DNA from: Phytohabitans houttuyneae
Lineage (GTDB): Bacteria > Actinomycetota > Actinomycetes > Mycobacteriales > Micromonosporaceae
Assembly (NCBI RefSeq): GCF_011764425.1
Contig: NZ_BLPF01000002.1
Coordinates: 1,178,997 to 1,242,996 of the forward strand
Direction of reading: 5' to 3'
Length of the DNA stretch: 64,000 nucleotides
This document shows, one piece after another, positions 1-64,000 of the stretch. The translations under genes and the position numbers were made by a program. The notes under the pieces are model-generated. The model saw only the letters and a list, made by a program, of their open reading frames with translations. It searched no databases and was not told where the DNA came from. Position 1 is the stretch's first letter. Every line of letters starts with the position of its first letter.

Positions 1-1
1 C

Positions 2-1843
2 AACGTGGACGGTACGGCGAACCCCAACGGGGACTACCTCAAGCCGCCGTTCGCGTACAACACCTGCGACGACCGGGACGACGACGGGCTGATCGCCACG
101 TCGCGCGGGATGGGCGACGTGCGGGCGTGGACCAACGCGGGCGGTGTGGACAACGACGGCGGCGTGGAGACCGCCGCCGACGAATGCGTCATCAACTACA
201 CCCGGGTCAATGGCACGAACACCCGGACGGTGGCCGTGGACGCGGAGAACAACCTGTGGACCGGCGGCTCCGACAACGACCACGAGAAGGTCGACGGGGT
301 GACCGGGGCGCCGGTCGACGACACCCAGATCAACCTCGGCTGCGGTGGCTACGGCGGCCTGGTCGACAAGGCCGGCACGCTGTGGTCCGCGCGCTTCGGA
401 GCCAACCTGCTGCGCTTCGAACCGGACCCGGCACCCGGCAGCGGTGCCTGCCTCGACGCCAGCCACGGCGACTACGGCCTGGGCATGGACCCGGTGACCG
501 GCGAGATCTGGCACACCAGGGTGGACGCCGGCGTGGTGGTGAAGATGGCGCCCGACGGCACGGTGCTGGGTACGTATCCGCACGGCAACACGTTCGCTCA
601 AGGGGTCGCTGTGGACGCCAGCGGCAACGTGTGGGTGGCCCACTCGATCCTCGGTCCACAGACGACGGTCGGCCACCTGCGCACCGACGGCACGTTCGTC
701 GGCAACGTCGCACTGCCCGGCGGAAGCGGTCCGACCGGCGTCGCGGTCGACAGCAACGGCAAGATCTGGGTCGCCAACCGGGACAGCAGCAACGCCATGC
801 GGATCGACCCGGCCGCCGGCCCGACGGGTGGCGGCGGATTCCCCGTCGGCGCGGTCGACCTGACCGTCAATCTCGGCGCCAACTCCTTCCCGTACAACTA
901 CAGCGACATGACGGGCTCGGTCCTCGGTGAGGTCACCGCGCCGGTCGGCACCTGGTCCGTGGTGCAGGACGGTGGCGTCGCCGGCCAGACGTGGGGGAAG
1001 GTCACCTGGAATACCGAGCCACAGGGCAGCGTGCCCGCCGGAACGAGCATCACGGTGCAGGCCCGCGCCGCGAACGCCGAAGCGGACCTCGCCGCGCAGC
1101 CCTTCGTCCCGGTCGGCAACGGCGCTCAGTTCGGCCTCGTCGGGCGCTTCATCGAGGTACGAGCGACGCTGCTGGCCAGCCCGTCCGGCGACAGCCCGAT
1201 CCTGTCCGACCTGCGCATCGAGGCTGCCGACCGCAACGGCATCTTCTCCTGCATCGCGACCGTGCTGCGCATAGCCGGACTGACCTCGACCGTGGCCAAC
1301 CCGCCGGACGTTCCCTGCGCCGACGACCACGAGACGCTCGCCCAGGTGGCGCTGAACGCCGGCGTCATCAACGTGACCGCCACCGGGCTCGACGCGGTCA
1401 CCAACCAGACGCCGGACAACCTGGCCGCGTCGCCGCCCGCGCCGGGCGACAACGCGACGGCGACGGCGAAGGTGCTCACCAGTCGCATCACGTCCGGCCT
1501 GATCGTCCCGCTCGTCACGATCGAGTTGGGCGTGATCACGTCCACCGCGACCGCCACCTGCGTAGCCGGACCGGGCGGCACCCTGGTGCCGTCCTTCACC
1601 GGCTCGTCGAGCATCGCGAGCCTGAAGATCAACGGAATCCCGGTCACCGTCGGCAGCGCACCGCTGACCATCCCGCTGGTGATCGGTTCCTTGCGGCTGA
1701 ACAGCACCACGACCACCGCCACCACGGTCACGCAGCACGCCGTCATCCTCGACACGCTGGCCACTGACGTGGCCATCGGCGAGGCGAAGGCGAACGTCGA
1801 GGCCAAACCAGGCCAGCCGGGCGGTCACCCCTGCCAGGTGTGA
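2..1843 (+). CDS. Secreted NHL/Vgb-like beta-propeller protein with choice-of-anchor P-like C-terminus (5' partial)
   Basis: The frame is open at the left edge, so the N-terminus and any signal peptide lie outside. The first 290 or so visible residues carry repeated propeller blades of the NHL or virginiamycin-B-lyase type, with recurring phrases such as AVDAENNLW, GVAVDASGNVWVA and GVAVDSNGKIWVA. A short beta-rich linker follows. The last 180 residues, rich in Thr, Ala and Val and including ATATCVAGPGG and SIASLKINGIPV, resemble the choice-of-anchor P domain of secreted actinobacterial proteins. Two cysteines (FSCIA and PPDVPCADD) could form a disulfide. Likely exported and surface-associated or secreted, perhaps binding glycans or calcium; no enzymatic residues are recognisable. 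The family assignment is moderate and the substrate unknown. A strong hairpin follows the stop. Confidence 0.7.
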   Translation, partial: NVDGTANPNGDYLKPPFAYNTCDDRDDDGLIATSRGMGDVRAWTNAGGVDNDGGVETAADECVINYTRVNGTNTRTVAVDAENNLWTGGSDNDHEKVDGVTGAPVDDTQINLGCGGYGGLVDKAGTLWSARFGANLLRFEPDPAPGSGACLDASHGDYGLGMDPVTGEIWHTRVDAGVVVKMAPDGTVLGTYPHGNTFAQGVAVDASGNVWVAHSILGPQTTVGHLRTDGTFVGNVALPGGSGPTGVAVDSNGKIWVANRDSSNAMRIDPAAGPTGGGGFPVGAVDLTVNLGANSFPYNYSDMTGSVLGEVTAPVGTWSVVQDGGVAGQTWGKVTWNTEPQGSVPAGTSITVQARAANAEADLAAQPFVPVGNGAQFGLVGRFIEVRATLLASPSGDSPILSDLRIEAADRNGIFSCIATVLRIAGLTSTVANPPDVPCADDHETLAQVALNAGVINVTATGLDAVTNQTPDNLAASPPAPGDNATATAKVLTSRITSGLIVPLVTIELGVITSTATATCVAGPGGTLVPSFTGSSSIASLKINGIPVTVGSAPLTIPLVIGSLRLNSTTTTATTVTQHAVILDTLATDVAIGEAKANVEAKPGQPGGHPCQV

Positions 1844-1858
1844 CCGTCGTTCCACAAA

Positions 1859-1891
1859 GCGGGGGTACGGGCGCCGGTCCCGTACCCCCGC
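1859..1891. terminator. Bidirectional hairpin terminator
   Basis: A perfect 13-bp inverted repeat (gcgggggtacggg and its complement) with a 7-base loop lies between the converging stop codons of the propeller protein and the membrane protein. No U-tract follows, as is usual in high-GC actinobacteria. It probably terminates both genes. Confidence 0.8.
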
Positions 1892-1916
1892 GTCGCAGTG
1901 CCGCCGGGGCAACCGG

Positions 1917-3167
1917 TCAGAAGAATCCGAACGAACCGCCTGGTCCGTCGAGATCTTCATCCGGCTTTTTGACGCGGGTCGTCAGCTCTTCGAATTCCAC
2001 GCGCGGCGGGGGCGGCGGGACCGGGCTCGCTGGGGCTTCGTCGAGGTTGGTGACGGGTGTTTGCTCGCGACGGTCGGCCCGCTCGCTTTCCGGCAGATCG
2101 GGAAATGCAATGAAGCCGCGGGTTACTGGCACGTCGAAGGTTGGTGGCGAAGCTGGTTGTCGCATGCGGTGCAGGTCGGCCGGTGGGTGGGTTGCCGCAA
2201 AGCGGTCGGCGAGTGACGTCAGGTGTTCGTGCGCTTCGGGGTCGATGGCGGGAGCGGTCGCCTGGGCGACGAGAAGCACCCGCGTCGTGTGGAGCATGGT
2301 CAGGTAGCCAGGGGCGCCCGCCCACGCGAACTTGCGGCTTTCCTGGTCGGTGTCTATCGCGATGATGGCGGCGGTCAGGCTGGCGCGCTGCACCAACGGG
2401 AGCCATTCCTCTTTCGCGCGCGGATCGCTGGCCCGGTCCAGCAGGTTTGTCAGGTCTCCCAGCGCCGACGCGAGGTCCATGTGCCGGGCGACAAGGTGCG
2501 CGCTCGGGTCCGGCGCGGGGCGGGACTGTGGGACCAGGGCCTGTGCTTCCGCGCAGATGGCCGAGACGAGAAGGCCGGCGGTGGCGACGAGCAGCGACGC
2601 GACGACGACCGGGCCGGCGAGCGCTGCCGTTACCACTGTCGCGAGAAGGCCGGCGGCAACCGAGAGGGAGACGCGGACCAGGTACGGGCGTATCGCCGTG
2701 GTTAGTCCCAGAGCGCGCTCACGCCATTCCTGACCGTCGTGTTCGTCGAGCAGTGAGCGGATCTCGTCGTCGAAGTCTTTCAGCGCGGCGTCCAGGGCGT
2801 CGACCTGCGGCTGCGAAAGCACCGTGAGATGCGGCAGCGCAAGCATGACGTCCGCGAGCGAAGGCCTGCCGTCGGTGGGTGGCGTCCGCGGCACGGCGAG
2901 GTCCAGCTCGGCGAGCTGCCACAGCAGGTCGTGGGCGTCCTGCTCGCCGTGCCGGCCCTGCGGGCCCGCCAACATGGGGAGTGAGGCGCGGGTGAGGTCG
3001 ATGATGTGCCTGGCATTGCGCAGCTCGCCGCGCAGGTTTTCGGCGGTCCGTGCCCTTTCGCCCGCCGCCATGGCGTGCCAGCTGGCGTCGACGAGCTCCC
3101 ACGCGGCGTCGAGGCGCGCGGCTGGATCGTGCGATCCGTGCGACGCCGAGCCCGCTGGCCCATTCAC
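1917..3167 (-). CDS. Hypothetical protein with a central two-helix membrane hairpin
   Basis: A 416-residue protein not recognised as a known family. The N-terminal 160 residues are predicted helical and acidic, rich in Leu, Asp and Glu. A hydrophobic stretch at about residues 165-205 (VAAGLLATVVTAALAG, then VVVASLLVATAGLLV) would make two adjacent membrane helices. A second helical soluble region follows, then a Pro-rich, acidic C-terminal tail (SPVPPPPPR) ending in GGSFGFF. This suggests a cytoplasmic protein anchored by a membrane hairpin. GTG at 3167 is taken as the start; no clear ribosome site is visible, so a later start is possible. It stands alone, convergent with the propeller gene and divergent from an AraC regulator. 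Confidence 0.6.
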   Translation of the reverse strand: MNGPAGSASHGSHDPAARLDAAWELVDASWHAMAAGERARTAENLRGELRNARHIIDLTRASLPMLAGPQGRHGEQDAHDLLWQLAELDLAVPRTPPTDGRPSLADVMLALPHLTVLSQPQVDALDAALKDFDDEIRSLLDEHDGQEWRERALGLTTAIRPYLVRVSLSVAAGLLATVVTAALAGPVVVASLLVATAGLLVSAICAEAQALVPQSRPAPDPSAHLVARHMDLASALGDLTNLLDRASDPRAKEEWLPLVQRASLTAAIIAIDTDQESRKFAWAGAPGYLTMLHTTRVLLVAQATAPAIDPEAHEHLTSLADRFAATHPPADLHRMRQPASPPTFDVPVTRGFIAFPDLPESERADRREQTPVTNLDEAPASPVPPPPPRVEFEELTTRVKKPDEDLDGPGGSFGFF

Positions 3168-3237
3168 GGCAGCAAGTATTTCAGGGGTACATCGAGGTGT
3201 CGACCGCCGCTCTGGGGTCCGTGTAAGGATGGCGGTG

Positions 3238-4071
3238 ATGGAGTCCTACGTTGAGCGTCCCCCGTTGCCCGCCCTGGCGGGCGTGGTGCGGACGGTCTGG
3301 ATCCAGCGCACCGGCGACGCGCCCTACGTGCAGCGTCACCTGCCGACGGGCGGGATCGAGGTCCATTTCCCGATCGGTGGGCGGCCGCAGCTCGTCGGTC
3401 CGCTGACCGGGCCGGAGGTCGAGGTCATTCCGGCGCGCACCACGATCGTGGGCGTGCGGTTTCAGCCGGGCACCCCGCCGCCGCTGCCGGCGGTGCTCGA
3501 CGACCTCGTGGACCAGCGGCTGAGCCTGGCGGAGCTGTGGGGACTGTCGGTGGACCGGCTCGTGGAGGCGATGGCGCGGGCCGCGACGCCGGAGCGGGCG
3601 CTCATGCTCCTGCAGGGACACCTGCTGCGGGAGTACCGGGTGGCGGTGCCGGTGGACCCGGTGGTGGGTGAGGCCGTCAAGGCGCTGATGCCCTGGCACC
3701 CTGTCGACATCGACTCCCTGGCCACCCACCTGGCGCTGTCCGCCAGCCAGCTGCGCCGCCGCTGCCTGCACACGGTGGGGGTGAGTCCGAAGGTGCTGCA
3801 GCGCACGTTGCGGTTCCAGGGCTTTCTCGCGCTCGCCCAGGCAGGAGCCGCCGCTTCCGGTCGGCGCGGCGCGGACGGCATGGCGGGGCTCGCGGTCGAC
3901 GTGGGGTACGCCGACCAGGCACACCTCAGCCGCGAGTGCCTCCGGCTGACCGGCCTCACGCCGCGCCAGCTGCTCGGCGGGACCGTCGACAGGTGCGCCT
4001 GCGGGCACGAGCACTCGGCCTCCTACAAGCCGTTTCTGGCCAGCCGCGGAAGGCCGCCGCTGCGCGTCTGA
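3238..4071 (+). CDS. AraC family transcriptional regulator (DUF6597-type sensor domain)
   Basis: A 277-residue regulator. The N-terminal half (RHLPTGGIEVHFPIGG, VVGVRFQPG) matches the DUF6597 ligand-sensing domain that precedes an AraC-type DNA-binding domain. The C-terminal 110 residues carry two helix-turn-helix units: DSLATHLALSASQLRRRC, then GLAVDVGYADQAHLSREC with the conserved G-hydrophobic-TPRQL ending. ATG 3238 was chosen because aagg (3225-3228) sits 9 bases before it; an ATG at 3229 would be too close to that site. The reading frame stays open upstream, but that stretch lies opposite the neighbouring gene. A Cys/His-containing tail (CACGHEH) is unusual and could bind metal. Its likely target is unknown; the FAD oxidase operon follows on the same strand. 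Confidence 0.85.
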   Translation: MESYVERPPLPALAGVVRTVWIQRTGDAPYVQRHLPTGGIEVHFPIGGRPQLVGPLTGPEVEVIPARTTIVGVRFQPGTPPPLPAVLDDLVDQRLSLAELWGLSVDRLVEAMARAATPERALMLLQGHLLREYRVAVPVDPVVGEAVKALMPWHPVDIDSLATHLALSASQLRRRCLHTVGVSPKVLQRTLRFQGFLALAQAGAAASGRRGADGMAGLAVDVGYADQAHLSRECLRLTGLTPRQLLGGTVDRCACGHEHSASYKPFLASRGRPPLRV

Positions 4072-4112
4072 GGCTGCGCGATTCGTTCAAGACCGGCCGG
4101 TCGGGCGGTCCC

Positions 4113-4118
4113 TAGGTT
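4113..4118 (+). promoter_or_regulatory. -10 element of a leaderless promoter
   Basis: TAGGTT ends 6 bases before the GTG start at 4125, and no Shine-Dalgarno sequence is present. Same hexamer-to-start spacing as in twelve other genes of the window. Confidence 0.55.
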
Positions 4119-4124
4119 GGACCC

Positions 4125-5413
4125 GTGCCTGACCTAGCAGTCGACGGCGAGGTGTTCACACCTTCCTCGCCGGGCTACGACGCGATCCGCCGCCCGGTCA
4201 ACGCCGCCTTCCAGGACGTGCGTCCGGCTCTCGTGGTGCGGTGCCGTTCGGTAACGGACGTCGTCGCCACGGTCAGGTACGCGGCGGCCACCGGCCAGCG
4301 CCTCGTCCCGCGGGGTGGAGGGCATTGCTTCGCGGGCCGTTCGTCGACGGACGGGATCGTGCTCGACCTGTCCGGCCTCGACGGGATCTCGATGGCGGAC
4401 AACCGGATCTCCACGATCGGAGCCGGCGCCCGCCTGGCACAGGTGTACGCGGCACTGCACGCGCACGGCCGCACGCTGCCGGCCGGGTGCGGCCCCACCG
4501 TCGGCATCGCCGGTCTCACCCTCGGCGGCGGGATCGGCCTGCTCGGACGCGTGTACGGGCTGACCTGCGATCGCCTGGCCGGCGCACAGGTGGTGCTCGC
4601 CGACGGCAGCGTCGTGGACTGCGACCACGAGCGCGAGCCGGACCTCTTCTGGGCGCTGCGCGGTGCGGGAGGCGGGCAGTTCGGGGTCGTCACGTCACTG
4701 CGGTTCGACACCGTGCCGGAGCCGGTGACGACCCGCATCGAGGCGCGCTGGTCGGACGTCGCCGTGGACGAGCTCGTGGCCGCCTGGCAGGACTGGGCAC
4801 CGGACGCGCCGGACGAGATCACCGTCAACCTCACCCTCGAGTCCGAGCCCGGCGCCCCGGTGCGGGCCACGCTTTTCGGCGCCACCACCCTCGCGGAGGC
4901 GCCGGCCCGAGAACTGCTGCGTGGGCTCACGGATCGCCCGTGCGAGCTGCGCGGCGACCTTCCGTACCCCTGCTGAAGAGCAGTTTCGCGGACCTGGACC
5001 CGCCCGATCGGGCCGTGCGGGCCCGGTCGGAGTTTTTCGCCCGTGCGATGGCGGACCGCACGCTCGCGTCGCTGCTGGACCAGCTCGGCGAGCGGAGGGC
5101 GGTGGGCTGGCGGCAGCTGGCGTTCACCGCGATGGGTGGGGCGTACAACAGGGTCGCGGCGGACGCCACGGCGTTCGCCCACCGCGGCGAGCGCTTCCTG
5201 CTCGAACACATCGCGGAGGCGGCCGGCCCGTGGGTGGACCGGTCGTGGGCGACCGCACACGCCGGCGCGTCGGGGCGGGTCTACCCCAACTTTCCCGACC
5301 CCGCGCTCGACGACTGGGCGGCGGCCTACCACGCGGGCAACCACCGGCGGCTGGCGGCGGTCAAGGCCGCCTACGACCCGCAGCGGTTCTTCGACTTCCC
5401 GCAAGCCATCTGA
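4125..5413 (+). CDS. FAD-binding (BBE-like, bicovalent flavin) oxidoreductase, broken by a 1-base frameshift
   Basis: The first frame runs 4125-4976 and the C-terminal part continues in another frame to 5413. Adding one base in the CCCC run at 4967-4970 gives a continuous protein of about 429 residues, normal for the PCMH-type FAD oxidases of the berberine-bridge-enzyme or 6-hydroxynicotine-oxidase kind. His67 in PRGGGHCFAG and Cys122 in PAGCGPTVG sit where this family attaches FAD through histidyl and cysteinyl bonds. The glycine-rich LTLGGGIGLLGR segment and a C-terminal BBE signature (VYPNFPD, YDPQRFF) are both present. Such enzymes oxidise alcohols, amines or sugars using oxygen. It heads an operon with a DHFR-like reductase and an epimerase. 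The break may be a sequencing error. Confidence 0.85.
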
Positions 5414-5427
5414 ACCTGAGGAGAGAC

Positions 5428-6033
5428 ATGAGCAAGGTGATCAGCGCTCACGCCGTTTCGGTCGACGGCTACATCAGTGGTCGCACGCCCGAGGGCGAGG
5501 CGGAGTTCGGGCGGGGTCTCGGCGACGCGCCCATGCTCTTCGACTGGTACGGCAACGGGGACACGCCGAGCCAGGTGTTCGACGGCTTCACGCTCAGCGA
5601 GGCCAGCGCCCGCTTCTTCGACGCGCTCGCGGCGCGGGTGGGAGCGTCGGTGGCGGGCCGCACCACGTACGAGCACTCAAGCCACTTCGGCGGCGACGGG
5701 CCGCACCCGACCGCGCCGCTGTTCGTGGTCAGCCACCGGCCGGTGCCCGGGATCAGCGAAAAGCAGACCCTCGTCACCACCGGCATCGGGGACGCCATCG
5801 CCGCGGCCCGCGTGGCCGCAGGGGACAGGAACGTCGCGCTGATGGGTGGCGGCCTGGTCACCGCGGCACTCAAGGCCGGGCTCGTCGACGAGATCGTCCT
5901 CCATCAGGTACCGGTACTGCTGGGCGGCGGTCACAGCTTCTTCCATGAACTGCCGGAGCACGTCAACCTGCGCCTGATCGAGGCCATCCCGGCGCCCGGC
6001 GTGACCCACCTTCACTACGAGGTGCTCCGATGA
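5428..6033 (+). CDS. Dihydrofolate reductase family protein (RibD C-terminal domain type)
   Basis: A 201-residue stand-alone RibD_C/DHFR-fold protein. It opens with [14 protein letters not shown], keeps the VAGRTTYE segment where NADPH binds in this family, and ends with [37 protein letters not shown], all usual family landmarks (key residues: the GGG turn and Asp of VDE). The exact substrate cannot be told; members act as NADPH-dependent reductases. ATG 5428 has gaggag 5 bases upstream. It starts 14 bases after the FAD oxidase stop and overlaps the next gene by 4 bases, so the three genes are an operon. Two more members of this family lie at 34399-34977 and 53677-54246. Confidence 0.88.
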
Positions 6034-6938
6034 TCCTTGTCACCGGAGGGCTGGGCATGATCGGCGCCCACACCGCCCGCGCGCTGCTCGACCTCGGGCA
6101 GGAGGTGGTCGTCACCTCCCACCGCAGCACCGACGTACCGTCGTTCCTCGACGGCAAGGTCACTGTGGAACGCCTCGACGTGACGGACCGGGAGGCGTTT
6201 CTCGCGCTCGGCGACCGCCACGAGATCAGCGACATCGTCCACCTCGCCGGCAGCGTTCCCGGCGAGGACCCGGTCGCCTTCTTCCGTACGGACACGACCG
6301 GCCTGCTCAACGCGTTGGCCGCCGCCCGCGCGTGGGGCGTACGCAGGTGTGCCGTCGCGAGCAGCCTGGGTGTCTACATCGGCCGGACGGAAGTGCCGTG
6401 GCGGGAGGAGCTGGCACTGCCCACAGTGGAGCTACCACACCTGATCATCGCGTTCAAGAAGGCCGTGGAGCCGCTCACCACGCACAGCCTGCAGGGCAGC
6501 GGCGTGCAGCCGGTCGTGCTGCGGATCGGGAGCATCTGGGGGCCGCTGATGGACCCGGAATCACCGTTCAACCACATCCCGCCGTACATCAGCGCCGTGC
6601 TCCGCGGCGAGCAGCCGCCCACCCTGCACGCCGGCGATGGCGGCGACCGCTGCTACGCGTCCGACGCGGGGCGCGCGATCGCATTGCTGATGACCGTGCC
6701 GATCCTGCGGCACGACACGTACAACGTCTCCAGCGGCCGGCCCTCCACCAACCGAGAGCTTGCCGACGCGCTGGAGGCGATCACTCCGGGCCTGCGGCTC
6801 GACGTGCTGCCCGGAGGGGAGCAAGGACCCCACCTCGACATCACCCGGCTGGTGCGGGACACGGGCTTCGCGCCGAGGTTCGACATGGCCGCGGCGGTCG
6901 CCGACTACGTCGCGTGGCGGGCCACCAACGCCCGCTGA
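6030..6938 (+). CDS. NAD(P)-dependent epimerase/dehydratase (extended SDR)
   Basis: A 302-residue extended short-chain dehydrogenase. [16 protein letters not shown] is the N-terminal Rossmann motif (TGGxGxIG). [10 protein letters not shown] and [13 protein letters not shown] give the later nucleotide-binding strand and catalytic Ser region. The usual YxxxK tyrosine is not obvious: the segment reads [11 protein letters not shown], with Phe in place of Tyr and a Lys three to four residues on. This could reduce or alter catalysis. The C-terminal part ([18 protein letters not shown]) is typical of sugar or steroid epimerases. Its ATG overlaps the DHFR-like gene (ATGA), so it is the third gene of the FAD oxidase operon. 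Together the three could carry out oxidation and reduction steps on a sugar-like or secondary-metabolite substrate; that is inference. Confidence 0.85.
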
Positions 6939-7121
6939 GTCGCGCTGGTCACCGGCGCGGGCGGCTTTGCCGCAGGTGGCTCTCAAGCTGGGCGCAGCAA
7001 TGCGCCCACGGACCGCGGTGGTCGGGTGGCGGCGGTCGAGGCGATGAACGAACCCGTGCAACTTCGGTGAAGGGTCCGTGCCAGCGTTTGCGGCGGACGC
7101 GACAACCGGAGGAGGGGTCGT

Positions 7122-7691
7122 ATGAACGGTAGGCGATACGTGGGCCTGCGGGCGCTGCTGGCGACGGTGGTGGTGACACTGGCGGCGGTCTTTGCCGGCG
7201 GCGCGCCCGCGCAAGCCCAACCGTGGCCGGTCGTCGACGGCTTCGAAGGCGACCATCAGAACAGGTGGGCGTACACCAGGACCGGCGACGGGTGGGCCAA
7301 CACCGACACCAGGCCGGAGTACGCGAGGACGGGCCAGAACTCGGCTACTCTCGGCGGCGCTTCCGGCTGGGCCGCTGTCGAGGGCTGGGTGGTGCTCGAT
7401 CCCACCTCAAGCTATCGGACCTGTGGCGCGAACATCTACGCGTGGGGAAACCAGGAGAGCCTCCTGCACCTCGAACTGATCGACAGCACGACGTGGATGT
7501 ACATCTCGCGCACCGAGAAGGTGATTCCGAAGTCGAACACCAAGGACTACCGCCAGGTGCTCTTCCAGAACTTCCCGCACACGACGACCCGCATCGTCAT
7601 CCGCATGTGGGTGGGCGGCGGCCAGGGCAGCGACCCGAACGAGGTCCACCTGGACGACTTTTACCTTTGGTGCTCACGCCCGATCGGCTGA
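7122..7691 (+). CDS. Small secreted beta-sandwich-like protein, unknown function
   Basis: 189 residues with a clear Sec signal peptide: positive start (MNGRRYVGLR), hydrophobic core (LLATVVVTLAAVF) and AQA cleavage site near residue 33. The mature 155-residue part is rich in Trp, Tyr, Thr and Gly with alternating beta strands (GWVVLDPTSSYRTCGANIYAWG, IVIRMWVGG, VHLDDFYLWC), and has two cysteines that could form a disulfide. The pattern resembles carbohydrate-binding or jelly-roll modules, in particular the closing VHLDDFYLW strand. No catalytic motif is seen. ggagg just before ATG 7122 supports the start. It is not tied to an operon. I do not recognise a named family. Confidence 0.6.
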   Translation: MNGRRYVGLRALLATVVVTLAAVFAGGAPAQAQPWPVVDGFEGDHQNRWAYTRTGDGWANTDTRPEYARTGQNSATLGGASGWAAVEGWVVLDPTSSYRTCGANIYAWGNQESLLHLELIDSTTWMYISRTEKVIPKSNTKDYRQVLFQNFPHTTTRIVIRMWVGGGQGSDPNEVHLDDFYLWCSRPIG

Positions 7692-7766
7692 CTGAGCGCA
7701 GAAAAGAGACCGTGGCCGGAGCCATGCAACGGTTTCCGCCGCGTACCCGGACGCGCGCGCTCATGA

Positions 7767-8144
7767 TCAGGTGGTCGGGTCGCCGGCCGCTTGCTCACGT
7801 GCCCGGTTCACGATCGCCTCGGCTTCCCGCCGCGCGGTGGTCACGATCTCCTCGGCTTCGCGCCGCGCTTCCGCGCGGTGGTCGGCGGCCTGCTCCTCGG
7901 CGAGCTCGAGGACCTGCTCCACGCGGGTGCCCAAGCCGCTGAGGGTGGGCCGCTGCGGGTTTCGCCCTTGTCGTTCCGCGCCGTCGCCGGGGGCGGGTTC
8001 CGTGCTACCGAGCAGGGAGAGCACCACGCCGACAGCGGCGACCGCGACGCCGGACCACACGGCGGCGGCGCCGAGGGACGGGCCGGCGGCGGCGCCCACG
8101 CCGAGCCCCACGAGGACAGCGGCGGTCTTGGCCGGCTTGCGCAC
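7767..8144 (-). CDS. Small membrane protein with C-terminal coiled coil
   Basis: About 125 residues. Two hydrophobic segments near the start (TAAVLVGLGVGAAAG and GVAVAAVGVVLSLLG) are followed by a linker and a charged helix rich in Glu, Ala and Arg (RVEQVLELAEEQAADHRAEARREAEEI and so on, with alternating AREA and REAE units). That helix resembles the stalk of DivIVA or ATP-synthase b-type proteins. GTG 8144 was chosen because gaggagg sits 5 bases upstream; an ATG at 8189 in frame lacks a ribosome site. Function unknown. It follows the Mth938-like gene on the same strand with about 100 bases between. Confidence 0.6.
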   Translation of the reverse strand: MRKPAKTAAVLVGLGVGAAAGPSLGAAAVWSGVAVAAVGVVLSLLGSTEPAPGDGAERQGRNPQRPTLSGLGTRVEQVLELAEEQAADHRAEARREAEEIVTTARREAEAIVNRAREQAAGDPTT

Positions 8145-8244
8145 GGGGTCCTCCTCGGGAGTTGCGGGAAGGGCTTCCGCTTCCAGCATGGTGAGCGAGT
8201 CAACACGCGGCGGGCGCACGCCGGGCAAGGCCGGGGGAGTGGGG

Positions 8245-8625
8245 TCAGCAGGTCGAGTGAAAGAGCCCGGCGACGGCGGTGCCGTTGGCGGCGAGTTCGT
8301 TGTACGCCTGTACCGCCTCGGTGGTCTCGGCGATGTGTACGGTGACCCCGCGCTGCTCCAGTAGCTCGACGGTGCGCGGATCCACCTGGAGCTGCAGCTG
8401 CATGCCGCGCGACAGCACCACCGCCGTGGCGCCGCGGGCCAGAAGCTCCTCGACGTCGGCGGGCTGGATGCCTGGGCTGTGGCGGGTGCCGGTCTCGGAC
8501 CAGTCCCACGGGCGGCCACCGCCGGGGTAGAGCTTGAAGTCCTTGCCGACGTCGAGGCCTTCGACCTCCATGCGCCCCCACGAGATCGACCGGATGCGCG
8601 GCGAGCGGGTCGTTTCGGTGGTCAC
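8245..8625 (-). CDS. Mth938-like domain-containing protein
   Basis: 126 residues with the fold signature of the Mth938/NDUFAF3 family: RIRSISWGRMEVEG, DFKLYPGGGRPWDWSETGTRHSPGI, VVLSRGMQLQLQVDP and a C-terminal helix with AYNELAANGTAVAGLFH. Archaeal and bacterial members are small soluble proteins of unknown biochemical role; the mitochondrial relative assists complex I assembly. GTG 8625 is preceded by gagagg with a 5-base spacing. It sits 49 bases downstream of the response regulator that ends the dipeptidase-racemase-ligase operon and could be cotranscribed, but no functional link is evident. Confidence 0.8.
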   Translation of the reverse strand: MTTETTRSPRIRSISWGRMEVEGLDVGKDFKLYPGGGRPWDWSETGTRHSPGIQPADVEELLARGATAVVLSRGMQLQLQVDPRTVELLEQRGVTVHIAETTEAVQAYNELAANGTAVAGLFHSTC

Positions 8626-8674
8626 GGTGTCCTCTCGTTCGGGTTGCGAGGGTACTCGCCGCCCCTCGGGTGGC

Positions 8675-9346
8675 TCAGCGCGGAGGGACGAGGCCGTGTT
8701 CGTAGGCGAACACGACGATCTGTACCCGGTCGCGCAGGCCGAGCTTGCGCAGGATCGCACCGATGTGTGTCTTCACGGTGGACTCGCTGGCGAAGACCTG
8801 GGCGGCTATCTCGGCGTTGGACAGTCCGCGGGCGGCGGCGGTGAAGACGTCGCGTTCCTTGTCGGTCAGCGCGAGGTACGCCTCGGGTGTCGGCACGGGC
8901 GCCCGGAAGTGGTGGTCCATCAGCGTGGTCAGGTCGGGCGGCGCCAGCACCGCGTTGCCACTGTGGACGGTGCGGATGGCGTCGCGCAGCATCACCGGGG
9001 TGGTGTCCTTGAGCAGGAAGCCGCTGGCCCCGTACCGGATGGCGGTGGCCGCCTGGTCGTCGAGGTTGAAGGTGGTCAGCACCAGCACGCGGACCGGCTT
9101 GGGGCGGCGGCTGACCCGCTCGGGCAGGAAGATCTGCCGGGTGGCCTCGACGCCGTCCATGCCCGGCATGCGGATGTCCATCAGCACGACGTCGGGCGCC
9201 AGTTCGTCGACGAGGCGGACCGCCTCGCTTCCGTCGCCGGCCGTGCCGACCACGGACATGCCCTCCTGCGCGTCCACGATGACCGCCACGCCGGAGCGGA
9301 AGAGCTCCTGGTCGTCGGCGAGCAGGACGCTGATCGGCCCGGTCAC
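8675..9346 (-). CDS. LuxR/NarL-family response regulator
   Basis: 223 residues. The receiver domain starts ISVLLADDQELFRSGV (acidic pocket), with the phosphoacceptor Asp57 in PDVVLMDIRMPG, the switch Thr in VLVLTTF and the Lys of FLLKDTTP. A LuxR-type helix-turn-helix follows at about residues 158-218 (LTDKERDVFTAAARGLSNAEIA, then STVKTHIGAILRKLG). GTG 9346 overlaps the kinase stop (GTGA), so the two are translationally coupled. It is the last gene of a five-gene operon after dipeptidase, racemase, ligase and kinase. It probably reads out a cell-envelope signal and may control the operon itself, although known glycopeptide-resistance operons use an OmpR-type VanR, not a NarL-type regulator. 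Confidence 0.92.
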   Translation of the reverse strand: MTGPISVLLADDQELFRSGVAVIVDAQEGMSVVGTAGDGSEAVRLVDELAPDVVLMDIRMPGMDGVEATRQIFLPERVSRRPKPVRVLVLTTFNLDDQAATAIRYGASGFLLKDTTPVMLRDAIRTVHSGNAVLAPPDLTTLMDHHFRAPVPTPEAYLALTDKERDVFTAAARGLSNAEIAAQVFASESTVKTHIGAILRKLGLRDRVQIVVFAYEHGLVPPR

Positions 9347-10614
9347 GACAGCGGCTCCCGCACGGGGATCCACGCGGTCGCGGTGAACCTCGGCTCCCCG
9401 GCCACCTCGTGCCGGTCGACGTCGAGCCGGCCGCCGACCGACTCCACCCGCTGCCGCATGCCGGTCAGGCCCTGGCCGGCGGTCCAGTCCGCGCGGTGGG
9501 GTGCCAGCGCGGCGTTGCTCACCGAGATCCGCAGGGTGGCCTCCCAGTCTCCGTCCGGCCAGCGGCGTTCCACGGTGATGGGGTGATCCCGCCGGCCGTG
9601 TTTCATCGCGTTTGTCACCATTTCCTGCAACGTGCGGAATGCGATCAGGTCCAGCTCCGGCGGCATCGTCCGGGGCGTGCCGGTCTGTGTGGAGACCACA
9701 CCGTGGCCGCTCGTGCGCAGCCCTTCTATCAGGCTGTCCAGGTCCGGCGTCGACGCCGCGAGCCCCTCCTGCGTGGCCGTCAGCACCTGCCGCACGCTCT
9801 GCAGCGAGGTCCGGGCCGAGGTGGCGATGTTCGCCAGGGTCGTCTTGAGCGCTGCCGGGTCGCCGTCCGGCAGGTACTGGCCGGACTCGGCCTGGGCGAG
9901 TATCACCGCGAGGGAGTGGCCGACGACGTCGTGCACCTCCCGCGCGAGCTGGGCCTGGTCCTCGCGCAGCCGGGCGATCTGCCGGGCCTGGGCCCGGTCC
10001 GCCTCGGCCCGGGCCACGTCCGCCGAGGCCAGATCGACAGTGGTACGGGCGCGCGCCGCCACGCGCAGCACCATGCCGGCCATCCACGGCACACCCAGCA
10101 GGGCCGCCCCGATCAACGCGGCGAACGGCTGCCACGTCTCACCGAGGGCCTGCAGCGCGCTCAGGTCGAGAAAACCGGACAGGAGCCGCCGGATCTCGGG
10201 AGCCAGGAACAGCACGGCGACCGCCGCGCCGGCCGGTACGGACAGCGCGCTGAGCCAGACCACCGTCGTGTTGCCCCAGCGGGCGGTCCCGAACGCCACC
10301 ACCGCGATGGCCAGCTCGGTGGGGAGGATCGGGACGCCGACCACGACGTGAATCGCGGCCAGCGCCCACACCAGCGCGAGCGCGGCGCCCGGGGCGAGGC
10401 GGCTGACGCCCACCGCCGCCCCCGTGACCACCGCCACCACCGCGAGCAGCGCCACAAGCCGGGCGGGGGTGACCATCCCGAGCGGGGCCGGGCCGGCGTA
10501 CTCGTCGTACGGGCCGTAGTTCAAGATCGCGATGACCAGACCGAGGGCCGCGACGATCAGCCCGGCCGCGGCGTCCGGCAGCCAATCCTGCCAGGCGGGT
10601 CGGGGCACGTTCAC
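9343..10614 (-). CDS. Sensor histidine kinase (HisKA_3, NarL-partner type)
   Basis: 423 residues. The first 190 carry about five or six membrane helices (for example GLIVAALGLVIAIL, LLAVVAVVTGAAVG, VAVLFLAPE). A coiled linker leads to the dimerisation helix with phosphoacceptor His228 in REVHDVVGHSLAVIL. The ATPase domain shows the N-box QEMVTNAMKHG and the G-box GQGLTGMRQRVESVGG. There is almost no extracellular sensor domain, as in intramembrane-sensing kinases such as LiaS or VraS that respond to cell-wall stress; that functional analogy is inference. GTG 10614 starts 9 bases after the ligase stop, and the gene end overlaps the response regulator start. Confidence 0.92.
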   Translation of the reverse strand: MNVPRPAWQDWLPDAAAGLIVAALGLVIAILNYGPYDEYAGPAPLGMVTPARLVALLAVVAVVTGAAVGVSRLAPGAALALVWALAAIHVVVGVPILPTELAIAVVAFGTARWGNTTVVWLSALSVPAGAAVAVLFLAPEIRRLLSGFLDLSALQALGETWQPFAALIGAALLGVPWMAGMVLRVAARARTTVDLASADVARAEADRAQARQIARLREDQAQLAREVHDVVGHSLAVILAQAESGQYLPDGDPAALKTTLANIATSARTSLQSVRQVLTATQEGLAASTPDLDSLIEGLRTSGHGVVSTQTGTPRTMPPELDLIAFRTLQEMVTNAMKHGRRDHPITVERRWPDGDWEATLRISVSNAALAPHRADWTAGQGLTGMRQRVESVGGRLDVDRHEVAGEPRFTATAWIPVREPLS

Positions 10615-10623
10615 CCAGCGACC

Positions 10624-11583
10624 TTACGACGCGCCGGCCAGGACATCCTGGATGAGGATGTCGAGCAGCTCGGGGTACGGCACGCCGGCGGCGGCGAACA
10701 TCCGCGGCACCTGGGACTGGCCGGTGAACCCGGGCGTGGTGTTGACCTCGTTGAGGACCGGACCGTCCGCGGTGAGGAAGAAGTCGACCCGGACGACGCC
10801 GCTGCACCCCAATGCGTCGTACATGCCGAGGGCGGCGTGTTCGAGCGCCTTGCGGTCCGCCTCGGCCAGCGGAGCCGGCACCCGGAAGACGGCCGATCCG
10901 TCGTACTTGGTGGCGTAGTCGAAGACGCCGCCGGCGACCACGATCTCCAGCGCCGGCGCGACGATCCGGGCGCCGCCCGGGCGGGCCAGCACGGCGAGGT
11001 CCACCTCCCGCCCCTCGACCACGTCTTCGACCAGCACCCGCCGGTCCAGCGCCAGCGCGGCGCCGACCGCCGCTGCCAGCTGCTCCGGGCGGTCCACCCG
11101 GGCGACACCGCGGCTCGAACCGGCCGCGACCGGTTTGACGACGACCGGGTGGGTCCAGGTGTACGTCGCGGCGGTCGCGGCCGTGAGCAGGACGCCGGGC
11201 GCGGTCGCGATGCCGATCGCGCCCGCCACCAGCTTGGTGACCCACTTGTCCATCGCGAGCGCGCCGGCGCTCAGGCCGGAGCCGGCGTACGGCACGCCGG
11301 CGAGGTCGAGCAGCGCGGCCACCGTGCCGTCCTCGCCGCGCGGCCCGTGCAGCAGCGGCAGCGCCACGTCGCAGCCCTGGAGAGTCTCGACCGCGCCGGC
11401 CAGGCCGACCGGGCGGTCACCCTCGTCGCGCCAGCCACCGTCCGCGCCGATGGTCAGGACCACCACCTGGTACCGGGCGGGGTCGAGCGCCGCCGTGGCC
11501 GCGGCGGCGGAGGCGAGGGAGACCTCGTGTTCGCAGTTCTGGCCGCCGCCGATGACGGCGACCCGGGTGCGGCGTGTGCTCAT
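10624..11583 (-). CDS. ddl: D-alanine--D-alanine ligase family protein
   Basis: 319 residues, ATP-grasp ligase joining two D-amino acids for the peptidoglycan stem peptide. The N-terminal GGGQNCEHEVSLASA loop holds the catalytic Glu, VVKPVAAGSSRGVARV is the ATP-grasp segment with the active-site Ser, and VRVDFFLTADGPVLNEVNTTPGFTG supplies the metal-binding Asp, Glu and Asn. The omega loop reads DYATKYDGS with the Tyr that Ddl uses for dipeptide formation and ends in VPAPL. After NTTPGFTG the sequence is QSQVP, with Gln where VanA/VanC-type ligases usually have Arg and Ddl a Leu or Met; I infer the second-substrate specificity is uncertain. The gene overlaps the racemase by ATGA and precedes the kinase by 9 bases. 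Confidence 0.88.
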   Translation of the reverse strand: MSTRRTRVAVIGGGQNCEHEVSLASAAAATAALDPARYQVVVLTIGADGGWRDEGDRPVGLAGAVETLQGCDVALPLLHGPRGEDGTVAALLDLAGVPYAGSGLSAGALAMDKWVTKLVAGAIGIATAPGVLLTAATAATYTWTHPVVVKPVAAGSSRGVARVDRPEQLAAAVGAALALDRRVLVEDVVEGREVDLAVLARPGGARIVAPALEIVVAGGVFDYATKYDGSAVFRVPAPLAEADRKALEHAALGMYDALGCSGVVRVDFFLTADGPVLNEVNTTPGFTGQSQVPRMFAAAGVPYPELLDILIQDVLAGAS

Positions 11584-12749
11584 GTCAGGCTCCCGTGCGG
11601 GTCGCGGTTGTCGGCGGGCAGGACGTGGCGGCGAAGCCGCGGGCCGAGCCCGGTGACCAGCTCGTGCGCGATCGTGTCCGCCCAGCCCGCCCAGTCCTGG
11701 AGCGTCGGCTCGCCGCCGCCACCCGGGCCGAACACGGTGGCGGTCTCGCCGGGCCGTACCGGGTCGTCGCCGAGGTCGACGACGAGCTGGTCCATGGAGA
11801 TGCGGCCGGCGATGCGGCGCCGCCGGCCGCGGACCTGCACCTCCGCCCGGGCCCAGGCGTGGCGGGGCAGGCCGTCGCCGTACCCGACCGGCACCAGCCC
11901 GAGCGTGGTCGCGGCCGGCGCGTGCCAGGCGTGGCCGTAGCCGACCGGAGTGCCGGCCGCGACGCGGCGCACGGCGACGACGGGGGCGGCAAGCGTCAGC
12001 GCGGTACGCAGGGCGGTGGTGCCGGTCGGGTCGATGCCGACCAGCGCGGCACCGACCCGTACCAGATCGAAATGGGCGCGCGGCTCGGTGAGGGCCGCCG
12101 CGGAGGCGGCCAGGTGGCGCACGGCCGGTCGCAGTCCCGCGTCGCGGGCCGCGGCCACCCCCCACTCGAACAGCCGCCGGCCGGCTGCGTTGGCCGGATG
12201 CCCGGGCGTCTCCGCGCACGCGAGGTGTCCCATCACGCCGACCACCCGGATCCGCCCTTCCCGCTCGGCGGCGTACGCCCGGCGGCACAGCTCGAGCCAC
12301 GCCCCGGGTTCCGCGCCGTCGCGGGCCATGCCGGTGTCCAGGTGCAGGTGCACCCGCGCGAGACCGTCCGCGCGGGCGATCGCGTCGAGGTGGTCACGGC
12401 TGGGCACCGCCAGGTCGACGCACCGGCGCACCGCCGTGTCGAAGTCGGCGTCGACCGGGTTGAGCCAGCTCAGCACCGGTACCCGCAGGCCGGCGTCGCG
12501 CAGGGCGGCGGCCTCGTCGACGCTCGTCACGCCCAGCCAGCCCGCGCCGGCGGCGATGGCCGTGCGCGCGACGTCGACGGCGCCATGGCCGAACCCGTCG
12601 GCCTTGACCACCGCCATCAGCTCCGCCGCGGTACGCCGCCTGAGCAGCCGGACGTTGTGCGCGACGGCGTTCAGGTCGACGGTCAGCCGCGCGCCTTCGC
12701 CACGCGGCTCGTGGGGGGCGAGCACGGTCGCGGTCGCGGGGTGTGTCAC
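11580..12749 (-). CDS. alr: Alanine racemase
   Basis: 389 residues, fold-type III PLP enzyme making D-alanine from L-alanine. The PLP lysine is in AVVKADGFGHG (the usual motif is VVKADAYGHG). The catalytic Tyr is in GTPVGYGHAWHA, the phosphate-binding pattern is around VRVGAALVGIDP, and GRISMDQLVVDLGD is the usual C-terminal signature. There is no membrane domain, unlike the VanT serine racemases. GTG 12749 overlaps the upstream dipeptidase (GTGA) and the end overlaps the ligase (ATGA). Its placement between a D-Ala-D-Ala dipeptidase and a D-Ala ligase suggests dedicated supply of a D-amino acid to that ligase. It could racemise serine instead; the sequence does not decide this. Confidence 0.92.
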   Translation of the reverse strand: MTHPATATVLAPHEPRGEGARLTVDLNAVAHNVRLLRRRTAAELMAVVKADGFGHGAVDVARTAIAAGAGWLGVTSVDEAAALRDAGLRVPVLSWLNPVDADFDTAVRRCVDLAVPSRDHLDAIARADGLARVHLHLDTGMARDGAEPGAWLELCRRAYAAEREGRIRVVGVMGHLACAETPGHPANAAGRRLFEWGVAAARDAGLRPAVRHLAASAAALTEPRAHFDLVRVGAALVGIDPTGTTALRTALTLAAPVVAVRRVAAGTPVGYGHAWHAPAATTLGLVPVGYGDGLPRHAWARAEVQVRGRRRRIAGRISMDQLVVDLGDDPVRPGETATVFGPGGGGEPTLQDWAGWADTIAHELVTGLGPRLRRHVLPADNRDPHGSLT

Positions 12750-13369
12750 GCCTCCGGCTCCGTCAGGACCGGGCCGTACAGCGCGGCGGGCGCGCCGGTC
12801 ATCAAGGCCCAGTACCGGTCGCCGTAGCTCCAGTGCCACCACTCCGTGGGGTAGTTCACCAGGCCGGCGCCGCCCAGCACCTTGGCCAGCAGCTCCCGGC
12901 GCGCCCGGGCGTCCGCGTCGACGCCCTCCGCGTCGAAGTAGCATGCCCCGCCGGACTGCTCCGGTGTCGCGTCGATCGGCGTGCCCATGTCCAGCTCCGC
13001 GCCCTCCGCGTCGGCCAGCGTGAGGTCCACCGCCGCGGCCGCGACGTGCGGCGCCACCTCGACCGGTGACACGAACCTGCTCGTCAGGCGGTGCAGCTCG
13101 GCGGCGGGCAGCTCCGGGTGCAGGAGCCGAAGCTGCGCCGCGTAGGCGGAGATGATGGCCCGCTGCTGCCGGACCGGGCGATGACCCTCCACCACCAGCA
13201 GCCGAAGCCCGGCCGGCAGGGCGTCACGCGCGGTGGCGAGCCGCTCGCCCAGGCCCCGGCGGACCCACGCCCGTGCCGGCCCGAAGTCCGCGTCGAGGCG
13301 TACCAACGCCTCGCCGGCGTCGCGCACCGGCACGGCCGACACCCGAGGATCGGAAAGCAAGATTGTCAT
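12746..13369 (-). CDS. D-Ala-D-Ala dipeptidase, VanX family (M15D)
   Basis: 207 residues, zinc dipeptidase that hydrolyses D-alanyl-D-alanine in the cytoplasm. VVEGHRPVRQQ contains the transition-state Arg region. VAPHVAAAAVDLTLAD supplies the first zinc His and the Asp (SxHxxGxAxD in VanX, here with Ala in place of Gly). PTEWWHWSYGD holds the catalytic Glu and last zinc His. LDMGTPID is also typical. There is no signal peptide. It is the first gene of the overlapping dipeptidase-racemase-ligase-kinase-regulator operon. No good ribosome site precedes ATG 13369. Together with the ligase it could exchange the cell's D-Ala-D-Ala pool, or simply recycle dipeptide; not proven. Confidence 0.88.
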   Translation of the reverse strand: MTILLSDPRVSAVPVRDAGEALVRLDADFGPARAWVRRGLGERLATARDALPAGLRLLVVEGHRPVRQQRAIISAYAAQLRLLHPELPAAELHRLTSRFVSPVEVAPHVAAAAVDLTLADAEGAELDMGTPIDATPEQSGGACYFDAEGVDADARARRELLAKVLGGAGLVNYPTEWWHWSYGDRYWALMTGAPAALYGPVLTEPEA

Positions 13370-13397
13370 GATCCGAAGGTGGCGGCAGGCGGAGCGG

Positions 13398-13418
13398 GGC
13401 GCCTCAGCCTGAGGTGCC
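13398..13418. repeat. Inverted repeat upstream of the dipeptidase operon
   Basis: ggcgcctcag and ctgaggtgcc form 10-bp arms (one mismatch that would be a G-U pair) around a single base, 29 bases before the dipeptidase start. The near-zero loop suits a protein-binding palindrome better than a terminator. It could be the operon's operator, possibly for the encoded response regulator. Confidence 0.35.
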
Positions 13419-13470
13419 GGCGGGCGGTACCCGGGTACGAACGACCGGCACCCGGGGCCAGCCGGTCGGG

Positions 13471-14085
13471 CTACCCGGGGTCGGCGGGTGCGACAGCCGC
13501 GATCGTGGCTTGCGGCCGCTGGACGCCGTCACTGGGCCGCCGCAGGCGCTCGACCTCCGTGAAACCCGCCCGCGCCAGCCGCTCGGAGAACGCGTCGACG
13601 GGCCAGCGGTAAGCCGTCACGACCTTGTGGTCGAAGGCCTCGACCTCGTCGCCGTCGACGAAGCCGACCACCAGCGCGCCGCCCGGGGCCATCACCCGCC
13701 GAAACTCGGCGAGCACGACATCGAGGTCCGGTGGCGGCAGGTGGATCAGCGAGTACCAGGCCAGGATGCCGGCGACGGACCCGCCGGCCGCGTCGAGGCT
13801 CCCCATCGACCCGAGCCGGTACACGCCATCCGGATGGGCCGTCCTGGCATGGGCGATGAACTCGGGGACCAGGTCGATGCCCGTCGCGTCGACGCCCATG
13901 GCGCGCAGGTGAGCGGTGAGGTGGCCGGGTCCGCAGCCGAGGTCGAGCACCGTGCCCGGCCGGACTGCCAGGTTGCGCCCGATCAAGGCCAGGTCATCGG
14001 CGTGCACCTGCTCGGTCGTGCCGAACAGTTCGATGTAGAGGTCCGCGACCGACCCGTACGACTGCCGCACCTGCTCCAGGTTCAT
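13471..14085 (-). CDS. Class I SAM-dependent methyltransferase
   Basis: 204 residues. The SAM-binding motif is VLDLGCGPGHLTAHL, followed by the acidic second motif TGIDLVPEFIAHAR and SLIHLPPPDLDVVLAEFRRVMAPGGALVVG, the usual motifs of the Methyltransf_11/25 type. It probably methylates a small molecule; substrate unknown. It is transcribed toward the dipeptidase operon but 101 bases and an inverted repeat separate them, so it is likely its own unit. The start ATG 14085 has no Shine-Dalgarno sequence; a TATAGT hexamer 6 bases upstream suggests leaderless expression. Confidence 0.88.
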   Translation of the reverse strand: MNLEQVRQSYGSVADLYIELFGTTEQVHADDLALIGRNLAVRPGTVLDLGCGPGHLTAHLRAMGVDATGIDLVPEFIAHARTAHPDGVYRLGSMGSLDAAGGSVAGILAWYSLIHLPPPDLDVVLAEFRRVMAPGGALVVGFVDGDEVEAFDHKVVTAYRWPVDAFSERLARAGFTEVERLRRPSDGVQRPQATIAAVAPADPG

Positions 14086-14091
14086 CGCGCG

Positions 14092-14097
14092 ACTATA
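14092..14097 (-). promoter_or_regulatory. -10 element of a leaderless promoter
   Basis: TATAGT on the minus strand lies 6 bases upstream of the methyltransferase ATG at 14085. Best match to the bacterial -10 consensus among the leaderless candidates in this window. Confidence 0.6.
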
Positions 14098-14244
14098 CGG
14101 GCCGCGCCCGGTAGGGAGTCGGGCACCGCCCGAGCGTGCACAGAGGACAGTTGTCGGCTATTGGACGCGGGGCCACCTTCTGTTGATCTTTTCGCTGTGA
14201 CAACTTGCTCCTATCGAGGCGGCGCCGGTGTGGGAGCTGATGGC

Positions 14245-14808
14245 GTGAGCAATGGATGGTCGCTTTTCTTCGCAATGGCCGGACTCATCGTCAACGGCGT
14301 CGGCATCGGCTTCATCGCAATACAGGTGACCCTCGCGAGGAACGCTGAAAAGAGGGAGCTGACACGCGGACGCAAGGAGTCGACCACCGACGCGTACGGC
14401 TCGACCCAGGAGCATCGGGCAGCATTGCGAAAAGAGCTCCCCGACGACTGGGACAAAGCGGAGGTCGCCGCGTTTCTGGCGCGAATCGACAGCGGCGACG
14501 TCGCCGCTGTCACTGCCCTCAAGGAGTACCTCGGCCACCTCGAGACCCTTTCCGTGGGCGTCGCCAGCGGGGTCTACGACATCGAAGTGATGGACACCCT
14601 CTGCGGTCCACGGCTCATCAACGCCGTGAAGCATTACCGGCCGTTCATCGAGGCCAGGAGCAAAGAGATCGAATACGAGGGGTACTGCGCCGAACTTCTG
14701 TGGTTGTCCAAGGAGTTGCAGCGAAAGAACTTCAGCCGGTCGCCCTACGTCCCCTTGGCGGAAAGGACCCGCCGGTCGCGTCCCGCCATTGCGGAAGGTC
14801 CGTCCTGA
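14245..14808 (+). CDS. DUF4760-like membrane-anchored protein
   Basis: 187 residues. One N-terminal membrane helix (SLFFAMAGLIVNGVGIGFIAIQV) is followed by a charged linker (RNAEKRELTRGRKEST) and a helical cytoplasmic domain containing VTALKEYLGHLETLSVGVASGVYDIEVMDTLCGPRLINAVKHYRPFI in outline. The combination of 'LEtLsvGv..GvyD' with 'rLi..w..y.pyI' is characteristic of DUF4760 proteins, whose function is not known. GTG 14245 has gggag 8 bases upstream. A/T content is noticeably higher than in neighbouring genes (for example GAGAACTGA-like codons, aaagagctc), hinting at more recent acquisition. It converges on the fructosamine-kinase-like gene with 20 bases between stops. Confidence 0.7.
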   Translation: MSNGWSLFFAMAGLIVNGVGIGFIAIQVTLARNAEKRELTRGRKESTTDAYGSTQEHRAALRKELPDDWDKAEVAAFLARIDSGDVAAVTALKEYLGHLETLSVGVASGVYDIEVMDTLCGPRLINAVKHYRPFIEARSKEIEYEGYCAELLWLSKELQRKNFSRSPYVPLAERTRRSRPAIAEGPS

Positions 14809-14828
14809 GCCGGCAACAGCGTCGACCG

Positions 14829-15713
14829 TCAGCCCAGCGTCCGGAACGGGGCGAGGGTGGCGCGGATCTGGTCGGCCGCGCCCCAGTCGTCGTCGAACTG
14901 GGCCAGCACGGCCAGGTGCTGTCGCAACTGGACGATCGGCATGCGGGCCTGCCAGCCGCTGTCGAGGCCGGTCAGCTCCGCGTAGACGGTGAAGAAGCGC
15001 CGCGCCTCGGGCGGGGGAGCGGTGGTCCACACGTGGGCGAGGTCGACCTCGGCCCACATGTAGGAGACCGCCGGGTCGATCAGCGCGGGCTGCCCGTCCG
15101 GGGTGGCCAGGACGTTCTGGGCCCACAGGTCGCCGTGCGTCAGGCATGCCGGCCGGTCCGGCAGCAGGTCGGGCAGCTTGTGACACAGCCGCTCCAGGGC
15201 CGCCCGGTCTTCGCGGTCGAGGGCGGCCTCGACGCGGGGCTCCCCGAGCCAGCGCAGGAGCCGGTGCTGTGCGAAGAAGGCGAAGCCGTCCTCGTCCCAG
15301 GTGTTGGCCTGCCGGCGGCGGCCCAGCCAGTTGTCGCGGTGCCACCCGAAGCGGGGATGGGTGGTGCTCGTGTGCAGGCGGGCGAGCACGTGCGCGAACC
15401 GCTCCCAGAACGTCTCGCTCCGGGGCCTTGGCGCGAGCATCGACAGCACCAGCAGGTCCCGGTCCGCGAGGATCACCTCTGGCGTCGCCACGCCGCCGAG
15501 CTCGCGCAGGGCGGCCAGCCCTTCCGCCTCCGCCACGAAGACGTCGTCGGCGGGCGTGTCGGCGAAGGCCTTGACGAACACCGGCGGCGCGCCCCGGCGG
15601 GTGGCAATGCCCGCGAGCGCCGCGAGACCACCCGCCGCCGGCTCCACGGCGACGACATCGGGCATCTTCGCCCGAAGCAGGCGCTCCAGCAGGAACGCCG
15701 TCGAACCCGTCAC
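14829..15713 (-). CDS. Fructosamine kinase / ketosamine-3-kinase family protein
   Basis: 294 residues with a protein-kinase-like fold. PVFVKAFAD has the ATP-binding Lys, FWERFAHVLARLHTSTTHPRFGWHRDNWLG is the family's hallmark block (FGWHxDNxLG), ACLTHGDLWAQNVL is the catalytic HGDLWxxN loop, and PALIDPAVSYMWAEVDLA is the metal-binding DPA segment. Family members phosphorylate sugar adducts on protein lysines so that they break down, a repair reaction; some act on other small molecules. GTG 15713 is preceded by ggagg with a 5-base spacing. It is divergent from the propeller-like membrane protein and stands alone. Confidence 0.88.
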   Translation of the reverse strand: MTGSTAFLLERLLRAKMPDVVAVEPAAGGLAALAGIATRRGAPPVFVKAFADTPADDVFVAEAEGLAALRELGGVATPEVILADRDLLVLSMLAPRPRSETFWERFAHVLARLHTSTTHPRFGWHRDNWLGRRRQANTWDEDGFAFFAQHRLLRWLGEPRVEAALDREDRAALERLCHKLPDLLPDRPACLTHGDLWAQNVLATPDGQPALIDPAVSYMWAEVDLAHVWTTAPPPEARRFFTVYAELTGLDSGWQARMPIVQLRQHLAVLAQFDDDWGAADQIRATLAPFRTLG

Positions 15714-15865
15714 GACAGCCTCCACTCCGTCCGGGTGCTTGTCCGCAAGATCATATGGAACCGGTCCGGCCCGCCCCCACCCCGCACCCGCCGGGGCGCC
15801 GCCGGCGACGGTCCGATGAGGACGGTCGCCGCTCTTCCAGCGAACGACCGGGTAGGGAGTGGCCC

Positions 15866-17449
15866 ATGCGCCCGCCGTCGCGCCGCGTAATGACCAGGCT
15901 CCTCGCCGTGGCCGCCGTGCTGGTCGTGGCCATCGCGACAATGCTTGTCCTCCGGCTGCTGCGCGACGAGCCACCGGCCGCCGCGGACGGCCCGGCCGCC
16001 GACGTTCCGCGCGATGTGTACGCGTTCCTGAGCGAACACGAGCTTGGTGTGGTCCGCGACGCCACGGTCGTCGGCCGCCAGCTCGGCACCTACGCCGGCG
16101 CACCGCACTGGACGACCGACGGGCGGTACGCCTTCGCGGTCAGCGCGGGATCCGGCGGCGAACAGGTGGTCGCGATCGACTGGGCCGGCACGGTCACGTC
16201 GGTGCCCTGTGGTTGCCGCACCGCGGCGCCAGGCCCTGGCGGCCGGATCGTGTGGGTCACCGGCGGAAAGCTGATGAGCCTCGCTCCCGGCACGACAGCG
16301 GCTCAGGTCGACCCGCGTGCCGTGCCGCCGCCACCGCCCGCCGCGTTCGACCCGGCGGCGGTGGGCACCGACGGCGAGCGGGTCTTCCTCGCCCAGGAGA
16401 CCGTCGCCTCGGCCTCCATCAGCTCCGACGCCCTGCTGGCCGTCGCCGCCGGCGGGAAGGTCGACACGATCGAGGCCGACACCGGGACGATAGTCCTGAT
16501 GCGACAGTCCGCTGTGGACCGGGACGCGCCGGTGGCGTACACGGTGGAGCATCGCGACGACGCCTGCCGCATCCGCCGCGACGTGCACCTGCTGGCGGGC
16601 AACGGCCTCGTGACGGTCACCGACGCGAAAGCGGCGGGCGGCGACGGCCGGGACGCCGGCCGCTCGGTCGACGACATCTGGTGGGGCCGCGACGGTCGCC
16701 TGTACGCGACGATGTCGAGCTGGCGCTGCGTCCAGTCGCCCTCCAGCGAGCGGGAGTCCGTGGGCCCGCACGCCCTGTGGCGGCTCGACGGCGGCGCCTG
16801 GGTCGCCGTGGAAGGCACCGCGAGCCGCGCCTGGCGCCAGCTCGCCGCCGACCACCTCGCGGTCATCGAAACCGACGGCGCCCTCTACAGCGAGCGCGGC
16901 GGCCAGCGCACCCACCTCGCCGACAAGGTGGTGGCCATCCACGCACCGCCGGTCGCCGGACCCGCCGACTCCGCCATCACTCCCCGCGGCCGCCCCGTGC
17001 CCACCGCCGCACCACTCGTGATCACCCCGGACGGCGTCGGCGCGGTACGACTCGGTGCGCCCTTGTCCGGCGCCGAGCGAGCCGGACTGGTGCACGCACG
17101 AGAGGACGGCGACTGCACGACCTGGGAAGGGCAAGGCGAGCTGGAGGGCATGACCGTGTACCCGGACCGGGCGGGAAACGCGTCCTACATCTGGATCGTC
17201 GACGGCGACCTGAAAACCGCAAACGGCATGGGTATCGGCACGCCCGTCAAGGACCTGCGGGCCACCTACGGCCCGGCCGTCCGCGAGTACGTGTCGCCCT
17301 CGACAGACCTCTATCGCGGCTACTTCGTCGACGAGGCCGGCAACTCCATCGTCTTTCTGACCGGTGGCACGGACGCGGTGCAGAAGATCCTCATCGGACC
17401 GACCGAGCCGATGCAGGGGTTCGTCGACGCCGGCGAGGTGTACTGCTGA
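15866..17449 (+). CDS. Membrane-anchored extracytoplasmic protein, probable beta-propeller; unknown function
   Basis: 527 residues. An N-terminal anchor (RRVMTRLLAVAAVLVVAIATMLVLRLL) is followed by a long extracytoplasmic part. Blades such as APHWTTDGRYAFAVSAG, GRIVWVTGGKLMSLAPG, DDIWWGRDGRLYATMSS and LWRLDGGAWVAVEG suggest a seven-bladed propeller through residue about 370. The last 150 residues (VRLGAPLSGAERAGLVHAREDGDCTTW, GIGTPVKDLRATYG) match a pattern seen in secreted actinobacterial proteins with a repeated low-complexity fold, but I do not recognise a named family. Start ATG 15866 follows gggag at a 7-base spacing. Its stop overlaps the next gene's start (TGATG), so the two are an operon and may form a complex. 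Confidence 0.6.
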   Translation: MRPPSRRVMTRLLAVAAVLVVAIATMLVLRLLRDEPPAAADGPAADVPRDVYAFLSEHELGVVRDATVVGRQLGTYAGAPHWTTDGRYAFAVSAGSGGEQVVAIDWAGTVTSVPCGCRTAAPGPGGRIVWVTGGKLMSLAPGTTAAQVDPRAVPPPPPAAFDPAAVGTDGERVFLAQETVASASISSDALLAVAAGGKVDTIEADTGTIVLMRQSAVDRDAPVAYTVEHRDDACRIRRDVHLLAGNGLVTVTDAKAAGGDGRDAGRSVDDIWWGRDGRLYATMSSWRCVQSPSSERESVGPHALWRLDGGAWVAVEGTASRAWRQLAADHLAVIETDGALYSERGGQRTHLADKVVAIHAPPVAGPADSAITPRGRPVPTAAPLVITPDGVGAVRLGAPLSGAERAGLVHAREDGDCTTWEGQGELEGMTVYPDRAGNASYIWIVDGDLKTANGMGIGTPVKDLRATYGPAVREYVSPSTDLYRGYFVDEAGNSIVFLTGGTDAVQKILIGPTEPMQGFVDAGEVYC

Positions 17450-18336
17450 TGGGGGCCGGACGGAAAAGACGCGTACGAACGGCGGCACAGCCGGCCCAAC
17501 CCTGGTGGCGCTCCGGCCCCGCGAAGTGGATCGGCACCACCCTGACCGTGGTACTGACCGGCGTGCTGGTGGGCGTCATCGGCACGTGGATCGACCGCCG
17601 CTTCATCTCGCCGGCCGCACCCGCGGCCGATCCGGGCGCCACGGCGCCCGCGTCCCCCGGAGCCGCGTCCTCCGGATCACCGGCGGAGGATGCGCCGTTT
17701 ACGGTGGCGGTCTCGGCCGGCGGCTACGCCTGCGGCGGCGGCTGGCTCATCGAGCAGGCACCGGCCGCCCTGCCCAAGCCCCGCAAGGAGGGGGCGACCA
17801 CACCCGACTGGCCGGCCTGGGCCGAGTCTGCCAGCGGCCTGCCGGCCGTCACGCTCTTCGTCACCCTGACCATCCAGGGCACCAGTGACGCGGAGGTCAT
17901 CCTCCATCAAATCCGGCCCGTCGTGGTCAAGCGCGCCCCGCCGCCCGCCGGCACCCACGCCCAGGTCGGCTGCGGCGGCGACCAGGTCTACCGGTGGCTG
18001 GCCGTCGACCTGGACACCGACCCGCCGACCCCGAAGGCGGAGATCGAGGAGGATGCGATCGGCTACGCCGCGCCGCAGGAACGCCGCCCGATCAAGTTTC
18101 CGTACGGGGTCACGCTGGATGACGCGGAGTCGTTCCTCGTCATCGGCAAGGCGACCCGCGACGACGTGTACTGGCAGCTTGAGATCAAATGGGCGGCGCA
18201 GGGCCGTACCGGCACCTATATCGCCAACGACAACGGTCGCCCGTTCCGGGTGGCCGGCACGGAAGCGGCCGTGGCCAAGTGCCTGTGGGAGGAGGGCGGC
18301 AACCTCTTGGAAGGCGCGAGCGACTGCCCCGCCTAG
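17449..18336 (+). CDS. Membrane-anchored extracytoplasmic protein, unknown function
   Basis: 295 residues. A basic N-terminus (GAGRKRRVRTAAQ) precedes one membrane helix (IGTTLTVVLTGVLVGVIGTWI) and an Ala/Pro/Ser-rich linker (SPAAPAADPGATAPASPG). The remaining 200 residues form a beta-rich domain (FTVAVSAGGYACGGGWLI, VTLFVTLTIQGTSDAEVILHQIRPVV) with three or four cysteines. The same architecture occurs in many actinobacterial hypothetical proteins; no enzyme motif is seen. Translation is coupled to the upstream propeller-like protein through TGATG. It converges on the small gene at 18338 with only one base between the stops. Confidence 0.6.
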   Translation: MGAGRKRRVRTAAQPAQPWWRSGPAKWIGTTLTVVLTGVLVGVIGTWIDRRFISPAAPAADPGATAPASPGAASSGSPAEDAPFTVAVSAGGYACGGGWLIEQAPAALPKPRKEGATTPDWPAWAESASGLPAVTLFVTLTIQGTSDAEVILHQIRPVVVKRAPPPAGTHAQVGCGGDQVYRWLAVDLDTDPPTPKAEIEEDAIGYAAPQERRPIKFPYGVTLDDAESFLVIGKATRDDVYWQLEIKWAAQGRTGTYIANDNGRPFRVAGTEAAVAKCLWEEGGNLLEGASDCPA

Positions 18337-18337
18337 C

Positions 18338-18652
18338 TCAGTCTTCCCGGGTCGCCCGGCGGGTGCCGGTGACCGCGGTGCGGGGCAGGCGGCCCGCGCG
18401 GGAGTGGCCGGTCAGGGTCTGGCCGTCGACGACCACGTCGAAGTCGAGGTTCAGACGCATCGGGCGGGTCACGGACTGCCGCCAGGTCACGCGGGGGCCG
18501 TCGCAGTCGATGGCGGCCAGCGGCACCGCCTCTGAGGTTGTTGACGCGGTGCCGGTGAGCGCGCCGCCAGCGTCGCTGAAGATGTAGATCGCGCTCAGCG
18601 TGCCGATCGGGGTCTTCAGGCTGACGTCCCAGGTGCCGATGATCGGGTGCAA
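18338..18652 (-). CDS. Small lipocalin-like hypothetical protein
   Basis: 104 residues opening with HPIIGTWDVSLKTPIGTLSAIYIF and continuing with alternating strands (GGALTGTASTT, LNLDFDVVVDGQTLTGHSRAG). The 'xGtWd...tPiG...a.l.f...ggaltGt' pattern resembles small calycin-type proteins of actinobacteria. It starts with a rare TTG at 18652, supported by aaggga 7 bases upstream, and lies 13 bases downstream of the DJ-1/PfpI gene stop, so the two are probably cotranscribed. Substrate unknown. Confidence 0.6.
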   Translation of the reverse strand: MHPIIGTWDVSLKTPIGTLSAIYIFSDAGGALTGTASTTSEAVPLAAIDCDGPRVTWRQSVTRPMRLNLDFDVVVDGQTLTGHSRAGRLPRTAVTGTRRATRED

Positions 18653-18664
18653 GGCAGCGTCCCT

Positions 18665-19321
18665 TCAGACCGTGACGGGTGTGCGGCCGGCGTCGCGCCA
18701 CACGGTGCCGCGCCGTTCGTACTCGAACAGGGTCTCGACCGCGTGCGCGATCCGCGGGCCGAGCTCGCGTTCGAGGATGTGCAGTCCGAGGTCGAGGCCG
18801 GACGTGACACCACCCGCGCTGATCAGGTCGCCGTCGTCGACGACGCGGGCCGGCACCGCGCGGACGCCGGTCGCGTCGAGCATGTCCATGCCGAGCACGT
18901 GGGTTACGGCGTGGCGTCCCTCGATCAGGCCGGCCATGGCCAGGGCGAGGGTCCCGCCGCACACGGCCGCGACGGTCACCTCCGGGTTGGCCAGGGCGGC
19001 GCGCAGCAGCGGTACCGCCGGTGACTGGGCGAACCGGGCCAGCAGCACGGGGATCGTCACCGCGCCCTGGTCGGGGTCGCCGACCGTGGGGCCGCTGACC
19101 CCGGGCACCACGACGTAGCCCGGCCGGTCCGGATCCAGCCGCGCCGCCGCCCGCAGGCTCAGGCCGCGGGTGCCGCTGACCACCTCGGAGGGGCCGTCCG
19201 CGCAGACGAGCTCCACCTCGACCGCGCCGGCGGCCGCGTCTCCGCCGGCCGCGAGGACCTCGAAGGGCGCGACGACATCGAGCGGGTCGAACCCGTCGTA
19301 CAACACGATCTGCACCAGCAC
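18665..19321 (-). CDS. DJ-1/PfpI family protein (isonitrile-hydratase-like)
   Basis: 218 residues with the DJ-1/PfpI fold. VQIVLYDGFDPLDVVAPFEVLA is the N-terminal strand and helix, VTVAAVCGGTLALAMAGLIEG holds the nucleophile-elbow Cys (AVCGG), and LISAGGVTSGLDLGLHILERELG is the C-terminal signature shared with InhA and GlxA proteins. Members include isonitrile hydratase, chaperones and glyoxalases, so the exact reaction is uncertain. GTG 19321 is preceded by gagga at a 7-base spacing. It is divergent from a GlxA-type regulator carrying the same domain, a frequent arrangement in which the regulator controls the neighbour. Confidence 0.85.
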   Translation of the reverse strand: MLVQIVLYDGFDPLDVVAPFEVLAAGGDAAAGAVEVELVCADGPSEVVSGTRGLSLRAAARLDPDRPGYVVVPGVSGPTVGDPDQGAVTIPVLLARFAQSPAVPLLRAALANPEVTVAAVCGGTLALAMAGLIEGRHAVTHVLGMDMLDATGVRAVPARVVDDGDLISAGGVTSGLDLGLHILERELGPRIAHAVETLFEYERRGTVWRDAGRTPVTV

Positions 19322-19417
19322 ACCGCAATCCTCGGCGGCGCGCGGTGACCGCGGCCAGTGGCATGATTGCCATCGTCCGACTGTTTCTTGCCGCGCAGTT
19401 CAGGAGGCACCCGGCCC

Positions 19418-20386
19418 GTGCACAGCGTGTTTGTCCTGGCGCTGCCGGACACGATCGCGTTCGACCTCGCCACACCGATCGAGGTGCTCGGCCGGGTGCG
19501 GCTGCCGGATGGCGGCCCCGGCTACCGGGTGCAGGTCTGCGGCAGCGAGCCGATGGTCGATGCCGGCCCACTTCGCCTGGCCGTCGACCACCGCCTCGAC
19601 GCCATCGAAAGTGCCGGCACGGTCATCGTGCCCGGCCGGTACGACCCGACCGCGCCCGTGCCCGCCGCCGCACTTGACGCCCTGCGGGCCGCGGCGGCCG
19701 CCGGTACCCGGATCGCTTCGATCTGCGTGGGTGCCTTCACGCTCGCGGCCGCCGGCCTGCTCGACCACCGGCGGGCCACGACCCACTGGGCCGCCGCCGA
19801 TCGGTTCCGGGCCGCGTTTCCGGCGGTGGACGTGGACCCGGCCGTGCTTTACGTCGACACCGGGCAGTTCGTCACCTCGGCCGGGGCGACCGCGGGCGTG
19901 GACATGTGCCTGCACCTCGTGCGCCGCGACTACGGCGCCGCGGTCGCCGCCGACGCGTCGCGACAGGCTGTGGCCCCGCTGCACCGCGATGGCGGGCAGG
20001 CGCAGTTCATCGTGCGCCCCGGCCCGGACGCCACCGCGGCCGGCCTCGACCCCGTCCTGCGGTGGCTCGAGGTCCACGCCTACGAGGACCTGACGCTGGC
20101 CGGCATCGCCGCCGAGGCCGGCCTCAGCGTGCGCACCCTCAACCGGCGCTTCCACGAGCAGACCGGCCACACCCCCATGCAGTGGGTCACCGCCAGGCGC
20201 ATCCGCCGGGCGCAGGAGCTCCTGGAAAGCACCGACCACGGCGTCGACCGGATCGCCCACCTGGTCGGCTTCGCCTCACCGGCACAGTTCCGGCTCCAGT
20301 TCAAGCGGCTGAGCGGGGTGGCGCCGCAGGCGTACCGCAACACCTTCCGCGCTCAGCTCCCGAGCGCGGGATCCACCTCCGCGTAG
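19418..20386 (+). CDS. GlxA family transcriptional regulator (DJ-1/PfpI domain plus AraC HTH)
   Basis: 322 residues. The first 180 are a DJ-1/PfpI-like sensor domain (LPDTIAFDLATPIEVLG, RIASICVGAFTLAAAGLLD with a Cys in SICVG, FVTSAGATAGVDMCLHLV). The last 100 form two AraC helix-turn-helix units (LTLAGIAAEAGLSVRTLNRRFHE and VDRIAHLVGFASPAQFRLQFKR). GTG 19418 has aggagg 10 bases upstream. The 96-base gap to the divergent DJ-1 gene probably holds the control region for both. Ligand unknown. Confidence 0.9.
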   Translation: MHSVFVLALPDTIAFDLATPIEVLGRVRLPDGGPGYRVQVCGSEPMVDAGPLRLAVDHRLDAIESAGTVIVPGRYDPTAPVPAAALDALRAAAAAGTRIASICVGAFTLAAAGLLDHRRATTHWAAADRFRAAFPAVDVDPAVLYVDTGQFVTSAGATAGVDMCLHLVRRDYGAAVAADASRQAVAPLHRDGGQAQFIVRPGPDATAAGLDPVLRWLEVHAYEDLTLAGIAAEAGLSVRTLNRRFHEQTGHTPMQWVTARRIRRAQELLESTDHGVDRIAHLVGFASPAQFRLQFKRLSGVAPQAYRNTFRAQLPSAGSTSA

Positions 20387-20430
20387 GCCGGCGTCCGGTG
20401 TGGCAAAGCCCTGTTCGTCTCTTTTATCAC

Positions 20431-20436
20431 TAACCT
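20431..20436 (+). promoter_or_regulatory. -10 element of a leaderless promoter
   Basis: TAACCT ends 6 bases before ATG 20443, with no ribosome site between. The preceding stretch is locally AT-rich (cttttatcac). Confidence 0.55.
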
Positions 20437-20442
20437 ACCGAT

Positions 20443-21117
20443 ATGGACGAGTCTAACCCCCTTTCCCCAGTGTTCGTGGACGCGACCGGACGGCGTCGCC
20501 GCCGGATGCGCCGAGTCGGTTACCTGTTCGGTACCGCTTCGCTGGTCTATACCGGCCTGGTGGGCGCCGGGTTCTCCGGCGGGCCGATCGACCCGCACGC
20601 GCTCCTGCCGCTTCCCGACCTGCTGGACCGGCCGGAGGCCGCGCCGTCGACGCCCACGCCGGCGAAGACCGCGTCACCGCGGCCGGAGCCCGAGGCCGCG
20701 GCCGACACCCGCGTCGCGGTGGACCAGGCGGTGCCGGTACAAACGCGTTCACCGCTGCCCGCCTCGTCACCGGCCGCGCAGGCGGTGCTGACGACGCTGG
20801 CCGGCGCCGGCCCCGCGGTCGGCCCTGCGCTGGAGCATGGCGTGGCCCAACCCGCACCCGCGGACGCTCCACTCTCGCCCGAGGCGGAGCCGGCCGAGCC
20901 GGTGGACGAGACAGTGCCGGCCGAACCGGCGGAGCCGGCCGGGTCGACCAGCGAGACCGCCGCTCCGCGGTCCGAGCCGTCCCCGGACCCCGCGCCCACC
21001 GAGTCACCGGCAGCCGGCGCGGACAATGCCGCCGCGGCCTCGGAAACCCCGGAGTCGAGCCAGTCGACCGCACGTGAGGGCCGGCGGCCCAGCCCGCGCC
21101 CGGTGGCGTCCCGGTGA
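20443..21117 (+). CDS. Pro/Ala/Glu-rich single-pass membrane protein upstream of the deacetylase-glycosyltransferase
   Basis: 224 residues. A cytoplasmic basic start (TGRRRRRMRRVG), one membrane helix (YLFGTASLVYTGLVGAGFSGG) and then 170 residues of low-complexity, disordered sequence dominated by Pro, Ala, Glu, Ser and Thr. It looks like a spacer that crosses the cell wall, with no catalytic domain. The stop overlaps the next start (GTGA), so it is cotranscribed with a polysaccharide deacetylase-glycosyltransferase and probably serves in the same cell-surface polymer pathway, for example as a scaffold. No family recognised. Confidence 0.6.
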   Translation: MDESNPLSPVFVDATGRRRRRMRRVGYLFGTASLVYTGLVGAGFSGGPIDPHALLPLPDLLDRPEAAPSTPTPAKTASPRPEPEAAADTRVAVDQAVPVQTRSPLPASSPAAQAVLTTLAGAGPAVGPALEHGVAQPAPADAPLSPEAEPAEPVDETVPAEPAEPAGSTSETAAPRSEPSPDPAPTESPAAGADNAAAASETPESSQSTAREGRRPSPRPVASR

Positions 21118-23293
21118 ACACGGCCGCACCGCCCACGCCGGTGCGGCCGGTGCCGGCCCGCCGGCGGGTGTTCCGGCCACGGCGGATGGTCGTCGCCGTG
21201 CTGCTGCTGATGTTCGTGACCGTGCTGCTGGTGCACGCGTACGCGGACACCCGGTTCACCCCGACGCGCAGGGCGCTGGCGGCGACGGCGCGCGTGGCGG
21301 CGTGCCGCAGGCCGTCACCGGCGGTGGTCCGGTCATCAGCGCCGCGGGGGAGCGGTCGCGCTCGTACCGGCTGCCCTCGAAGACGATCGCGTTGACGTTC
21401 GACGACGGGCCGGATCCACAGTGGACGCCACAGGTACGGCGCGTGCTGGACCGGCACGGTGTGGACGCGACCTTCTTCGTCGTCGGCGCCCAGGTGGCCC
21501 GCCACCCGAACCTCGCGCGGCAGCTCGTCGCCGACGGCCACGAGCTCGGGGTGCACACGTTCACGCACCCCTACCTCGGCAGACTGCCGGAGTGGCGGCG
21601 GCAGCTGGAGTACGCGCAGACCCAGCTGGCGATCGCGCACGCCACCGGCGTACGTACCCGCCTGCTGAGGTTCCCGTACTCCTCGCAGCCGGAGGCGGTC
21701 GACGACGCCGAGTGGACCATGATCCGGGAGGCCGGCCGGCAAGGCTACGTGGTCGTGGTCAACGACACCGACAGCCGGGACTGGGCGCGACCCGGCGTGG
21801 AGGCGATCGTCCGGCAAGCCACCCCACCCGCTGGTGAGGGCGCGGTGGTGCTGATGCACGACGCCGGCGGTGACCGCACACAGACCGTGGCCGCGCTGGA
21901 CGCGTTCATCCCCGCGATGCAGGCCCGCGGCTACCGGTTCACCACCGTCACCGAAGGGCTGCGGCTGGCCTTCAGCAACGCCGCCAACCAGGTACCGGCG
22001 CTGCAGCCGAACCCGCCGGCCACCGCGGGGCAGCGATGGCGCGGCGCGGCGCTGGTCTGGACCGTCCAGGTCGCCGACGGGCTGCTCATCCTGCTCACCG
22101 TGCTGTTCCTGGCGGCCGGCCTGCTCACCGTCGGGCGTACCGTGCTGGCCCTGGTCGTCGCGGTCCGCCACACGCGCCGGCCGCCGCGGCACCGGTGGTC
22201 CTGGACGCCGGCGGTCACCGAGCCGGTATCGGTGATCGTGCCCGCCTTCAACGAACGGGAAGGGATCGCCGGCACGGTCGGCTCGCTGGTCGGCAGCGAC
22301 CACGAACGCGTCGAGGTGATCGTCGTCGACGACGGCTCCACCGACGGCACCGCGGGCGTCGTCGAGGCCCTCGACCTGCCCGGCGTACGGATGATCCGCA
22401 AGGACAACGGTGGCAAGCCCAGCGCGCTCAACGCCGGCATCGCCGCCGCCAGCCACGACCTCATCGTCATGGTCGACGGCGACACCGTTGTGGAACCCGA
22501 CTCGATCCGCCGCCTCGTCCAGCCCTTCGCCGACCCGCGCGTGGGGGCGGTCGCCGGCAACGTCAAGGTTGGAAACCGGCGCGGCCTCGTGGCCTGCTGG
22601 CAGCACATCGAGTACGTCATCGGCTTCAACCTCGACCGCCGCCTGTACGAGCTGCTGTGCTGCATGCCGACCGTGCCCGGTGCCCTCGGCGCGTTCCGCC
22701 GCACCGCCGTCGCCGAGGCGGGTGGCCTGTCCACCGACACCCTCGCCGAGGACACCGACCTGACCATGGCGATCTGCCGGGCCGGCTGGAAGATCGTGTA
22801 CGCCGAAGACGCCCGCGCGTGGACCGAGGCACCCGCCACCCTGGCGCAGCTGTGGAAGCAGCGGTACCGGTGGAGCTACGGCACCATGCAGGCGATGTGG
22901 AAACATCGGCGGGCGATCACCGACGGCGGTCCCTCCGGCCGGTTCGGCCGGGTCGGTCTTCCCCTGCTCGGGCTGTTCGGTGTAATCCTTCCCCTGCTGG
23001 CACCGGTCATCGACCTGCTGGCCGTCTACGGTCTTGTCTTCCTCGACCGCGGTCACACCGCGCTGGCCTGGCTGGCGATGCTCTGCTTGCAGTTCGCCTC
23101 CGCGGCGATCGCGTTCCGCCTCGACGGCGAACGCCTCCGCCCACTGTGGACGCTTCCCCTGCAGCAGTTCGCCTACCGGCAACTGATGTACCTGGTCATC
23201 GCCCAGTCCGCCGCCACCGCGCTGGCCGGCGCCCGCCTGCGCTGGCACAAGCTGCACCGCACCGGCCTTGCCACGACGACCGGAGGCAGGTAG
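21114..23293 (+). CDS. Bifunctional polysaccharide deacetylase / family 2 glycosyltransferase, N-terminal frameshift
   Basis: The start and membrane anchor (MVVAVLLLMFVTVLLVHAYAD) are in one frame from 21114; everything after about 21263 is in another. One extra C in the CCCC run at 21259-21262 gives a continuous protein of about 726 residues. Domains: NodB polysaccharide deacetylase (LTFDDGPDPQWTP, HTFTHPYL, LLRFPY); membrane helix (LLILLTVLFLAAGLL); GT2 synthase domain (VSVIVPAFNERE, VDDGSTDGT, VDGDTVVEP, EDTDLTMAI, QRYRWSYG) as in hyaluronan or chitin-type synthases; then C-terminal membrane helices. It probably makes and deacetylates a beta-linked surface polysaccharide. If the break is real, an internal start could still yield a protein lacking the first anchor. 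Confidence 0.85.
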
Positions 23294-23310
23294 GCCGAGG
23301 TTAAGAATTA

Positions 23311-23339
23311 TTGACACAATGTCGGCGCTGTTTTACCTT
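23311..23339 (+). promoter_or_regulatory. Probable housekeeping promoter
   Basis: A consensus TTGACA at 23311-23316, 17 bases, then TACCTT at 23334-23339. The surrounding 100 bases are unusually AT-rich for the window and include the palindrome gacatgtc (23341-23348) just after the -10, a possible operator. It would serve the DUF4386 gene starting at 23407. Confidence 0.6.
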
Positions 23340-23406
23340 CGACATGTCAAGTTTTTTGTACATGGGTCGGGCGGATCCTCCTCGCCCGGATCGAGAAGGG
23401 GCCACG

Positions 23407-24114
23407 ATGCACGCGCTGACTCGTACCGCCCGGATGACCGGGCTGCTCTACCTCGGTGTCGCCATCACCGGTGTGCTCGGTTACCTGATTGTCCGCCCGC
23501 AGCTCTTCGCGGCCGACGACGCCGACGCGACGCTGGCCAACCTCGTCGCGCACGAGTCGCTCGCCCGCGCCGGCGTCGCCCTGGAGCTGGGCATGGTCGT
23601 CACGCAGACCCTCACCGCCGCCTGGTTCTACCGGCTGTTTCGCACCGTCGACTCCTTCGCCGCGGGCGGCATCGCCGCCTTCGGCCTGGTCAACGCGGTC
23701 GTGGGCCTGATGAGCGCGGCACTGCTGGCCACGGCGGTCGGGGTGTCGGTCGACCCGGTCGGCGACGCGGCGGCCAACGTCCAGATCCTGTACCTGGTCA
23801 GCGACGGCCTGTGGGGAGTGGGCGCACTGTTCTTCGGCCTGTGGCTCATCCCCATGGGCTGGTGCGTGCTGCGATCGGGGTGGATGCCGCGCGCGCTTGG
23901 CTGGATCCTGGTTGCCGGCGGTGTCGGGTACGTGATCGGCGCGTTTGTCGAGTACCTCGTCGCCGACGCGCACGTCGTCGCCGATGCGCTCGCTTATCCC
24001 GCGTCCGTGGGCGAGTTCTGGATGGTCGGCTACCTGCTCGTCCACGGCGTGCGCCGGCGGGCACTGGACCAGGCGCCGGCAACCGTTCGCACGCCGACGC
24101 CGGTCGCGGGCTGA
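23407..24114 (+). CDS. DUF4386 family integral membrane protein
   Basis: 235 residues, about six membrane helices. It opens with RTARMTGLLYLGVAITGVLGYLI, the usual DUF4386 start, and includes GLWGVGALFFGLWLIPMGWCVLRSGWMPRALGWILVAGGVGYVIGAF in outline, the family's most conserved block (phrases FFGLWLIPMG and SGWMPR). Function of the family is unknown. ATG 23407 has gaaggggcc upstream. Expression probably starts from the TTGACA/TACCTT promoter about 70 bases upstream. An in-frame ATG at 23350 region lacks a ribosome site and was not used. Confidence 0.85.
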   Translation: MHALTRTARMTGLLYLGVAITGVLGYLIVRPQLFAADDADATLANLVAHESLARAGVALELGMVVTQTLTAAWFYRLFRTVDSFAAGGIAAFGLVNAVVGLMSAALLATAVGVSVDPVGDAAANVQILYLVSDGLWGVGALFFGLWLIPMGWCVLRSGWMPRALGWILVAGGVGYVIGAFVEYLVADAHVVADALAYPASVGEFWMVGYLLVHGVRRRALDQAPATVRTPTPVAG

Positions 24115-24128
24115 AGCGTCGCGGCCAC

Positions 24129-24134
24129 TATCGT
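24129..24134 (+). promoter_or_regulatory. -10 element of a leaderless promoter
   Basis: TATCGT ends 6 bases before GTG 24141. The same hexamer and spacing precede the DUF6185 gene at 29176. Confidence 0.55.
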
Positions 24135-24140
24135 TCTGGC

Positions 24141-24635
24141 GTGCGTATCCGATTCGACATCCCAGCTGACCCGGACTATCCGGGCCGGGTGGCCGCGGTT
24201 CTGAGCAGGGCTCGGCAGCGCAGGTACGGCTACGTCGGCGCTGTGCTGCTGGCCCTCGCGGCGGTCGGTCTGGTTGTCTCGCGGTTGGTCGAGTGGGGCG
24301 ATCGGATCCTGGTGCTGTGCTTCTCGCTGGCCCTGGGCGGAGTGCTGTCCATGCTGTTTCCGCCGTGGGTGCGGTCCAGGGCCCGGCGCCGCTCCAGCCG
24401 CTACGCGGTGGAAGGCGGCTACGACATCACCGACGACAACATCATGATGTACAGCGGCTCGGAGTCCAGCGGCATCGCCTGGGACGGCGTCTCCCGGGTC
24501 GTCGACGCCGGTGACTTCTGGATCGTCTACGTCGGACGGATGCCGGCGACCGTGATCCCGCGCCAGTTCATGACCGCCGAAGACGCCGAAACCCTGAGCA
24601 CCTTCATGGCCGGGCGAGGGCTGCTCAAGTCCTGA
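24141..24635 (+). CDS. YcxB-like family membrane protein
   Basis: 164 residues. Two membrane helices (YVGAVLLALAAVGLVVSRLV and ILVLCFSLALGGVLSMLF) are followed by a small domain with YDITDDNIMMYSGSESSGIAWDGVSRVVDAGDFWIVYVG and VIPRQFMTAEDAETL in outline. That pairing of 'W..v..v.e..df..ly.....~~iP++~f' fits the YcxB-like C-terminal domain. No function is known for the family. GTG 24141 was chosen because of the leaderless-type -10 element; the frame is open upstream but runs through the DUF4386 gene. Confidence 0.7.
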   Translation: MRIRFDIPADPDYPGRVAAVLSRARQRRYGYVGAVLLALAAVGLVVSRLVEWGDRILVLCFSLALGGVLSMLFPPWVRSRARRRSSRYAVEGGYDITDDNIMMYSGSESSGIAWDGVSRVVDAGDFWIVYVGRMPATVIPRQFMTAEDAETLSTFMAGRGLLKS

Positions 24636-24659
24636 GACCGGCGGCGCGCCCGCCGACGC

Positions 24660-25916
24660 TCAGCGGCGCGGGCGTGCGAAACGGGCTACGCCGTAGCGGG
24701 CCACCGCCTTTCCGAGGGTGGCACCGTCTTCACTGGCGTCACGGTAGTGGATGCCGCCCCAGATGCGGGCCTGGACGAGCTCGGTGAGCGCCTGGGAGAA
24801 GCTCGTGAAGGTGCGGGTGGCGTCGGCGTCCGCGCTGTAGGCGCTGAACGTCATGGTGTCGCGGCCGAAGAACGCGGCGAGCGTGCTCATCCGGGCGCCG
24901 GTGGCGCAGGAGTGGCCGGACGGGTAGTCCGGGAACGGCGGCGTGACAAGCAGCGGCGTCCACTCCGGGTCGGGCTGGGTGGCCGGGTTGCCGTCGGTGC
25001 CGGCCTCCCGGATCGCGGTGACCGGCCGCCAGAAGCTCCACTGCGCCTTGGCCGCGAAGCACGCGATCCCGGTGTCCGCCGCGATGACGTCGACCATCGC
25101 GAACATGCGGGCGGTTTGCAGAGGGTTCAGCCGCCCGGTCTCGGCCAGCTGGCGTTTGATGTACCACTCGACGATCCGCCGGTCGTGCCACCAGATCGCC
25201 GCCTCGGTCTGGTCGGCGGTGCGTACCGTGCTGGCCAGCGAGCCGACCTGCTGGATCTCGTTGACGTCCCGCGCGTACTCGTCGCTGGCCAGTGCCGGCG
25301 GGCCGGAGGTGTACGGGTGGGAGACCCACGGCACGAGGAACGGTTTCAGGTGCGCCCCCGACGCGCCCTCGGAGGCGAAGGTGGGCGGGGTCGGGCGCCA
25401 CTGGCCCGGCTCGGTGCCGATCACCCACGTCTGGCCGCCACCCACGCCGTCGTCGCGGCGTGCGGCGATCATGCGACTGGCCGCCTGGCTGCCGACGCGG
25501 ACACCGCCCCGCTCGGCCGCGCCGTCGGGGACCGCGGCGAGCGACTGGTCGTACTGCTCCCGCAGTCTCTGCTCCTGCTCGGGGAACAGGCTCACGAGCA
25601 CCCCGAACGCCGCGGCGGCGACGGCCGCGTCCGTCGACTCCCGGCCACTGGCCGCCGGGGCGCCCAGGTACGGCTGGTACGGCGTGCCGGCGATCGCGTT
25701 GAGGGCGTCGAAGACCGCACCGTTGACCATCGCGAAGCTGCGGGACTGCACCCAGGGCTGCTGCCGCGCGACGTCGTAGACGGCGGTCTGGGTGTTGAGG
25801 TCCCAGGTGACGACCGGGTTCGCGGCCCTCGGCGCGGCGGGCGAGGCGGACGCGGGAGCGGACGTGACGGCGACGGCGGCCGCGACGGCCACCGCACAGA
25901 TGGGAGAAAACCGCAT
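24660..25916 (-). CDS. Secreted vanadium-dependent haloperoxidase / PAP2 family protein
   Basis: 418 residues with a signal peptide (ICAVAVAAAVAVTSAPASASP). The C-terminal half has the three-part PAP2/vanadate site: AAKAQWSFWRPVTAIREAG (Lys and Arg of KxxxxxxRP), FPDYPSGHSCATGA (PSGH) and ARIWGGIHYRDASEDG, in which the expected R-x5-H pattern appears as RIWGGIH. This is the layout of vanadium chloroperoxidase-type proteins secreted by actinobacteria, which either oxidise halides with peroxide or act as acid phosphatases. The start at 25916 is chosen because it begins directly at the signal peptide; no ribosome site is evident. Confidence 0.85.
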   Translation of the reverse strand: MRFSPICAVAVAAAVAVTSAPASASPAAPRAANPVVTWDLNTQTAVYDVARQQPWVQSRSFAMVNGAVFDALNAIAGTPYQPYLGAPAASGRESTDAAVAAAAFGVLVSLFPEQEQRLREQYDQSLAAVPDGAAERGGVRVGSQAASRMIAARRDDGVGGGQTWVIGTEPGQWRPTPPTFASEGASGAHLKPFLVPWVSHPYTSGPPALASDEYARDVNEIQQVGSLASTVRTADQTEAAIWWHDRRIVEWYIKRQLAETGRLNPLQTARMFAMVDVIAADTGIACFAAKAQWSFWRPVTAIREAGTDGNPATQPDPEWTPLLVTPPFPDYPSGHSCATGARMSTLAAFFGRDTMTFSAYSADADATRTFTSFSQALTELVQARIWGGIHYRDASEDGATLGKAVARYGVARFARPRR

Positions 25917-25988
25917 TGGCCCATCTATCGACAGCCATCGCGATCGACTCAACCGCCCGCCGCAGGTTTGGCGCCATCCGTAGCTTGA

Positions 25989-27137
<1,149 letters not shown>

Positions 27138-27177
27138 GCCTCACGCGGGCTCGCCGGTCAGCGGGCCGGACACCGGG

Positions 27178-29103
27178 TCAGATGAGCCAGCGGTCGAACC
27201 AGGCGCGCGTGCGGCGCAGGACGTCGAGCTGGTGGTTGCGTTCCCGGATCGAGTGGCCTTCGCGGGGATACACGACGTACGTGTGCTCGACGCCGAACCT
27301 GCGCAGCGCCCGGTGCAGGAACTGCGCCTGCGACACCGGAACGTTTGTGTCGCCCTCGCCGTGCAGGATCAGCACCGGCGTGTTGATCCTCGCGGCGTAC
27401 GAGATCGGGCTGAGCCGGTCGTGGCGGTGCGGACCCGGCCCGTCCCAGCCGTCGCTGCCGCCGAGTGCGGCCTCGAACGGCCCTTCCTCGCCGGTGGCGG
27501 CGAGCATCCCCCAGTCGCTGACGCCGGCGCCCACCACGGCGGCCTTGAACCGGTCGGTCTGCCCGACCGCCCACGCGGCGAGGAAGCCGCCGTGGCTCCA
27601 GCCGCCGATGCCCAGCCGGTCGGGGTCGGCGACGCCACCGGCGACGAGCAGGTCGATGCCGGCGCCGATTTCGGTCCACTCGTCGAGGCCGACCGCGCCG
27701 GCGGCGCGTGCCGCGAAGTCGTGGCCGTGCCCTTTGCCGCCGCGCGGGTTCGGCAGGAACACGGCGTAGCCCGCCGCCGCCAGCCACTGCCCGGACGGGT
27801 GCCAGGCGAGTGCGAGCCGGTCGGCGTGCCGGTCGTACGGGCCGCCGTGAGGCAGCGTCACGAGCGGAAACGGCCCGTCCTCGCGGGATTGGCCGGCGGG
27901 CAGGATCAGCAGGCCGTCCAGTGGCAGCCCGTCAGCGGCCTCGTACGACAGGCGCTCCTGGACACCCCACCGGACGTCGCGGAGTTCGGGTCGCAGGTCG
28001 GTCAGGCACGCCAGCGGCCCGCCCGTGGGGCCGGCGTGCACGTTTGCGGGCCGGTAGGACGTGCTCCGCACCACCGCGACGGCGTCGCCGTTCCGGCTGG
28101 CGGTCAACGACGTCGCGAGACCGTCGACCCGGTACGCCTCGACGAGGTGGGGGCCGGCCGGATCGAGCCGGTGGACGGCGGTGTCGAGCCCGTCCGCGAC
28201 AAGGACCAGCGGCGGACCGGCACCGACCTGGACCAGCTCGCTCGGGCAGGCGGTCATGCCGGCCGTCAGGTTGCGGTGCTCGCCCACCGGCCCGTTCGTG
28301 GGCACGGCGACATCGAGAACCGCCTGCCCGCCCACCAGAGCCGGCGGAGTCTTCGCGACATACGCCAGGTGCCAGCCGTCGGACGCCGGCCACCACACGA
28401 GCGACGACGCGCCCGCCGCTGCCGGGCCGAGATCCCGCGCCGCGCCGGTGTCCGGGTCGAGCAGGTGCAGACCCGGCTCGACAAGGCCTGGGTCGATGTC
28501 CGGCGTGGACCAGGTCAGTACCGCCAGCATCCCGTCGCCGGGCCGCTGGACCACCTCGACGACATGGCGGTCGCCGAACGCGCGCGGCGTCCGGACCTCG
28601 CCGCTGCGCACGTCGAGCAGCCGCAGCCGGTCCGGGCGTACCCGCTCGCCGTACACCCGCGCGTCGTCACGCTCCCTGACCCGGCGTTCGTCCTCATCGG
28701 ACGGTTCGTCCGCCGCGATCACCACGACCAGGTCCGGATCGGCCAGCGGGAGGTGCCCGGAAACCCCACCGGCCCAGCGCGTGAGCGGCCGAACGGCGCC
28801 GCCGGCGAGTGCCGCCCGCTGCAGTTGTGCCGTGCCACGCTCGGCCCGGTCGGACAGGAAGTAGATCGACCGCGAGTCGGCGGACCATCGCGGCGCCGAG
28901 TCGTACGCCTCGCCTCGCGCCAGCCGCCGGGGCGCGCTGTTGGCGTCGACGGCGGCCACCCACAGCTCGCTGACCGGGTGGTCGCCGGCCCGGCCGGCCG
29001 GGGTGACCACGTAGGCGACCCACCTGCCGTCCGGCGACAGCGCCAACGCCTGCGGCACGCGACCGTCGACCACCAGCTCGGCGGTGAGCTTTACCTGGTC
29101 CAC
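27178..29103 (-). CDS. S9 family prolyl-oligopeptidase-like serine peptidase
   Basis: 641 residues. The first 380 form a propeller of WD40/DPP-like blades (LALSPDGRWVAYVV, PRWSADSRSIYFLSD). The C-terminal 250 form an alpha/beta-hydrolase with the nucleophile in GIGGWSHGGFLAAW, Asp in LHGEGDTNVPVSQ and His in PREGHSIRE. LITLPHGGPY-like VTLPHGGPYDRH gives the oxyanion region. No signal peptide is seen, so it probably cleaves short peptides in the cytoplasm. It is divergent from the DUF6185 gene. GTG 29103 has TACTGT 6 bases upstream (29110-29115) and no ribosome site. Confidence 0.92.
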   Translation of the reverse strand: MDQVKLTAELVVDGRVPQALALSPDGRWVAYVVTPAGRAGDHPVSELWVAAVDANSAPRRLARGEAYDSAPRWSADSRSIYFLSDRAERGTAQLQRAALAGGAVRPLTRWAGGVSGHLPLADPDLVVVIAADEPSDEDERRVRERDDARVYGERVRPDRLRLLDVRSGEVRTPRAFGDRHVVEVVQRPGDGMLAVLTWSTPDIDPGLVEPGLHLLDPDTGAARDLGPAAAGASSLVWWPASDGWHLAYVAKTPPALVGGQAVLDVAVPTNGPVGEHRNLTAGMTACPSELVQVGAGPPLVLVADGLDTAVHRLDPAGPHLVEAYRVDGLATSLTASRNGDAVAVVRSTSYRPANVHAGPTGGPLACLTDLRPELRDVRWGVQERLSYEAADGLPLDGLLILPAGQSREDGPFPLVTLPHGGPYDRHADRLALAWHPSGQWLAAAGYAVFLPNPRGGKGHGHDFAARAAGAVGLDEWTEIGAGIDLLVAGGVADPDRLGIGGWSHGGFLAAWAVGQTDRFKAAVVGAGVSDWGMLAATGEEGPFEAALGGSDGWDGPGPHRHDRLSPISYAARINTPVLILHGEGDTNVPVSQAQFLHRALRRFGVEHTYVVYPREGHSIRERNHQLDVLRRTRAWFDRWLI

Positions 29104-29109
29104 CGGGGC

Positions 29110-29115
29110 ACAGTA
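29110..29115 (-). promoter_or_regulatory. -10 element of a leaderless promoter
   Basis: TACTGT on the minus strand, 6 bases before the S9 peptidase GTG at 29103. Confidence 0.5.
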
Positions 29116-29163
29116 TCGGGTATCCGACGCGGAAGCTGCGCGGGTGCGAGCCGGTCGGATGCC

Positions 29164-29169
29164 TATCGT
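29164..29169 (+). promoter_or_regulatory. -10 element of a leaderless promoter
   Basis: TATCGT ends 6 bases before GTG 29176 and decides that start over the in-frame GTG at 29170. Confidence 0.5.
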
Positions 29170-29175
29170 GTGCGG

Positions 29176-31818
29176 GTGTTGTCACGGTGGCGCGCGCCGG
29201 CCGCGCGGTGGGCGGCGGTCGTCCCCGGCCTGGTGCTTGTCGTCGCCGCGCTCGACGTGCTGGCCGGGCTGCTGCTCGACAGCGGCTATCCATCGTGGAC
29301 ACCGCCGGTGCGCGAGCGGCCCGCGCACGCCTCGCCGGGCGCGTACGCGGTGTACGCCGACCGGGAGCTGGGCTGCCGCACGCTCACCCTGGCGGTCGAC
29401 GGCACCGAGCTGCGCGCCCACTACGACCTCTACCTCCCGGCCCGGCACCCGCTTGTCGAGCGGGTGCGCCGTGGAGAGGCGGAGTCGGACGTCGCGGCGT
29501 TCGTCGCCACCCAACTGGGCACCGTGCAGGGGACGCTGCCATCCTGGCCGGACCCGGGCCACGACTCCCAGCGGTACACCTGGAATCTCGCTTTTCATCC
29601 GCCAGCCATCCAGCCCATGGCCGCCGGCGACTGCCCGGCCAAGTACGGCGTGGACCTCGCGCACGTCCACGTCCCGGCGCACCCGACTGCGCTGGCGTTC
29701 GACCGCGACCGTCTGGTCGTCAGCACCGCGGAGGACGGCGGCCCGACCCGCGACCGGGTCGTGGTGTCCGGGGTGGATGTGCTCTTCACCGACGGCGAGC
29801 GGGCTCGCACCGACCACGCCGGCCGCGTCGAGCTCGACCGGGGCGGCGACCCGCTCGTGCTGCTGCTGCGCGACCGGGGTGGCGCCTTCGCGGTCGCCGA
29901 CCTCGCGCAGACCCGGCTGACGGTTGCCGACGAGCTGCTGGGCGGGCTCGCGTCCGGCGCGCCGCTCGCGGTGCTGTGGTGGTACCTGCGCACGGTCCGC
30001 CGCGAGCGGCCGCCGGCCGGCATCGACCGGTTGTGCCGGCTGGCCGGTGCCGGGTTCGGCCTCTACGTGGTCAGCGGCGCCGCCGCGGTGCTGCTCACGA
30101 TCACCGACTGGTACGGCCTGTGGCGCTCCGGTGCCATCGCGGCCTGGTCGCCCGCCGGCCCGGACGGCGACTGGTGGGCACCGGACAACGGCACCTCAGC
30201 GATCGTGCTCGCCGCCGTGGCCGTGCTGGTCGGCTGGCCGGTGGCGCTCTTCGTCGGCGGCGGCCGCGTGGTGCCCGGCCGGCGGCGGCACCTCTACCTG
30301 CTGGCCGCGCCGGCGGCAGCCGGGGTGAGCATCGCCGCCGTGGCGCTGGCCGCCGGGGTGCCGGATCCGCCGGCGCGGGTGGTGGTCGCCGGCCTCGGGC
30401 TGGCCATATTCGCCGGCTTCCGGCTGCTCGCGGCGCCGGTGCTGCGCGGAGCCACCGGGCACGCCGTCGCCGGTGCCGCGACCGTGGCGGCCGTGGTGCT
30501 GATGCTCGGCGAGCTGTACGCGGAGCCGTACGGTTACGCGTCCCGGGTGAGCGAGTGGGCGTACTTCGGGCTCTACCTGGTGGTGGTCGGCGCCCTGCTG
30601 GTCGCGGTCGTGCGGCTGCGGCTGTCCGGGTTCCGCCACGCCGTCGTGGTGGCGGTCGCTGCCGCGGTGGGCGTGTGGGCCGCCGCGGACGCGCTGCACA
30701 CGCTGCTCACGCCGGCGCCGGGCTTCGCGTACACGGTGTGGTCGCTGCTGGCCGAGGTCGACCTCGTGCAGTCACTGGTGTACTGGGCCAGCCTGCTCGC
30801 CCTCCTCGCGGTGCTGCGCGCCCTTCCCCTCGCCGACCACCGGCTGATGCGCCGCGCAGGCCTGTGCTTCGCGGTGCTCACCTTCTACTGGACCTCCGAG
30901 CAGCTCTTCTACCTGCCGGTGTCGGTCGCGGTGGGCGCGGCGATGACCTGGTGGGTGCTGCTGCCCGCGCGGCCACCCGACGACGACCATCTGGTGCTGC
31001 GCGCGGCACGCATCGCGGTGCGCCTCGCCACCTTCGACCGCGCCGCCGAGCGTGCGCGGGCCGAGGTTGTCACCGACCTGCGGGGCGCTGCCGGCGCGGC
31101 GAACGTCGACGTCGTGCAACGCATGAAGGACTACCGGGAGCTGGAGGCGGCGGTCCCGGTCACGCCGGCCGGCCTCACCACCCGGGTGCCGGAGGGCGCG
31201 ACCGCCGAGGGCATGCGCGACACGCTGAGCATCGGCGGCTGGCGGCACGGGTGGGCGGCGGCCGGTTACGGGCTGCTGCTCGGGTCGCCGTGGATCGCGC
31301 TGGACTCGTGGGAGACCGCCAGCGGGTGGCGCACCGGCGGCTTCCACCTCGTCGACCTGGTCGGGACGACATCATGGGTCGTGCTGCAGTGGCCGATCAT
31401 GGGGTTCTTCTTCGGCTACTTCTACCCGTACATCCGGGGGCGCAACGGCATCTTCAAAGGGCTGGCATATCTCGTCACGCTGGTGGTGCCGCTGCTGGCG
31501 TACCGGGCGGTGCTCGACCAGAGCGACCTCTGGGTCAACCTGCTGCGCTGGACGCTCGAGTTGACCCTCTTCACGCTTCTGCTCGGCCTCGTCGCCGGCG
31601 ACGTGCTGATCCTCAAGCGGCTCGGCCTCGGCTGGGGGCACCTGCTGGAGCTGCACCGCAAGCGGGTCGTGCTCGCCGGCCTCTCCGCGCTGGTGGCCGC
31701 CCAGGCCGCTGTCGTGGCCGCGGTGATCGCGGGTGTGTTGCCGCTTGCCTTGCAGGAGGCCGGTCTCGGCCCTGACGACACCCGCCCCGGCACGGTGACG
31801 CAGGGGACCGGCCCGTGA
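29176..31818 (+). CDS. DUF6185-like large polytopic membrane protein
   Basis: 880 residues. A signal or anchor helix (WAAVVPGLVLVVAALDVLAGLLL) is followed by an extracytoplasmic domain of about 230 residues (DRELGCRTLTLAVDGTELRAHYDLYLP, QRYTWNLAFHPPAIQ, HVHVPAHPTALAF), then at least ten membrane helices. A cytoplasmic charged loop lies at about 610-680 (ARIAVRLATFDRAAERARAEV, VVQRMKDYRELE). The final part has conserved features such as MGFFFGYFYPYIRGRNGIFKGL. This arrangement matches the DUF6185 family, of unknown function. The frame is open for 1.9 kb upstream, but that is opposite the S9 peptidase. Possibly a transporter, polymerase or sensor; the sequence does not say which. Confidence 0.7.
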   Translation: MLSRWRAPAARWAAVVPGLVLVVAALDVLAGLLLDSGYPSWTPPVRERPAHASPGAYAVYADRELGCRTLTLAVDGTELRAHYDLYLPARHPLVERVRRGEAESDVAAFVATQLGTVQGTLPSWPDPGHDSQRYTWNLAFHPPAIQPMAAGDCPAKYGVDLAHVHVPAHPTALAFDRDRLVVSTAEDGGPTRDRVVVSGVDVLFTDGERARTDHAGRVELDRGGDPLVLLLRDRGGAFAVADLAQTRLTVADELLGGLASGAPLAVLWWYLRTVRRERPPAGIDRLCRLAGAGFGLYVVSGAAAVLLTITDWYGLWRSGAIAAWSPAGPDGDWWAPDNGTSAIVLAAVAVLVGWPVALFVGGGRVVPGRRRHLYLLAAPAAAGVSIAAVALAAGVPDPPARVVVAGLGLAIFAGFRLLAAPVLRGATGHAVAGAATVAAVVLMLGELYAEPYGYASRVSEWAYFGLYLVVVGALLVAVVRLRLSGFRHAVVVAVAAAVGVWAAADALHTLLTPAPGFAYTVWSLLAEVDLVQSLVYWASLLALLAVLRALPLADHRLMRRAGLCFAVLTFYWTSEQLFYLPVSVAVGAAMTWWVLLPARPPDDDHLVLRAARIAVRLATFDRAAERARAEVVTDLRGAAGAANVDVVQRMKDYRELEAAVPVTPAGLTTRVPEGATAEGMRDTLSIGGWRHGWAAAGYGLLLGSPWIALDSWETASGWRTGGFHLVDLVGTTSWVVLQWPIMGFFFGYFYPYIRGRNGIFKGLAYLVTLVVPLLAYRAVLDQSDLWVNLLRWTLELTLFTLLLGLVAGDVLILKRLGLGWGHLLELHRKRVVLAGLSALVAAQAAVVAAVIAGVLPLALQEAGLGPDDTRPGTVTQGTGP

Positions 31819-31970
31819 TCGACGGCGTCCCCATCCGGCCGGCGTAGCCGACCGCGCAGAGCGAAGGCGGCTCGGCGGCTGCTGACCGTCGCCGTCGCGG
31901 CCACGACGTGGTCATCGCGGATCGTCATGCTCACGTCGTCGAGGATGGCCGGGCTGAAGACCGCGGCGGA

Positions 31971-32197
31971 GACGACCGGTTCAACGGCCGGGTCAACCAC
32001 TTCGTCTACTCCGCGTTCCGGGGCGGGGAAAGGGGGTTGTTCATCACCCCGATGTCGTCGCCGATCCAGGTCTCCCGCATCGGGGTCGGATCTCGTCACC
32101 GACGCTGTCGTGGGAGCGGCAGGGCGGGGCGGTCAACGAAGGTTCGTACGCGGTGTACAACGCCGGGAAGACCTTCCTGACGTACTCGGCGAGCTGA
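31971..32197 (+). pseudogene. Remnant of a GH43 family glycosidase
   Basis: One frame (from 31971) reads RFNGRVNHFVYSAFRGG then GLFITPMSSPIQVS, and after a shift near 32085-32092 another frame reads ISSPTLSWERQGGAVNEG and FLTYSAS before TGA at 32195. Together these match the block 'NG..yfVwSa..gg..~lfia.MssP..vs...ISsPt..WE..ggaVNEGp....gktFLtYSAS' found in the second half of GH43 arabinanases, arabinofuranosidases and xylosidases. The first half and the C-terminus are missing, and 150 bases upstream (31819-31970) show nothing recognisable. The function is lost. Confidence 0.7.
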
Positions 32198-32230
32198 TGA
32201 GCGCCCCGGAACGAGTCCCGGGGCGCTCAT
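32197..32230. terminator. Bidirectional hairpin terminator
   Basis: A perfect 13-bp stem (atgagcgccccgg and its complement) with an 8-base loop, ending one base before the SRPBCC gene stop. It separates the GH43 remnant from the SRPBCC gene. Confidence 0.8.
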
Positions 32231-32231
32231 C

Positions 32232-33119
32232 TCACTTTTCGAAGCTGAACATGCCCTCGGGCACCCCGGCCATCTCGATCCGGCGCCAGATCGAGCGCCA
32301 CTGCGGGAGCTCGTGGTAGCGGCGCAGCGCGGCGAGGCCGCCCAGCCAGCCGGTCCAGCCCGGGTACGGCGGGTTGGCGGGGTCGAACCCGCTCTGCACC
32401 ACGGTGAGCCGGGTCTTGCCGTCCGCGCCTTCCAGCTCCCAGCTGTCGGTCATGCCGTCGGCGAAGCGCAGCGTCGCCTTGCGGCCCGGCTCGAACTCGA
32501 CGAACTTGGCCCCGCCGGGGTCCAGGTCGAACCCACCCATCGCGAACCGGCCGCCCACATAGGGCTCGATGTCCACATTGGCGCCGAACCACCGGTGGAA
32601 CTGGTCCGGCTGGGTCATCGAGTCGAACACCTCCTCCGGTGTCGCGTCGATCAGCACGGAGGCGCGCAGCTCGCTCGACGTGAAGTCGCACTTCGGCGTC
32701 TGCTCGCGGCCGGCCAGGTAGTCGGCGAGGTTGGCGATCGCCAGCGTCCAGAAGGTCTGCAGGGCGCCACGGGCACCGGCCTCGTCGGCCAGCACCTCCG
32801 CGAAGGTGGGCAGGTCGCTCTGGCTCAGCGTGACAAGCGTGCCGTCTTCGTCCTCGGCGAGCTCGAACTGCGCCGTGGTCTCCACGCCCTCCACGGTCCA
32901 GGCGAACCGGAGGGTGCGCTCGTCCACGTGCAGCACGCGCTGGTGCGGCTCGGCGCCGTCCGGCGTGAAGCGGCCCCAGAACTCGTATCTGCCGGGCAGG
33001 TCGACCTTCGCGTGCTCGGCCAGCCAGACGCGCATCGCGGCCGGGTCCGTCAGCGCCTCGTGCACGACCTTGGGTGCGGCCGGAACGACCGCGCTCAGGC
33101 GCATGTCAAATTCAGTCAT
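32232..33119 (-). CDS. SRPBCC family protein with two AHSA1-like domains
   Basis: 295 residues made of two tandem START/AHSA1-type domains. Domain 1 (about 1-140): RLSAVVPAAPKVVHEALTDPAAMRVWLAEHAKVD, LRFAWTVEG. Domain 2 (about 150-290): RASVLIDATPEEVFDSMTQPDQFHRWFGANVDIEPYVGGRFAMGG in outline, and SGFDPANPPYPGWTGWLGGLAALRRYHE. Such proteins bind hydrophobic ligands or act as chaperone-activating factors. The gene overlaps the upstream ArsR-type regulator by 8 bases and is clearly cotranscribed with it, a common pairing. Ligand unknown. Confidence 0.85.
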   Translation of the reverse strand: MTEFDMRLSAVVPAAPKVVHEALTDPAAMRVWLAEHAKVDLPGRYEFWGRFTPDGAEPHQRVLHVDERTLRFAWTVEGVETTAQFELAEDEDGTLVTLSQSDLPTFAEVLADEAGARGALQTFWTLAIANLADYLAGREQTPKCDFTSSELRASVLIDATPEEVFDSMTQPDQFHRWFGANVDIEPYVGGRFAMGGFDLDPGGAKFVEFEPGRKATLRFADGMTDSWELEGADGKTRLTVVQSGFDPANPPYPGWTGWLGGLAALRRYHELPQWRSIWRRIEMAGVPEGMFSFEK

Positions 33120-33669
33120 CAGGATCTCCCTTGGGATAGCAGGCGACGGCCAGGCGGAACTCGTCGCCCTCGGCCCCGCCGTAGCGGGTGAACAGGTCCC
33201 GCAACGTCTGCTGAAGCTCGTCGAGGAACGCCTTGCGCTGCTCCGGGCGCACCCGGATGTCTCCGGAAACGCCGATCGACGGCAGGTCCGGCCGGGTGAG
33301 GTCGAGTGCCGCGATGTCCGCCTGGACGCCCTCCATCAGGTCGACCAGGTAGCCAAGGCTGAGGCGGTCGCGGGTCTGGCGCAGCCCGATCCGGCCCACC
33401 AGGCTCGGGGACAGCCAGTAGGACCGGCCGGTCGCTTGGTAGATCCCCTCGTGGATCGCGCGCACCCGGCGCTCGGCCACCTGGCGCACCAGGCCAGCCT
33501 CCAGCAGGCGCTTGACGTGGTAGTAGACCCGCTGCGGGGTCTGGTCGAGCTCGGCCGCCACCTCGGTGCACGACCGGGGCTCGGCGAGCTGCCGCAGCAC
33601 TTCGATCCGCTGCGGCTTGAGCAGGGCCTCAGCCTGCTCGATCTTGTCGAGGTAGACGACGTCTCTCAT
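33112..33669 (-). CDS. ArsR family winged-helix transcriptional regulator
   Basis: 185 residues. The N-terminal winged helix reads ALLKPQRIEVLRQLAEPRSCTEVAAELDQTPQRVYYHVKRLLEAGLVRQVAERRVRAIHEGIY in outline (motifs CTEVAAELDQ and VYYHVKRLLEAGLV). No metal-binding ELCVCDL-type box is seen. The C-terminal 90 residues are helical and probably dimerise or bind a ligand. It heads the operon with the SRPBCC gene. A strong TTGACA and a TTTACGTAAA palindrome lie just upstream, so autoregulation is likely. Confidence 0.88.
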   Translation of the reverse strand: MRDVVYLDKIEQAEALLKPQRIEVLRQLAEPRSCTEVAAELDQTPQRVYYHVKRLLEAGLVRQVAERRVRAIHEGIYQATGRSYWLSPSLVGRIGLRQTRDRLSLGYLVDLMEGVQADIAALDLTRPDLPSIGVSGDIRVRPEQRKAFLDELQQTLRDLFTRYGGAEGDEFRLAVACYPKGDPDD

Positions 33670-33678
33670 GGCAAAACT

Positions 33679-33707
33679 AGTCTTTACGTAAAAGAAGTTT
33701 TTGTCAA
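33679..33707 (-). promoter_or_regulatory. Promoter and probable operator of the ArsR-SRPBCC operon
   Basis: On the minus strand TTGACA (33702-33707), 17 bases, then AAGACT (33679-33684). Inside lies the palindrome TTTACGTAAA (33683-33692), in a strikingly AT-rich stretch, placed where a bound repressor would block RNA polymerase. Confidence 0.55.
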
Positions 33708-33880
33708 TCGCCCCGGGCGGGAGGTCGTTCGGGCACCGAAACCGGGACGATAGTGAAGAGTGTCTATGTCACGTCGGAGTGGTTCCAGATAAGTCGATAT
33801 GCTGGCGATCCCCGGAGGCGGCAATCGATTGACGACGATGTCCGCCCTTGCCGCCACAGGATCAGTATTGGGAGGCTTCG

Positions 33881-34333
33881 ATGTCGCGACCGCCCCTCAG
33901 CCTCGCCCGGCTTGCGCTCGGGCTGATCACCGCGCTCACGCTGGCACTGGTCGCCAGCCAGCCGGCCGCCGCCGCGAGCACCACCACCACTCCGCCGGCG
34001 ACGACATGGCAGCTGGCCAGCATCGGACAGCGGATCTGTATCCCGGCCGGCGAGTCCTGGTGGACCTACTTCTGGATCACCATCGACGGGCAGTGGTCGA
34101 CACCGATCGAGGTCGGCGCGCGCAACCTGCGCGCCGGCACGACCACGAGCCTTCCGCACGCGCCGATCCCACCCGGTTCGAGTGACGGGCACGTCGCGCT
34201 CAACCTGATCGCGATGACGCTGCCGCCGCTGCCGTTCGGCGTGTACCAGCCGGAGCTGACAGCCTCGGACGGGACCGTGACGCAGAGCGTGCCCGTCACG
34301 ATCCAGGTGCAGGAGCGCTGGGGCTGCGCCTAG
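33881..34333 (+). CDS. Small secreted protein, unknown function
   Basis: 150 residues with a signal peptide (RLALGLITALTLALVASQPAAAA, cleavage near residue 32). The mature part begins with a Thr-rich stretch (STTTTPPATT) and has a compact beta domain: RICIPAGESWWTYFWITIDGQW and VTIQVQERWGCA, with two cysteines probably paired. ATG 33881 is preceded by gggagg at a 5-base spacing. No family recognised. A long hairpin follows the stop. Confidence 0.6.
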   Translation: MSRPPLSLARLALGLITALTLALVASQPAAAASTTTTPPATTWQLASIGQRICIPAGESWWTYFWITIDGQWSTPIEVGARNLRAGTTTSLPHAPIPPGSSDGHVALNLIAMTLPPLPFGVYQPELTASDGTVTQSVPVTIQVQERWGCA

Positions 34334-34346
34334 ATCTTGGTGGCGT

Positions 34347-34381
34347 GGCGGCCGTGCACCCCGACTCGGTGCGCGGCCGCC
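34347..34381. terminator. Bidirectional hairpin terminator
   Basis: Arms 34347-34360 and 34368-34381 (ggcggccgtgcacc with ggtgcgcggccgcc) pair over 14 positions with one G-U pair around a 7-base loop, between the converging secreted-protein and DHFR-like genes. Confidence 0.7.
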
Positions 34382-34398
34382 GCCGCGCGTGGACCGGC

Positions 34399-34977
34399 TC
34401 AGCCGTGCAGTGCGGGCCGGTAGACGAGCTCCTGGATGCGGCCGTCGAGCGTCCGGGTCTCGATCAGCTCGAGGTCGAAGTCGGCCGCCCCTGCGAAGAT
34501 CGGGTCGAGGCCGGTCTGGCCGGTGATCACCGGGAAGAGCGTCACCTGGACGCGGTCGACAAGACCGGCGGCCATCAGCGACCGGTTCATCGACAAGCTG
34601 CCGTGCGAGCGCAGCGGCACGTCGGACTCGCGCTTGAGCCGGGCGACGGCGTCGACGGCGTCACCGCTCACGAGCGTCCCGTCCGCCCAGTCGAGCGGCC
34701 CTTGCAGCGTGCTCGACACGATCGTGGCCGGGAGGCTCGTCATCCGGGTCACCCACGGGTCACGCACCTCCGACTCCGCGGTGCTGTCGGCCAGCATCCG
34801 CGCGAACGCCCGGTACGTGTTGCCGCCGAAGACCATCCGCTGCTCTTCGCTGTACTGGGCGAGGCGATGGTCGAGCAGCTCGGGGCCTTGCTTGCCCCAG
34901 TAACCGGTCCAGTCGCCGCCGGCGGCGCCGAAGCCGTCGAGGCTGGAAAAGACGTCGAACGTGTACGTGGCTGCCAT
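34399..34977 (-). CDS. Dihydrofolate reductase family protein (RibD C-terminal domain type)
   Basis: 192 residues. YTFDVFSSLDGFGAA is the family start, RMVFGGNTYRAFA the nucleotide-binding segment, and LRSHGSLSMNRSLMAAGLVDRVQVTLFPVITGQTG the C-terminal signature (AGLVDRV then PVITG). Like its relatives it is probably an NADPH-dependent reductase of unknown substrate. ATG 34977 follows gaggag at a good distance. It is more diverged from the copies at 5428-6033 and 53677-54246 than a recent duplicate would be, so the three are probably separate family members. Confidence 0.88.
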   Translation of the reverse strand: MAATYTFDVFSSLDGFGAAGGDWTGYWGKQGPELLDHRLAQYSEEQRMVFGGNTYRAFARMLADSTAESEVRDPWVTRMTSLPATIVSSTLQGPLDWADGTLVSGDAVDAVARLKRESDVPLRSHGSLSMNRSLMAAGLVDRVQVTLFPVITGQTGLDPIFAGAADFDLELIETRTLDGRIQELVYRPALHG

Positions 34978-35051
34978 GGTGCTCTCCTCGACTGCGGTTG
35001 ATCGGCTGTGAGGGGTAAGACCGGGGACCGCGGCGAAACTCATCGCCGCGG

Positions 35052-35471
35052 TCAGGCCCGACCCGGTGGCCCCTCCACCTGCGCGGCCAACTTCTTGGGC
35101 GCGAGGACGCGGTAGCTTTCGGTGAGAAGCTCGCCGACCTCGTCCCAGTCGACGCGCCCGTCGAGGACCATGCCGACGACGTCCGCGCCCCACCCGGGCT
35201 TGAAGAACGGGTGGCCGCTGGCGACCAGGCCGTCGATCTCGTCGCCGGGCGACCGGAACGTCAGCATGCAGGTGGGGCTGCCGGTCGCGGCGGCACGCGC
35301 ATACGCCATCTGGTGGTCGGGGTCGGCGGTGAGCACGTGGGCGAACGTGCGCTTGCGGATGCGCCAGCGGATGCCGACCCAGGCCGGCTCCTCGTAGGTC
35401 TCCGGCAGGCCGAGACAGATCGGCCGGAGCATGTCGAGGATCTCGGGTGGCACGTCTGCGGGGCCGGTCAT
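35052..35471 (-). CDS. MmcQ/YjbR family DNA-binding protein
   Basis: 139 residues. LGLPETYEEPAWVGIRWRIRKRTFAHVL and YRVLAPKKLAAQV are the YjbR landmarks (LP.t.e...wg...~r...k.Fa and the final Y..lapkkl). The fold resembles a DNA-binding domain, but no regulatory role is established for most members. ATG 35471 was chosen over longer starts because TAGCGT (35479-35484) lies 7 bases upstream, fitting leaderless expression. It is 51 bases before the ABC exporter region on the opposite side and has no clear partner. Confidence 0.82.
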   Translation of the reverse strand: MTGPADVPPEILDMLRPICLGLPETYEEPAWVGIRWRIRKRTFAHVLTADPDHQMAYARAAATGSPTCMLTFRSPGDEIDGLVASGHPFFKPGWGADVVGMVLDGRVDWDEVGELLTESYRVLAPKKLAAQVEGPPGRA

Positions 35472-35478
35472 GTTTCGG

Positions 35479-35484
35479 ACGCTA
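35479..35484 (-). promoter_or_regulatory. -10 element of a leaderless promoter
   Basis: TAGCGT on the minus strand, 7 bases before the YjbR-family ATG at 35471. Confidence 0.5.
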
Positions 35485-35530
35485 GCCGGACCGTCCGACA
35501 TTCACGCGGTGTTTGCCGCGATGGCGGCGG

Positions 35531-37300
35531 CTACGACGGGGTCGCGGCGAGAAACTGGGTCGCGGCAAGCTCCGCGTAGAGGGCATCGGCCGAGACGAGC
35601 TGTGCGTGCGTGCCGACCGCGCGCACCTCGCCGGCGTCCATCACGACGATGCGGTCGGCCGACGTCACGGTCGACAGCCGGTGCGCGACCACCAGCACCG
35701 TGGTGGTGTGCGCGACGTCGGCGATGGTGTCGCGCAGCGCCGCCTCATTGACGGCGTCGAGCTGCGAGGTTGCCTCGTCGAGCAGGAGCAGCCTCGGCCG
35801 GCGCAGCAGCGCGCGGGCTATCGCGACCCGCTGCCGTTCGCCGCCGGAGAGCTTGGTGCCGCGGTGCCCGACCTGGGTCTCGAGCCCGTCGGGCAGCCGG
35901 GCCACGAGGCGGTCGAGCCGGGCGGTGCGCAGCACCTCGACGAGCTCATCCTCGCCGGCCCACTGCGCACCGAGCAGCAGGTTTTCGCGCAGCGATCCGG
36001 AGAGCACCGGCGCGTCCTGCTCGACGTACCCGATGGTGGCCCGCAGCCCCGCGATCGACCACTCGCGTACGTCGATGCCGTCGACGAGCACCTCGCCGCC
36101 GTCGGCTTCGTAGAACCGCTCGATGAGGGAGAAGATCGTGGTCTTGCCGGCGCCGGACGGCCCGACGAACGCGGTCATGCCGCCGGCCGGGACGTGGAAG
36201 CTGACGCCGCGATGTACCTCGGGAAGCTCCTCCCGGTACCGGAATCGGACGTCGACGAACGTGACGGTGGCCGGCGCGGCACCGGCGACCGGCGGCTCGG
36301 CCGGCGGGCCGGTCGGCTCCACCGGCATGCCGTGCGCCTGCTGGATGCGGGCCACCGCGGCGGCGCCGACCTGGTACTGCGTGACCGCCGAGACGAGCTG
36401 GTTGACCGGGGCCATCAGGTAGAAGACGTACAGCAGGAACGCGATGAGCGTGCCGATGTCGACGCTGCCGGACGCCACCCGCGCACCGCCGGTGCCGAGC
36501 ACCGCCAGGAACGCCACCTGCGCGGCGAGCCCGGCGGTGTTGCCGGCCACCGCGCCCCACTTGGCCGCGCGGACGCTGGCCCGCCACGCCTCGCCGGCCG
36601 CCTCGACGGCGCGGCGTTGCTCGTGCTCCTCGGCGCCGGAGGCCTTGACCGTGCGGAAGGCGCCGAACATCCGCTCCAGCGCCGCCCCGATCACGCCGAT
36701 CGACTCCTGCGCCCGGCGGGCGGCCCGGTTGATGCGGGGGACGACGAGGCCGATCACGACGCCCGCGGCGAGGAGCGCACCGAGCGTAACGCCGAGCAGC
36801 ACCGCGTCGAGCAGCGCCATCATCACCACCGTGGCCACTAGCGTGATGAGGCTTGTCGCGCCGCCGACGAGGGAGTTGGTGGTCACCTCGCGCAGCAGCG
36901 TGGTATCGGCGGTCACGCGCGACATCAGGTCGCCCGGCTCGGTGCTCTCCACCACGCCGAGGCGCAGCCGCAGCAGCCGCGCCACAAGCCCGCGCCGGGC
37001 GGTCAGGACCACCGACTCGGCGGTGCGCCGTAGCACGTACGTGCCGAGCGCGCCGATCGCCGCGTTGGCCACCACCAGCACCGTCATCAGCGCCAGCACG
37101 GCCGCGACCGGGCGGCCGGCGGTCAGGTCGTCGATCAGCTCGCGGACCACCAGCGGCAGCGCCAACCCGGTCGCCCCGGTCACCAGGCTGAGCAGGCCGC
37201 CGCCCACCAGAGCCAGGACGTGCGGCCGGATGAACGAGAGCATGACCCGCCAGGGCGGAACGTCGGCGCGCACGGGGACATCGGCAGCCACGTCGTTCAC
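35531..37300 (-). CDS. ABC transporter, fused permease and ATPase (ABCB-type exporter half)
   Basis: 589 residues. The N-terminal 310 form the six-helix exporter domain ([49 protein letters not shown] and so on). The ATPase domain has Walker [13 protein letters not shown]-loop [12 protein letters not shown], signature [16 protein letters not shown], Walker [14 protein letters not shown] and switch VAHRLSTV. It works as a homodimer or with an unlinked half exporting drugs or lipids. GTG 37300 is preferred over the GTG at 37309: TACCGT (37308-37313) lies 7 bases upstream of it. It is divergent from the TerD-like gene, and no second half-transporter is adjacent. Confidence 0.92.
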
Positions 37301-37307
37301 CGTCCAC

Positions 37308-37313
37308 ACGGTA
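37308..37313 (-). promoter_or_regulatory. -10 element of a leaderless promoter
   Basis: TACCGT on the minus strand, 7 bases before GTG 37300 of the ABC exporter. Confidence 0.45.
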
Positions 37314-37398
37314 CTGCGCGACGGCGAACAACCGTCATTGATCGGGCTTGGAACAATGACGGCCTCCGATGCGGTTCGACCACAGGAGGCGGACTCCG

Positions 37399-38091
37399 AT
37401 GACGATCGCTCTGACGCCCGGCCAGACGATGGCGCTGACGGGGGCGCGTGGCAAGCCGGCGCGGGTCCGGATGGGCCTTGGCTGGACCTCGACCAGGGGA
37501 CGGGTCGACCTGGACGCGTCGGTCCTGCTGTACTCCGCCGACGGCACGCTGGTCGACCAGGTGTGGTACGGCCAGCTGGCCAGCACGGACGGGTCGGTGG
37601 CGCACACCGGCGACAACATCACCGGCGAGGGCGAGGGTGATCTGGAGTCGATCCGGGTCGACCTTTCCCAGCTGCCGGAGGCGGTCAGCACCCTGGTGTT
37701 CACCGTGAACTCGTACAGCGGGCAGCGGTTCTCCGTGGTCAGCGACGCCTACTGCCGGCTTGTCGACGAGACGTACGGCGACGAGGAGCTGGGGTCATTC
37801 AACCTCAGCGCCTCCGGTCCGCACACGGCCCAGATCATGGCCAAGCTCACCCGGGACGGCACGGCGTGGACCATGACCGCGATCGGCCGCCCGGCCGGCG
37901 GGAAGCGGTACGACGACCTGCTCACCGTGGTGGCCGGCTGCCTCGGCGTCGTGGGCCCGGCAAGCGACCTGGCGTCCGCGCGGGACCACGATGTGGCGCC
38001 CGTCCGGACGGGCCCGAGCCGGGCGGCGGTGGTCGTCATCGTGGTCGTGCTGGCCCTGGCCGTGCTCGTCGCGGCGACGCAGCTGAGATAA
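37399..38091 (+). CDS. TerD family protein with C-terminal membrane anchor
   Basis: 230 residues. The TerD domain fills residues 1-185: [25 protein letters not shown] (the calcium-binding DLDxS strand), [19 protein letters not shown] (acidic GEGEGD loop that binds the second calcium) and [21 protein letters not shown]. TerD proteins belong to tellurite or stress-resistance systems thought to act at the membrane. Unusually, a membrane helix closes the protein ([18 protein letters not shown], residues about 205-226), so it should be tail-anchored. aggagg lies 9 bases before ATG 37399. A SigE-type sigma factor follows after 65 bases; cotranscription is possible. Confidence 0.88.
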
Positions 38092-38156
38092 CCGGAGGCG
38101 ACCGGGTGCAACCCTCCCGCACGGCCGGTCGTGTCTGGGATACGTGGGGAGGGCAG

Positions 38157-38657
38157 ATGCGCGACGCGGACGGCTTCGACGAGTTCTACCGGGCGACGTC
38201 GGCTCGGATGCTGCGCTACGGGTTCGCCCTGACCGGTGACCTGCCCGAGGCGCAGGACCTTGTGCAGGAGGCATACATCCGGGCCTGGCAGCGGTGGCGG
38301 CGGCTCGCCGAGTACGACAACACCGAGGCATGGGTACGGCTGGTGCTGACCCGGCTCGCCACCGACAGCTGGCGGGGCCTGCGCAACCGGCGGGTGGCCC
38401 TGCGCCGCGCCGGTCCGCCCGGCGACGCCCCGGCGCCCAGCGAAGACACAGTGCTGCTGGTCAGCGCGCTGCGGCGCCTGCCCGCCGCCCAGCGCCGGGC
38501 GGTCGCGCTGCACTACCTGTGCGACATGTCGGTGGCCGAGATCGCGGTCGAGACGGGGTCGTCCACCGGGACGGTCAAGTCCTGGCTGTCCCGCGGGCGG
38601 ACGGGCCTCGCCGCCGTACTCGATGATCTGATGACGGAGGCGAACGATGTCGCCTGA
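38157..38657 (+). CDS. SigE family RNA polymerase sigma factor
   Basis: 166 residues. Region 2 (FDEFYRATSARMLRYGFALTGDLPEAQDLVQEAYIRAWQRW in outline, with DLVQEAYIRAWQRW binding the -10 element) and region 4 (LRRLPAAQRRAVALHYLCDMSVAEIAVETGSSTGTVKSWLSRGR, motifs PAAQRRAV and GTVKSWLSRG) are complete. This is the short actinobacterial SigE/ECF41-unrelated type normally paired with a membrane protein encoded just downstream. ggggaggg precedes ATG 38157. It overlaps the next gene by 11 bases. Confidence 0.9.
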   Translation: MRDADGFDEFYRATSARMLRYGFALTGDLPEAQDLVQEAYIRAWQRWRRLAEYDNTEAWVRLVLTRLATDSWRGLRNRRVALRRAGPPGDAPAPSEDTVLLVSALRRLPAAQRRAVALHYLCDMSVAEIAVETGSSTGTVKSWLSRGRTGLAAVLDDLMTEANDVA

Positions 38658-39558
38658 CCTGGATCGGATGTTCTCCGCGCTGCGAGCGGACGCCGACCGC
38701 GCCGGCCTGTCCGGGCCGGACGGGCTGCGCCAGCGCGGCAACCAGCGCACCCGGCGGCGCGCGATCGCCGGCCTGGTCGCGGTCGCGGTGCTGGTCGGCG
38801 GCGTCTCGATCGGCACCCGTCAACTGCTCGCCGGCCCGGTCGCACCGGCCCCCGAGCCCGGCCACACCATCACCCCGGCGCCCTCGCCCACCCTGCCGCC
38901 CCCGGTCCCGCTGGTCCCGCAGGAGACCTACCCCGTCGGCTCGCCGGTGCCGATGCCGGCCGGCTGCGACGACGTTACGGTCTATCCGTACGACGGCGAT
39001 GCGCCCGCAGGAAAGGCGCTGCCCGCCTCGATGATGCTGCGCGCGAGCGACTGGGGAAAGTGCTACGCGATGACCCACGACCTCGCCGGCTACGCGGCGT
39101 GGGAGCCGGCCAAGCATTCCAGGTCATTCCCGGCCCTGTGCCGCCCGAACGAGCAGTACGGCTCCGCCGCGAACCGGGTAGCCGGCCGGTTCCGGCACTT
39201 CAACGCCGGCCCGGAGGTCGGCGGCTTCACGTCCGTCACCCGGTACCGGGCCGGCGGCGCCGACGCGTACCTGGACGAGGTGCGGGCACGGGTCGCGCAG
39301 TGCGCCAGGTACACGATCGAACCGGACAACCAGGTGACCTGGCGCGCGCAGATCGCCGAACGCGACTTCACCGGTGACGAGAGCCTGCTCGTCTACGTGG
39401 GCACCGGCACCGCCGCCGAACCGGGCTACCCCGGCTGGTGGGTGGGGATCGCCCGGGTCGGCGACCTCGTCATCGCCGTGCAACCCAACTCCGACCTGGG
39501 CGGGAGCCGCAGCTTGACGAAGACGATGACCCGCAAGGCCGTGCAGCGAGCGACCTGA
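38647..39558 (+). CDS. Membrane-anchored partner of the SigE-type sigma factor (putative anti-sigma)
   Basis: 303 residues. A short cytoplasmic part (DLDRMFSALRADADRAGLSGPDGLRQRGNQRTRRR) is followed by one membrane helix (AIAGLVAVAVLVGGVSIG), a Pro-rich linker and a 200-residue extracytoplasmic domain with four cysteines (AGCDDVTVYPYDG, WGKCYAM, ALCRPN, AQCARY). The position and overlap with the sigma gene suggest it holds the sigma factor at the membrane or reports envelope state. No zinc-binding anti-sigma motif is seen, so the role is inferred from context. Confidence 0.65.
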   Translation: MSPDLDRMFSALRADADRAGLSGPDGLRQRGNQRTRRRAIAGLVAVAVLVGGVSIGTRQLLAGPVAPAPEPGHTITPAPSPTLPPPVPLVPQETYPVGSPVPMPAGCDDVTVYPYDGDAPAGKALPASMMLRASDWGKCYAMTHDLAGYAAWEPAKHSRSFPALCRPNEQYGSAANRVAGRFRHFNAGPEVGGFTSVTRYRAGGADAYLDEVRARVAQCARYTIEPDNQVTWRAQIAERDFTGDESLLVYVGTGTAAEPGYPGWWVGIARVGDLVIAVQPNSDLGGSRSLTKTMTRKAVQRAT

Positions 39559-39607
39559 CTCGCTGGAAGTGCCGCTGGCGATAGCATGCTCGCGAGGAGG
39601 GCTCGCG

Positions 39608-40453
39608 ATGACTGACGTCGATCCGGCGGCACACAGCCTTGATGTGCCCGGCGCCCGGTTGTACTACGAGCGCCGGGGTTCCGGGCCCTTACTGCTCCTG
39701 CTCGGCTCTCCAATGGACAGTGCCCGCTTCGCCGGGCTCGCCCGGGCGCTGGCCGACCGGCACACCGTCGTGACGTACGACCCGCGCGGGATCGGCAACA
39801 GCACCCGCGAGGACGCCACGTCGGACCTGACGCCGGAGCAGCAGGCCGACGACGTGCGCCGGCTGCTGGAGGCCCTCGACGGCGGGCCGGTCGACGTCTT
39901 CGCCAGCAGCGGCGGCGCGGTCGTCGGCCTCGCTCTCGTCACCGCCCACCCCGACCTCGTCCGGACGCTGGTGGCCCACGAGCCGCCGGTGGTCGACGTG
40001 CTGGCCGACCGCGCGCAGGTGCACGCCCAGGTCGAACACATCTACGACACGTACCGCACGCACGGGCCGGAGCGGGCCAAGGCGATGCACGTGTACATGG
40101 TGCACGCCGGCGTGGCCGCGCCCCCGACCACGCGGACGAGCACACCGCCCCGTGAACCGTCCACGGAGGAGCGAGACCGAAAGCGCGCCAAGACCCACGT
40201 CTACTACGCGCACCTGTTGCGCCCGACCACCCGCTACCGGCCGGACATCGAGAAGCTGTGCGCGGCGTCGACGCGCATCGTCATCGGGTGCGGCGCCACC
40301 TCCAAGGGGCAGCTGGCCAGCCGCGCGGCGGTCGCCCTGGCCGCCCGGCTCGGCGTGAGCCCGGTCGAGTTTCCCGGCGACCACCTGGGCTTCGTCCCCC
40401 TGCCGGAGGAATGCGCCGAGGTGCTGCACCACGTCCTCCAGGAAACCCCCTGA
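39608..40453 (+). CDS. Alpha/beta-fold hydrolase
   Basis: 281 residues. LLLLLGSPMDSARF gives the oxyanion region, VVTYDPRGIGNSTRED the following strand, and VDVFASSGGAVVGLALVTAHPD the nucleophile elbow with Ser in ASSGGA (a GxSxG variant with the first Gly replaced by Ala). The His is in FPGDHLGFVPLPEE. Substrate unknown; family members include esterases, epoxide hydrolases and haloperoxidases. aggagg lies 6 bases before ATG 39608. It is probably a single-gene unit between the SigE pair and the acyltransferase. Confidence 0.85.
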   Translation: MTDVDPAAHSLDVPGARLYYERRGSGPLLLLLGSPMDSARFAGLARALADRHTVVTYDPRGIGNSTREDATSDLTPEQQADDVRRLLEALDGGPVDVFASSGGAVVGLALVTAHPDLVRTLVAHEPPVVDVLADRAQVHAQVEHIYDTYRTHGPERAKAMHVYMVHAGVAAPPTTRTSTPPREPSTEERDRKRAKTHVYYAHLLRPTTRYRPDIEKLCAASTRIVIGCGATSKGQLASRAAVALAARLGVSPVEFPGDHLGFVPLPEECAEVLHHVLQETP

Positions 40454-40514
40454 GCCGCTTCCTTTATGCTTCCTGGCCACGCCACACTGTGATCGCGGAT
40501 CTGCGAGGTGGTTG

Positions 40515-42290
40515 ATGTCCACGGACACTCCCGAGGTCGCCCAGCTGCTGGCCGACGACGGGTTCGCTGGACGGCTGGCCGAGCTGGCCGGCTCGCTCGG
40601 CCGCGACCCGGGCCAGGTGACCGCCGAGGCCGCCGGCTACCTGCGCGAGATGGGCGCGATGCACAGCGCGCGGGCGATGAGCGCCTGGTCGAGGTTTGCC
40701 ACCTGGATGTTCCGGGCGCACGAGCTGCTGGTGGACGAGGAGGCGGCGCGCCGGCTGCACCGCCTGGACAGCAAGTACTCGCTGCTGTTCATGTTTTCGC
40801 ACCGGTCGTACCTGGACGGCGCGGCCGTACCGGTGGCGCTGGAGCGGCACCGGTTCAGCCCGGCCTTCACCCTCGGCGGGGCAAACCTCAACTTCTTCCC
40901 GGTCAATCACCTGGCCCGCCGGTCCGGCATCGTCTACATCCGCCGGTCGACGCGCGACCAGCCCGTGTACAAGCTCGCGCTGCGCGCCTACATCGGCCAG
41001 CTGATCCGCAACCGGAGAAACCTGAGCTGGTCCATCGAGGGCGGGCGGACCCGCACGGGCAAGCTGCGGCCGCCGACCTACGGCATCGTGCGCTACGTGG
41101 TGGACGCGCTCGACGCGGCGCCGGACACCGAAGCCATGGTCGTTCCGGTCTCCATCGTGTACGAGCAGCTGCACGAGGTCGGGTCGATGACCGCCGAGGC
41201 GCGCGGGGCCAGGAAGCGGCCCGAAGACGTCCGCTGGCTGATCAACTTTGCTCGGCTGCAGGCCAACCGGCTCGGCCGGGCGTACCTGGACTTCGGTGAG
41301 CCCTTCGCGCTGCGCGAGCGGATGGCCGAGCTGCGCGGCGTCGACCAGCAGGGCCGGCACGTCGTCGAGCGGATCGCCCTGGCCACCTCGCACCGCATCA
41401 ACCAGGCGACGCCGGTGACCGTCACCGCGGTCGTCTGCATGGCGATGCTGGCCGCCGACCGCGCGCTCACCCTGGACGGCGTGCTGGAGACCGTCGCGCC
41501 GATGGCCGGCTACATCGGGTCCCGCCGGTGGCCGGTTGCGGGCGCGGCCAACCTCACCGACCGGGCCACCGTCCGCCGCACCCTGCAGGAGCTTGCCGCC
41601 TCGGGCGTGCTGAACAGCTACGACGGCGGTACCGACACGGTGTGGCTCATCGGTCCCGGCCAGCACCTGGTGGCCGCGTTCTACCGCAACACGGCGATCC
41701 ACATGCTCGTCGACCGGGCGATCGGGGAGCTCGCGCTGGTGGCGGCGGCCGAAGGCGGCCCGGACGGCCTGGCCACCGCGACCGGTGAGGCGCTACGCCT
41801 GCGCGACCTGCTCAAGTTCGACTTCTTCTTCGCCCGCCGGCGCGAGTTCGCCGAGCAGATGGCGCTGGAGCTGTCGATCATCGAACCGGACGGCGGCGGC
41901 GGGCTGCACGAGTTCACCCCGGCCGACGCGCGCCGCTGGCTGGCGCACGGCAAGCCGCTCATCGCCCCGCTGGTGCTGCGGCCGTTCCTGGATGCCTACC
42001 ACCTCGTGGCGGACCGGCTCGCCGCCTGGGAGGACGGCGAGGTCGACGAGTCGCGGTTCCTGGACGAGTGCCTGCGGGTCGGCCGGCAGTGGGCGCTGCA
42101 GGGGCGGCTGGCCAGCGAGGAGTCGGTGTCGCTGGAGCTGTTCAAGCCGGCGCTGCAGCTGGCTCGGCACCGCGCCCTGCTGGATCCCGAGGCACCGGAC
42201 CTGCGGCAGCGACGCGCGGACTTCCGCGACGAGCTGCGCGAGACGCTGCGCCGGATGGCCGTGGTCGCCGAGCTGGCACAGCCGCGGTAG
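40515..42290 (+). CDS. plsB: PlsB-type glycerol-3-phosphate acyltransferase
   Basis: 591 residues. The acyltransferase motifs are FMFSHRSYLDGAAVP (HxxxxD, motif I), LGGANLNFFPVNHLARRSGIVYIRRS (motif II), SWSIEGGRTRTGKLRPP (EGGRxRxGK, motif III) and AMVVPVSIVYEQ (motif IV). It should transfer fatty acids to sn-1 of glycerol 3-phosphate at the membrane, the first step of phospholipid synthesis. The C-terminal 300 residues are helical, as in PlsB. Compared with E. coli PlsB (about 800 residues) it lacks the long N-terminal domain, as usual in actinobacteria. gaggtgg precedes ATG 40515. The stop lies within a strong hairpin. Confidence 0.85.
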   Translation: MSTDTPEVAQLLADDGFAGRLAELAGSLGRDPGQVTAEAAGYLREMGAMHSARAMSAWSRFATWMFRAHELLVDEEAARRLHRLDSKYSLLFMFSHRSYLDGAAVPVALERHRFSPAFTLGGANLNFFPVNHLARRSGIVYIRRSTRDQPVYKLALRAYIGQLIRNRRNLSWSIEGGRTRTGKLRPPTYGIVRYVVDALDAAPDTEAMVVPVSIVYEQLHEVGSMTAEARGARKRPEDVRWLINFARLQANRLGRAYLDFGEPFALRERMAELRGVDQQGRHVVERIALATSHRINQATPVTVTAVVCMAMLAADRALTLDGVLETVAPMAGYIGSRRWPVAGAANLTDRATVRRTLQELAASGVLNSYDGGTDTVWLIGPGQHLVAAFYRNTAIHMLVDRAIGELALVAAAEGGPDGLATATGEALRLRDLLKFDFFFARRREFAEQMALELSIIEPDGGGGLHEFTPADARRWLAHGKPLIAPLVLRPFLDAYHLVADRLAAWEDGEVDESRFLDECLRVGRQWALQGRLASEESVSLELFKPALQLARHRALLDPEAPDLRQRRADFRDELRETLRRMAVVAELAQPR

Positions 42291-42317
42291 GGGCCGGGCG
42301 ACGGCCCGGCCCCTACC
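42286..42317. terminator. Hairpin terminator including the stop codon
   Basis: A perfect 14-bp stem (ggtaggggccgggc and its complement) with a 4-base gacg loop. The acyltransferase stop codon TAG (42288-42290) is inside the left arm. It lies between converging genes. Confidence 0.85.
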
Positions 42318-42324
42318 TTCCGGA

Positions 42325-43779
42325 TCAGCCGAGGTACCTCTCCCAAGGGCCGGTGATGGCCAGGGTGAGGCCGGGGTCCTGCATGTTCACGAACAGGACC
42401 TTGCCGTCCTCGCTGAACGTCGGACCGCAGAACTCCGAGTCGTTGAGCTGGTTGCGGGCGATGGCGTACGTCGGGCCGCCGGGGAACGAGCTCAGCACGT
42501 GCGAAGCGCCCGCGCCGTCCTCGGCCAGCACCAGGCTGCCCCACGGGGTGACGGTCACGTTGTCCGGGCCGTCGAAGGTCAGGTCGGTGTACCTGGCCGG
42601 CGCGCCCTCCTCCGCCGTGACCTGGTGCGGGAAGTAGGTGACCAGCTGGATGGTCTGGGCGCGGTAGTCGTAGAACCAGACCATGCCGTCGTGCGCAGCG
42701 GCGTCCGCGGGCAGCTCACCCTCCTCCCAGGCATAGGAGTTGACGACGTACACGCCCTCGTCGGTGCCCCACACGCCCTCGAACTTGCGACCGCGGGTGA
42801 CCTGGCCGTCGGCGAACTGCTCGCGGATCGGCGTGGTCTTCGCATCGCGCTCGGGCACCTCGATCCACCGCACCGGGAACGGGCGGCCGAGCTGGGCCGA
42901 GGTCAGGTACGCCACGTCCGGCAGCACCGAGCCGTCGTCCATGATGATCTGCATCGCGGCGAGCGTGCCGGCGTCCGGAGCCAGCCGGGTCAGCACGCGC
43001 GGGCCCAGCTTGAGGCCGCGCGGCGCGGTCCACCGGTAGAACAGGCCGTTGGGCTCGTCGGCGTCCTCGGAGAGGTAGATCTTCGTGCGGTCCTTGTCGA
43101 CCGCCAGGGCCTCGTGGGCGTACCGGCCGAGGCACTTGATCGGCCGCGGGTCGGCGCTGCCGTCGGCCCATACCTCGAAGACGTAGCCGTGGTCCTTCTG
43201 GAAGACGCCGGACCGGTCGCCCTCCTCCCACTCGTCGCCGGCGCGGTCCTCGGTCTCCTCGCAGGTCAGCCACGTGCCCCACGGCGTCGGCCCGCCGGCG
43301 CAGTTGCTCACGGTGCCGGAGATGGCGACGAACTCGCCGAGGTTGCGGCCGGCCCGGTCGGTCCGGATCACGGTGCAGCCGCCGGCGTCGACCGCGCCCG
43401 GGTCGTACACCGTGCCCTTGACGTGCGGGACGCCGAACTCGGCGCCCGGGTCGATCTCGTGGTTCTGGATGATGGTGTACCGGCCGTGACCGGCGTCGTA
43501 GACGGCCATGCCGTCGTGGTCGGCCGGCGTCACGCCCTGACCCCGGTCGAGGCGGGTGACGCCGGCCCGGGTGACGATCGCGTAGCTGAAGCCCTCGGGC
43601 AGCGCGAGGATGCCGTCGGGGTCGTCCACGAGCGGCGGGAAAGGCTTGTGACCGCCGCCGGCCGGCGGCCGGGGCCGGCTCGGGTGGGCCTGCGCGAGGG
43701 ACGGGATGCCACCGGCGACGGCAAGGCCAACTCCGGCGGCGGCGCCGCCGGCCAGGAAGTTGCGGCGAGAGGCTGGCAC
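42325..43779 (-). CDS. Tat-exported PhoX-like phosphatase (DUF839 family)
   Basis: 484 residues. A Tat signal begins the protein (PASRRNFLAGGAAAGVGLAVAGG). The body matches the PhoX/DUF839 propeller: LPEGFSYAIVTRAG, GMAVYDAGHGRYTIIQNHEI, TPWGTWLTCEETEDRAGDEWEEGDRSGVFQKDHGYVFEV in outline and KTKIYLSEDA-like TKIYLSEDADEPNGLFYRW. PhoX phosphatases use iron, calcium and phosphate-binding residues in these loops (the CEET motif is typical). It probably releases phosphate from organic esters outside the cell, although DUF839 members without phosphatase activity exist. GTG 43779 follows aggaga at a 7-base spacing. It is divergent from the SDR operon. Confidence 0.85.
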   Translation of the reverse strand: MPASRRNFLAGGAAAGVGLAVAGGIPSLAQAHPSRPRPPAGGGHKPFPPLVDDPDGILALPEGFSYAIVTRAGVTRLDRGQGVTPADHDGMAVYDAGHGRYTIIQNHEIDPGAEFGVPHVKGTVYDPGAVDAGGCTVIRTDRAGRNLGEFVAISGTVSNCAGGPTPWGTWLTCEETEDRAGDEWEEGDRSGVFQKDHGYVFEVWADGSADPRPIKCLGRYAHEALAVDKDRTKIYLSEDADEPNGLFYRWTAPRGLKLGPRVLTRLAPDAGTLAAMQIIMDDGSVLPDVAYLTSAQLGRPFPVRWIEVPERDAKTTPIREQFADGQVTRGRKFEGVWGTDEGVYVVNSYAWEEGELPADAAAHDGMVWFYDYRAQTIQLVTYFPHQVTAEEGAPARYTDLTFDGPDNVTVTPWGSLVLAEDGAGASHVLSSFPGGPTYAIARNQLNDSEFCGPTFSEDGKVLFVNMQDPGLTLAITGPWERYLG

Positions 43780-43893
43780 GTGAGTATCTCCTGTTCGCAG
43801 AGGTGCAACGTCCAGCAGCCAACTCCCGCGGACCGACGCTGACGCGACATCGGAGTAAAGACTCGGCATCGTCCCGGCGACGGCGCAGCGCCG

Positions 43894-43899
43894 TACCAT
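43894..43899 (+). promoter_or_regulatory. -10 element of a leaderless promoter
   Basis: TACCAT ends 6 bases before ATG 43906, first gene of the SDR/hydrolase operon; no ribosome site. Confidence 0.55.
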
Positions 43900-43905
43900 C
43901 CCTAC

Positions 43906-44661
43906 ATGGGGCAAGTTGATCTAGCCGGGCGGATCGCGGTCGTGACCGGCGCCGCGTCCGGCATCGGTGCCGCGTGTGCCCAGGCCCTGTCCGCCGCCGG
44001 CGCGCGGGTGGTGCTGATGGATCGCGACGAGCGGGTACACGACGTCGCGGGCGAGCTGGGCGGGTCGGGCGAGGCGATCGTCGCGGACCTCACCGACCTG
44101 GCCCGCCTCGCCGAGCTCGACCTGTCGGCGGACATCTTCGTCAACAACGCCGGCATCCAGCACGTCGCGCCGGTCGAGGAGTTTCCCCCGGAGATGTTCC
44201 ACCGCATGCTCGCGCTGATGGTGGAGGCACCCTTCCTGCTCGTCCGGCGGCTCCTGCCCGGCATGTACGAGCGGGGGTGGGGGCGCATCGTCCACATCTC
44301 GTCCGTGCACGGGCTGCGCGCCTCGGCGTACAAGAGCGCGTACGTGACCGCCAAGCACGGCATCGAGGGGCTGTCCAAGGTGCTCGCGCTGGAGGGCGGA
44401 CCGCGCGGGGTCACGTCGAACACCATCTGCCCCGCGTACGTGCGCACCCCGCTGGTGGAGAACCAGATCGTGGCCCAGGCGCGGACGCACGGCATCCCGG
44501 AGTCCGAGGTGGTCGAGAAGATCATGCTGACCGAGCCGGCCATCAAGCGGCTGATCGAACCCGCGGAGGTCGCCGAGGCGGTGCGGTACCTGTGCTCCGA
44601 CGCCGCCTCGTTCGTCAACGGCACGTCGCTGGTGCTCGACGGCGGTTGGACGGCCCGATGA
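43906..44661 (+). CDS. SDR family oxidoreductase, 3-hydroxybutyrate dehydrogenase type
   Basis: 251 residues. The NAD-binding motif is VVTGAASGIGAACAQAL, followed by FVNNAGIQHVAPVEEFP (NNAG with the IQH seen in 3-hydroxybutyrate dehydrogenases), catalytic HISSVHGLRASAYKSAYVTAKHG (Ser, Tyr and Lys of SYK) and TICPAYVRTPLVENQI. The last two blocks and MLTEPAIKRLIEPAEVAEAV match D-3-hydroxybutyrate dehydrogenase, which interconverts 3-hydroxybutyrate and acetoacetate with NAD. It overlaps the following hydrolase gene (ATGA) and heads a three-gene operon. Confidence 0.88.
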   Translation: MGQVDLAGRIAVVTGAASGIGAACAQALSAAGARVVLMDRDERVHDVAGELGGSGEAIVADLTDLARLAELDLSADIFVNNAGIQHVAPVEEFPPEMFHRMLALMVEAPFLLVRRLLPGMYERGWGRIVHISSVHGLRASAYKSAYVTAKHGIEGLSKVLALEGGPRGVTSNTICPAYVRTPLVENQIVAQARTHGIPESEVVEKIMLTEPAIKRLIEPAEVAEAVRYLCSDAASFVNGTSLVLDGGWTAR

Positions 44662-45515
44662 GGTACCGCCGGATCACGGTGCCGGCCGACGGCGGTGACC
44701 TGACCGTCGGGCTGTGGGGCGACGGCGCTCCGGTCCGCCTGGCCGTGCACGGCATCACCGCCTCGCACCTGGCGTGGGCCGTGGTCGCCGACCGGCTCGG
44801 TGGTGCCGGCACCCTGGCCGCGCCCGACCTGCGGGGTCGGGGTGGCAGCGCGGGGCTGCCCGGGCCGTACGGCATGCGGCGGCACGCGGCGGACTGCGTG
44901 GCCGTGCTGGACGCGCTCGGCGTCTCCAGCACCGTCGTGACCGGACACTCGATGGGCGGTTTCGTCGCGCTGGTGCTCGCCGACCTGTACCCGGAGCGGG
45001 TCAGCCGGCTGGTGCTGGTGGACGGCGGACCGCCGCTGCCGCCACCGCGGGCGGGCACGCCCGAGGAACAGCTGGAAGCCGCGCTCGGTGCGGCCGCGCG
45101 GCGGCTGAGCATGCGCTTCGCCGACCGGGCCGCGTACCACGAGTTCTGGCGGCAGCATCCCGCGTTCCGCACCTGGTCGGCCGCGATGGAGTCCTATGTG
45201 GACTACGACCTCACCGGCGTGGAGCCCGAGCTGCGCAGCCGCGTGTCAGCCGAGGCGATGCGGCAGGACTACCTCGACCTGAACTTTGGCGAGTCGCCGG
45301 CGGAGGCGTGGCGGCGGCTTGAGCGTCCCGCCGTGTTCCTGCGCGCCGAACGCGGGATGTTCGACGAGCCGGCACCCCTCTACCCGGACCCGGAGGCGAT
45401 CGCGGGCCGGATCCCGCTGCGCACGCTCGCGGGCACCAACCACTACACCATCCTGCTCGACGACCCGGGCGCCACCGAGGTCGCCGCCGCCCTCGCAGAT
45501 CCTGGAGCGAACTGA
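44658..45515 (+). CDS. Alpha/beta-fold hydrolase
   Basis: 285 residues. LAVHGITASHLAWA is the oxyanion-hole segment (HGxxxS), APDLRGRGGSAGLPGPYG the next strand, and VVTGHSMGGFVALVLADLYPER the nucleophile elbow (GHSMG). The final His lies in AGTNHYTILLDD. Its start overlaps the SDR stop. The pairing with a 3-hydroxybutyrate dehydrogenase suggests a hydrolase acting on a short ester or thioester, possibly a hydroxyacyl oligomer, but this is inference only. No signal peptide. Confidence 0.87.
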   Translation: MRYRRITVPADGGDLTVGLWGDGAPVRLAVHGITASHLAWAVVADRLGGAGTLAAPDLRGRGGSAGLPGPYGMRRHAADCVAVLDALGVSSTVVTGHSMGGFVALVLADLYPERVSRLVLVDGGPPLPPPRAGTPEEQLEAALGAAARRLSMRFADRAAYHEFWRQHPAFRTWSAAMESYVDYDLTGVEPELRSRVSAEAMRQDYLDLNFGESPAEAWRRLERPAVFLRAERGMFDEPAPLYPDPEAIAGRIPLRTLAGTNHYTILLDDPGATEVAAALADPGAN

Positions 45516-45516
45516 C

Positions 45517-46569
45517 ATGTCCACAGTGCTGCCCGGCCTGTCCGCCCGGCGGGTACCCACCGCGCGCCTGATCGTCAACCTCCTCGCGGTCGACGGCCGC
45601 ACCGGCCCGCCCGTGCTGTTCGTGCACGGCAACGTCTCGTCCAGCCTGTTCTGGCAGCCGACCATGCTGGCGTTGCCCGAGCGGTACCGGCCGCTCGCGC
45701 TGGACCTGCGCGGCTTCGGCGACACGGACGCCGCGCCGGTGGACGCCACCCGGGGCTTGCGGGACTTCGCGGACGACGTGGCCGCGCTGGTGCAGGCGCT
45801 CGACCTGCCGCCGGCGCACCTGGTGGGCTGGAGCATGGGCGGGGGAGTGGTCCTGCAGTACATGCTCGACCACCCGGACAGGGTCGCGTCGGTGACCCTC
45901 GTCAACCCGGTCTCGCCGTACGGCTTCGGCGGCACCCGCGGCGTGGACGGCGAACTGGTCGCGCCGGACGGTACCGGCTCCGGCGGCGGTGCGGCCAACC
46001 CGGACTTCGTCGCGCGGCTGGTCGCCGGCGACCGCGGCGAGGACTCCCCGCTCTCACCGCGCCAGGTGCTGCTCGCGCACTACGTCAAGCGGCCGCTGGT
46101 GCCCGACCTCGTCGACGTGTACGTCGAGTCGATGCTGTCCACTGTGGTCGGAGACGACAACTATCCCGGTACCGGCAGGCCCAGCGACACCTGGCCGGGC
46201 TTCGCGCCGGGCGACCGCGGCGTGCTGAACACGATGGCCCCCACCCACCTGCGGCTGGACGGCCTGCCCGGGGTGGACCCCAAGCCGCCCGTACTGTGGA
46301 TCCGCGGCGCGCACGACGTCATCGTGTCCGACACCTCGCTGTACGACCTGGCGTACCTGGGCTCGATCGGCGCGATCCCGGGCTGGCCGGGGGTCGAGGC
46401 CTGCCCGCCCCAGCCGATGGTCGCGCAGACCCGCGCGGTGCTGGACCGGTACGCGGCCGCCGGCGGCCGGTACGACGAAGTGGTGGTCGCGGACGCGGCG
46501 CACTCCCCGCACCTCGACCGGCCGGAGGAGTTTCTGGCCGCGCTGGTCGGCCACCTGGACGGCGCCTGA
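45517..46569 (+). CDS. Alpha/beta-fold hydrolase, larger cap domain
   Basis: 350 residues. PPVLFVHGNVSSSLFWQPTML, LALDLRGFGDTDAAPVDATRGLRDFADDV and HLVGWSMGGGVVLQYMLDHPDRV in outline (key: HGN, GWSMGG with nucleophile Ser) define the fold. PPVLWIRGAHDVIVSDTS supplies the Asp and DAAHSPHLDRPEEF the His. A long insertion between strands 6 and 7 (GTRGVDGELVAPDGTGSGGG, DDNYPGTGRPSDTW) makes a large cap. It starts one base after the previous hydrolase stop region, with ggag 10 bases upstream, and is the third gene of the SDR operon. A strong terminator follows. Confidence 0.87.
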   Translation: MSTVLPGLSARRVPTARLIVNLLAVDGRTGPPVLFVHGNVSSSLFWQPTMLALPERYRPLALDLRGFGDTDAAPVDATRGLRDFADDVAALVQALDLPPAHLVGWSMGGGVVLQYMLDHPDRVASVTLVNPVSPYGFGGTRGVDGELVAPDGTGSGGGAANPDFVARLVAGDRGEDSPLSPRQVLLAHYVKRPLVPDLVDVYVESMLSTVVGDDNYPGTGRPSDTWPGFAPGDRGVLNTMAPTHLRLDGLPGVDPKPPVLWIRGAHDVIVSDTSLYDLAYLGSIGAIPGWPGVEACPPQPMVAQTRAVLDRYAAAGGRYDEVVVADAAHSPHLDRPEEFLAALVGHLDGA

Positions 46570-46578
46570 ACGTGACGG

Positions 46579-46610
46579 TCCGGCCCAGGACAACTGCGTC
46601 CTGGGCCGGA
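46579..46610. terminator. Bidirectional hairpin terminator
   Basis: A perfect 13-bp stem (tccggcccaggac and its complement) with a 6-base aactgc loop between the converging SDR operon and LPMO gene. Confidence 0.85.
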
Positions 46611-46635
46611 GTCGCGTCGCGAGCTGTCGTACCGA

Positions 46636-47316
46636 TCAGGAGAAGACCACGTCACTGCACCACATGTAGGCCTGGTCGAGGTGCGAGGCCTGCCAGATGA
46701 CGAAGAGGATGTGGTGTCCGGTGTAGCCGGAGGTGGAGACGTTGAACGAGATGTTCTGTGACGGCGCGTAGCGTCCGGTCTGCGTGATGAAGTCGAGGTT
46801 TCCCCATCCGAGGCTCTGGGTGGTGGGGTTGTACCCGTTCTTGCTCACGTAGACGCGGAAGTAGTCGGCGCCGTGGCTTGCCTGGTCGTACAGCTGGACG
46901 GTGAAGTTCCGGCTGATGTTGGTCGTCTTCCAGGCGCCGGGCTGGTTCAGGGAGTTGTTCCTGGACAGGCCGTTGCTGCACAGCTGGCCGTCAGGAGTCC
47001 GGGCCTGGAACTGGCCGCCGAGGCCGTCCCGCAGCGCGCTCATCCAGTTCCACATGGTGTCGGGGTTGGCCTGGAAGGCGCGGTAACACATGGGGTCCTG
47101 CGTCTGCATGGCCGGGTTCATGTGCTGGCTTCCCCACGTCTTCCAGCACTGGTAGGCGCGGGTCTGCGGGTTGATGATCGTGCCGTGGGCCTGGGCTGGC
47201 GTGGCCCACGGCAGCAGGCCGACCATCACGGCGAGCAGCAGGACGAGGGCCCGGATGGGCTGGCGGAGGGCTGACCGGGATCGACCGCCGGATTGATCGG
47301 GCTGGTGGGAACGCAC
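46636..47316 (-). CDS. Lytic polysaccharide monooxygenase, AA10 family
   Basis: 226 residues. After a signal peptide (ALVLLLAVMVGLLPWATPAQA) the mature protein begins with His44 of AHGTIINPQTRAYQCW, the amino-terminal half of the copper histidine brace; the second His is in the GSQHMNP or TGHHILFVIWQ segments, the latter being the conserved one. NLDFITQTGRYA and WQASHLDQAYMWCSDVVF complete the family pattern. LPMOs cut crystalline cellulose or chitin by oxidation. It has no carbohydrate-binding module. GTG 47316 is chosen for ggagg 8 bases upstream. A CebR-like operator at the transcription start suggests cello-oligosaccharide control, so cellulose is the likelier substrate. Confidence 0.9.
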   Translation of the reverse strand: MRSHQPDQSGGRSRSALRQPIRALVLLLAVMVGLLPWATPAQAHGTIINPQTRAYQCWKTWGSQHMNPAMQTQDPMCYRAFQANPDTMWNWMSALRDGLGGQFQARTPDGQLCSNGLSRNNSLNQPGAWKTTNISRNFTVQLYDQASHGADYFRVYVSKNGYNPTTQSLGWGNLDFITQTGRYAPSQNISFNVSTSGYTGHHILFVIWQASHLDQAYMWCSDVVFS

Positions 47317-47352
47317 TGTTACATCCTCCGTTCTTCGGCGCAAAGATCAGTT

Positions 47353-47366
47353 TGGGAGCGCTTCCA
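47353..47366. promoter_or_regulatory. CebR-like operator
   Basis: TGGGAGCGCTTCCA differs in one base from the palindrome TGGGAGCGCTCCCA bound by the cellulose-utilisation repressor CebR of streptomycetes. It lies 37 bases before the LPMO start and over the expected transcription start. Confidence 0.75.
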
Positions 47367-47371
47367 GAACG

Positions 47372-47400
47372 AGTGTCGCATTCACAATGATAGATATCAA
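47372..47400 (-). promoter_or_regulatory. Probable LPMO promoter
   Basis: On the minus strand TTGATA (47395-47400), 17 bases, then GACACT (47372-47377). Transcription would start near 47365, inside the CebR-like operator. An inverted repeat ATAGATA/TATCTAT (47390-47396 and 47405-47411) overlaps the -35 element and may be a second regulatory site. Confidence 0.5.
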
Positions 47401-47440
47401 GGGCTATCTATGTGGGACGAGATGGTGCGTCGAGCTGCAG

Positions 47441-47459
47441 ACTGTCCATGTCGGACAGT
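47441..47459. repeat. Short inverted repeat upstream of the LPMO gene
   Basis: ACTGTCC and GGACAGT, 7-bp perfect arms around a 5-base spacer, within a locally AT-richer 250-base region. Could be an operator or small hairpin; the protein that binds is unknown. Confidence 0.35.
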
Positions 47460-47589
47460 TCACGTTATCACTTAGAGAGATCGTTTTCTCGACGGCCGTG
47501 GTCACGGGTGTGTGGCGCGTACCCAACCTCGGGCCGCAGGCGCGGATCGTGAAGGTCCGCGCGGACTGACCACCGCCGGCCGGCGCCGT

Positions 47590-50070
47590 TCAGGCCGGCG
47601 GGATCGCGACCCGGTCACACAGCGCGACCAGGCCGTCGCGGTCGAGGCCGGTGCCGCGGGCGTGTTCGCGGGCGAAGCCGCCGGCACCGAGGGCGGCGCG
47701 CGCGGCCGCGGCGGTGCGGGCGGTCATCGCGACGGTCGGCTCCGGAAACGGGCGGCGCCGCAGCCCCTGGCCGGCGCCGAGCAGCGCGGCCGCCGCCGTC
47801 GGGTCGCGCCGGACCAGGTACCAGGCGTGCGTCACCAGGGCCTGCGCCACCTCGTCACGGTCGCGGCTGGTGTGGTCGAGACCGACCGGCAGCGCACGGG
47901 CCAGCGTGTCCCGCGCCACGGCGAGCTCGCCCGCGGCGTGCTGGATGACGCTGCGCCGCAGGTCAAGGACGGCTTCGATGCGCCGGTCGTCGCCCTCGGT
48001 GCCGAGTAGCTGGGCGGCGTGCTCGGCCACCGGCAGCGCCCGCGCCGGGCCGGCGGTGTGCAGCAGGGCCAGGGCGCGAGTGCTCTCGGCGAGCGCGGCC
48101 AGCCGGGGAAACCCGCCGGCCAGCAGCAGGGGTACCGCCTCGCCGGCCCAGCGCTCCGCCTTGTCGGCGTGCCCCTGCTCGTAGCTGACCTCGGCGAGGT
48201 TGAACCAGGTGCGGCCCAGCTCGACCGGGCCGGCCCGGCCGCGCCGCTTCGCCTCCAGGGCGGCGCGCAGCTGCCGTTCGGCGTCCCGCAGGCGGCCGCG
48301 CTCCACCGACACCGCGGAGAGGTTGTTCAGCACGCGGCCGACCAGCAGGATGTCGCCGGCCCGCCGCGCGTCGATCAGCGCGGCCCGCAGGTGGATCCGG
48401 CCACCGAAGGCGTCGCCCTGCTCGGTCACGGCCTGGGCGAGCAGCATGTGCGCCGTGGCGCGGGCGGTGTGGTCGTCGCCGCCGGGCGCGTGCAGCACCC
48501 GGGTGCCCAGCCGCGCGGCGGCGTGCAGGTCACCGCGCAGGGCGGCGAGCTGCCCGGCCCGTACCCAGGCGACGGCCGGACCCGCGGCCGCGACCCGGCC
48601 GAGCAGCTCCTCGCCCTCGACAAGCCGGCCCGTGGTCTCGTAGTACCGGTAGATCGCAGTCGTCGCCGCCCCGTCGAGCAGGTCCACCTGGTGCCGCACC
48701 GCCCAGCCGATCGCGGCGCGGACGTTGGCGGCGTCGCGGTCGCCGAGCGGCCGGCCGGTGCCGTCGCTGCCCTCGCGCAGGCGCGCCAGGTAGCGCAGCG
48801 CCACCGCGCGGGCGACCCGTTCGCCGTCGGGAGCGGCGCCGAGCCGTTCGCCGGCGAGCTCGGCCATCGCGTCGGGCAGCTTGTACCGGGTGGCGAACTC
48901 CTCGGTCCCGTCGCCGGCCGGGATCGCGCGCACGAGGTTGATGTCGACAAGCTCGGTGAGCGCGGTCAGCAGCCAGTCCCGGTCGCGGCCCAGCGCGCCG
49001 GCGACCGCCTCGACGTCGTCGAGCCGCACGCCGCAGGCGAACGCGCCCAACCACGTGTACAGCGTGCGCGCGTCTTCGGCCACCACCTCGATGCTGGCCT
49101 CGATGGCCGCGCGCAGCGACCGGTGCCGGACGGGCAGGTCTCGCATACCGCCGGTCAGCACCTGCAGCTGCTGGTCGAGCCGCTCGGCCAGCTCGACCGG
49201 GTGCAGCAGCCGGACCCGCGCGGCCGCCAGCTCGATCGCCAAAGGGAGGTGCTCCACGCGCCGGCAGATCGCCGCGACGGCCTCGGCCGTACCGCCGGCG
49301 TCGAGCGTGAGGTGCGGGCTCACCGCCGCCGCCCGCCGGGTGAACAGCGCCGCGGCCGCGTCCGGCGCGAGCGGCCCGAGCGGTACGACGCGCTCATCGC
49401 GCACCTGCAGGGGCCGCTGGCTGGCGACCACCAGCGTGAGCCCGGGGCACCGGCGCAGGAACGCGGTGAGGTCCGGCGCGGCGGCCACGAGCTGTTCGAA
49501 CCGGTCCAGCAGGAGCACCACGCGCCGGTCCCGCAGGTGGGCTGCGGCGCGGTCGACCGGCGGCAGCCGCGACACCCCGGAGTCCAGCGCGGCGGCGACC
49601 AGCTCGCCGACGAGCTCGGGCTCGCGCACCGAGGACAGGTCCAGCGTCCGTACCTCCAGGTCGGTGCGGCGAGCCAGCACGTGGCCGAGCTCGGCCACGA
49701 TCCGCGACTTGCCGACGCCGGCCGGCCCGGTCACCGTGACGAGGCGGTACCGCGTGCCGGTCGCGAGGTCGACGAGCGCGCGCAGCTCGCCGTCCCGCCC
49801 GACCAGGTCGCCGGGAGTCGGCGTGGCGTCGACGGTGGCCGCGGGTGCCGGGGTGGCGGTGCGGGCCGTCGCGAGGAAGGCGCGCAGGTCGTCACCGTCG
49901 AGGGCGAGCGCGGCGGCGACCGCGCGGGCCGAGTGCCATCGGGGCGTCCGGGCGCCCCGCTCCAGGTCGCGCAGCGCCCGCTCGCTGAGCCCGGAGCGGC
50001 TGGCCAGCTCCTTCTGCGGCAGCCCGGCGGCGAGCCGGTGCCGGAACAACAGTTCGGCGAACGCGGTCAC
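47590..50070 (-). CDS. XRE-type regulator with STAND NTPase and TPR-like repeats
   Basis: 826 residues. The N-terminal 65 are an XRE helix-turn-helix (FRHRLAAGLPQKELASRSGLSERALRDLERGARTPR in outline). A STAND/NB-ARC-like ATPase follows with Walker A GPAGVGKS (115-122), RRVVLLLDRFEQLVAAAPDL as Walker B and LTLVVASQRPLQV as sensor. A winged helix (FACGVRLDDVEAVAGALGRDRDWLL) and helical TPR-like repeats (RTWFNLAEVSYEQGHADKAERWAGEAV) fill the C-terminus. Such proteins are ligand-triggered transcription regulators, often of antibiotic gene clusters. GTG 50070 is supported by TAGGTT 7 bases upstream (50078-50083); the frame is open further but runs into the PhzF-like gene. Confidence 0.87.
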   Translation of the reverse strand: MTAFAELLFRHRLAAGLPQKELASRSGLSERALRDLERGARTPRWHSARAVAAALALDGDDLRAFLATARTATPAPAATVDATPTPGDLVGRDGELRALVDLATGTRYRLVTVTGPAGVGKSRIVAELGHVLARRTDLEVRTLDLSSVREPELVGELVAAALDSGVSRLPPVDRAAAHLRDRRVVLLLDRFEQLVAAAPDLTAFLRRCPGLTLVVASQRPLQVRDERVVPLGPLAPDAAAALFTRRAAAVSPHLTLDAGGTAEAVAAICRRVEHLPLAIELAAARVRLLHPVELAERLDQQLQVLTGGMRDLPVRHRSLRAAIEASIEVVAEDARTLYTWLGAFACGVRLDDVEAVAGALGRDRDWLLTALTELVDINLVRAIPAGDGTEEFATRYKLPDAMAELAGERLGAAPDGERVARAVALRYLARLREGSDGTGRPLGDRDAANVRAAIGWAVRHQVDLLDGAATTAIYRYYETTGRLVEGEELLGRVAAAGPAVAWVRAGQLAALRGDLHAAARLGTRVLHAPGGDDHTARATAHMLLAQAVTEQGDAFGGRIHLRAALIDARRAGDILLVGRVLNNLSAVSVERGRLRDAERQLRAALEAKRRGRAGPVELGRTWFNLAEVSYEQGHADKAERWAGEAVPLLLAGGFPRLAALAESTRALALLHTAGPARALPVAEHAAQLLGTEGDDRRIEAVLDLRRSVIQHAAGELAVARDTLARALPVGLDHTSRDRDEVAQALVTHAWYLVRRDPTAAAALLGAGQGLRRRPFPEPTVAMTARTAAAARAALGAGGFAREHARGTGLDRDGLVALCDRVAIPPA

Positions 50071-50077
50071 GGCCCAC

Positions 50078-50083
50078 AACCTA
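50078..50083 (-). promoter_or_regulatory. -10 element of a leaderless promoter
   Basis: TAGGTT on the minus strand, 7 bases before the XRE-STAND regulator GTG at 50070; it overlaps the PhzF-like gene stop. Confidence 0.5.
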
Positions 50084-50950
50084 AGGCGCCGCGCCACCCG
50101 CCTGGGCTGATACATCGACAACCCGACACGCCACGCCTCCCACGAGGACCTCCGGCCCATGCGGACCCGGGCTGGCCGAGGCGGTGATGGTGGCCGGGTG
50201 GCTGAGGGCGTCGCCCATGTCGACGCTGATGCCGCTGATGCCGCGCCCGGCCAGGTGGGCGGCGAGGCAGGCGGTGCTGTTGGCGTTCGCGATGTCCTCG
50301 GGCACGCCGATCGAGGGGGCGAACATGCGGGCCACCAGCCGGCCGCCGGCCACCGGTGCGGAATGGACGTAGCAGCCGAGCAGGCCGAGCCGGTCGCAGG
50401 CCGCGCGGAGCCGGTCGAGGTCGGGGGCGAGGGCCGCGACGGCGTGCGGCGAAATCAGCGGTACCAGCATCCGGGGGCGGCCGATCGACGCGACGCGCAC
50501 GCCCTCGGCGAGCCGGTCGGTGCCCGCGCCGAGGGCGTCGAGCACGAGGCGGACACCGGCGGGGGAGGGCTCGCTGAGCGTGACCGGGCCGGGGTCGAAG
50601 GCGGCGTGTACGTGGCGCCCCTCCCGCACCGCCCGGCCGGTGAAGGTGCGGCCGGAGGCGCGGAGCGTGAACTCGTGCGCGTCGCCGCCGGCCCGGTCGG
50701 CGAGGAACGCGATGGCCGCGACCGTGCCGTGCCCGCAGGCGGGCAGCTCACCGCCAGCGGTGAAGAAACGCAGGTCCACAATGGACTCGTCGGCGGTGGT
50801 TGTGACGAAGACGGCGTGCGAGGTGCCGTGCAGGACCGGAATGCGCCGCCGCTGCGCCTCGCTCAGCGCGGCCGGGTCCGCGTCTTCGACGATCGCCGTG
50901 GGGCTGCCGCCGCGGCCGTCGCGCAGGCAGGCGTTCACGATCCGGGCCAC
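50081..50950 (-). CDS. PhzF family isomerase-like protein
   Basis: 289 residues of the diaminopimelate-epimerase/PhzF fold: IVNACLRDGRGGSPTAIVED at the start, LRFFTAGGELPACGHGTVAAIAFLAD (the CGHG phosphate-binding turn) and MFAPSIGVPEDIANANSTACLAAHLA (the P..GI.ED..nGSa-type block). The usual catalytic Glu in the 'lSE..fv' segment is replaced: the sequence reads HGTSHAVFV, with His at that place, so standard PhzF isomerase chemistry may be absent or altered. GTG 50950 has TAGCCT 7 bases upstream (50958-50963) and no ribosome site. Substrate unknown. Confidence 0.85.
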   Translation of the reverse strand: MARIVNACLRDGRGGSPTAIVEDADPAALSEAQRRRIPVLHGTSHAVFVTTTADESIVDLRFFTAGGELPACGHGTVAAIAFLADRAGGDAHEFTLRASGRTFTGRAVREGRHVHAAFDPGPVTLSEPSPAGVRLVLDALGAGTDRLAEGVRVASIGRPRMLVPLISPHAVAALAPDLDRLRAACDRLGLLGCYVHSAPVAGGRLVARMFAPSIGVPEDIANANSTACLAAHLAGRGISGISVDMGDALSHPATITASASPGPHGPEVLVGGVACRVVDVSAQAGGAAP

Positions 50951-50957
50951 GCCGCTC

Positions 50958-50963
50958 AGGCTA
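50958..50963 (-). promoter_or_regulatory. -10 element of a leaderless promoter
   Basis: TAGCCT on the minus strand, 7 bases before GTG 50950 of the PhzF-like gene. Confidence 0.5.
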
Positions 50964-50969
50964 CGCCGA

Positions 50970-51000
50970 CGGCCTGCCCCCCGACGGAGGAGGCAGGCCG
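50970..51000. terminator. Hairpin terminator after the protease gene
   Basis: Perfect 9-bp arms (cggcctgcc and complement) around a 13-base loop, 20 bases after the protease stop on the minus strand. Confidence 0.6.
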
Positions 51001-51019
51001 CGACCCGGTACCGCGCGGG

Positions 51020-52069
51020 TCAGCCCCAGCGCATCGTGTTGTAGAGCGAGAAGACCTCGTTGCCGAAGTACGGCGAGTAGATCCGCGTCGGGTCCAGTGT
51101 CACCTTGTACGAGTTGTTGCCGTTGATCCAGCCGTTCCAGCCGTTGAACCACCCCAGCCAGGGGCCGCCGCTGGAGCCGCCGTTCATGTTGCACATCATG
51201 CCGATGCCCGGGTGGTGGTTGTCGAAGGCCGACCCGTGGCAGTAGCGCAGGATCTGGCCGTTGAACGGGTACTCACCGGGGTAGCCGAAGTTGTGCACGT
51301 ACTGGTTCGCCGGGTAGTTCCAGGCGATGCCCTGCGCACCGGTCACGTCGACGATGTTCTGACCCCACCCGTTGCGGGCCACCTGCACGGCGCCGAAGTC
51401 GAAGTTGTGGTTGCTGTCATTGATCCACTTCGACCAGGTGCCCTTCCAGATGGCGTGCCAGACGCCGAAGTTCCAGTCGGTGCCGTTGTGGTAGTGCGGC
51501 TTGAAGACCCAGTTCTCGTGCCACTTCTTGTTCTTTCCACCGTGGACGCAGTGCCCCGCGGTCCACACGAGGTTGCGGCCCTCGGAGTCCACCACCGCCG
51601 CCGAGCAGGTCTTGTCCTTCTTCGCGACCACGTCGTAGAAGAAGACCCGCCCGACCGTGGTCGCCGGCGCGTCGCCACGCCACGGCCACGGCGCGGCCGA
51701 GTCGCCGATCGCCGACTCCTCCGGCGCGCGGCTGCCGGGACGCGTGTCCCGCGGGGTCACCATGCCCGGCTCGCCGACCGTCGGCCGCTCCAGGCGTTCG
51801 AGCTCTTCGCGGGTCAGCGCCGGCATCGCGACCGGCTCGGCCGCCGCCATCCGCTCCTCGGTCCAGTACGCCCGCAGCGCCGTGGCCGGGTCCGGCCCGA
51901 GCACCCGCGCATCCGGCGTCAGCTCCGCCTCGGCCTGTACCGGGCGGCCGGTGTCGGTGGGTGCGCTGCCGGCGAGGGCGGGCGCCGCTTGGGCACCGAC
52001 CGCGACCGCGACGGCGATCGCGAGCAGCAGCGCTCCTCTCCTGTCTGTGAGTAGCAACGTTGGCTCCAT
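51020..52069 (-). CDS. Secreted V8-like (S1 family) serine protease
   Basis: 349 residues. A signal peptide (ALLLAIAVAVAVGAQAAPALA) precedes a propeptide-like region of about 120 residues (ALTREELERLERPTVGEPG). The protease domain has the catalytic His in VWTAGHCVHGG, Asp in HNFDFGAVQVA and Ser in MNGGSSGGPWLG, the arrangement of glutamyl endopeptidase/V8-type S1 enzymes. Four cysteines (KTCSAAVV, GHCVHGG, RYCHGSA, MMCNMNG) suggest two disulfides. It is secreted and probably self-processed. ATG 52069 is chosen as the first codon before the signal peptide; a TTG a few codons later is possible. It is divergent from the condensation-domain gene, 240 bases apart. Confidence 0.88.
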   Translation of the reverse strand: MEPTLLLTDRRGALLLAIAVAVAVGAQAAPALAGSAPTDTGRPVQAEAELTPDARVLGPDPATALRAYWTEERMAAAEPVAMPALTREELERLERPTVGEPGMVTPRDTRPGSRAPEESAIGDSAAPWPWRGDAPATTVGRVFFYDVVAKKDKTCSAAVVDSEGRNLVWTAGHCVHGGKNKKWHENWVFKPHYHNGTDWNFGVWHAIWKGTWSKWINDSNHNFDFGAVQVARNGWGQNIVDVTGAQGIAWNYPANQYVHNFGYPGEYPFNGQILRYCHGSAFDNHHPGIGMMCNMNGGSSGGPWLGWFNGWNGWINGNNSYKVTLDPTRIYSPYFGNEVFSLYNTMRWG

Positions 52070-52309
52070 TCCATCGATCCGTCCCGCACCACCCGGTGCG
52101 GACCTGGATAACGGTGCGGCCGGCGCTGCCGCCCTGAACCCGTCGCGGCACGGAACCTCCGGTGAGTTGCCGGTGCTGCCGGTGGGGGAGTCGGCTTCCC
52201 GATGTATCAGCTGCCGAGGCGTTCGCGAGGCGGGCTCCAGGGCGGTCAGGAAAGCTTCCTGTCTGGCCCCTCCCTCGGGGCCACGTCGCGAGAGCAGGGA
52301 GGCTGACCA

Positions 52310-53713
52310 GTGATCACGGTCGCTGATCGGGTTGTCGTGGGGTTCGGTGGAGACGGCGCCGGCGCCGCCGAGCTGTCCTGGGGGCAGATGGACATCTGGC
52401 AGGCGATGGTCCGCCAGGAGTCCTGGCTGCCCAACGGCGTGTGGCTGCCGCTGCCGGCCGGTACCACCGTCGAGGAGCTCGCCGACCGGCTGCGGTACGT
52501 GATGAGCCGGTACCCGACCGCGCGTACCCGGCTTTCGTTCGCGCTGGACGGCACGCCGAGGCAGGTGGTCTCCGCCGCGGGCGAGATCGCGCTGGAGGTG
52601 GTCGACGCCGGTGACGGCGATCCGGAGCAGGTCGCCGACGCGCTGCGGCTGCGGTACCAGCACACCGCGTACGACTTCACCGCCGACTGGCCGATCCGGA
52701 TGGGCGCCGTCCGCAAGCACGGCGCGCTGACCCACCTCGTCATCGTGATGTGCCACCTGGTGGCCGACGGCGCCGGCGCGCTGGTGCTGTTCGAGGAGCT
52801 CGACGCGCGGTCGGCGGCGCCGGTGCCCGCCGCGCAGCCGCTGGAGCAGGCGCGCTGGCAGTCCTCACCGGCCGGGCGGAAACAGAACACGGCCGCGCTG
52901 CGGCACTGGGAGAGCGTCCTGCGCGCGATGCCGCCCCGCCAGTTTCCCGACTCGACAGACCCGCGCCAGCCGCGCCACTGGCGCGGCGAGTTCGTCTCGT
53001 ACGCGCTGGGTCCCGCGCTCGCCGCGGTCCGCGCCCGCACCGGGGCCGCCGCGGCGCCGGCGCTGCTGGGCCTGTTCGCGGTCGCGCTGGCCAGGGTCAC
53101 CGGCATCAACCCGGTGGCGGTACGGCCGATGGTGCACAACCGCTTCCGGCCCGGGCTGGACCGGGTGGTGTGCATGCTCGCGCAGTACGGGGTGTGCCTG
53201 CTCGACGTCGCCGGCGTCTCGCTCGCCGAGGCGGTCGACCGGGCCCAGCGGGCCTCCCTGACCAGCTACAAGAACGCCTACTACAACCCGGTGGAGCTGG
53301 AGGGCCTGGTACGCCGCGTCGTGGCCGAGCGCGGCGGCGAGCTGGAGCTGCCCTGCTACTTCAACGACCGCACGGTGCTCGCGAAGCCGGACGCGTCGGC
53401 GCCGGCGGTGCCGTTGCGGGAGGCGGTCGCGCAAGGCACGTTCCGCTGGACGACCCGCCAGGACACCCCGTTCGAGCCGCTGATCGTCCACGTGGACGAC
53501 GTTCCCGGCGCGGTACAGGCGACGATGTTCATGGACACCCACGTGATCTCGCCGGCGGACGGGGAGGCGCTGCTGCGCGGCCTGGAGGCGGCGGCGGTGG
53601 AGGCGGCGCTGGACCCGGCCGCACCCACGGCCGTGCCACTCCACCCGCCAGCCGCCGTTGACGGTGCCGCTCCGGGTCAGGAGCGGTCGTCGACCCCGGC
53701 CGCGGGGCGGTAG
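52310..53713 (+). CDS. Stand-alone NRPS-type condensation-domain protein
   Basis: 467 residues covering a single condensation/acyltransferase domain and nothing else. The N-terminal core opens LSWGQMDIWQAMVR, the active site reads VIVMCHLVADGAGALVLFE, a form of HHxxxDG with Cys for the first His and the catalytic second His kept, and VRPMVHNRFRPGLDRVVCMLAQYGVCLLDV and the final RWTTRQDTPFEPLIVHVDD follow the fold. No carrier or adenylation domain is nearby. It could form an ester or amide between two small molecules or a carrier-bound acyl group made elsewhere. GTG 52310 has gggagg 7 bases upstream. The 3' end overlaps the opposing DHFR-like gene by 37 bases. Confidence 0.85.
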   Translation: MITVADRVVVGFGGDGAGAAELSWGQMDIWQAMVRQESWLPNGVWLPLPAGTTVEELADRLRYVMSRYPTARTRLSFALDGTPRQVVSAAGEIALEVVDAGDGDPEQVADALRLRYQHTAYDFTADWPIRMGAVRKHGALTHLVIVMCHLVADGAGALVLFEELDARSAAPVPAAQPLEQARWQSSPAGRKQNTAALRHWESVLRAMPPRQFPDSTDPRQPRHWRGEFVSYALGPALAAVRARTGAAAAPALLGLFAVALARVTGINPVAVRPMVHNRFRPGLDRVVCMLAQYGVCLLDVAGVSLAEAVDRAQRASLTSYKNAYYNPVELEGLVRRVVAERGGELELPCYFNDRTVLAKPDASAPAVPLREAVAQGTFRWTTRQDTPFEPLIVHVDDVPGAVQATMFMDTHVISPADGEALLRGLEAAAVEAALDPAAPTAVPLHPPAAVDGAAPGQERSSTPAAGR

Positions 53714-54246
53714 CGGAGCCAGACCACGCCCGAGCGGTACACGGTGGACGCCACGAGCCGCAGGCGTACCGGACCGACGCCGTCGAAGATCCGCGGGCCC
53801 TCGGCCCAGATGTGCGGGTGGACCCAGAACCAGAACTCGTCGACGAGGCCTTGCCGGGTGAGGGTGTGCGCCAGCTCGCCGCAGCCGGAGACGATCAGGT
53901 TGCCGCGGTGCTCGGCCTTCAGCTTCGGGATGGCCTGGCCGAGGTCGCCTTCGATCAGGGTGGCGTTCCACTCCAGCGGGCCGGCCAGCGTGCGGGACGC
54001 GACGTACTTCGGCATGGTGTTGATCCGCTCGGCGTAGCGGCCCAGTGCGGGATCCGCGCCGAGGTGGGGCCAGACGGCGGCGAGCCCCTCGTACGTCTTG
54101 CGGCCGAGCACGATCGCGTCCGCGAGCACGAACTGTTCGAGGCCGGCGTCGCCGCTGTCGTTGTCCAGCTCCAGCCAGGCGTCCGGCGTCGGGGCCTCGA
54201 ACGCGCCGTTGACGCTCATGGCGTCGTGGATGATGAGTTTGCTCAT
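53677..54246 (-). CDS. Dihydrofolate reductase family protein (RibD C-terminal domain type)
   Basis: 189 residues. KLIIHDAMSVNGAFEAP is the family start (here Asn where many have Asp-Gly), AIVLGRKTYEGLAAVWP the nucleotide-binding segment, and NLIVSGCGELAHTLTRQGLVDEFWFWVHPHIWAEGPRIF in outline the C-terminal signature (SGCGEL, GLVDEF). A likely NADPH-dependent reductase of unknown substrate, third of its kind in the window. ATG 54246 has TACCGT 6 bases upstream (54253-54258). It converges with, and overlaps, the condensation gene. Confidence 0.88.
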   Translation of the reverse strand: MSKLIIHDAMSVNGAFEAPTPDAWLELDNDSGDAGLEQFVLADAIVLGRKTYEGLAAVWPHLGADPALGRYAERINTMPKYVASRTLAGPLEWNATLIEGDLGQAIPKLKAEHRGNLIVSGCGELAHTLTRQGLVDEFWFWVHPHIWAEGPRIFDGVGPVRLRLVASTVYRSGVVWLRYRPAAGVDDRS

Positions 54247-54252
54247 GACGCG

Positions 54253-54258
54253 ACGGTA
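54253..54258 (-). promoter_or_regulatory. -10 element of a leaderless promoter
   Basis: TACCGT on the minus strand, 6 bases before ATG 54246 of the DHFR-like gene. Confidence 0.55.
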
Positions 54259-54350
54259 TGGACGGCGTCGGGGCCGCCGCATCTGTCGATCGACCGGCGT
54301 CGCGCGGTGCCGTGAAGCCGGGATGAAGCCGCCGCCCGCCCGACAAACCG

Positions 54351-54356
54351 TAGGCT
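54351..54356 (+). promoter_or_regulatory. -10 element of a leaderless promoter
   Basis: TAGGCT ends 6 bases before GTG 54363 of the LuxR-STAND regulator; with 54253-54258 it makes a divergent pair of leaderless promoters 92 bases apart. Confidence 0.55.
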
Positions 54357-54362
54357 GACCGC

Positions 54363-57049
54363 GTGCTTGTGGGGCGGCTCGCCGAACGGTCGCGGCTGCA
54401 TCGCCTGATCGGCGACGTGAAAGACGGCGGGAGTCGATCGCTGGTCGTCCGCGGCGAGGCGGGGATCGGCAAGACAGTGCTGCTCGACGACGCCGCACGC
54501 GTCGCCGAGGGGATGCGCGTGCTCCGCGTGGTCGGGACCGAGTCCGAGGCCGAGATCCCGTACGCCGGGCTGCACCTGCTGTTCGCGCGCTTCGCCGAGC
54601 ACTTCGACAGCCTGCCCACCTCGCAGGCGCGGGCGCTGCGGGCGGCGCTGGGCGCCAGCTCCTCCTCCGGCGAGCGGCTGCTCGTGGGCGCCGCGGTCCT
54701 GACCCTGCTGTCCGAGCTGTCGCAGGACCGGCCGGTGCTGTGCCTGGTCGACGACGTGCACTGGTTCGACCAGTCGTCGATCGACGCGCTGCTGTTCGCG
54801 GTGCGCAGGCTGGACGCCGACCCGGTCGGGATGATCTTCGCGGTGCGGGACGGCGACCGGCCGTTTCCCGCCGCCGGGCTCGACAGCGTGACGCTGCGCC
54901 GTCTCGACCCGGCCGACTCCGCCCGCCTGCTGGCGAGCGTGCGGGCGCTGCCCGTCGACGTCGTCGAGCGGGTACTCGAAGAGTCCGCCGGCAACCCGCT
55001 GGCGATCGTGGAGCTGGCCGCCAGCGACGGCGAGGCGTACCGGTCGGCGCCGGTGGCGCCGCTGCCCGCGACCGGGCGGCTGGAGGAGCACTTCCGCGGC
55101 GTGGTCCGCGCGCTGCCGGAGCGCACCCGGCGGGCGTTGCTGCTCGCCGCGGCGGACGAGCGCCCGCTGCTGCGCTCCTTCGTGGACGCCGCCGCCCACC
55201 TGGGGCTTGACGCGTCCGACCTCGAGCCGGCCGAGCGGGGCCGGCTGGTGCAGGTCACGGCCGACACGGTGCGGTTCCGCCACCCGCTGATCCGGGCGTC
55301 GGCGTACCAGGACGCGCCCCTGGTCCAGCGCGTCGCCGCACATCGCGCGCTCGCGGAGACGCTCATCGGCCCCGGCGACGCGGACCGCCGGGCGTGGCAC
55401 CTGGCCGCCGCCGCCACCGGGACCGACGACGTGGCCGCGTCCGAACTGGAACTCGCGGCGCGGCGGGCGGTCGAGCGCGGCGGCCCGGCCGGTGCGGTCC
55501 GGGCGCTGGAGCGGGCCGCGCAGCTGAGCGGCGAGTCAGCCGACCGGGCCCGCCGCCTGATCGGTGCCGCCCGCGCCGCCTACGACGCCGGCCAGCCCGA
55601 ACGCGCCGCGCAGCTCGCGACCACCGGCAGGACGCTGACCAGACGGCCGGTGGAGCAGGCGGAGGCAAGCCTCGTCCTGGCCCAGGTGGCGTACGAGCGG
55701 GAGTCGCCCGCCGCGGCGAGCGCGCGCAGCCTCGACGCCGCGGCGCCCATCCTCACGATCGACGCGGAACGCGCGGCCGCGGCCCTCTTCGAGGCGACCT
55801 GGTGCGCGCGCGACGCCGCCGAGCCCGAACTGCTCGGCCGGTGCGCCGACCAGCTGCGGTCGGTGCGTGACGGTCCGGCGGTGACCTTCGACGCGCTGGT
55901 CGCCTTCACCGACCTGCTACGAGGCGACGTCGCCGCAGCGGTCGGTCCAATGCGGACACTGCTGCACGCCGCCGGTGACGGGCGGGTCGGCGGCACTGTG
56001 GAGGGCATGTTCGCCGGTTTCGCCGGCGTGTTGATCGGCGACGACGCGCCTGCACTGTCGCTTCTGGACGGTCAGGTGTCCGCGCTGCGCGGGCAGGGCG
56101 CGCTCGGCTGGTTGCCGTACGCACTCGAACCGCTCGCCTTCGCCCAGCTGGCCAACGGCCGGTTCCGCAACGCCGAGGCCAGCGTGGCGGAGGCGATGTT
56201 CCTGGCCGGCGAGCTCGGGCTAGGCATGCAGGTCGTGGTGCTCAGCTCCATCTCCGCCTGGCTCGCCGCGGTCCGTGGCGACGGCGCCGCCAGCCGGCAG
56301 CAGGCCGAGCGGGTGCTGACCGACACGCGAAACCACCGCATGGCAACGGCACAGGCGACGTGGGCGCTCGCGCTGCTGGACCTCACTGCCGGCGACCCGA
56401 GCGCCGCGCTGGACCGGCTGGAACAGGTCTGCCAGGGCCCGCCCGGCCGGGACGTGACGCGCCGCGCGGTCGCCGACCACGTCGAAGCCGCGGTGCGCAC
56501 CGGCGACACCGACCGCGCGCGCACGCACCTGCCGTCGCTGGCCGAGTGGGCCAAGCACACCGCGAGCCCGGTGGGCCGCGCGCTCCTGCTGCGCTGTGAG
56601 GCGCTGCTGGCGCACGACACCGAGGCCGGACAGCGCTTCCAGGCGGCGCTGGAGGTCGACGGATGCTCGCCGTACGACATGGCGCGCACCCGGCTGGCGC
56701 ACGGCCAGTGGCTGCGTCGCCATCGCCGCGCCACCGCGGCGCGCGCGCAGCTCACGCAGGCGCTCGAGCTGTTCGAACGGGCCGGCGCCCACGGGTGGCG
56801 GCAGTGCGTGCACGCCGAGTTCACCGCGCTGGGCGACCCGATCCCCGACGCGCACCAGGCCGGCGGCGGCGCCGGCCACCTCACCCCCAGGAGCTTGAGG
56901 TGGTACGCCGCGCCGCCGCCGGCCTCAGCAACCGTGAGATCGCCGCCGAGCTGTTCCTCAGCCCCCGCACCGTCGGCTACCACCTCTACAAGGCGTACCC
57001 GAAGCTGGGCGTCAGCCGGCGCGCGCAGCTGGGCCAGCTCGACCTGTGA
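54363..57049 (+). CDS. LuxR family regulator with N-terminal STAND/AAA ATPase (LAL type), broken by a 1-base frameshift before the HTH
   Basis: The main frame encodes the ATPase (Walker A GEAGIGKT, residues 31-38; Walker B LCLVDDVHWFD) and a long helical TPR-like region. The LuxR helix-turn-helix sits in another frame (QELEVVRRAAAGLSNREIAAELFLSPRTVGYHLYKAYPKLG in outline) ending at 57049. Adding one C to the CCCCC run at 56884-56888 gives HLTPQELEVV and a continuous 895-residue protein, the normal size for LAL regulators. As sequenced, the protein would lose its DNA-binding domain and run on to 57227 in a wrong frame. LAL regulators activate secondary-metabolite or sugar-use genes. GTG 54363 is leaderless-type. 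Confidence 0.87.
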
Positions 57050-57073
57050 GCGCCGGGGGTACCGGCGAGATCC

Positions 57074-60000
57074 TCAGTTGAGGCTGCCCCCCTCGGCGGC
57101 AACAGGGACCGGATCGACCGGCTCGCTGGTCTCCGCCGCGCCGTTGACGTCGACGGCGAACAGGCCGTGGGCGGTACCGACGACAAGAACGGGACCGGGC
57201 AGGAACACCAGCCCGGTCACCGTGTGAGGTGCCGGCACCTCGCAGACCGGAAGGGCGGCGCCGTCGTGTATCGACCAGACCTGCACGGTCGTGCGTCCGA
57301 CGTCGGCGGCGAGCAGCAACGTCCCGGCGCCGCCATCTCCCACCGTGACGAACGTGGCGCTGCCTCGAAGCGCCACGTTCGCCAGGATGCTCACGTCGGC
57401 GTCGAGGGCGTACACGACAAGTTCGTTGGCTCCGAGGGCGACAAGGTATCCGCGACCGTCGGGGAGCACAGCCGTCCAGCGCTGGCGGCGGCTGCTGAGC
57501 GGCGTGAAGTCGCGCATCGGGCTGTCTTCGGTGTCGATGAACCGCACGCCACCGCCGATGTCCAGCACGACCGTGGTGCGGGCGTCGACGGTGGCGGCGG
57601 CGATCGCACGGCACCAACCGGCCGGCCCGGTGAGGCGCCCGAGCAGCTGTCCGTCCTCGGCACTGGTAAACCGGACCTGCTCGCCGCCGTCCGTACTGAC
57701 CACGGCCAGCCTGCCGTCCTGGTGATAACCGGCGAGGGCGATGACGGGGCGCTCGTGGCCGGGGATGCGCATCGGGGCGCCGCTCGCCTCGGGCCGCCAC
57801 ACGAGCACCTCGCCGGAGTCGGTGCCACCCAGGAGCACACCACGGTCGGTGGCACCAAGGGTGCGGACCCGTGAGCCCTCGACCGTCGGCAGCGTCTCCA
57901 CGGTCGCGCCCGTGGCCGCGTCGATGACCTCCACCCGGCCGTCCTCGCCTGCGGCCGCCACCGCCAGCTGGCCGTCACGGACGACCGCGGCCAACGCGAC
58001 CACAGGGCCGCGTGCGGTGGCGGAGAGGGTGCCGGCGTCCAGCGGCCACACGTCGATCCGGCCGTCCACGTGGCCGACCGCCAGCAGCGAACGCCCGTCA
58101 CCGGGCCGGACCGTCACCGAGGAGATGGGTGCGGCGCCGACCGACGCCACCGGCGGCCGCACCGGGGCCAGCGGGTCCCAGGCGTGCAACGCGCCGTCGC
58201 CGTCGACCGCCACGACCGTGCCGCGCCCGTCGGACCCGGTGACCGACGCGACCGAGATGATGCCCGACCGCCGCGAGGCGAGGACGTTGCGGCGTTCACC
58301 GGTGGCGATGTCCCACACCTCGATGCCGGCGTTGGACGCCGTGGCCAGCAGCCCGGGCGGTACCGCCACCGCCGCGGTGAGGTGACCGGGGTTTCCGGAC
58401 AGCATGCCGACCTGCCCGCGCGTCGCCGGGTCCCAGATGGTGACGCGCCCACCGGCCGCGCAGACCAGCAGCTGCCCGCCGGGCTCCTCGACGGTTACCA
58501 GCAGATCGACCGGCGCGCCGGCCTCGCTCGCCCCGGCCAGCGACCAGCCGCCCGTCGCCGCCGGGACCCACCAACGGATGACGGCGTCGCCGCCACCGGT
58601 CACGAGCGTGTCGCCCCCGACCCAGGTGGCCGCGGAGATTGCCGTGGCGGTGACGGCGAGGCGATCGAGCTGTTCACCGGTCCGCAGGTTCCACACGGCG
58701 ACGGTGTCCCGCGCGCACGCCGCGACGAGCAACTGGTCACCGTTGGCATTCCGGGTCACCGCGACGGCGCGCGGGTTGCCGTTGACGCCGTGGACGCGCG
58801 CCGCCACGAGCCCGCTCTCCGGGTTGACGACGCGGACGGTGCCATCCCGGCCCGCGCTCACCAGGAGGTCACCCGGGGCGGCGCGGCCGACCGTGGCGAG
58901 CCGCTCGACCGCGCCGGTGTGTGCCTCCAGGGGAAGCGCGAAGCCGTTGGGCGCCATCCGCGTCCACCGCGGCCACCAGGTCGCCGCACCGCGGCGCAGC
59001 CCGATCGGGTACCCACTGGTGACCGCGACGAGGGCCCGGTACGACGCGCGGTCGGCGACCGGTATGCGCGGCAGCCGGTGCTGGCCCCGCAGGATGGCGA
59101 CCGCGGTGGCCGGCGGCGCCGGATCGGTGGCGAACTGCCGGCCGACCGCGGCGGCCAGCATCGCCTGGTCGAGGTGGTCGCTCGCCCGCTCCAGCGCGAG
59201 AAGGTCGCGGATGACGTCGCCGCGGACGGCGTGCTCGGGCAGGTAGCGCGTCAGGTAGGGGTTCAGCGACGACCAGGCACGGCTCTCGGCCAGCGCGATG
59301 AGCGCGAACGCCGCCTGCCGGTGGCCGCGCTGTGTCCCGGCCGGGTCGTCGCGGAAATGTTCGATGAAGGTCTGGTGCGCCAGCCGGTACGTGCCCTGCT
59401 CGTCCTCGCCGTCGAGGGTGATGTACGGGGCGGCCAGCTCGAGCACCTGGTCGAGGTCGTCCGGCGTGATCCGCTCGCCGGGCGAGGTGGCCTCGGCGAT
59501 GGTGGTCCAGATGCGGTCCTGGCGGGGCAGCCCTCGGCCGCGGGCGAAGGAAAGCGCCCGCAGGGCCCGTACCGTGTTCGGCACCGACGCGGTGAGCCGC
59601 TCGACCGCGGCGCGGAACAGGCCGCGGTGCCCGCCGTCGAGCACCTCGGCAAGCTGGTCGGCCAGCGTGTCCTCGTCGAGCGGTGGGCGGCGCATCAGCT
59701 CGTAGGCGGCCAGCCTGGCGAACAGGAAAGGCTGCTGGTACCCGGCGACCGCCCGACCGATCCGCTCCGCCAGCCGCTCCCGGTGCTGATAGGGCGAGCC
59801 AGCCGTGGTCAGCAACCGCTCGGTCACGTAGTCCGCGGCGGCGTCACTGTCGGCGCCGACCTCGATCGTCGTCGCTCGATCGCCGAGCGCGAGGAGCAGC
59901 TCGCGGTCGGTGGGTGCGGGCAGGTCCGGGCCTTCGCGCAGCGACTGCCGGGTGCCCACGATGACGCGTACACCGGGCGCGTCGCCCAGCGTCTTCAACA

Positions 60001-61258
60001 GGTTGCTGGCGATGACGCGCGGCTCCGCCGCCTCGTCGAGGGCATCGGCGAGCACCGTGACCCGCACCGTGACGCCGCTGCGGCCCGAGTTCAGCTCGCG
60101 CAGGCGGGAGACGATCTGCTGCACGTCGTCGTTCGGCCCGAGGCTGAGCCGTGCGGTCAGACCCTCCCGCACGATCTGGAGGCAGTCGACGAACCGCAGG
60201 CCGGTCAGGTGCAGGACGACGTCGAACACGTTGTCCGGCGGCCGGTGCTCGTCGCGGGCGCCGGCCCTCGGCCACACCTTGACCATCGCCTCCCGCAGGC
60301 CCGGGTTGGCCAGCATCACCAAGCGTCCGAGCAGGGCCGACTTGCCAGAGCCCGCCCGGCCGGTCACGACCACCAGCCCGTCGGTGTGTCCACGTAGCCA
60401 CGCCGCCAGCCATACGACCTCGGCGTCCCGGCCCCGGAAGTACCAGGCCAACTCGCCGAGCTCGCCGCCCTGGGCCTTGGTCAGGAAGTGTGAGCGCAGC
60501 GCGGGCGTCAGCCGCCGCAGCTCCGCCATCACGTCGAGCGTCGCGGTGACGACACCGTCTGTGGTGTCGGGGTTGGGCAGCACCGCGTCGCGGGTCAGCC
60601 CGAGAAGGTGCAGCACCGCCTCGTCGCCGAGCTCTTCCCGGATGTCCTGGAGCAGCCCGGACAGCCGGATCGGGTGGTCATTCTCGGTGTACCGCGCGAG
60701 CGCGCTGGTCAGTGCCGCGGCGAACCGGCCACTGTAGCCGGCGGAGGAACCTGTGGTGCCGAGCAGCGCCAGCTGCCGGGGCCGGCGGCTGGACTGGCTT
60801 GTCAAAGCGGCGACGATGTTGTCGATGCCGACGCCGGCGCCACACGCGTCGAGCACCAGGATCGTCCACGGTGGTGGGTCGTCGTCATCCAGCAGCGCGG
60901 AGCGATGGTGCCAGTTTTCCCGCAGGTAGCGCACCAGGTCGACGGAGAGGACACCGTGCACGCGGTGGCTGGCGTAAGGCGTGTCGGCGCAGAGCAGGAC
61001 GTGCTCGTAGCCGTCGGTGGCGCCGTGCCCGCCCCAGTAGATGAGAGAGGATCCGGCGCGCTCGTCGGTCGCCCATTCGCCCAACAGTTCCAGTACGTCC
61101 GCCCGGGATTCGCCGGCCGGACGGCGGACCGTGCCGCCTCCGAATTGGCGCAACGCGCCGACGATGGTGTCGGCATTGGCGTCGGCCTCAGGCAGGGCAC
61201 CCGGTGGGTCGTGCTCATAAGCGCTGACCGCGATCACCACTTGGCTGAAGGCCGTCAC
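57074..61258 (-). CDS. Caspase-like protease fused to STAND NTPase and WD40-type repeats
   Basis: 1394 residues, no signal peptide. Residues 1-200 are a caspase/C14 fold: QVVIAVSAYEHD, then SLIYWGGHGATDG with His78 and ILVLDACGAGVG with Cys129, the caspase dyad. FRGRDAEVVWLAAWL leads into a STAND NTPase: Walker A GRAGSGKS (290-297), Walker B TVLADALDEA (near 395-399), sensor RVIVGTRQSL, then a winged-helix or arm region to about residue 790. About 580 residues of WD40-like repeats follow (VSAGRDGTVRVVNPESG, GGDAVIRWWVP, VGHVDGRIDVWPL). This is a sensor-NTPase-protease arrangement typical of bacterial conflict and signalling proteins. GTG 61258 begins right at the first caspase strand; the frame stays open to 61303. 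Divergent from the LCAT-like gene. Confidence 0.88.
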   Translation of the reverse strand: MTAFSQVVIAVSAYEHDPPGALPEADANADTIVGALRQFGGGTVRRPAGESRADVLELLGEWATDERAGSSLIYWGGHGATDGYEHVLLCADTPYASHRVHGVLSVDLVRYLRENWHHRSALLDDDDPPPWTILVLDACGAGVGIDNIVAALTSQSSRRPRQLALLGTTGSSAGYSGRFAAALTSALARYTENDHPIRLSGLLQDIREELGDEAVLHLLGLTRDAVLPNPDTTDGVVTATLDVMAELRRLTPALRSHFLTKAQGGELGELAWYFRGRDAEVVWLAAWLRGHTDGLVVVTGRAGSGKSALLGRLVMLANPGLREAMVKVWPRAGARDEHRPPDNVFDVVLHLTGLRFVDCLQIVREGLTARLSLGPNDDVQQIVSRLRELNSGRSGVTVRVTVLADALDEAAEPRVIASNLLKTLGDAPGVRVIVGTRQSLREGPDLPAPTDRELLLALGDRATTIEVGADSDAAADYVTERLLTTAGSPYQHRERLAERIGRAVAGYQQPFLFARLAAYELMRRPPLDEDTLADQLAEVLDGGHRGLFRAAVERLTASVPNTVRALRALSFARGRGLPRQDRIWTTIAEATSPGERITPDDLDQVLELAAPYITLDGEDEQGTYRLAHQTFIEHFRDDPAGTQRGHRQAAFALIALAESRAWSSLNPYLTRYLPEHAVRGDVIRDLLALERASDHLDQAMLAAAVGRQFATDPAPPATAVAILRGQHRLPRIPVADRASYRALVAVTSGYPIGLRRGAATWWPRWTRMAPNGFALPLEAHTGAVERLATVGRAAPGDLLVSAGRDGTVRVVNPESGLVAARVHGVNGNPRAVAVTRNANGDQLLVAACARDTVAVWNLRTGEQLDRLAVTATAISAATWVGGDTLVTGGGDAVIRWWVPAATGGWSLAGASEAGAPVDLLVTVEEPGGQLLVCAAGGRVTIWDPATRGQVGMLSGNPGHLTAAVAVPPGLLATASNAGIEVWDIATGERRNVLASRRSGIISVASVTGSDGRGTVVAVDGDGALHAWDPLAPVRPPVASVGAAPISSVTVRPGDGRSLLAVGHVDGRIDVWPLDAGTLSATARGPVVALAAVVRDGQLAVAAAGEDGRVEVIDAATGATVETLPTVEGSRVRTLGATDRGVLLGGTDSGEVLVWRPEASGAPMRIPGHERPVIALAGYHQDGRLAVVSTDGGEQVRFTSAEDGQLLGRLTGPAGWCRAIAAATVDARTTVVLDIGGGVRFIDTEDSPMRDFTPLSSRRQRWTAVLPDGRGYLVALGANELVVYALDADVSILANVALRGSATFVTVGDGGAGTLLLAADVGRTTVQVWSIHDGAALPVCEVPAPHTVTGLVFLPGPVLVVGTAHGLFAVDVNGAAETSEPVDPVPVAAEGGSLN

Positions 61259-61278
61259 GCAATGGAACACTAGGCCGT

Positions 61279-62613
61279 GTGGCGTCCACAGTCGATCGAT
61301 CACGCAGTGCTGACGCAGTCATCTTTCTGCCAGGTTTGTTGGGCAGTGAGCTGCGCGACGCCGCCGACCGGGTCGTGTGGGGGCTGCGCCCGAGCCTGCT
61401 GGTCGAGGCGCTCGGCAGCACCGCGGGCCGGCGCCGGCTGCTGCACACGCTGGCCGATGTGGACACACCGCTGGCCGCCGTGCGGCCCATGACCGTGGCC
61501 GCGGGCCTTCCCCGGCTCGGCACCGTCGAGTCCAATGTTCCGATACTGCGTCGGCTCCGCCGGGAAGCCGTTCGCGAGCCCGACGCGTTCGTGGCCTTTC
61601 CCTATGACTGGCGGCAGCCGGTCGAGGCGGTGGCGAGCCGGTTCGCTGATTTCGCCGAGGCGCATCTGCGGCGGTGGCGGCGCAATCCACTCGGTGGTCC
61701 GGAGGCGATGCTGAGCCTGGTCTGCCACTCGATGGGGGGACTTGTCGCCCAGCATTTCGTCGACGTCCTCGGCGGTCGCGATAGCGTCCGGACCACCATC
61801 ACGCTCGGCACTCCGTTCTACGGTTCCATTCGTGCGGTCACCGCGATAGCCGAAGGGCCGGCGGCGCCGTTCGGGGGGATGCGCCGGACCATGCGGGATC
61901 TGGCGCGTGCCTTTCCGTCGATCTACGACCTGCTGCCCCGATACCGTTGCGTGGTGGCCGGCGACGGCCTGCGGGCGCTGACCGTCGCCGACGTCGCGTC
62001 TGTCGGCGGCGACGCCGGCCTCGCCGAGGCGGCCAACGCCCGCCACGCCCGTGCCGCGGCGGCCCGCGCGAAAGCGGGCCCCGGCGGCCTGCGGGCCCGG
62101 GTCGGGCTCGCCCAGCCCACCGCGCAGACGGTGCGCTTCGACAGCGGCGCGGCGTACCCCTTGTTTCATCACGGCGGGGAAGACCGCGGCGGCGACGGCA
62201 CGGTGGCCCGCGACGCCGCGGCACCGGCCGGCGCCCAGCCGCACTACGTGCCGCAGAAGCACGCACGGCTGGCGACGACCGCCGAGGCGTTCGAGTTTGT
62301 CCGCGCTGTGCTCACCGAGCGTCCACTCGGCGAGCCGCTCGGCGACGGCTTCGGCGTCGACCTGCCCGAAGTCGTGCGACCAGGCGAACCCTTCGAGGTG
62401 ATCGTCCGCCTGCCGCCCGGAGTGCCGGCGACGTGCGTGGTGACCGACACCGAGACCGAGCGGCAGGTGGCCGTCGTGGAGCCGCGCCCGCGCGACGGGT
62501 GGCAGGTCGCCGCGGTGACCCTGCCCAGCCCGGGGCTCTACCGGGCCGACGTCAAGGCCGGCGGGTTCAGTGCCGTGGGCGACCTGGTCCTGGCGATCGC
62601 CGATCTCGACTGA
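61279..62613 (+). CDS. LCAT-like lipase/acyltransferase
   Basis: 444 residues, no signal peptide. AVIFLPGLLGSELRD is the oxyanion-hole segment of the lecithin:cholesterol acyltransferase family, FVAFPYDWRQP the LCAT-specific block, LVCHSMGGLVAQHF the nucleophile elbow (Ser151), GGDGTVARDAA supplies Asp306 and VPQKHARLA His328. ITLGTPFYGS is also diagnostic. The last 95 residues form an Ig-like beta domain (PGEPFEVIVRLPPGVPATCVVTD). LCAT-type enzymes cut or transfer acyl chains of phospholipids. A cytoplasmic phospholipase next to a caspase-STAND protein suggests a membrane-attacking effector, but that is inference. GTG 61279 is the only in-frame start; no ribosome site is visible. Its start is 20 bases from the caspase gene start. 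Confidence 0.85.
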   Translation: MASTVDRSRSADAVIFLPGLLGSELRDAADRVVWGLRPSLLVEALGSTAGRRRLLHTLADVDTPLAAVRPMTVAAGLPRLGTVESNVPILRRLRREAVREPDAFVAFPYDWRQPVEAVASRFADFAEAHLRRWRRNPLGGPEAMLSLVCHSMGGLVAQHFVDVLGGRDSVRTTITLGTPFYGSIRAVTAIAEGPAAPFGGMRRTMRDLARAFPSIYDLLPRYRCVVAGDGLRALTVADVASVGGDAGLAEAANARHARAAAARAKAGPGGLRARVGLAQPTAQTVRFDSGAAYPLFHHGGEDRGGDGTVARDAAAPAGAQPHYVPQKHARLATTAEAFEFVRAVLTERPLGEPLGDGFGVDLPEVVRPGEPFEVIVRLPPGVPATCVVTDTETERQVAVVEPRPRDGWQVAAVTLPSPGLYRADVKAGGFSAVGDLVLAIADLD

Positions 62614-62707
62614 GGCGCCTCGCGGAGTCTCGCGTAGCTGAGATCGCGGGCAACCGTTGGCCGCCCTGCCGGCATCACCCAGGTAGGGACGGACATCGGG
62701 AGGCGCT

Positions 62708-63244
62708 TTGACGGACCGGCGAGACCAGGACTACGTCGCGTACGTGGGTCCGCGGCTGGAGCGGCTGCGCCGGGTCGCCTACCTGCTGTGCCACGACTGG
62801 CATCGCGCCGATGACCTGGTGCAGGTCACGGTGACCCGGCTGTACGTGCACTGGCGCCGCGTGCAGGGCGCGGACGACATCGATCGGTACGTGCACCGGA
62901 TCCTGATCAACGCTTTCCTCAGCGAGCGCCGGAAGGCTTCGTCCCGGGAGACGCCGGTCCGCCAGCTGCCGGACACGGCCGCGCCGCAGGTGGACGAGGC
63001 GACCACGTTCGCGGTGCGTGCGGCGCTGGCGCGGGTGCCGGCGCGGCAGCGGGCCACGATCGTGCTGCGTTTCTACTGCGACCTGACCGTCGAGCAGGCC
63101 GCCGAGGTGCTCAGCTGCTCCGCCGGCACCGTCAAGAGCCAGACGGCGAAAGGGCTGACCCGGCTGCGCGAGGTGTGGCACGGGCAGCGGGTGCCGGCCC
63201 CGCGGCTCGCGTCCGGAACGCCGCGCGCCGCCCACGAGGACTAG
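62708..63244 (+). CDS. SigE family RNA polymerase sigma factor
   Basis: 178 residues. Region 2: DYVAYVGPRLERLRRVAYLLCHDWHRADDLVQVTVTRLYVHWRRV in outline (DDLVQVTVTRLY in the core); region 4: LARVPARQRATIVLRFYCDLTVEQAAEVLSCSAGTVKSQTAKGLTRLR in outline (PARQRATIVLRF, AGTVKSQTAKGL). The layout is the SigE family of actinobacteria. It starts with TTG 62708, supported by gggagg 5 bases upstream. The next gene follows after 10 bases with aggagg between, so the two form a sigma/membrane-protein pair like that at 38157-39558. Confidence 0.9.
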   Translation: MTDRRDQDYVAYVGPRLERLRRVAYLLCHDWHRADDLVQVTVTRLYVHWRRVQGADDIDRYVHRILINAFLSERRKASSRETPVRQLPDTAAPQVDEATTFAVRAALARVPARQRATIVLRFYCDLTVEQAAEVLSCSAGTVKSQTAKGLTRLREVWHGQRVPAPRLASGTPRAAHED

Positions 63245-63254
63245 GAGGCAGGTC

Positions 63255-64000
63255 ATGCAGGAAAGTGACGTCCGGACGATGCTCGAAGCGACGGCCGCGG
63301 CCCCCGCGCCGCCGAGCGCCGTCGACCTGGATCGGGCGGTGCGCGACGGCCGCCGTACGCGGACCACGCGGCGCGCCCTGCTGGCCGGTGCGACGGCGTT
63401 CGGTGTGGCCGCGGTGACCGGCGGCGCCGTCGTCGCGCTGCGGCCGTCGCAGCGGGGGGAGACGACCGACCCGGCGGCCACCACACCGCCGGCCCGGGCT
63501 TGGCCGCCGCGGCCGAACGGAGCGCTCGGCGGCCCCACCCTGCCCGGGATACCCAGCCGGTTCGACCTGCTGGGGCAATGGGCCGTCTTCGGCTGGCTGC
63601 CGTTCGATCCGGCGACGGTCTCCTGGCGGGTCATGAACGGGTACGTCGACCTGACGGCGGAGACCGACCAGACGATAAGCGTCAACCTGTTCCGCGGGCC
63701 GGAGGTCGCGGAGGAGGCGCTGCGGATGGGGGGTACCGCGGTGACCGCACCCCCGGTGGCGGGGCAGCAGGCGCGGTGGGTCAGTCGCCGCGACGCGGTG
63801 GAGGAGTGGGAAGAGGTCCTGCAGTGGCGGTACGTGCCCGGCCACTGGGCGCAGGTCCGCACCACCCAGCGGAAGGCCGGTCACCCGATGCCGACCGGTT
63901 CCGCGCGCCGCGAGATGCTGCACCGCGTGGCCAGCTCGGTCGGCCTGAGCGCGACGCGCCGCCAGCGGTTTCCGTTTCGGACCACGGCGCTGCCGGACGA
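63255..64000 (+). CDS. Membrane-anchored partner of the SigE-type sigma factor (3' partial)
   Basis: At least 248 residues, running off the right edge. A cytoplasmic N-terminus (ESDVRTMLEATAAAPAPPSAVDLDRAVRDGRRTRTTRR in outline) precedes one membrane helix (ALLAGATAFGVAAVTGGAVVAL) and an extracytoplasmic domain with Trp-rich strands (LGQWAVFGWLPFDPATVSW, EVLQWRYVPGHWAQVRTT). The short cytoplasmic part followed by a helix is the usual layout of SigE-associated membrane proteins. ATG 63255 has aggagg 6 bases upstream. Anti-sigma function is inferred from position. Confidence 0.65.
   Translation, partial: MQESDVRTMLEATAAAPAPPSAVDLDRAVRDGRRTRTTRRALLAGATAFGVAAVTGGAVVALRPSQRGETTDPAATTPPARAWPPRPNGALGGPTLPGIPSRFDLLGQWAVFGWLPFDPATVSWRVMNGYVDLTAETDQTISVNLFRGPEVAEEALRMGGTAVTAPPVAGQQARWVSRRDAVEEWEEVLQWRYVPGHWAQVRTTQRKAGHPMPTGSARREMLHRVASSVGLSATRRQRFPFRTTALPD

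Follow-up and report, generated by a model that had tools for sequence, protein, structure and literature searches.

In the VMAP (MoxR-vWA) ternary systems, as described in the passages considered here, the caspase is always accompanied by a neighbouring alpha/beta-hydrolase gene, for which a joint action was suggested, and transglutaminase-like peptidases are found occasionally but rarely (Kaur et al. 2020, PMC7159879). Nuclease-protease pairs/canu, according to the available passages, place the gene for a toxic enzyme beside a protease fused to an immune protein, including STAND proteins; one nuclease effector family pairs with both trypsin-like and caspase proteases, and further proteolytically activated enzyme classes are deemed possible (Tuck et al. 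2025, PMC12799240). The metacaspase-NACHT-WD40 architecture is reported in excerpts from a third study to be widely distributed (PMC3501461, 2012). As far as these passages go, the pairing of a caspase with an alpha/beta-hydrolase is already in print for VMAP and protease-activated nucleases are known; the putative effector considered here is a lipase.

The gene pair lies in an actinomycete-like genome, within the 64,000-nucleotide stretch of DNA analysed here (the window), and consists of two head-to-head genes encoding a caspase-STAND switch protein (P0001) and a lipase (P0002) (Table 1). Like the VMAP systems, at least in the passages considered, it sets a caspase next to an alpha/beta-hydrolase, whereas the caspase of P0001 is fused to STAND-WD40. 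It resembles the pairs excerpted from Tuck et al. in that an effector gene is linked to, and co-diverges with, a gene for a sensor-protease fusion; in contrast to those, the presumed effector is a phospholipase-like lipase instead of an MBL-fold nuclease and carries no clear gating insertion, the predicted model having only short low-confidence stretches as candidates for an active-site insertion. P0001 has the same three parts as the metacaspase-NACHT-WD40 proteins, for which the passages considered describe one metacaspase with a fused GDSL-like lipase and no LCAT-type partner (PMC3501461). The NCBIfam caspase model closest to P0001 is the EACC1-associated type, which belongs to a two-gene system outlined in the passages of Kaur et al. 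(2020). Unlike the one-TM EACC1 protein, the product of the adjacent gene here is a soluble lipase without a TM stretch and, in a search restricted to the lipase gene, without an NCBIfam match. The literature searched offered no case of an LCAT-type lipase next to a caspase-STAND protein, although the supplements of Kaur et al. (2020) may list such loci.

Table 1. Coordinates of the two genes and their features, numbered from the first letter of the window
Feature	Position	Strand	Details
P0001 open reading frame	57077-61303	minus	caspase, STAND NTPase and WD40-like propeller
WD40-like repeats, degenerate beta-propeller, putative sensor region	57077-58951	minus	P0001 residues about 785-1409
STAND NTPase, Apaf-1/CED-4-like (predicted)	58994-60493	minus	P0001 residues about 271-770
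STAND Walker A Lys codon; Walker B Asp codon	60341-60343; 60035-60037	minus	
Caspase-fold protease domain	60494-61258	minus	P0001 residues 16-270; His codon 61025-61027, Cys codon 60842-60844
Gap separating the head-to-head start codons	61259-61278		20 bp
P0002 open reading frame	61279-62610	plus	lipase with Ig-like tail
LPLA2/LCAT-like lipase domain	61306-62325	plus	Ser151 61729-61731, Asp306 62194-62196, His328 62260-62262
Ig/filamin-like beta-sandwich, lipase C-terminus	62350-62598	plus	after low-confidence linker, residues 350-356

Genes were called from stop-to-stop frames and third-position GC, and both open reading frames lie where the original prediction had placed them. The start of the caspase gene is assumed to be the GTG at 61258, and the lipase gene, whose reading frame is interrupted by a TAG at 61270, has its first start after this stop at the GTG at 61279. 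Three Streptomyces plasmids have annotated gaps of 19-20 bp.

The caspase domain carries the His of a GHG motif at ORF residue 93 and the Cys of a DACGAG motif at ORF residue 154. An intact His78/Cys129 dyad had been predicted; the dyad is indeed intact and His78 stands, but Cys129 is a miscount, because ORF residue 154 becomes Cys139 when numbering begins at the GTG at 61258. The His and the Cys are invariant in 22/22 aligned relatives, which represent 22 of the 29 matches to the caspase profile after seven broken, weak or second matches were left out. Searched against the PDB, the family profile leads to metacaspase-4, a CHAT protein and MALT1. The domain scores under the curated cut-off of NF047832 (29.9 vs 140 bits), and the P0001 locus is absent from the matches to PF00656 in its own genome.

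The predicted Walker A (GRAGSGKS) and Walker B (LADALDE) motifs of the STAND NTPase are both intact, and they are invariant in the six STAND sequences compared (6/6). AAA and NACHT models all remained below cut-off among the matches listed. Judging from a structural model with a mean pLDDT of 68.6, the STAND part is Apaf-1-like, Apaf-1 being its best fold match (Foldseek, 3.8e-9). The WD40-like repeats, also predicted, pass the Pfam WD40 model with 34.4 bits against a cut-off of 27. In the apoptosome, Apaf-1 recruits caspase-9 through a CARD; the STAND and WD40 parts are common to both proteins, whereas P0001 holds the caspase in the same chain.

The lipase passes the Pfam LCAT model (42.2 bits, cut-off 21), and the closest solved structure to its fold is lysosomal phospholipase A2, followed by Tle4 and LCAT. 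Its triad of Ser151, Asp306 and His328 sits at exactly the residues named beforehand. In alignment A1, Ser is found in 29 of the 30 rows with a residue there, Asp in 31/31 and His in 30/31; the lipase of locus L103 has lost both Ser and His. Each of the three is present in 14/14 rows of alignment A3, where the conservation of Ser is by selection because the scan behind 13 of the 14 rows required HSMGGL. The animal LCAT and group XV phospholipase A2 enzymes are secreted or lysosomal and have a signal peptide. P0002 shares their triad and fold but lacks the signal peptide, in agreement with the original prediction: only 17 residues, without a strongly hydrophobic stretch, precede the PG motif. 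These N-terminal hydropathy and length considerations, rather than a dedicated predictor, rule out a secreted lipase, and P0002 is probably cytosolic. The expected Ig-like domain is a C-terminal filamin/Ig-like beta sandwich. The predicted model shows no conspicuous long disordered gate over the active site, with pLDDT below 50 only at residues 75-81, 350-356 and both ends, and neither a conserved cleavage site nor a conserved basic residue is evident in the linker in alignment A1.

Lipase genes of this family adjoin a gene with a cysteine-protease domain (caspase, CHAT or transglutaminase-like) at 51 of 54 loci in three samples, namely 29/31 host-family, 11/12 class and 11/11 named loci; a recognised protease neighbour is absent at 3/54. 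Locus L235 received no assignment. Among weaker hydrolases from the same searches, used as controls, such a neighbour was found at 0/10 host-family and 2/7 class loci. The prediction that the pair stays adjacent across genomes was tested in this way and stands, and the counts against the controls contradict a chance adjacency. The host-family sample comprises 31 strong places, spread over only 25 of the 200 genomes of the family, a patchy presence, with 10 controls fetched out of 42 weaker places. In the class sample, 14 of the 15 non-family places above 100 bits were fetched and the 12 with at least 248 bits counted; this threshold was chosen after the score gap was visible, L238 (150 bits, contig end) was left out and L239 was moved to the controls. 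The host-family and class samples were by design drawn from relatives of the window. The named loci (at least 80) derive from a single pattern containing HSMGGL, and L120 and L127, whose contigs match in length others already counted, were subtracted from 13 strong loci. Host-family and control loci served for iterating the caspase and STAND profiles. The CHAT and transglutaminase profiles derive from partners identified in this analysis, L098, L125, L234 and L238 not being among them.

Transglutaminase-like domains adjoin the lipases at L125 and L234, as well as at L238 outside the 54, and the neighbour at L098 is a CHAT fragment only. The CHAT profile also matches at 3/10 host-family controls, but there at a distance of 5-6 kb from the hydrolase. 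In the class controls L239 and L241, weak CHAT matches (20-22 bits) lie about 330-345 bases from the hydrolase; none of the other five scores as high with the lipase profile as these two do (120 and 111 bits), which may in fact belong to the family. In the genome of the window, 4/4 such lipases found adjoin a caspase-STAND gene, three of these pairs lying within about 75 kb elsewhere. Gene order within the pairs varies. Lipase divergence correlates with STAND divergence (Mantel, r 0.82); joint transmission of the two genes would produce such a value, which is no proof of contact. Lipase and protease switch thus recur as a unit with exchangeable partners, which include proteases of several folds and STAND sensors with WD40 or TPR. 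Only a caspase had been foreseen as the protease partner; CHAT or transglutaminase-like domains can replace it. The lipase is also paired with caspase and CHAT genes in which no STAND domain is visible. Since a lipase is missing from the vicinity of many caspase-STAND-WD40 proteins, the lipase is not the sole route of their action.

The lipase matches 32 plasmid records; 22 of these are from Streptomyces, and in 22 the match spans 80% or more of the lipase. Of four plasmid loci opened, the caspase profile matches only one, and L278 has none of the four profiles. No match was found among 50,697 phage records, which rules out a phage-borne lipase. The pair had also been expected near other defence genes, which is not borne out: 13 PADLOC families per 88 neighbour genes (18 pair loci) compare with 26 per 54 (9 controls), the count covering 18/31 loci with at most six genes each and none above 900 aa. 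A defence-island enrichment around the pair was not found. PADLOC itself matches the switch protein only to mad8, unconvincingly (E 0.0023), and the lipase not at all. Membership of a VMAP system is ruled out as well, with no match to a VMAP-C protein in the same genome at E 0.001 and the lipase family at 0/20 sampled VMAP loci, which were picked for long frames and only two of which hold a caspase by the profile used.

Because distantly related bacteria repeatedly carry the lipase next to protease genes, it probably operates together with the switch protein as one self-destruct or defence device, in which the lipase is probably restrained until the protease acts. We put the probability at roughly one half that the pair is one functional unit with the lipase gated by the protease switch. 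We propose that the WD40 propeller would sense a trigger, perhaps an invader or a damage product, upon which the STAND NTPase would form an Apaf-1-like oligomer. Brought together in the oligomer, the fused caspase domains would become active and, acting directly or via a few substrates, might then unleash the adjoining cytosolic phospholipase, whose degradation of the cell's own membrane would kill or arrest the cell.

The same device might instead serve developmental or stress-induced lysis in a filamentous actinomycete, for example in hyphal death or sporulation, and not phage defence. Among the matches listed, 11 of the 13 strong named carriers belong to Actinomycetota, and Streptomyces dominates the plasmid records, but the host-family and class samples come from relatives by design; the missing enrichment of defence genes and the three additional pairs in the same genome also suit this reading. 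Its patchy presence, the plasmid copies and the swapped sensors and proteases look more like a conflict system than conserved development, and we regard a developmental role as rather unlikely. Linkage and co-divergence give no direction of action, so that the lipase could also act upstream, its lipid product or a membrane change being sensed by the STAND-caspase protein, or could be a guarded target destroyed by the caspase. Against this order, which we consider improbable, the common element is the protease and not the STAND sensor, as the STAND-less partners illustrate. An ordinary lipid-metabolism enzyme placed here by local accident would fit a fold common to ordinary lipases, but hardly the linkage in all three samples against the controls and the four pairs in one genome, and its likelihood is minimal.

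We tentatively suggest, at somewhat less than even odds, that LPLA2/LCAT-fold phospholipase zymogens repeatedly coupled to caspase, CHAT and transglutaminase-like proteases and to exchangeable STAND sensors (WD40, TPR) make up a further protease-gated, membrane-dissolving, pyroptosis-like class of bacterial death effectors, beside gasdermins and gated nucleases. With its protease neighbours of several folds, the lipase family offers a concrete candidate, open to testing, for another proteolytically activated enzyme class. If the protease does switch the lipase on, the pair would be a bacterial lipase counterpart of caspase-gasdermin death, with the sensor, the Apaf-1-like NTPase and the caspase combined in one polypeptide.

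The divergent gene pair in the window encodes the caspase-STAND-WD40 switch protein (P0001) and the neighbouring LPLA2/LCAT-like lipase (P0002), and both the domains and the pairing described in the original prediction were found, together with the lipase triad of Ser151, Asp306, and His328. As for the caspase dyad, numbered from V16, His78 was correctly named, but the cysteine is Cys139 rather than Cys129. In one lipase alignment (A1), the serine is conserved in 29 of the 30 rows having a residue there, the aspartate in 31/31, and the histidine in 30/31; both Ser and His are missing from L103, and the serine position is not covered by L102. All three residues are unchanged throughout a second alignment (A3, 14/14 rows), where 13 rows came from a scan demanding the HSMGGL motif and thus have the serine by selection. 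Both residues of the caspase dyad are retained in 22/22 aligned relatives, and Walker A and B are invariant in 6/6 aligned STAND proteins.

Coordinates of the gene pair, its flanking genes, and selected related loci (L-numbers, fetched loci)
Feature	Location	Positions	Strand	Description
P0001	window	57077-61303	minus	ORF; caspase-fold domain, STAND NTPase, degenerate WD40 propeller
P0002	window	61279-62610	plus	ORF; lipase with Ig-like tail
SigE-family ECF sigma factor gene	window	62708-63241	plus	about 95 bases 3' of the lipase
LuxR-type regulator	window	54363-57227 and 56663-57049		AAA_16 domain; helix-turn-helix end in a different reading frame
Pair in a same-genus relative	L083	8168-15349		caspase-STAND-WD40 part broken over several frames
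Lipase between two caspase-STAND-WD40 genes	L081	4199-14572		one gene divergent, one downstream on the same strand
Caspase-STAND-WD40 gene with lipase remnant	L206	5724-10029		closest relative in the reverse test

The earliest possible lipase start is the GTG at 61279, as set by an in-frame TAG at 61270; assuming a caspase start at the GTG at 61258, a gap of 20 bp results. A lipase homologue and a STAND-WD40 gene are also divergent on three Streptomyces plasmids, where the annotation puts 20, 19, and 20 bp between the two genes. The caspase profile matches one of these pairs (L281, 44 bits), and the corresponding region of the other two shows a GHG and an NMC motif; at a fourth plasmid locus (L278), none of the caspase, STAND, CHAT, and transglutaminase profiles matched. 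Candidate starts give gaps of 26 bp in L116 (Acidimicrobiia MAG), 20 bp in L228, about 60-80 bp in L229, and at least 400 bp in L230. The close divergence suggests that the lipase and the switch gene may be jointly expressed. Of the flanking genes, the sigma factor matches TIGR02983 at 147.7 bits (cut-off 141.55), and the LuxR-type regulator gene carries an apparent frameshift near 56.9 kb.

The association of the lipase with a protease switch proved to be general. Pooling three samples, a protease lies next to the lipase in 51/54 loci, the named-genome places being those among the matches listed. In the family sample (200 genomes), 25 genomes contained a total of 31 strong lipase places, inspected over 9-10 kb on each side or less at contig ends. 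The neighbour is a caspase-STAND protein in 20/31, a caspase in 2/31 (L089, L094), a CHAT protein with nSTAND1 in 1/31 (L088), a transglutaminase-like protease fused to STAND in 5/31 (L097, L099, L101, L104, L105), and a CHAT fragment 47 bases upstream in 1/31 (L098); no protease neighbour was recognised within the fetched stretch in L100 and L103 (2/31). Among 12 strong places from outside the family in the class sample (394 genomes), nine have caspase-STAND and two transglutaminase-like neighbours (L236, L234), and one has no recognised protease neighbour (L235). The 11 non-duplicate strong places from named genomes, among the matches listed, comprise five with caspase-STAND (L116 Acidimicrobiia, L118 Streptomyces, L122 Lentzea, L123 Actinocrinis, L124 Streptantibioticus), three with CHAT (L117 Kitasatospora, L119 Solirubrobacter, L121 Mesorhizobium), and three with transglutaminase-like proteases (L126 Actinomadura, L129 Streptomyces, and L125 Coleofasciculus, as a fusion with TPR and a PIN domain).

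The caspase profile alone matches at 22/31 family and 9/12 class lipase places, compared with 0/10 and 0/7 controls (weaker alpha/beta-hydrolases from the same searches). With CHAT and transglutaminase profiles added, CHAT is matched 5-6 kb off in 3/10 family controls, and 0/10 show a match within 500 bases. In two of the seven class controls (L239, L241), the CHAT profile scores weakly (20-22 bits) at a distance of about 330-345 bases from the hydrolase; these two have the top lipase scores among the class controls (120 and 111 bits) and may be true members. The transglutaminase-like assignment is based on the invariant Cys and His in 8/8 aligned domains, an acidic residue downstream, and Pfam matches to DUF553 (4/8) and Transglut_core (4/8); a PDB profile search with the domain gave no significant match.

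In the window's own genome (G000), all four lipases found adjoin a caspase-STAND gene, and three of these pairs (L085, L102, L093) lie within about 75 kb of contig C2 (1.678-1.753 Mb). The same stretch holds an extra caspase-STAND gene, and the L102 lipase is split across two frames. Relative to the protease gene, the lipase is located upstream, downstream, divergently, or convergently (L092). Lipase and STAND distances correlate over 31 loci (r = 0.822, reached by 0/5000 permutations), and in 16/31 both proteins share the same nearest relative. The sensor part is WD40 in L076, L080, and L102 and TPR in L087, L091, and L093; in L076, the WD40 part is its own gene on the other side of the lipase. 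L094 combines caspase and lipase-profile matches in a single protein.

For a reverse test, we picked 20 caspase/STAND places having no lipase in the lipase search of the family genomes. L206 has a short N-terminal lipase remnant directly upstream; in the other 19, the lipase is absent from the fetched stretch (two on contigs <4 kb), and a caspase match is also absent in 8/20. Therefore, one caspase-STAND-WD40 branch lives with the lipase and others without it. A second caspase-lipase association, with a separate caspase-like gene (frames of 271-450 aa) beside a large lipase-domain protein (1690-2235 aa), was seen in L142, L148, L151, L156 (large protein cut by the contig end), L158, L170, L172, L174, L179, L181, and L187. 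Two of these large proteins, those of L151 (Mycolicibacterium) and L158 (Nitrospira), carry the Pfam domains DUF7379, LCAT, CHAT, and TPR-S. The caspase match scores weakly (14-28 bits) at L172, in the neighbour in L174, at L179 (downstream), and at L187, and large lipase proteins that lack such a match occur in L134, L150, L152, L164, and L178, among others.

The principle of a caspase-hydrolase pair is already in print, since a passage in Kaur et al. (2020, PMC7159879) states that the caspase of VMAP systems is always accompanied by a neighbouring alpha/beta-hydrolase; the same article names a related hydrolase in GAP1-N1 systems. No VMAP-C protein was matched in G000, and among 20 sampled VMAP loci, none matches the P0002 lipase family and only two hold a caspase. 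Parts of other reports describe metacaspase-NACHT-WD40 proteins as widely distributed (PMC3501461) and an alpha/beta-hydrolase among the fusion partners of bacterial Death-like domains (PMC8195603). In the literature searched, we found no description of an LCAT-type lipase together with a caspase-STAND protein.

A role in defence found no direct support. PADLOC gave no convincing model for P0001 or P0002, and no defence-island signal was seen around the pairs: 13 families, each matching one gene, over 88 neighbour genes at 18 pair loci, compared with 26 families over 54 neighbour genes at nine control loci. The lipase matched none of 50,697 phage records. Plasmid records matching it at E 1e-5 number 32, of which 22 cover 80% or more of the lipase; nine of the 32 plasmids are predicted to be conjugative. 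Phage defence is a guess from the architecture, and developmental lysis is its chief rival.

Judged from sequence, the mechanism proposed for the pair, with WD40 sensing and caspase activation, is plausible. Its weakest link is the lipase as a putative zymogen, because apart from the ends, pLDDT falls below 50 in the lipase model only at the short stretches of residues 75-81 and 350-356, and no long gate was seen in the predicted structure. The alternative to a zymogen would be a lipase that is recruited or de-repressed. Tuck et al. (2025, PMC12799240) show nucleases beside trypsin-like or caspase proteases to be proenzymes and deem other protease-activated enzyme classes possible. The most economical order would begin with a trigger perceived by the sensor part, followed by the STAND oligomer, then the protease, and finally the lipase, because a cysteine protease is the element shared by all partners, whereas its fold differs and so does the sensor.
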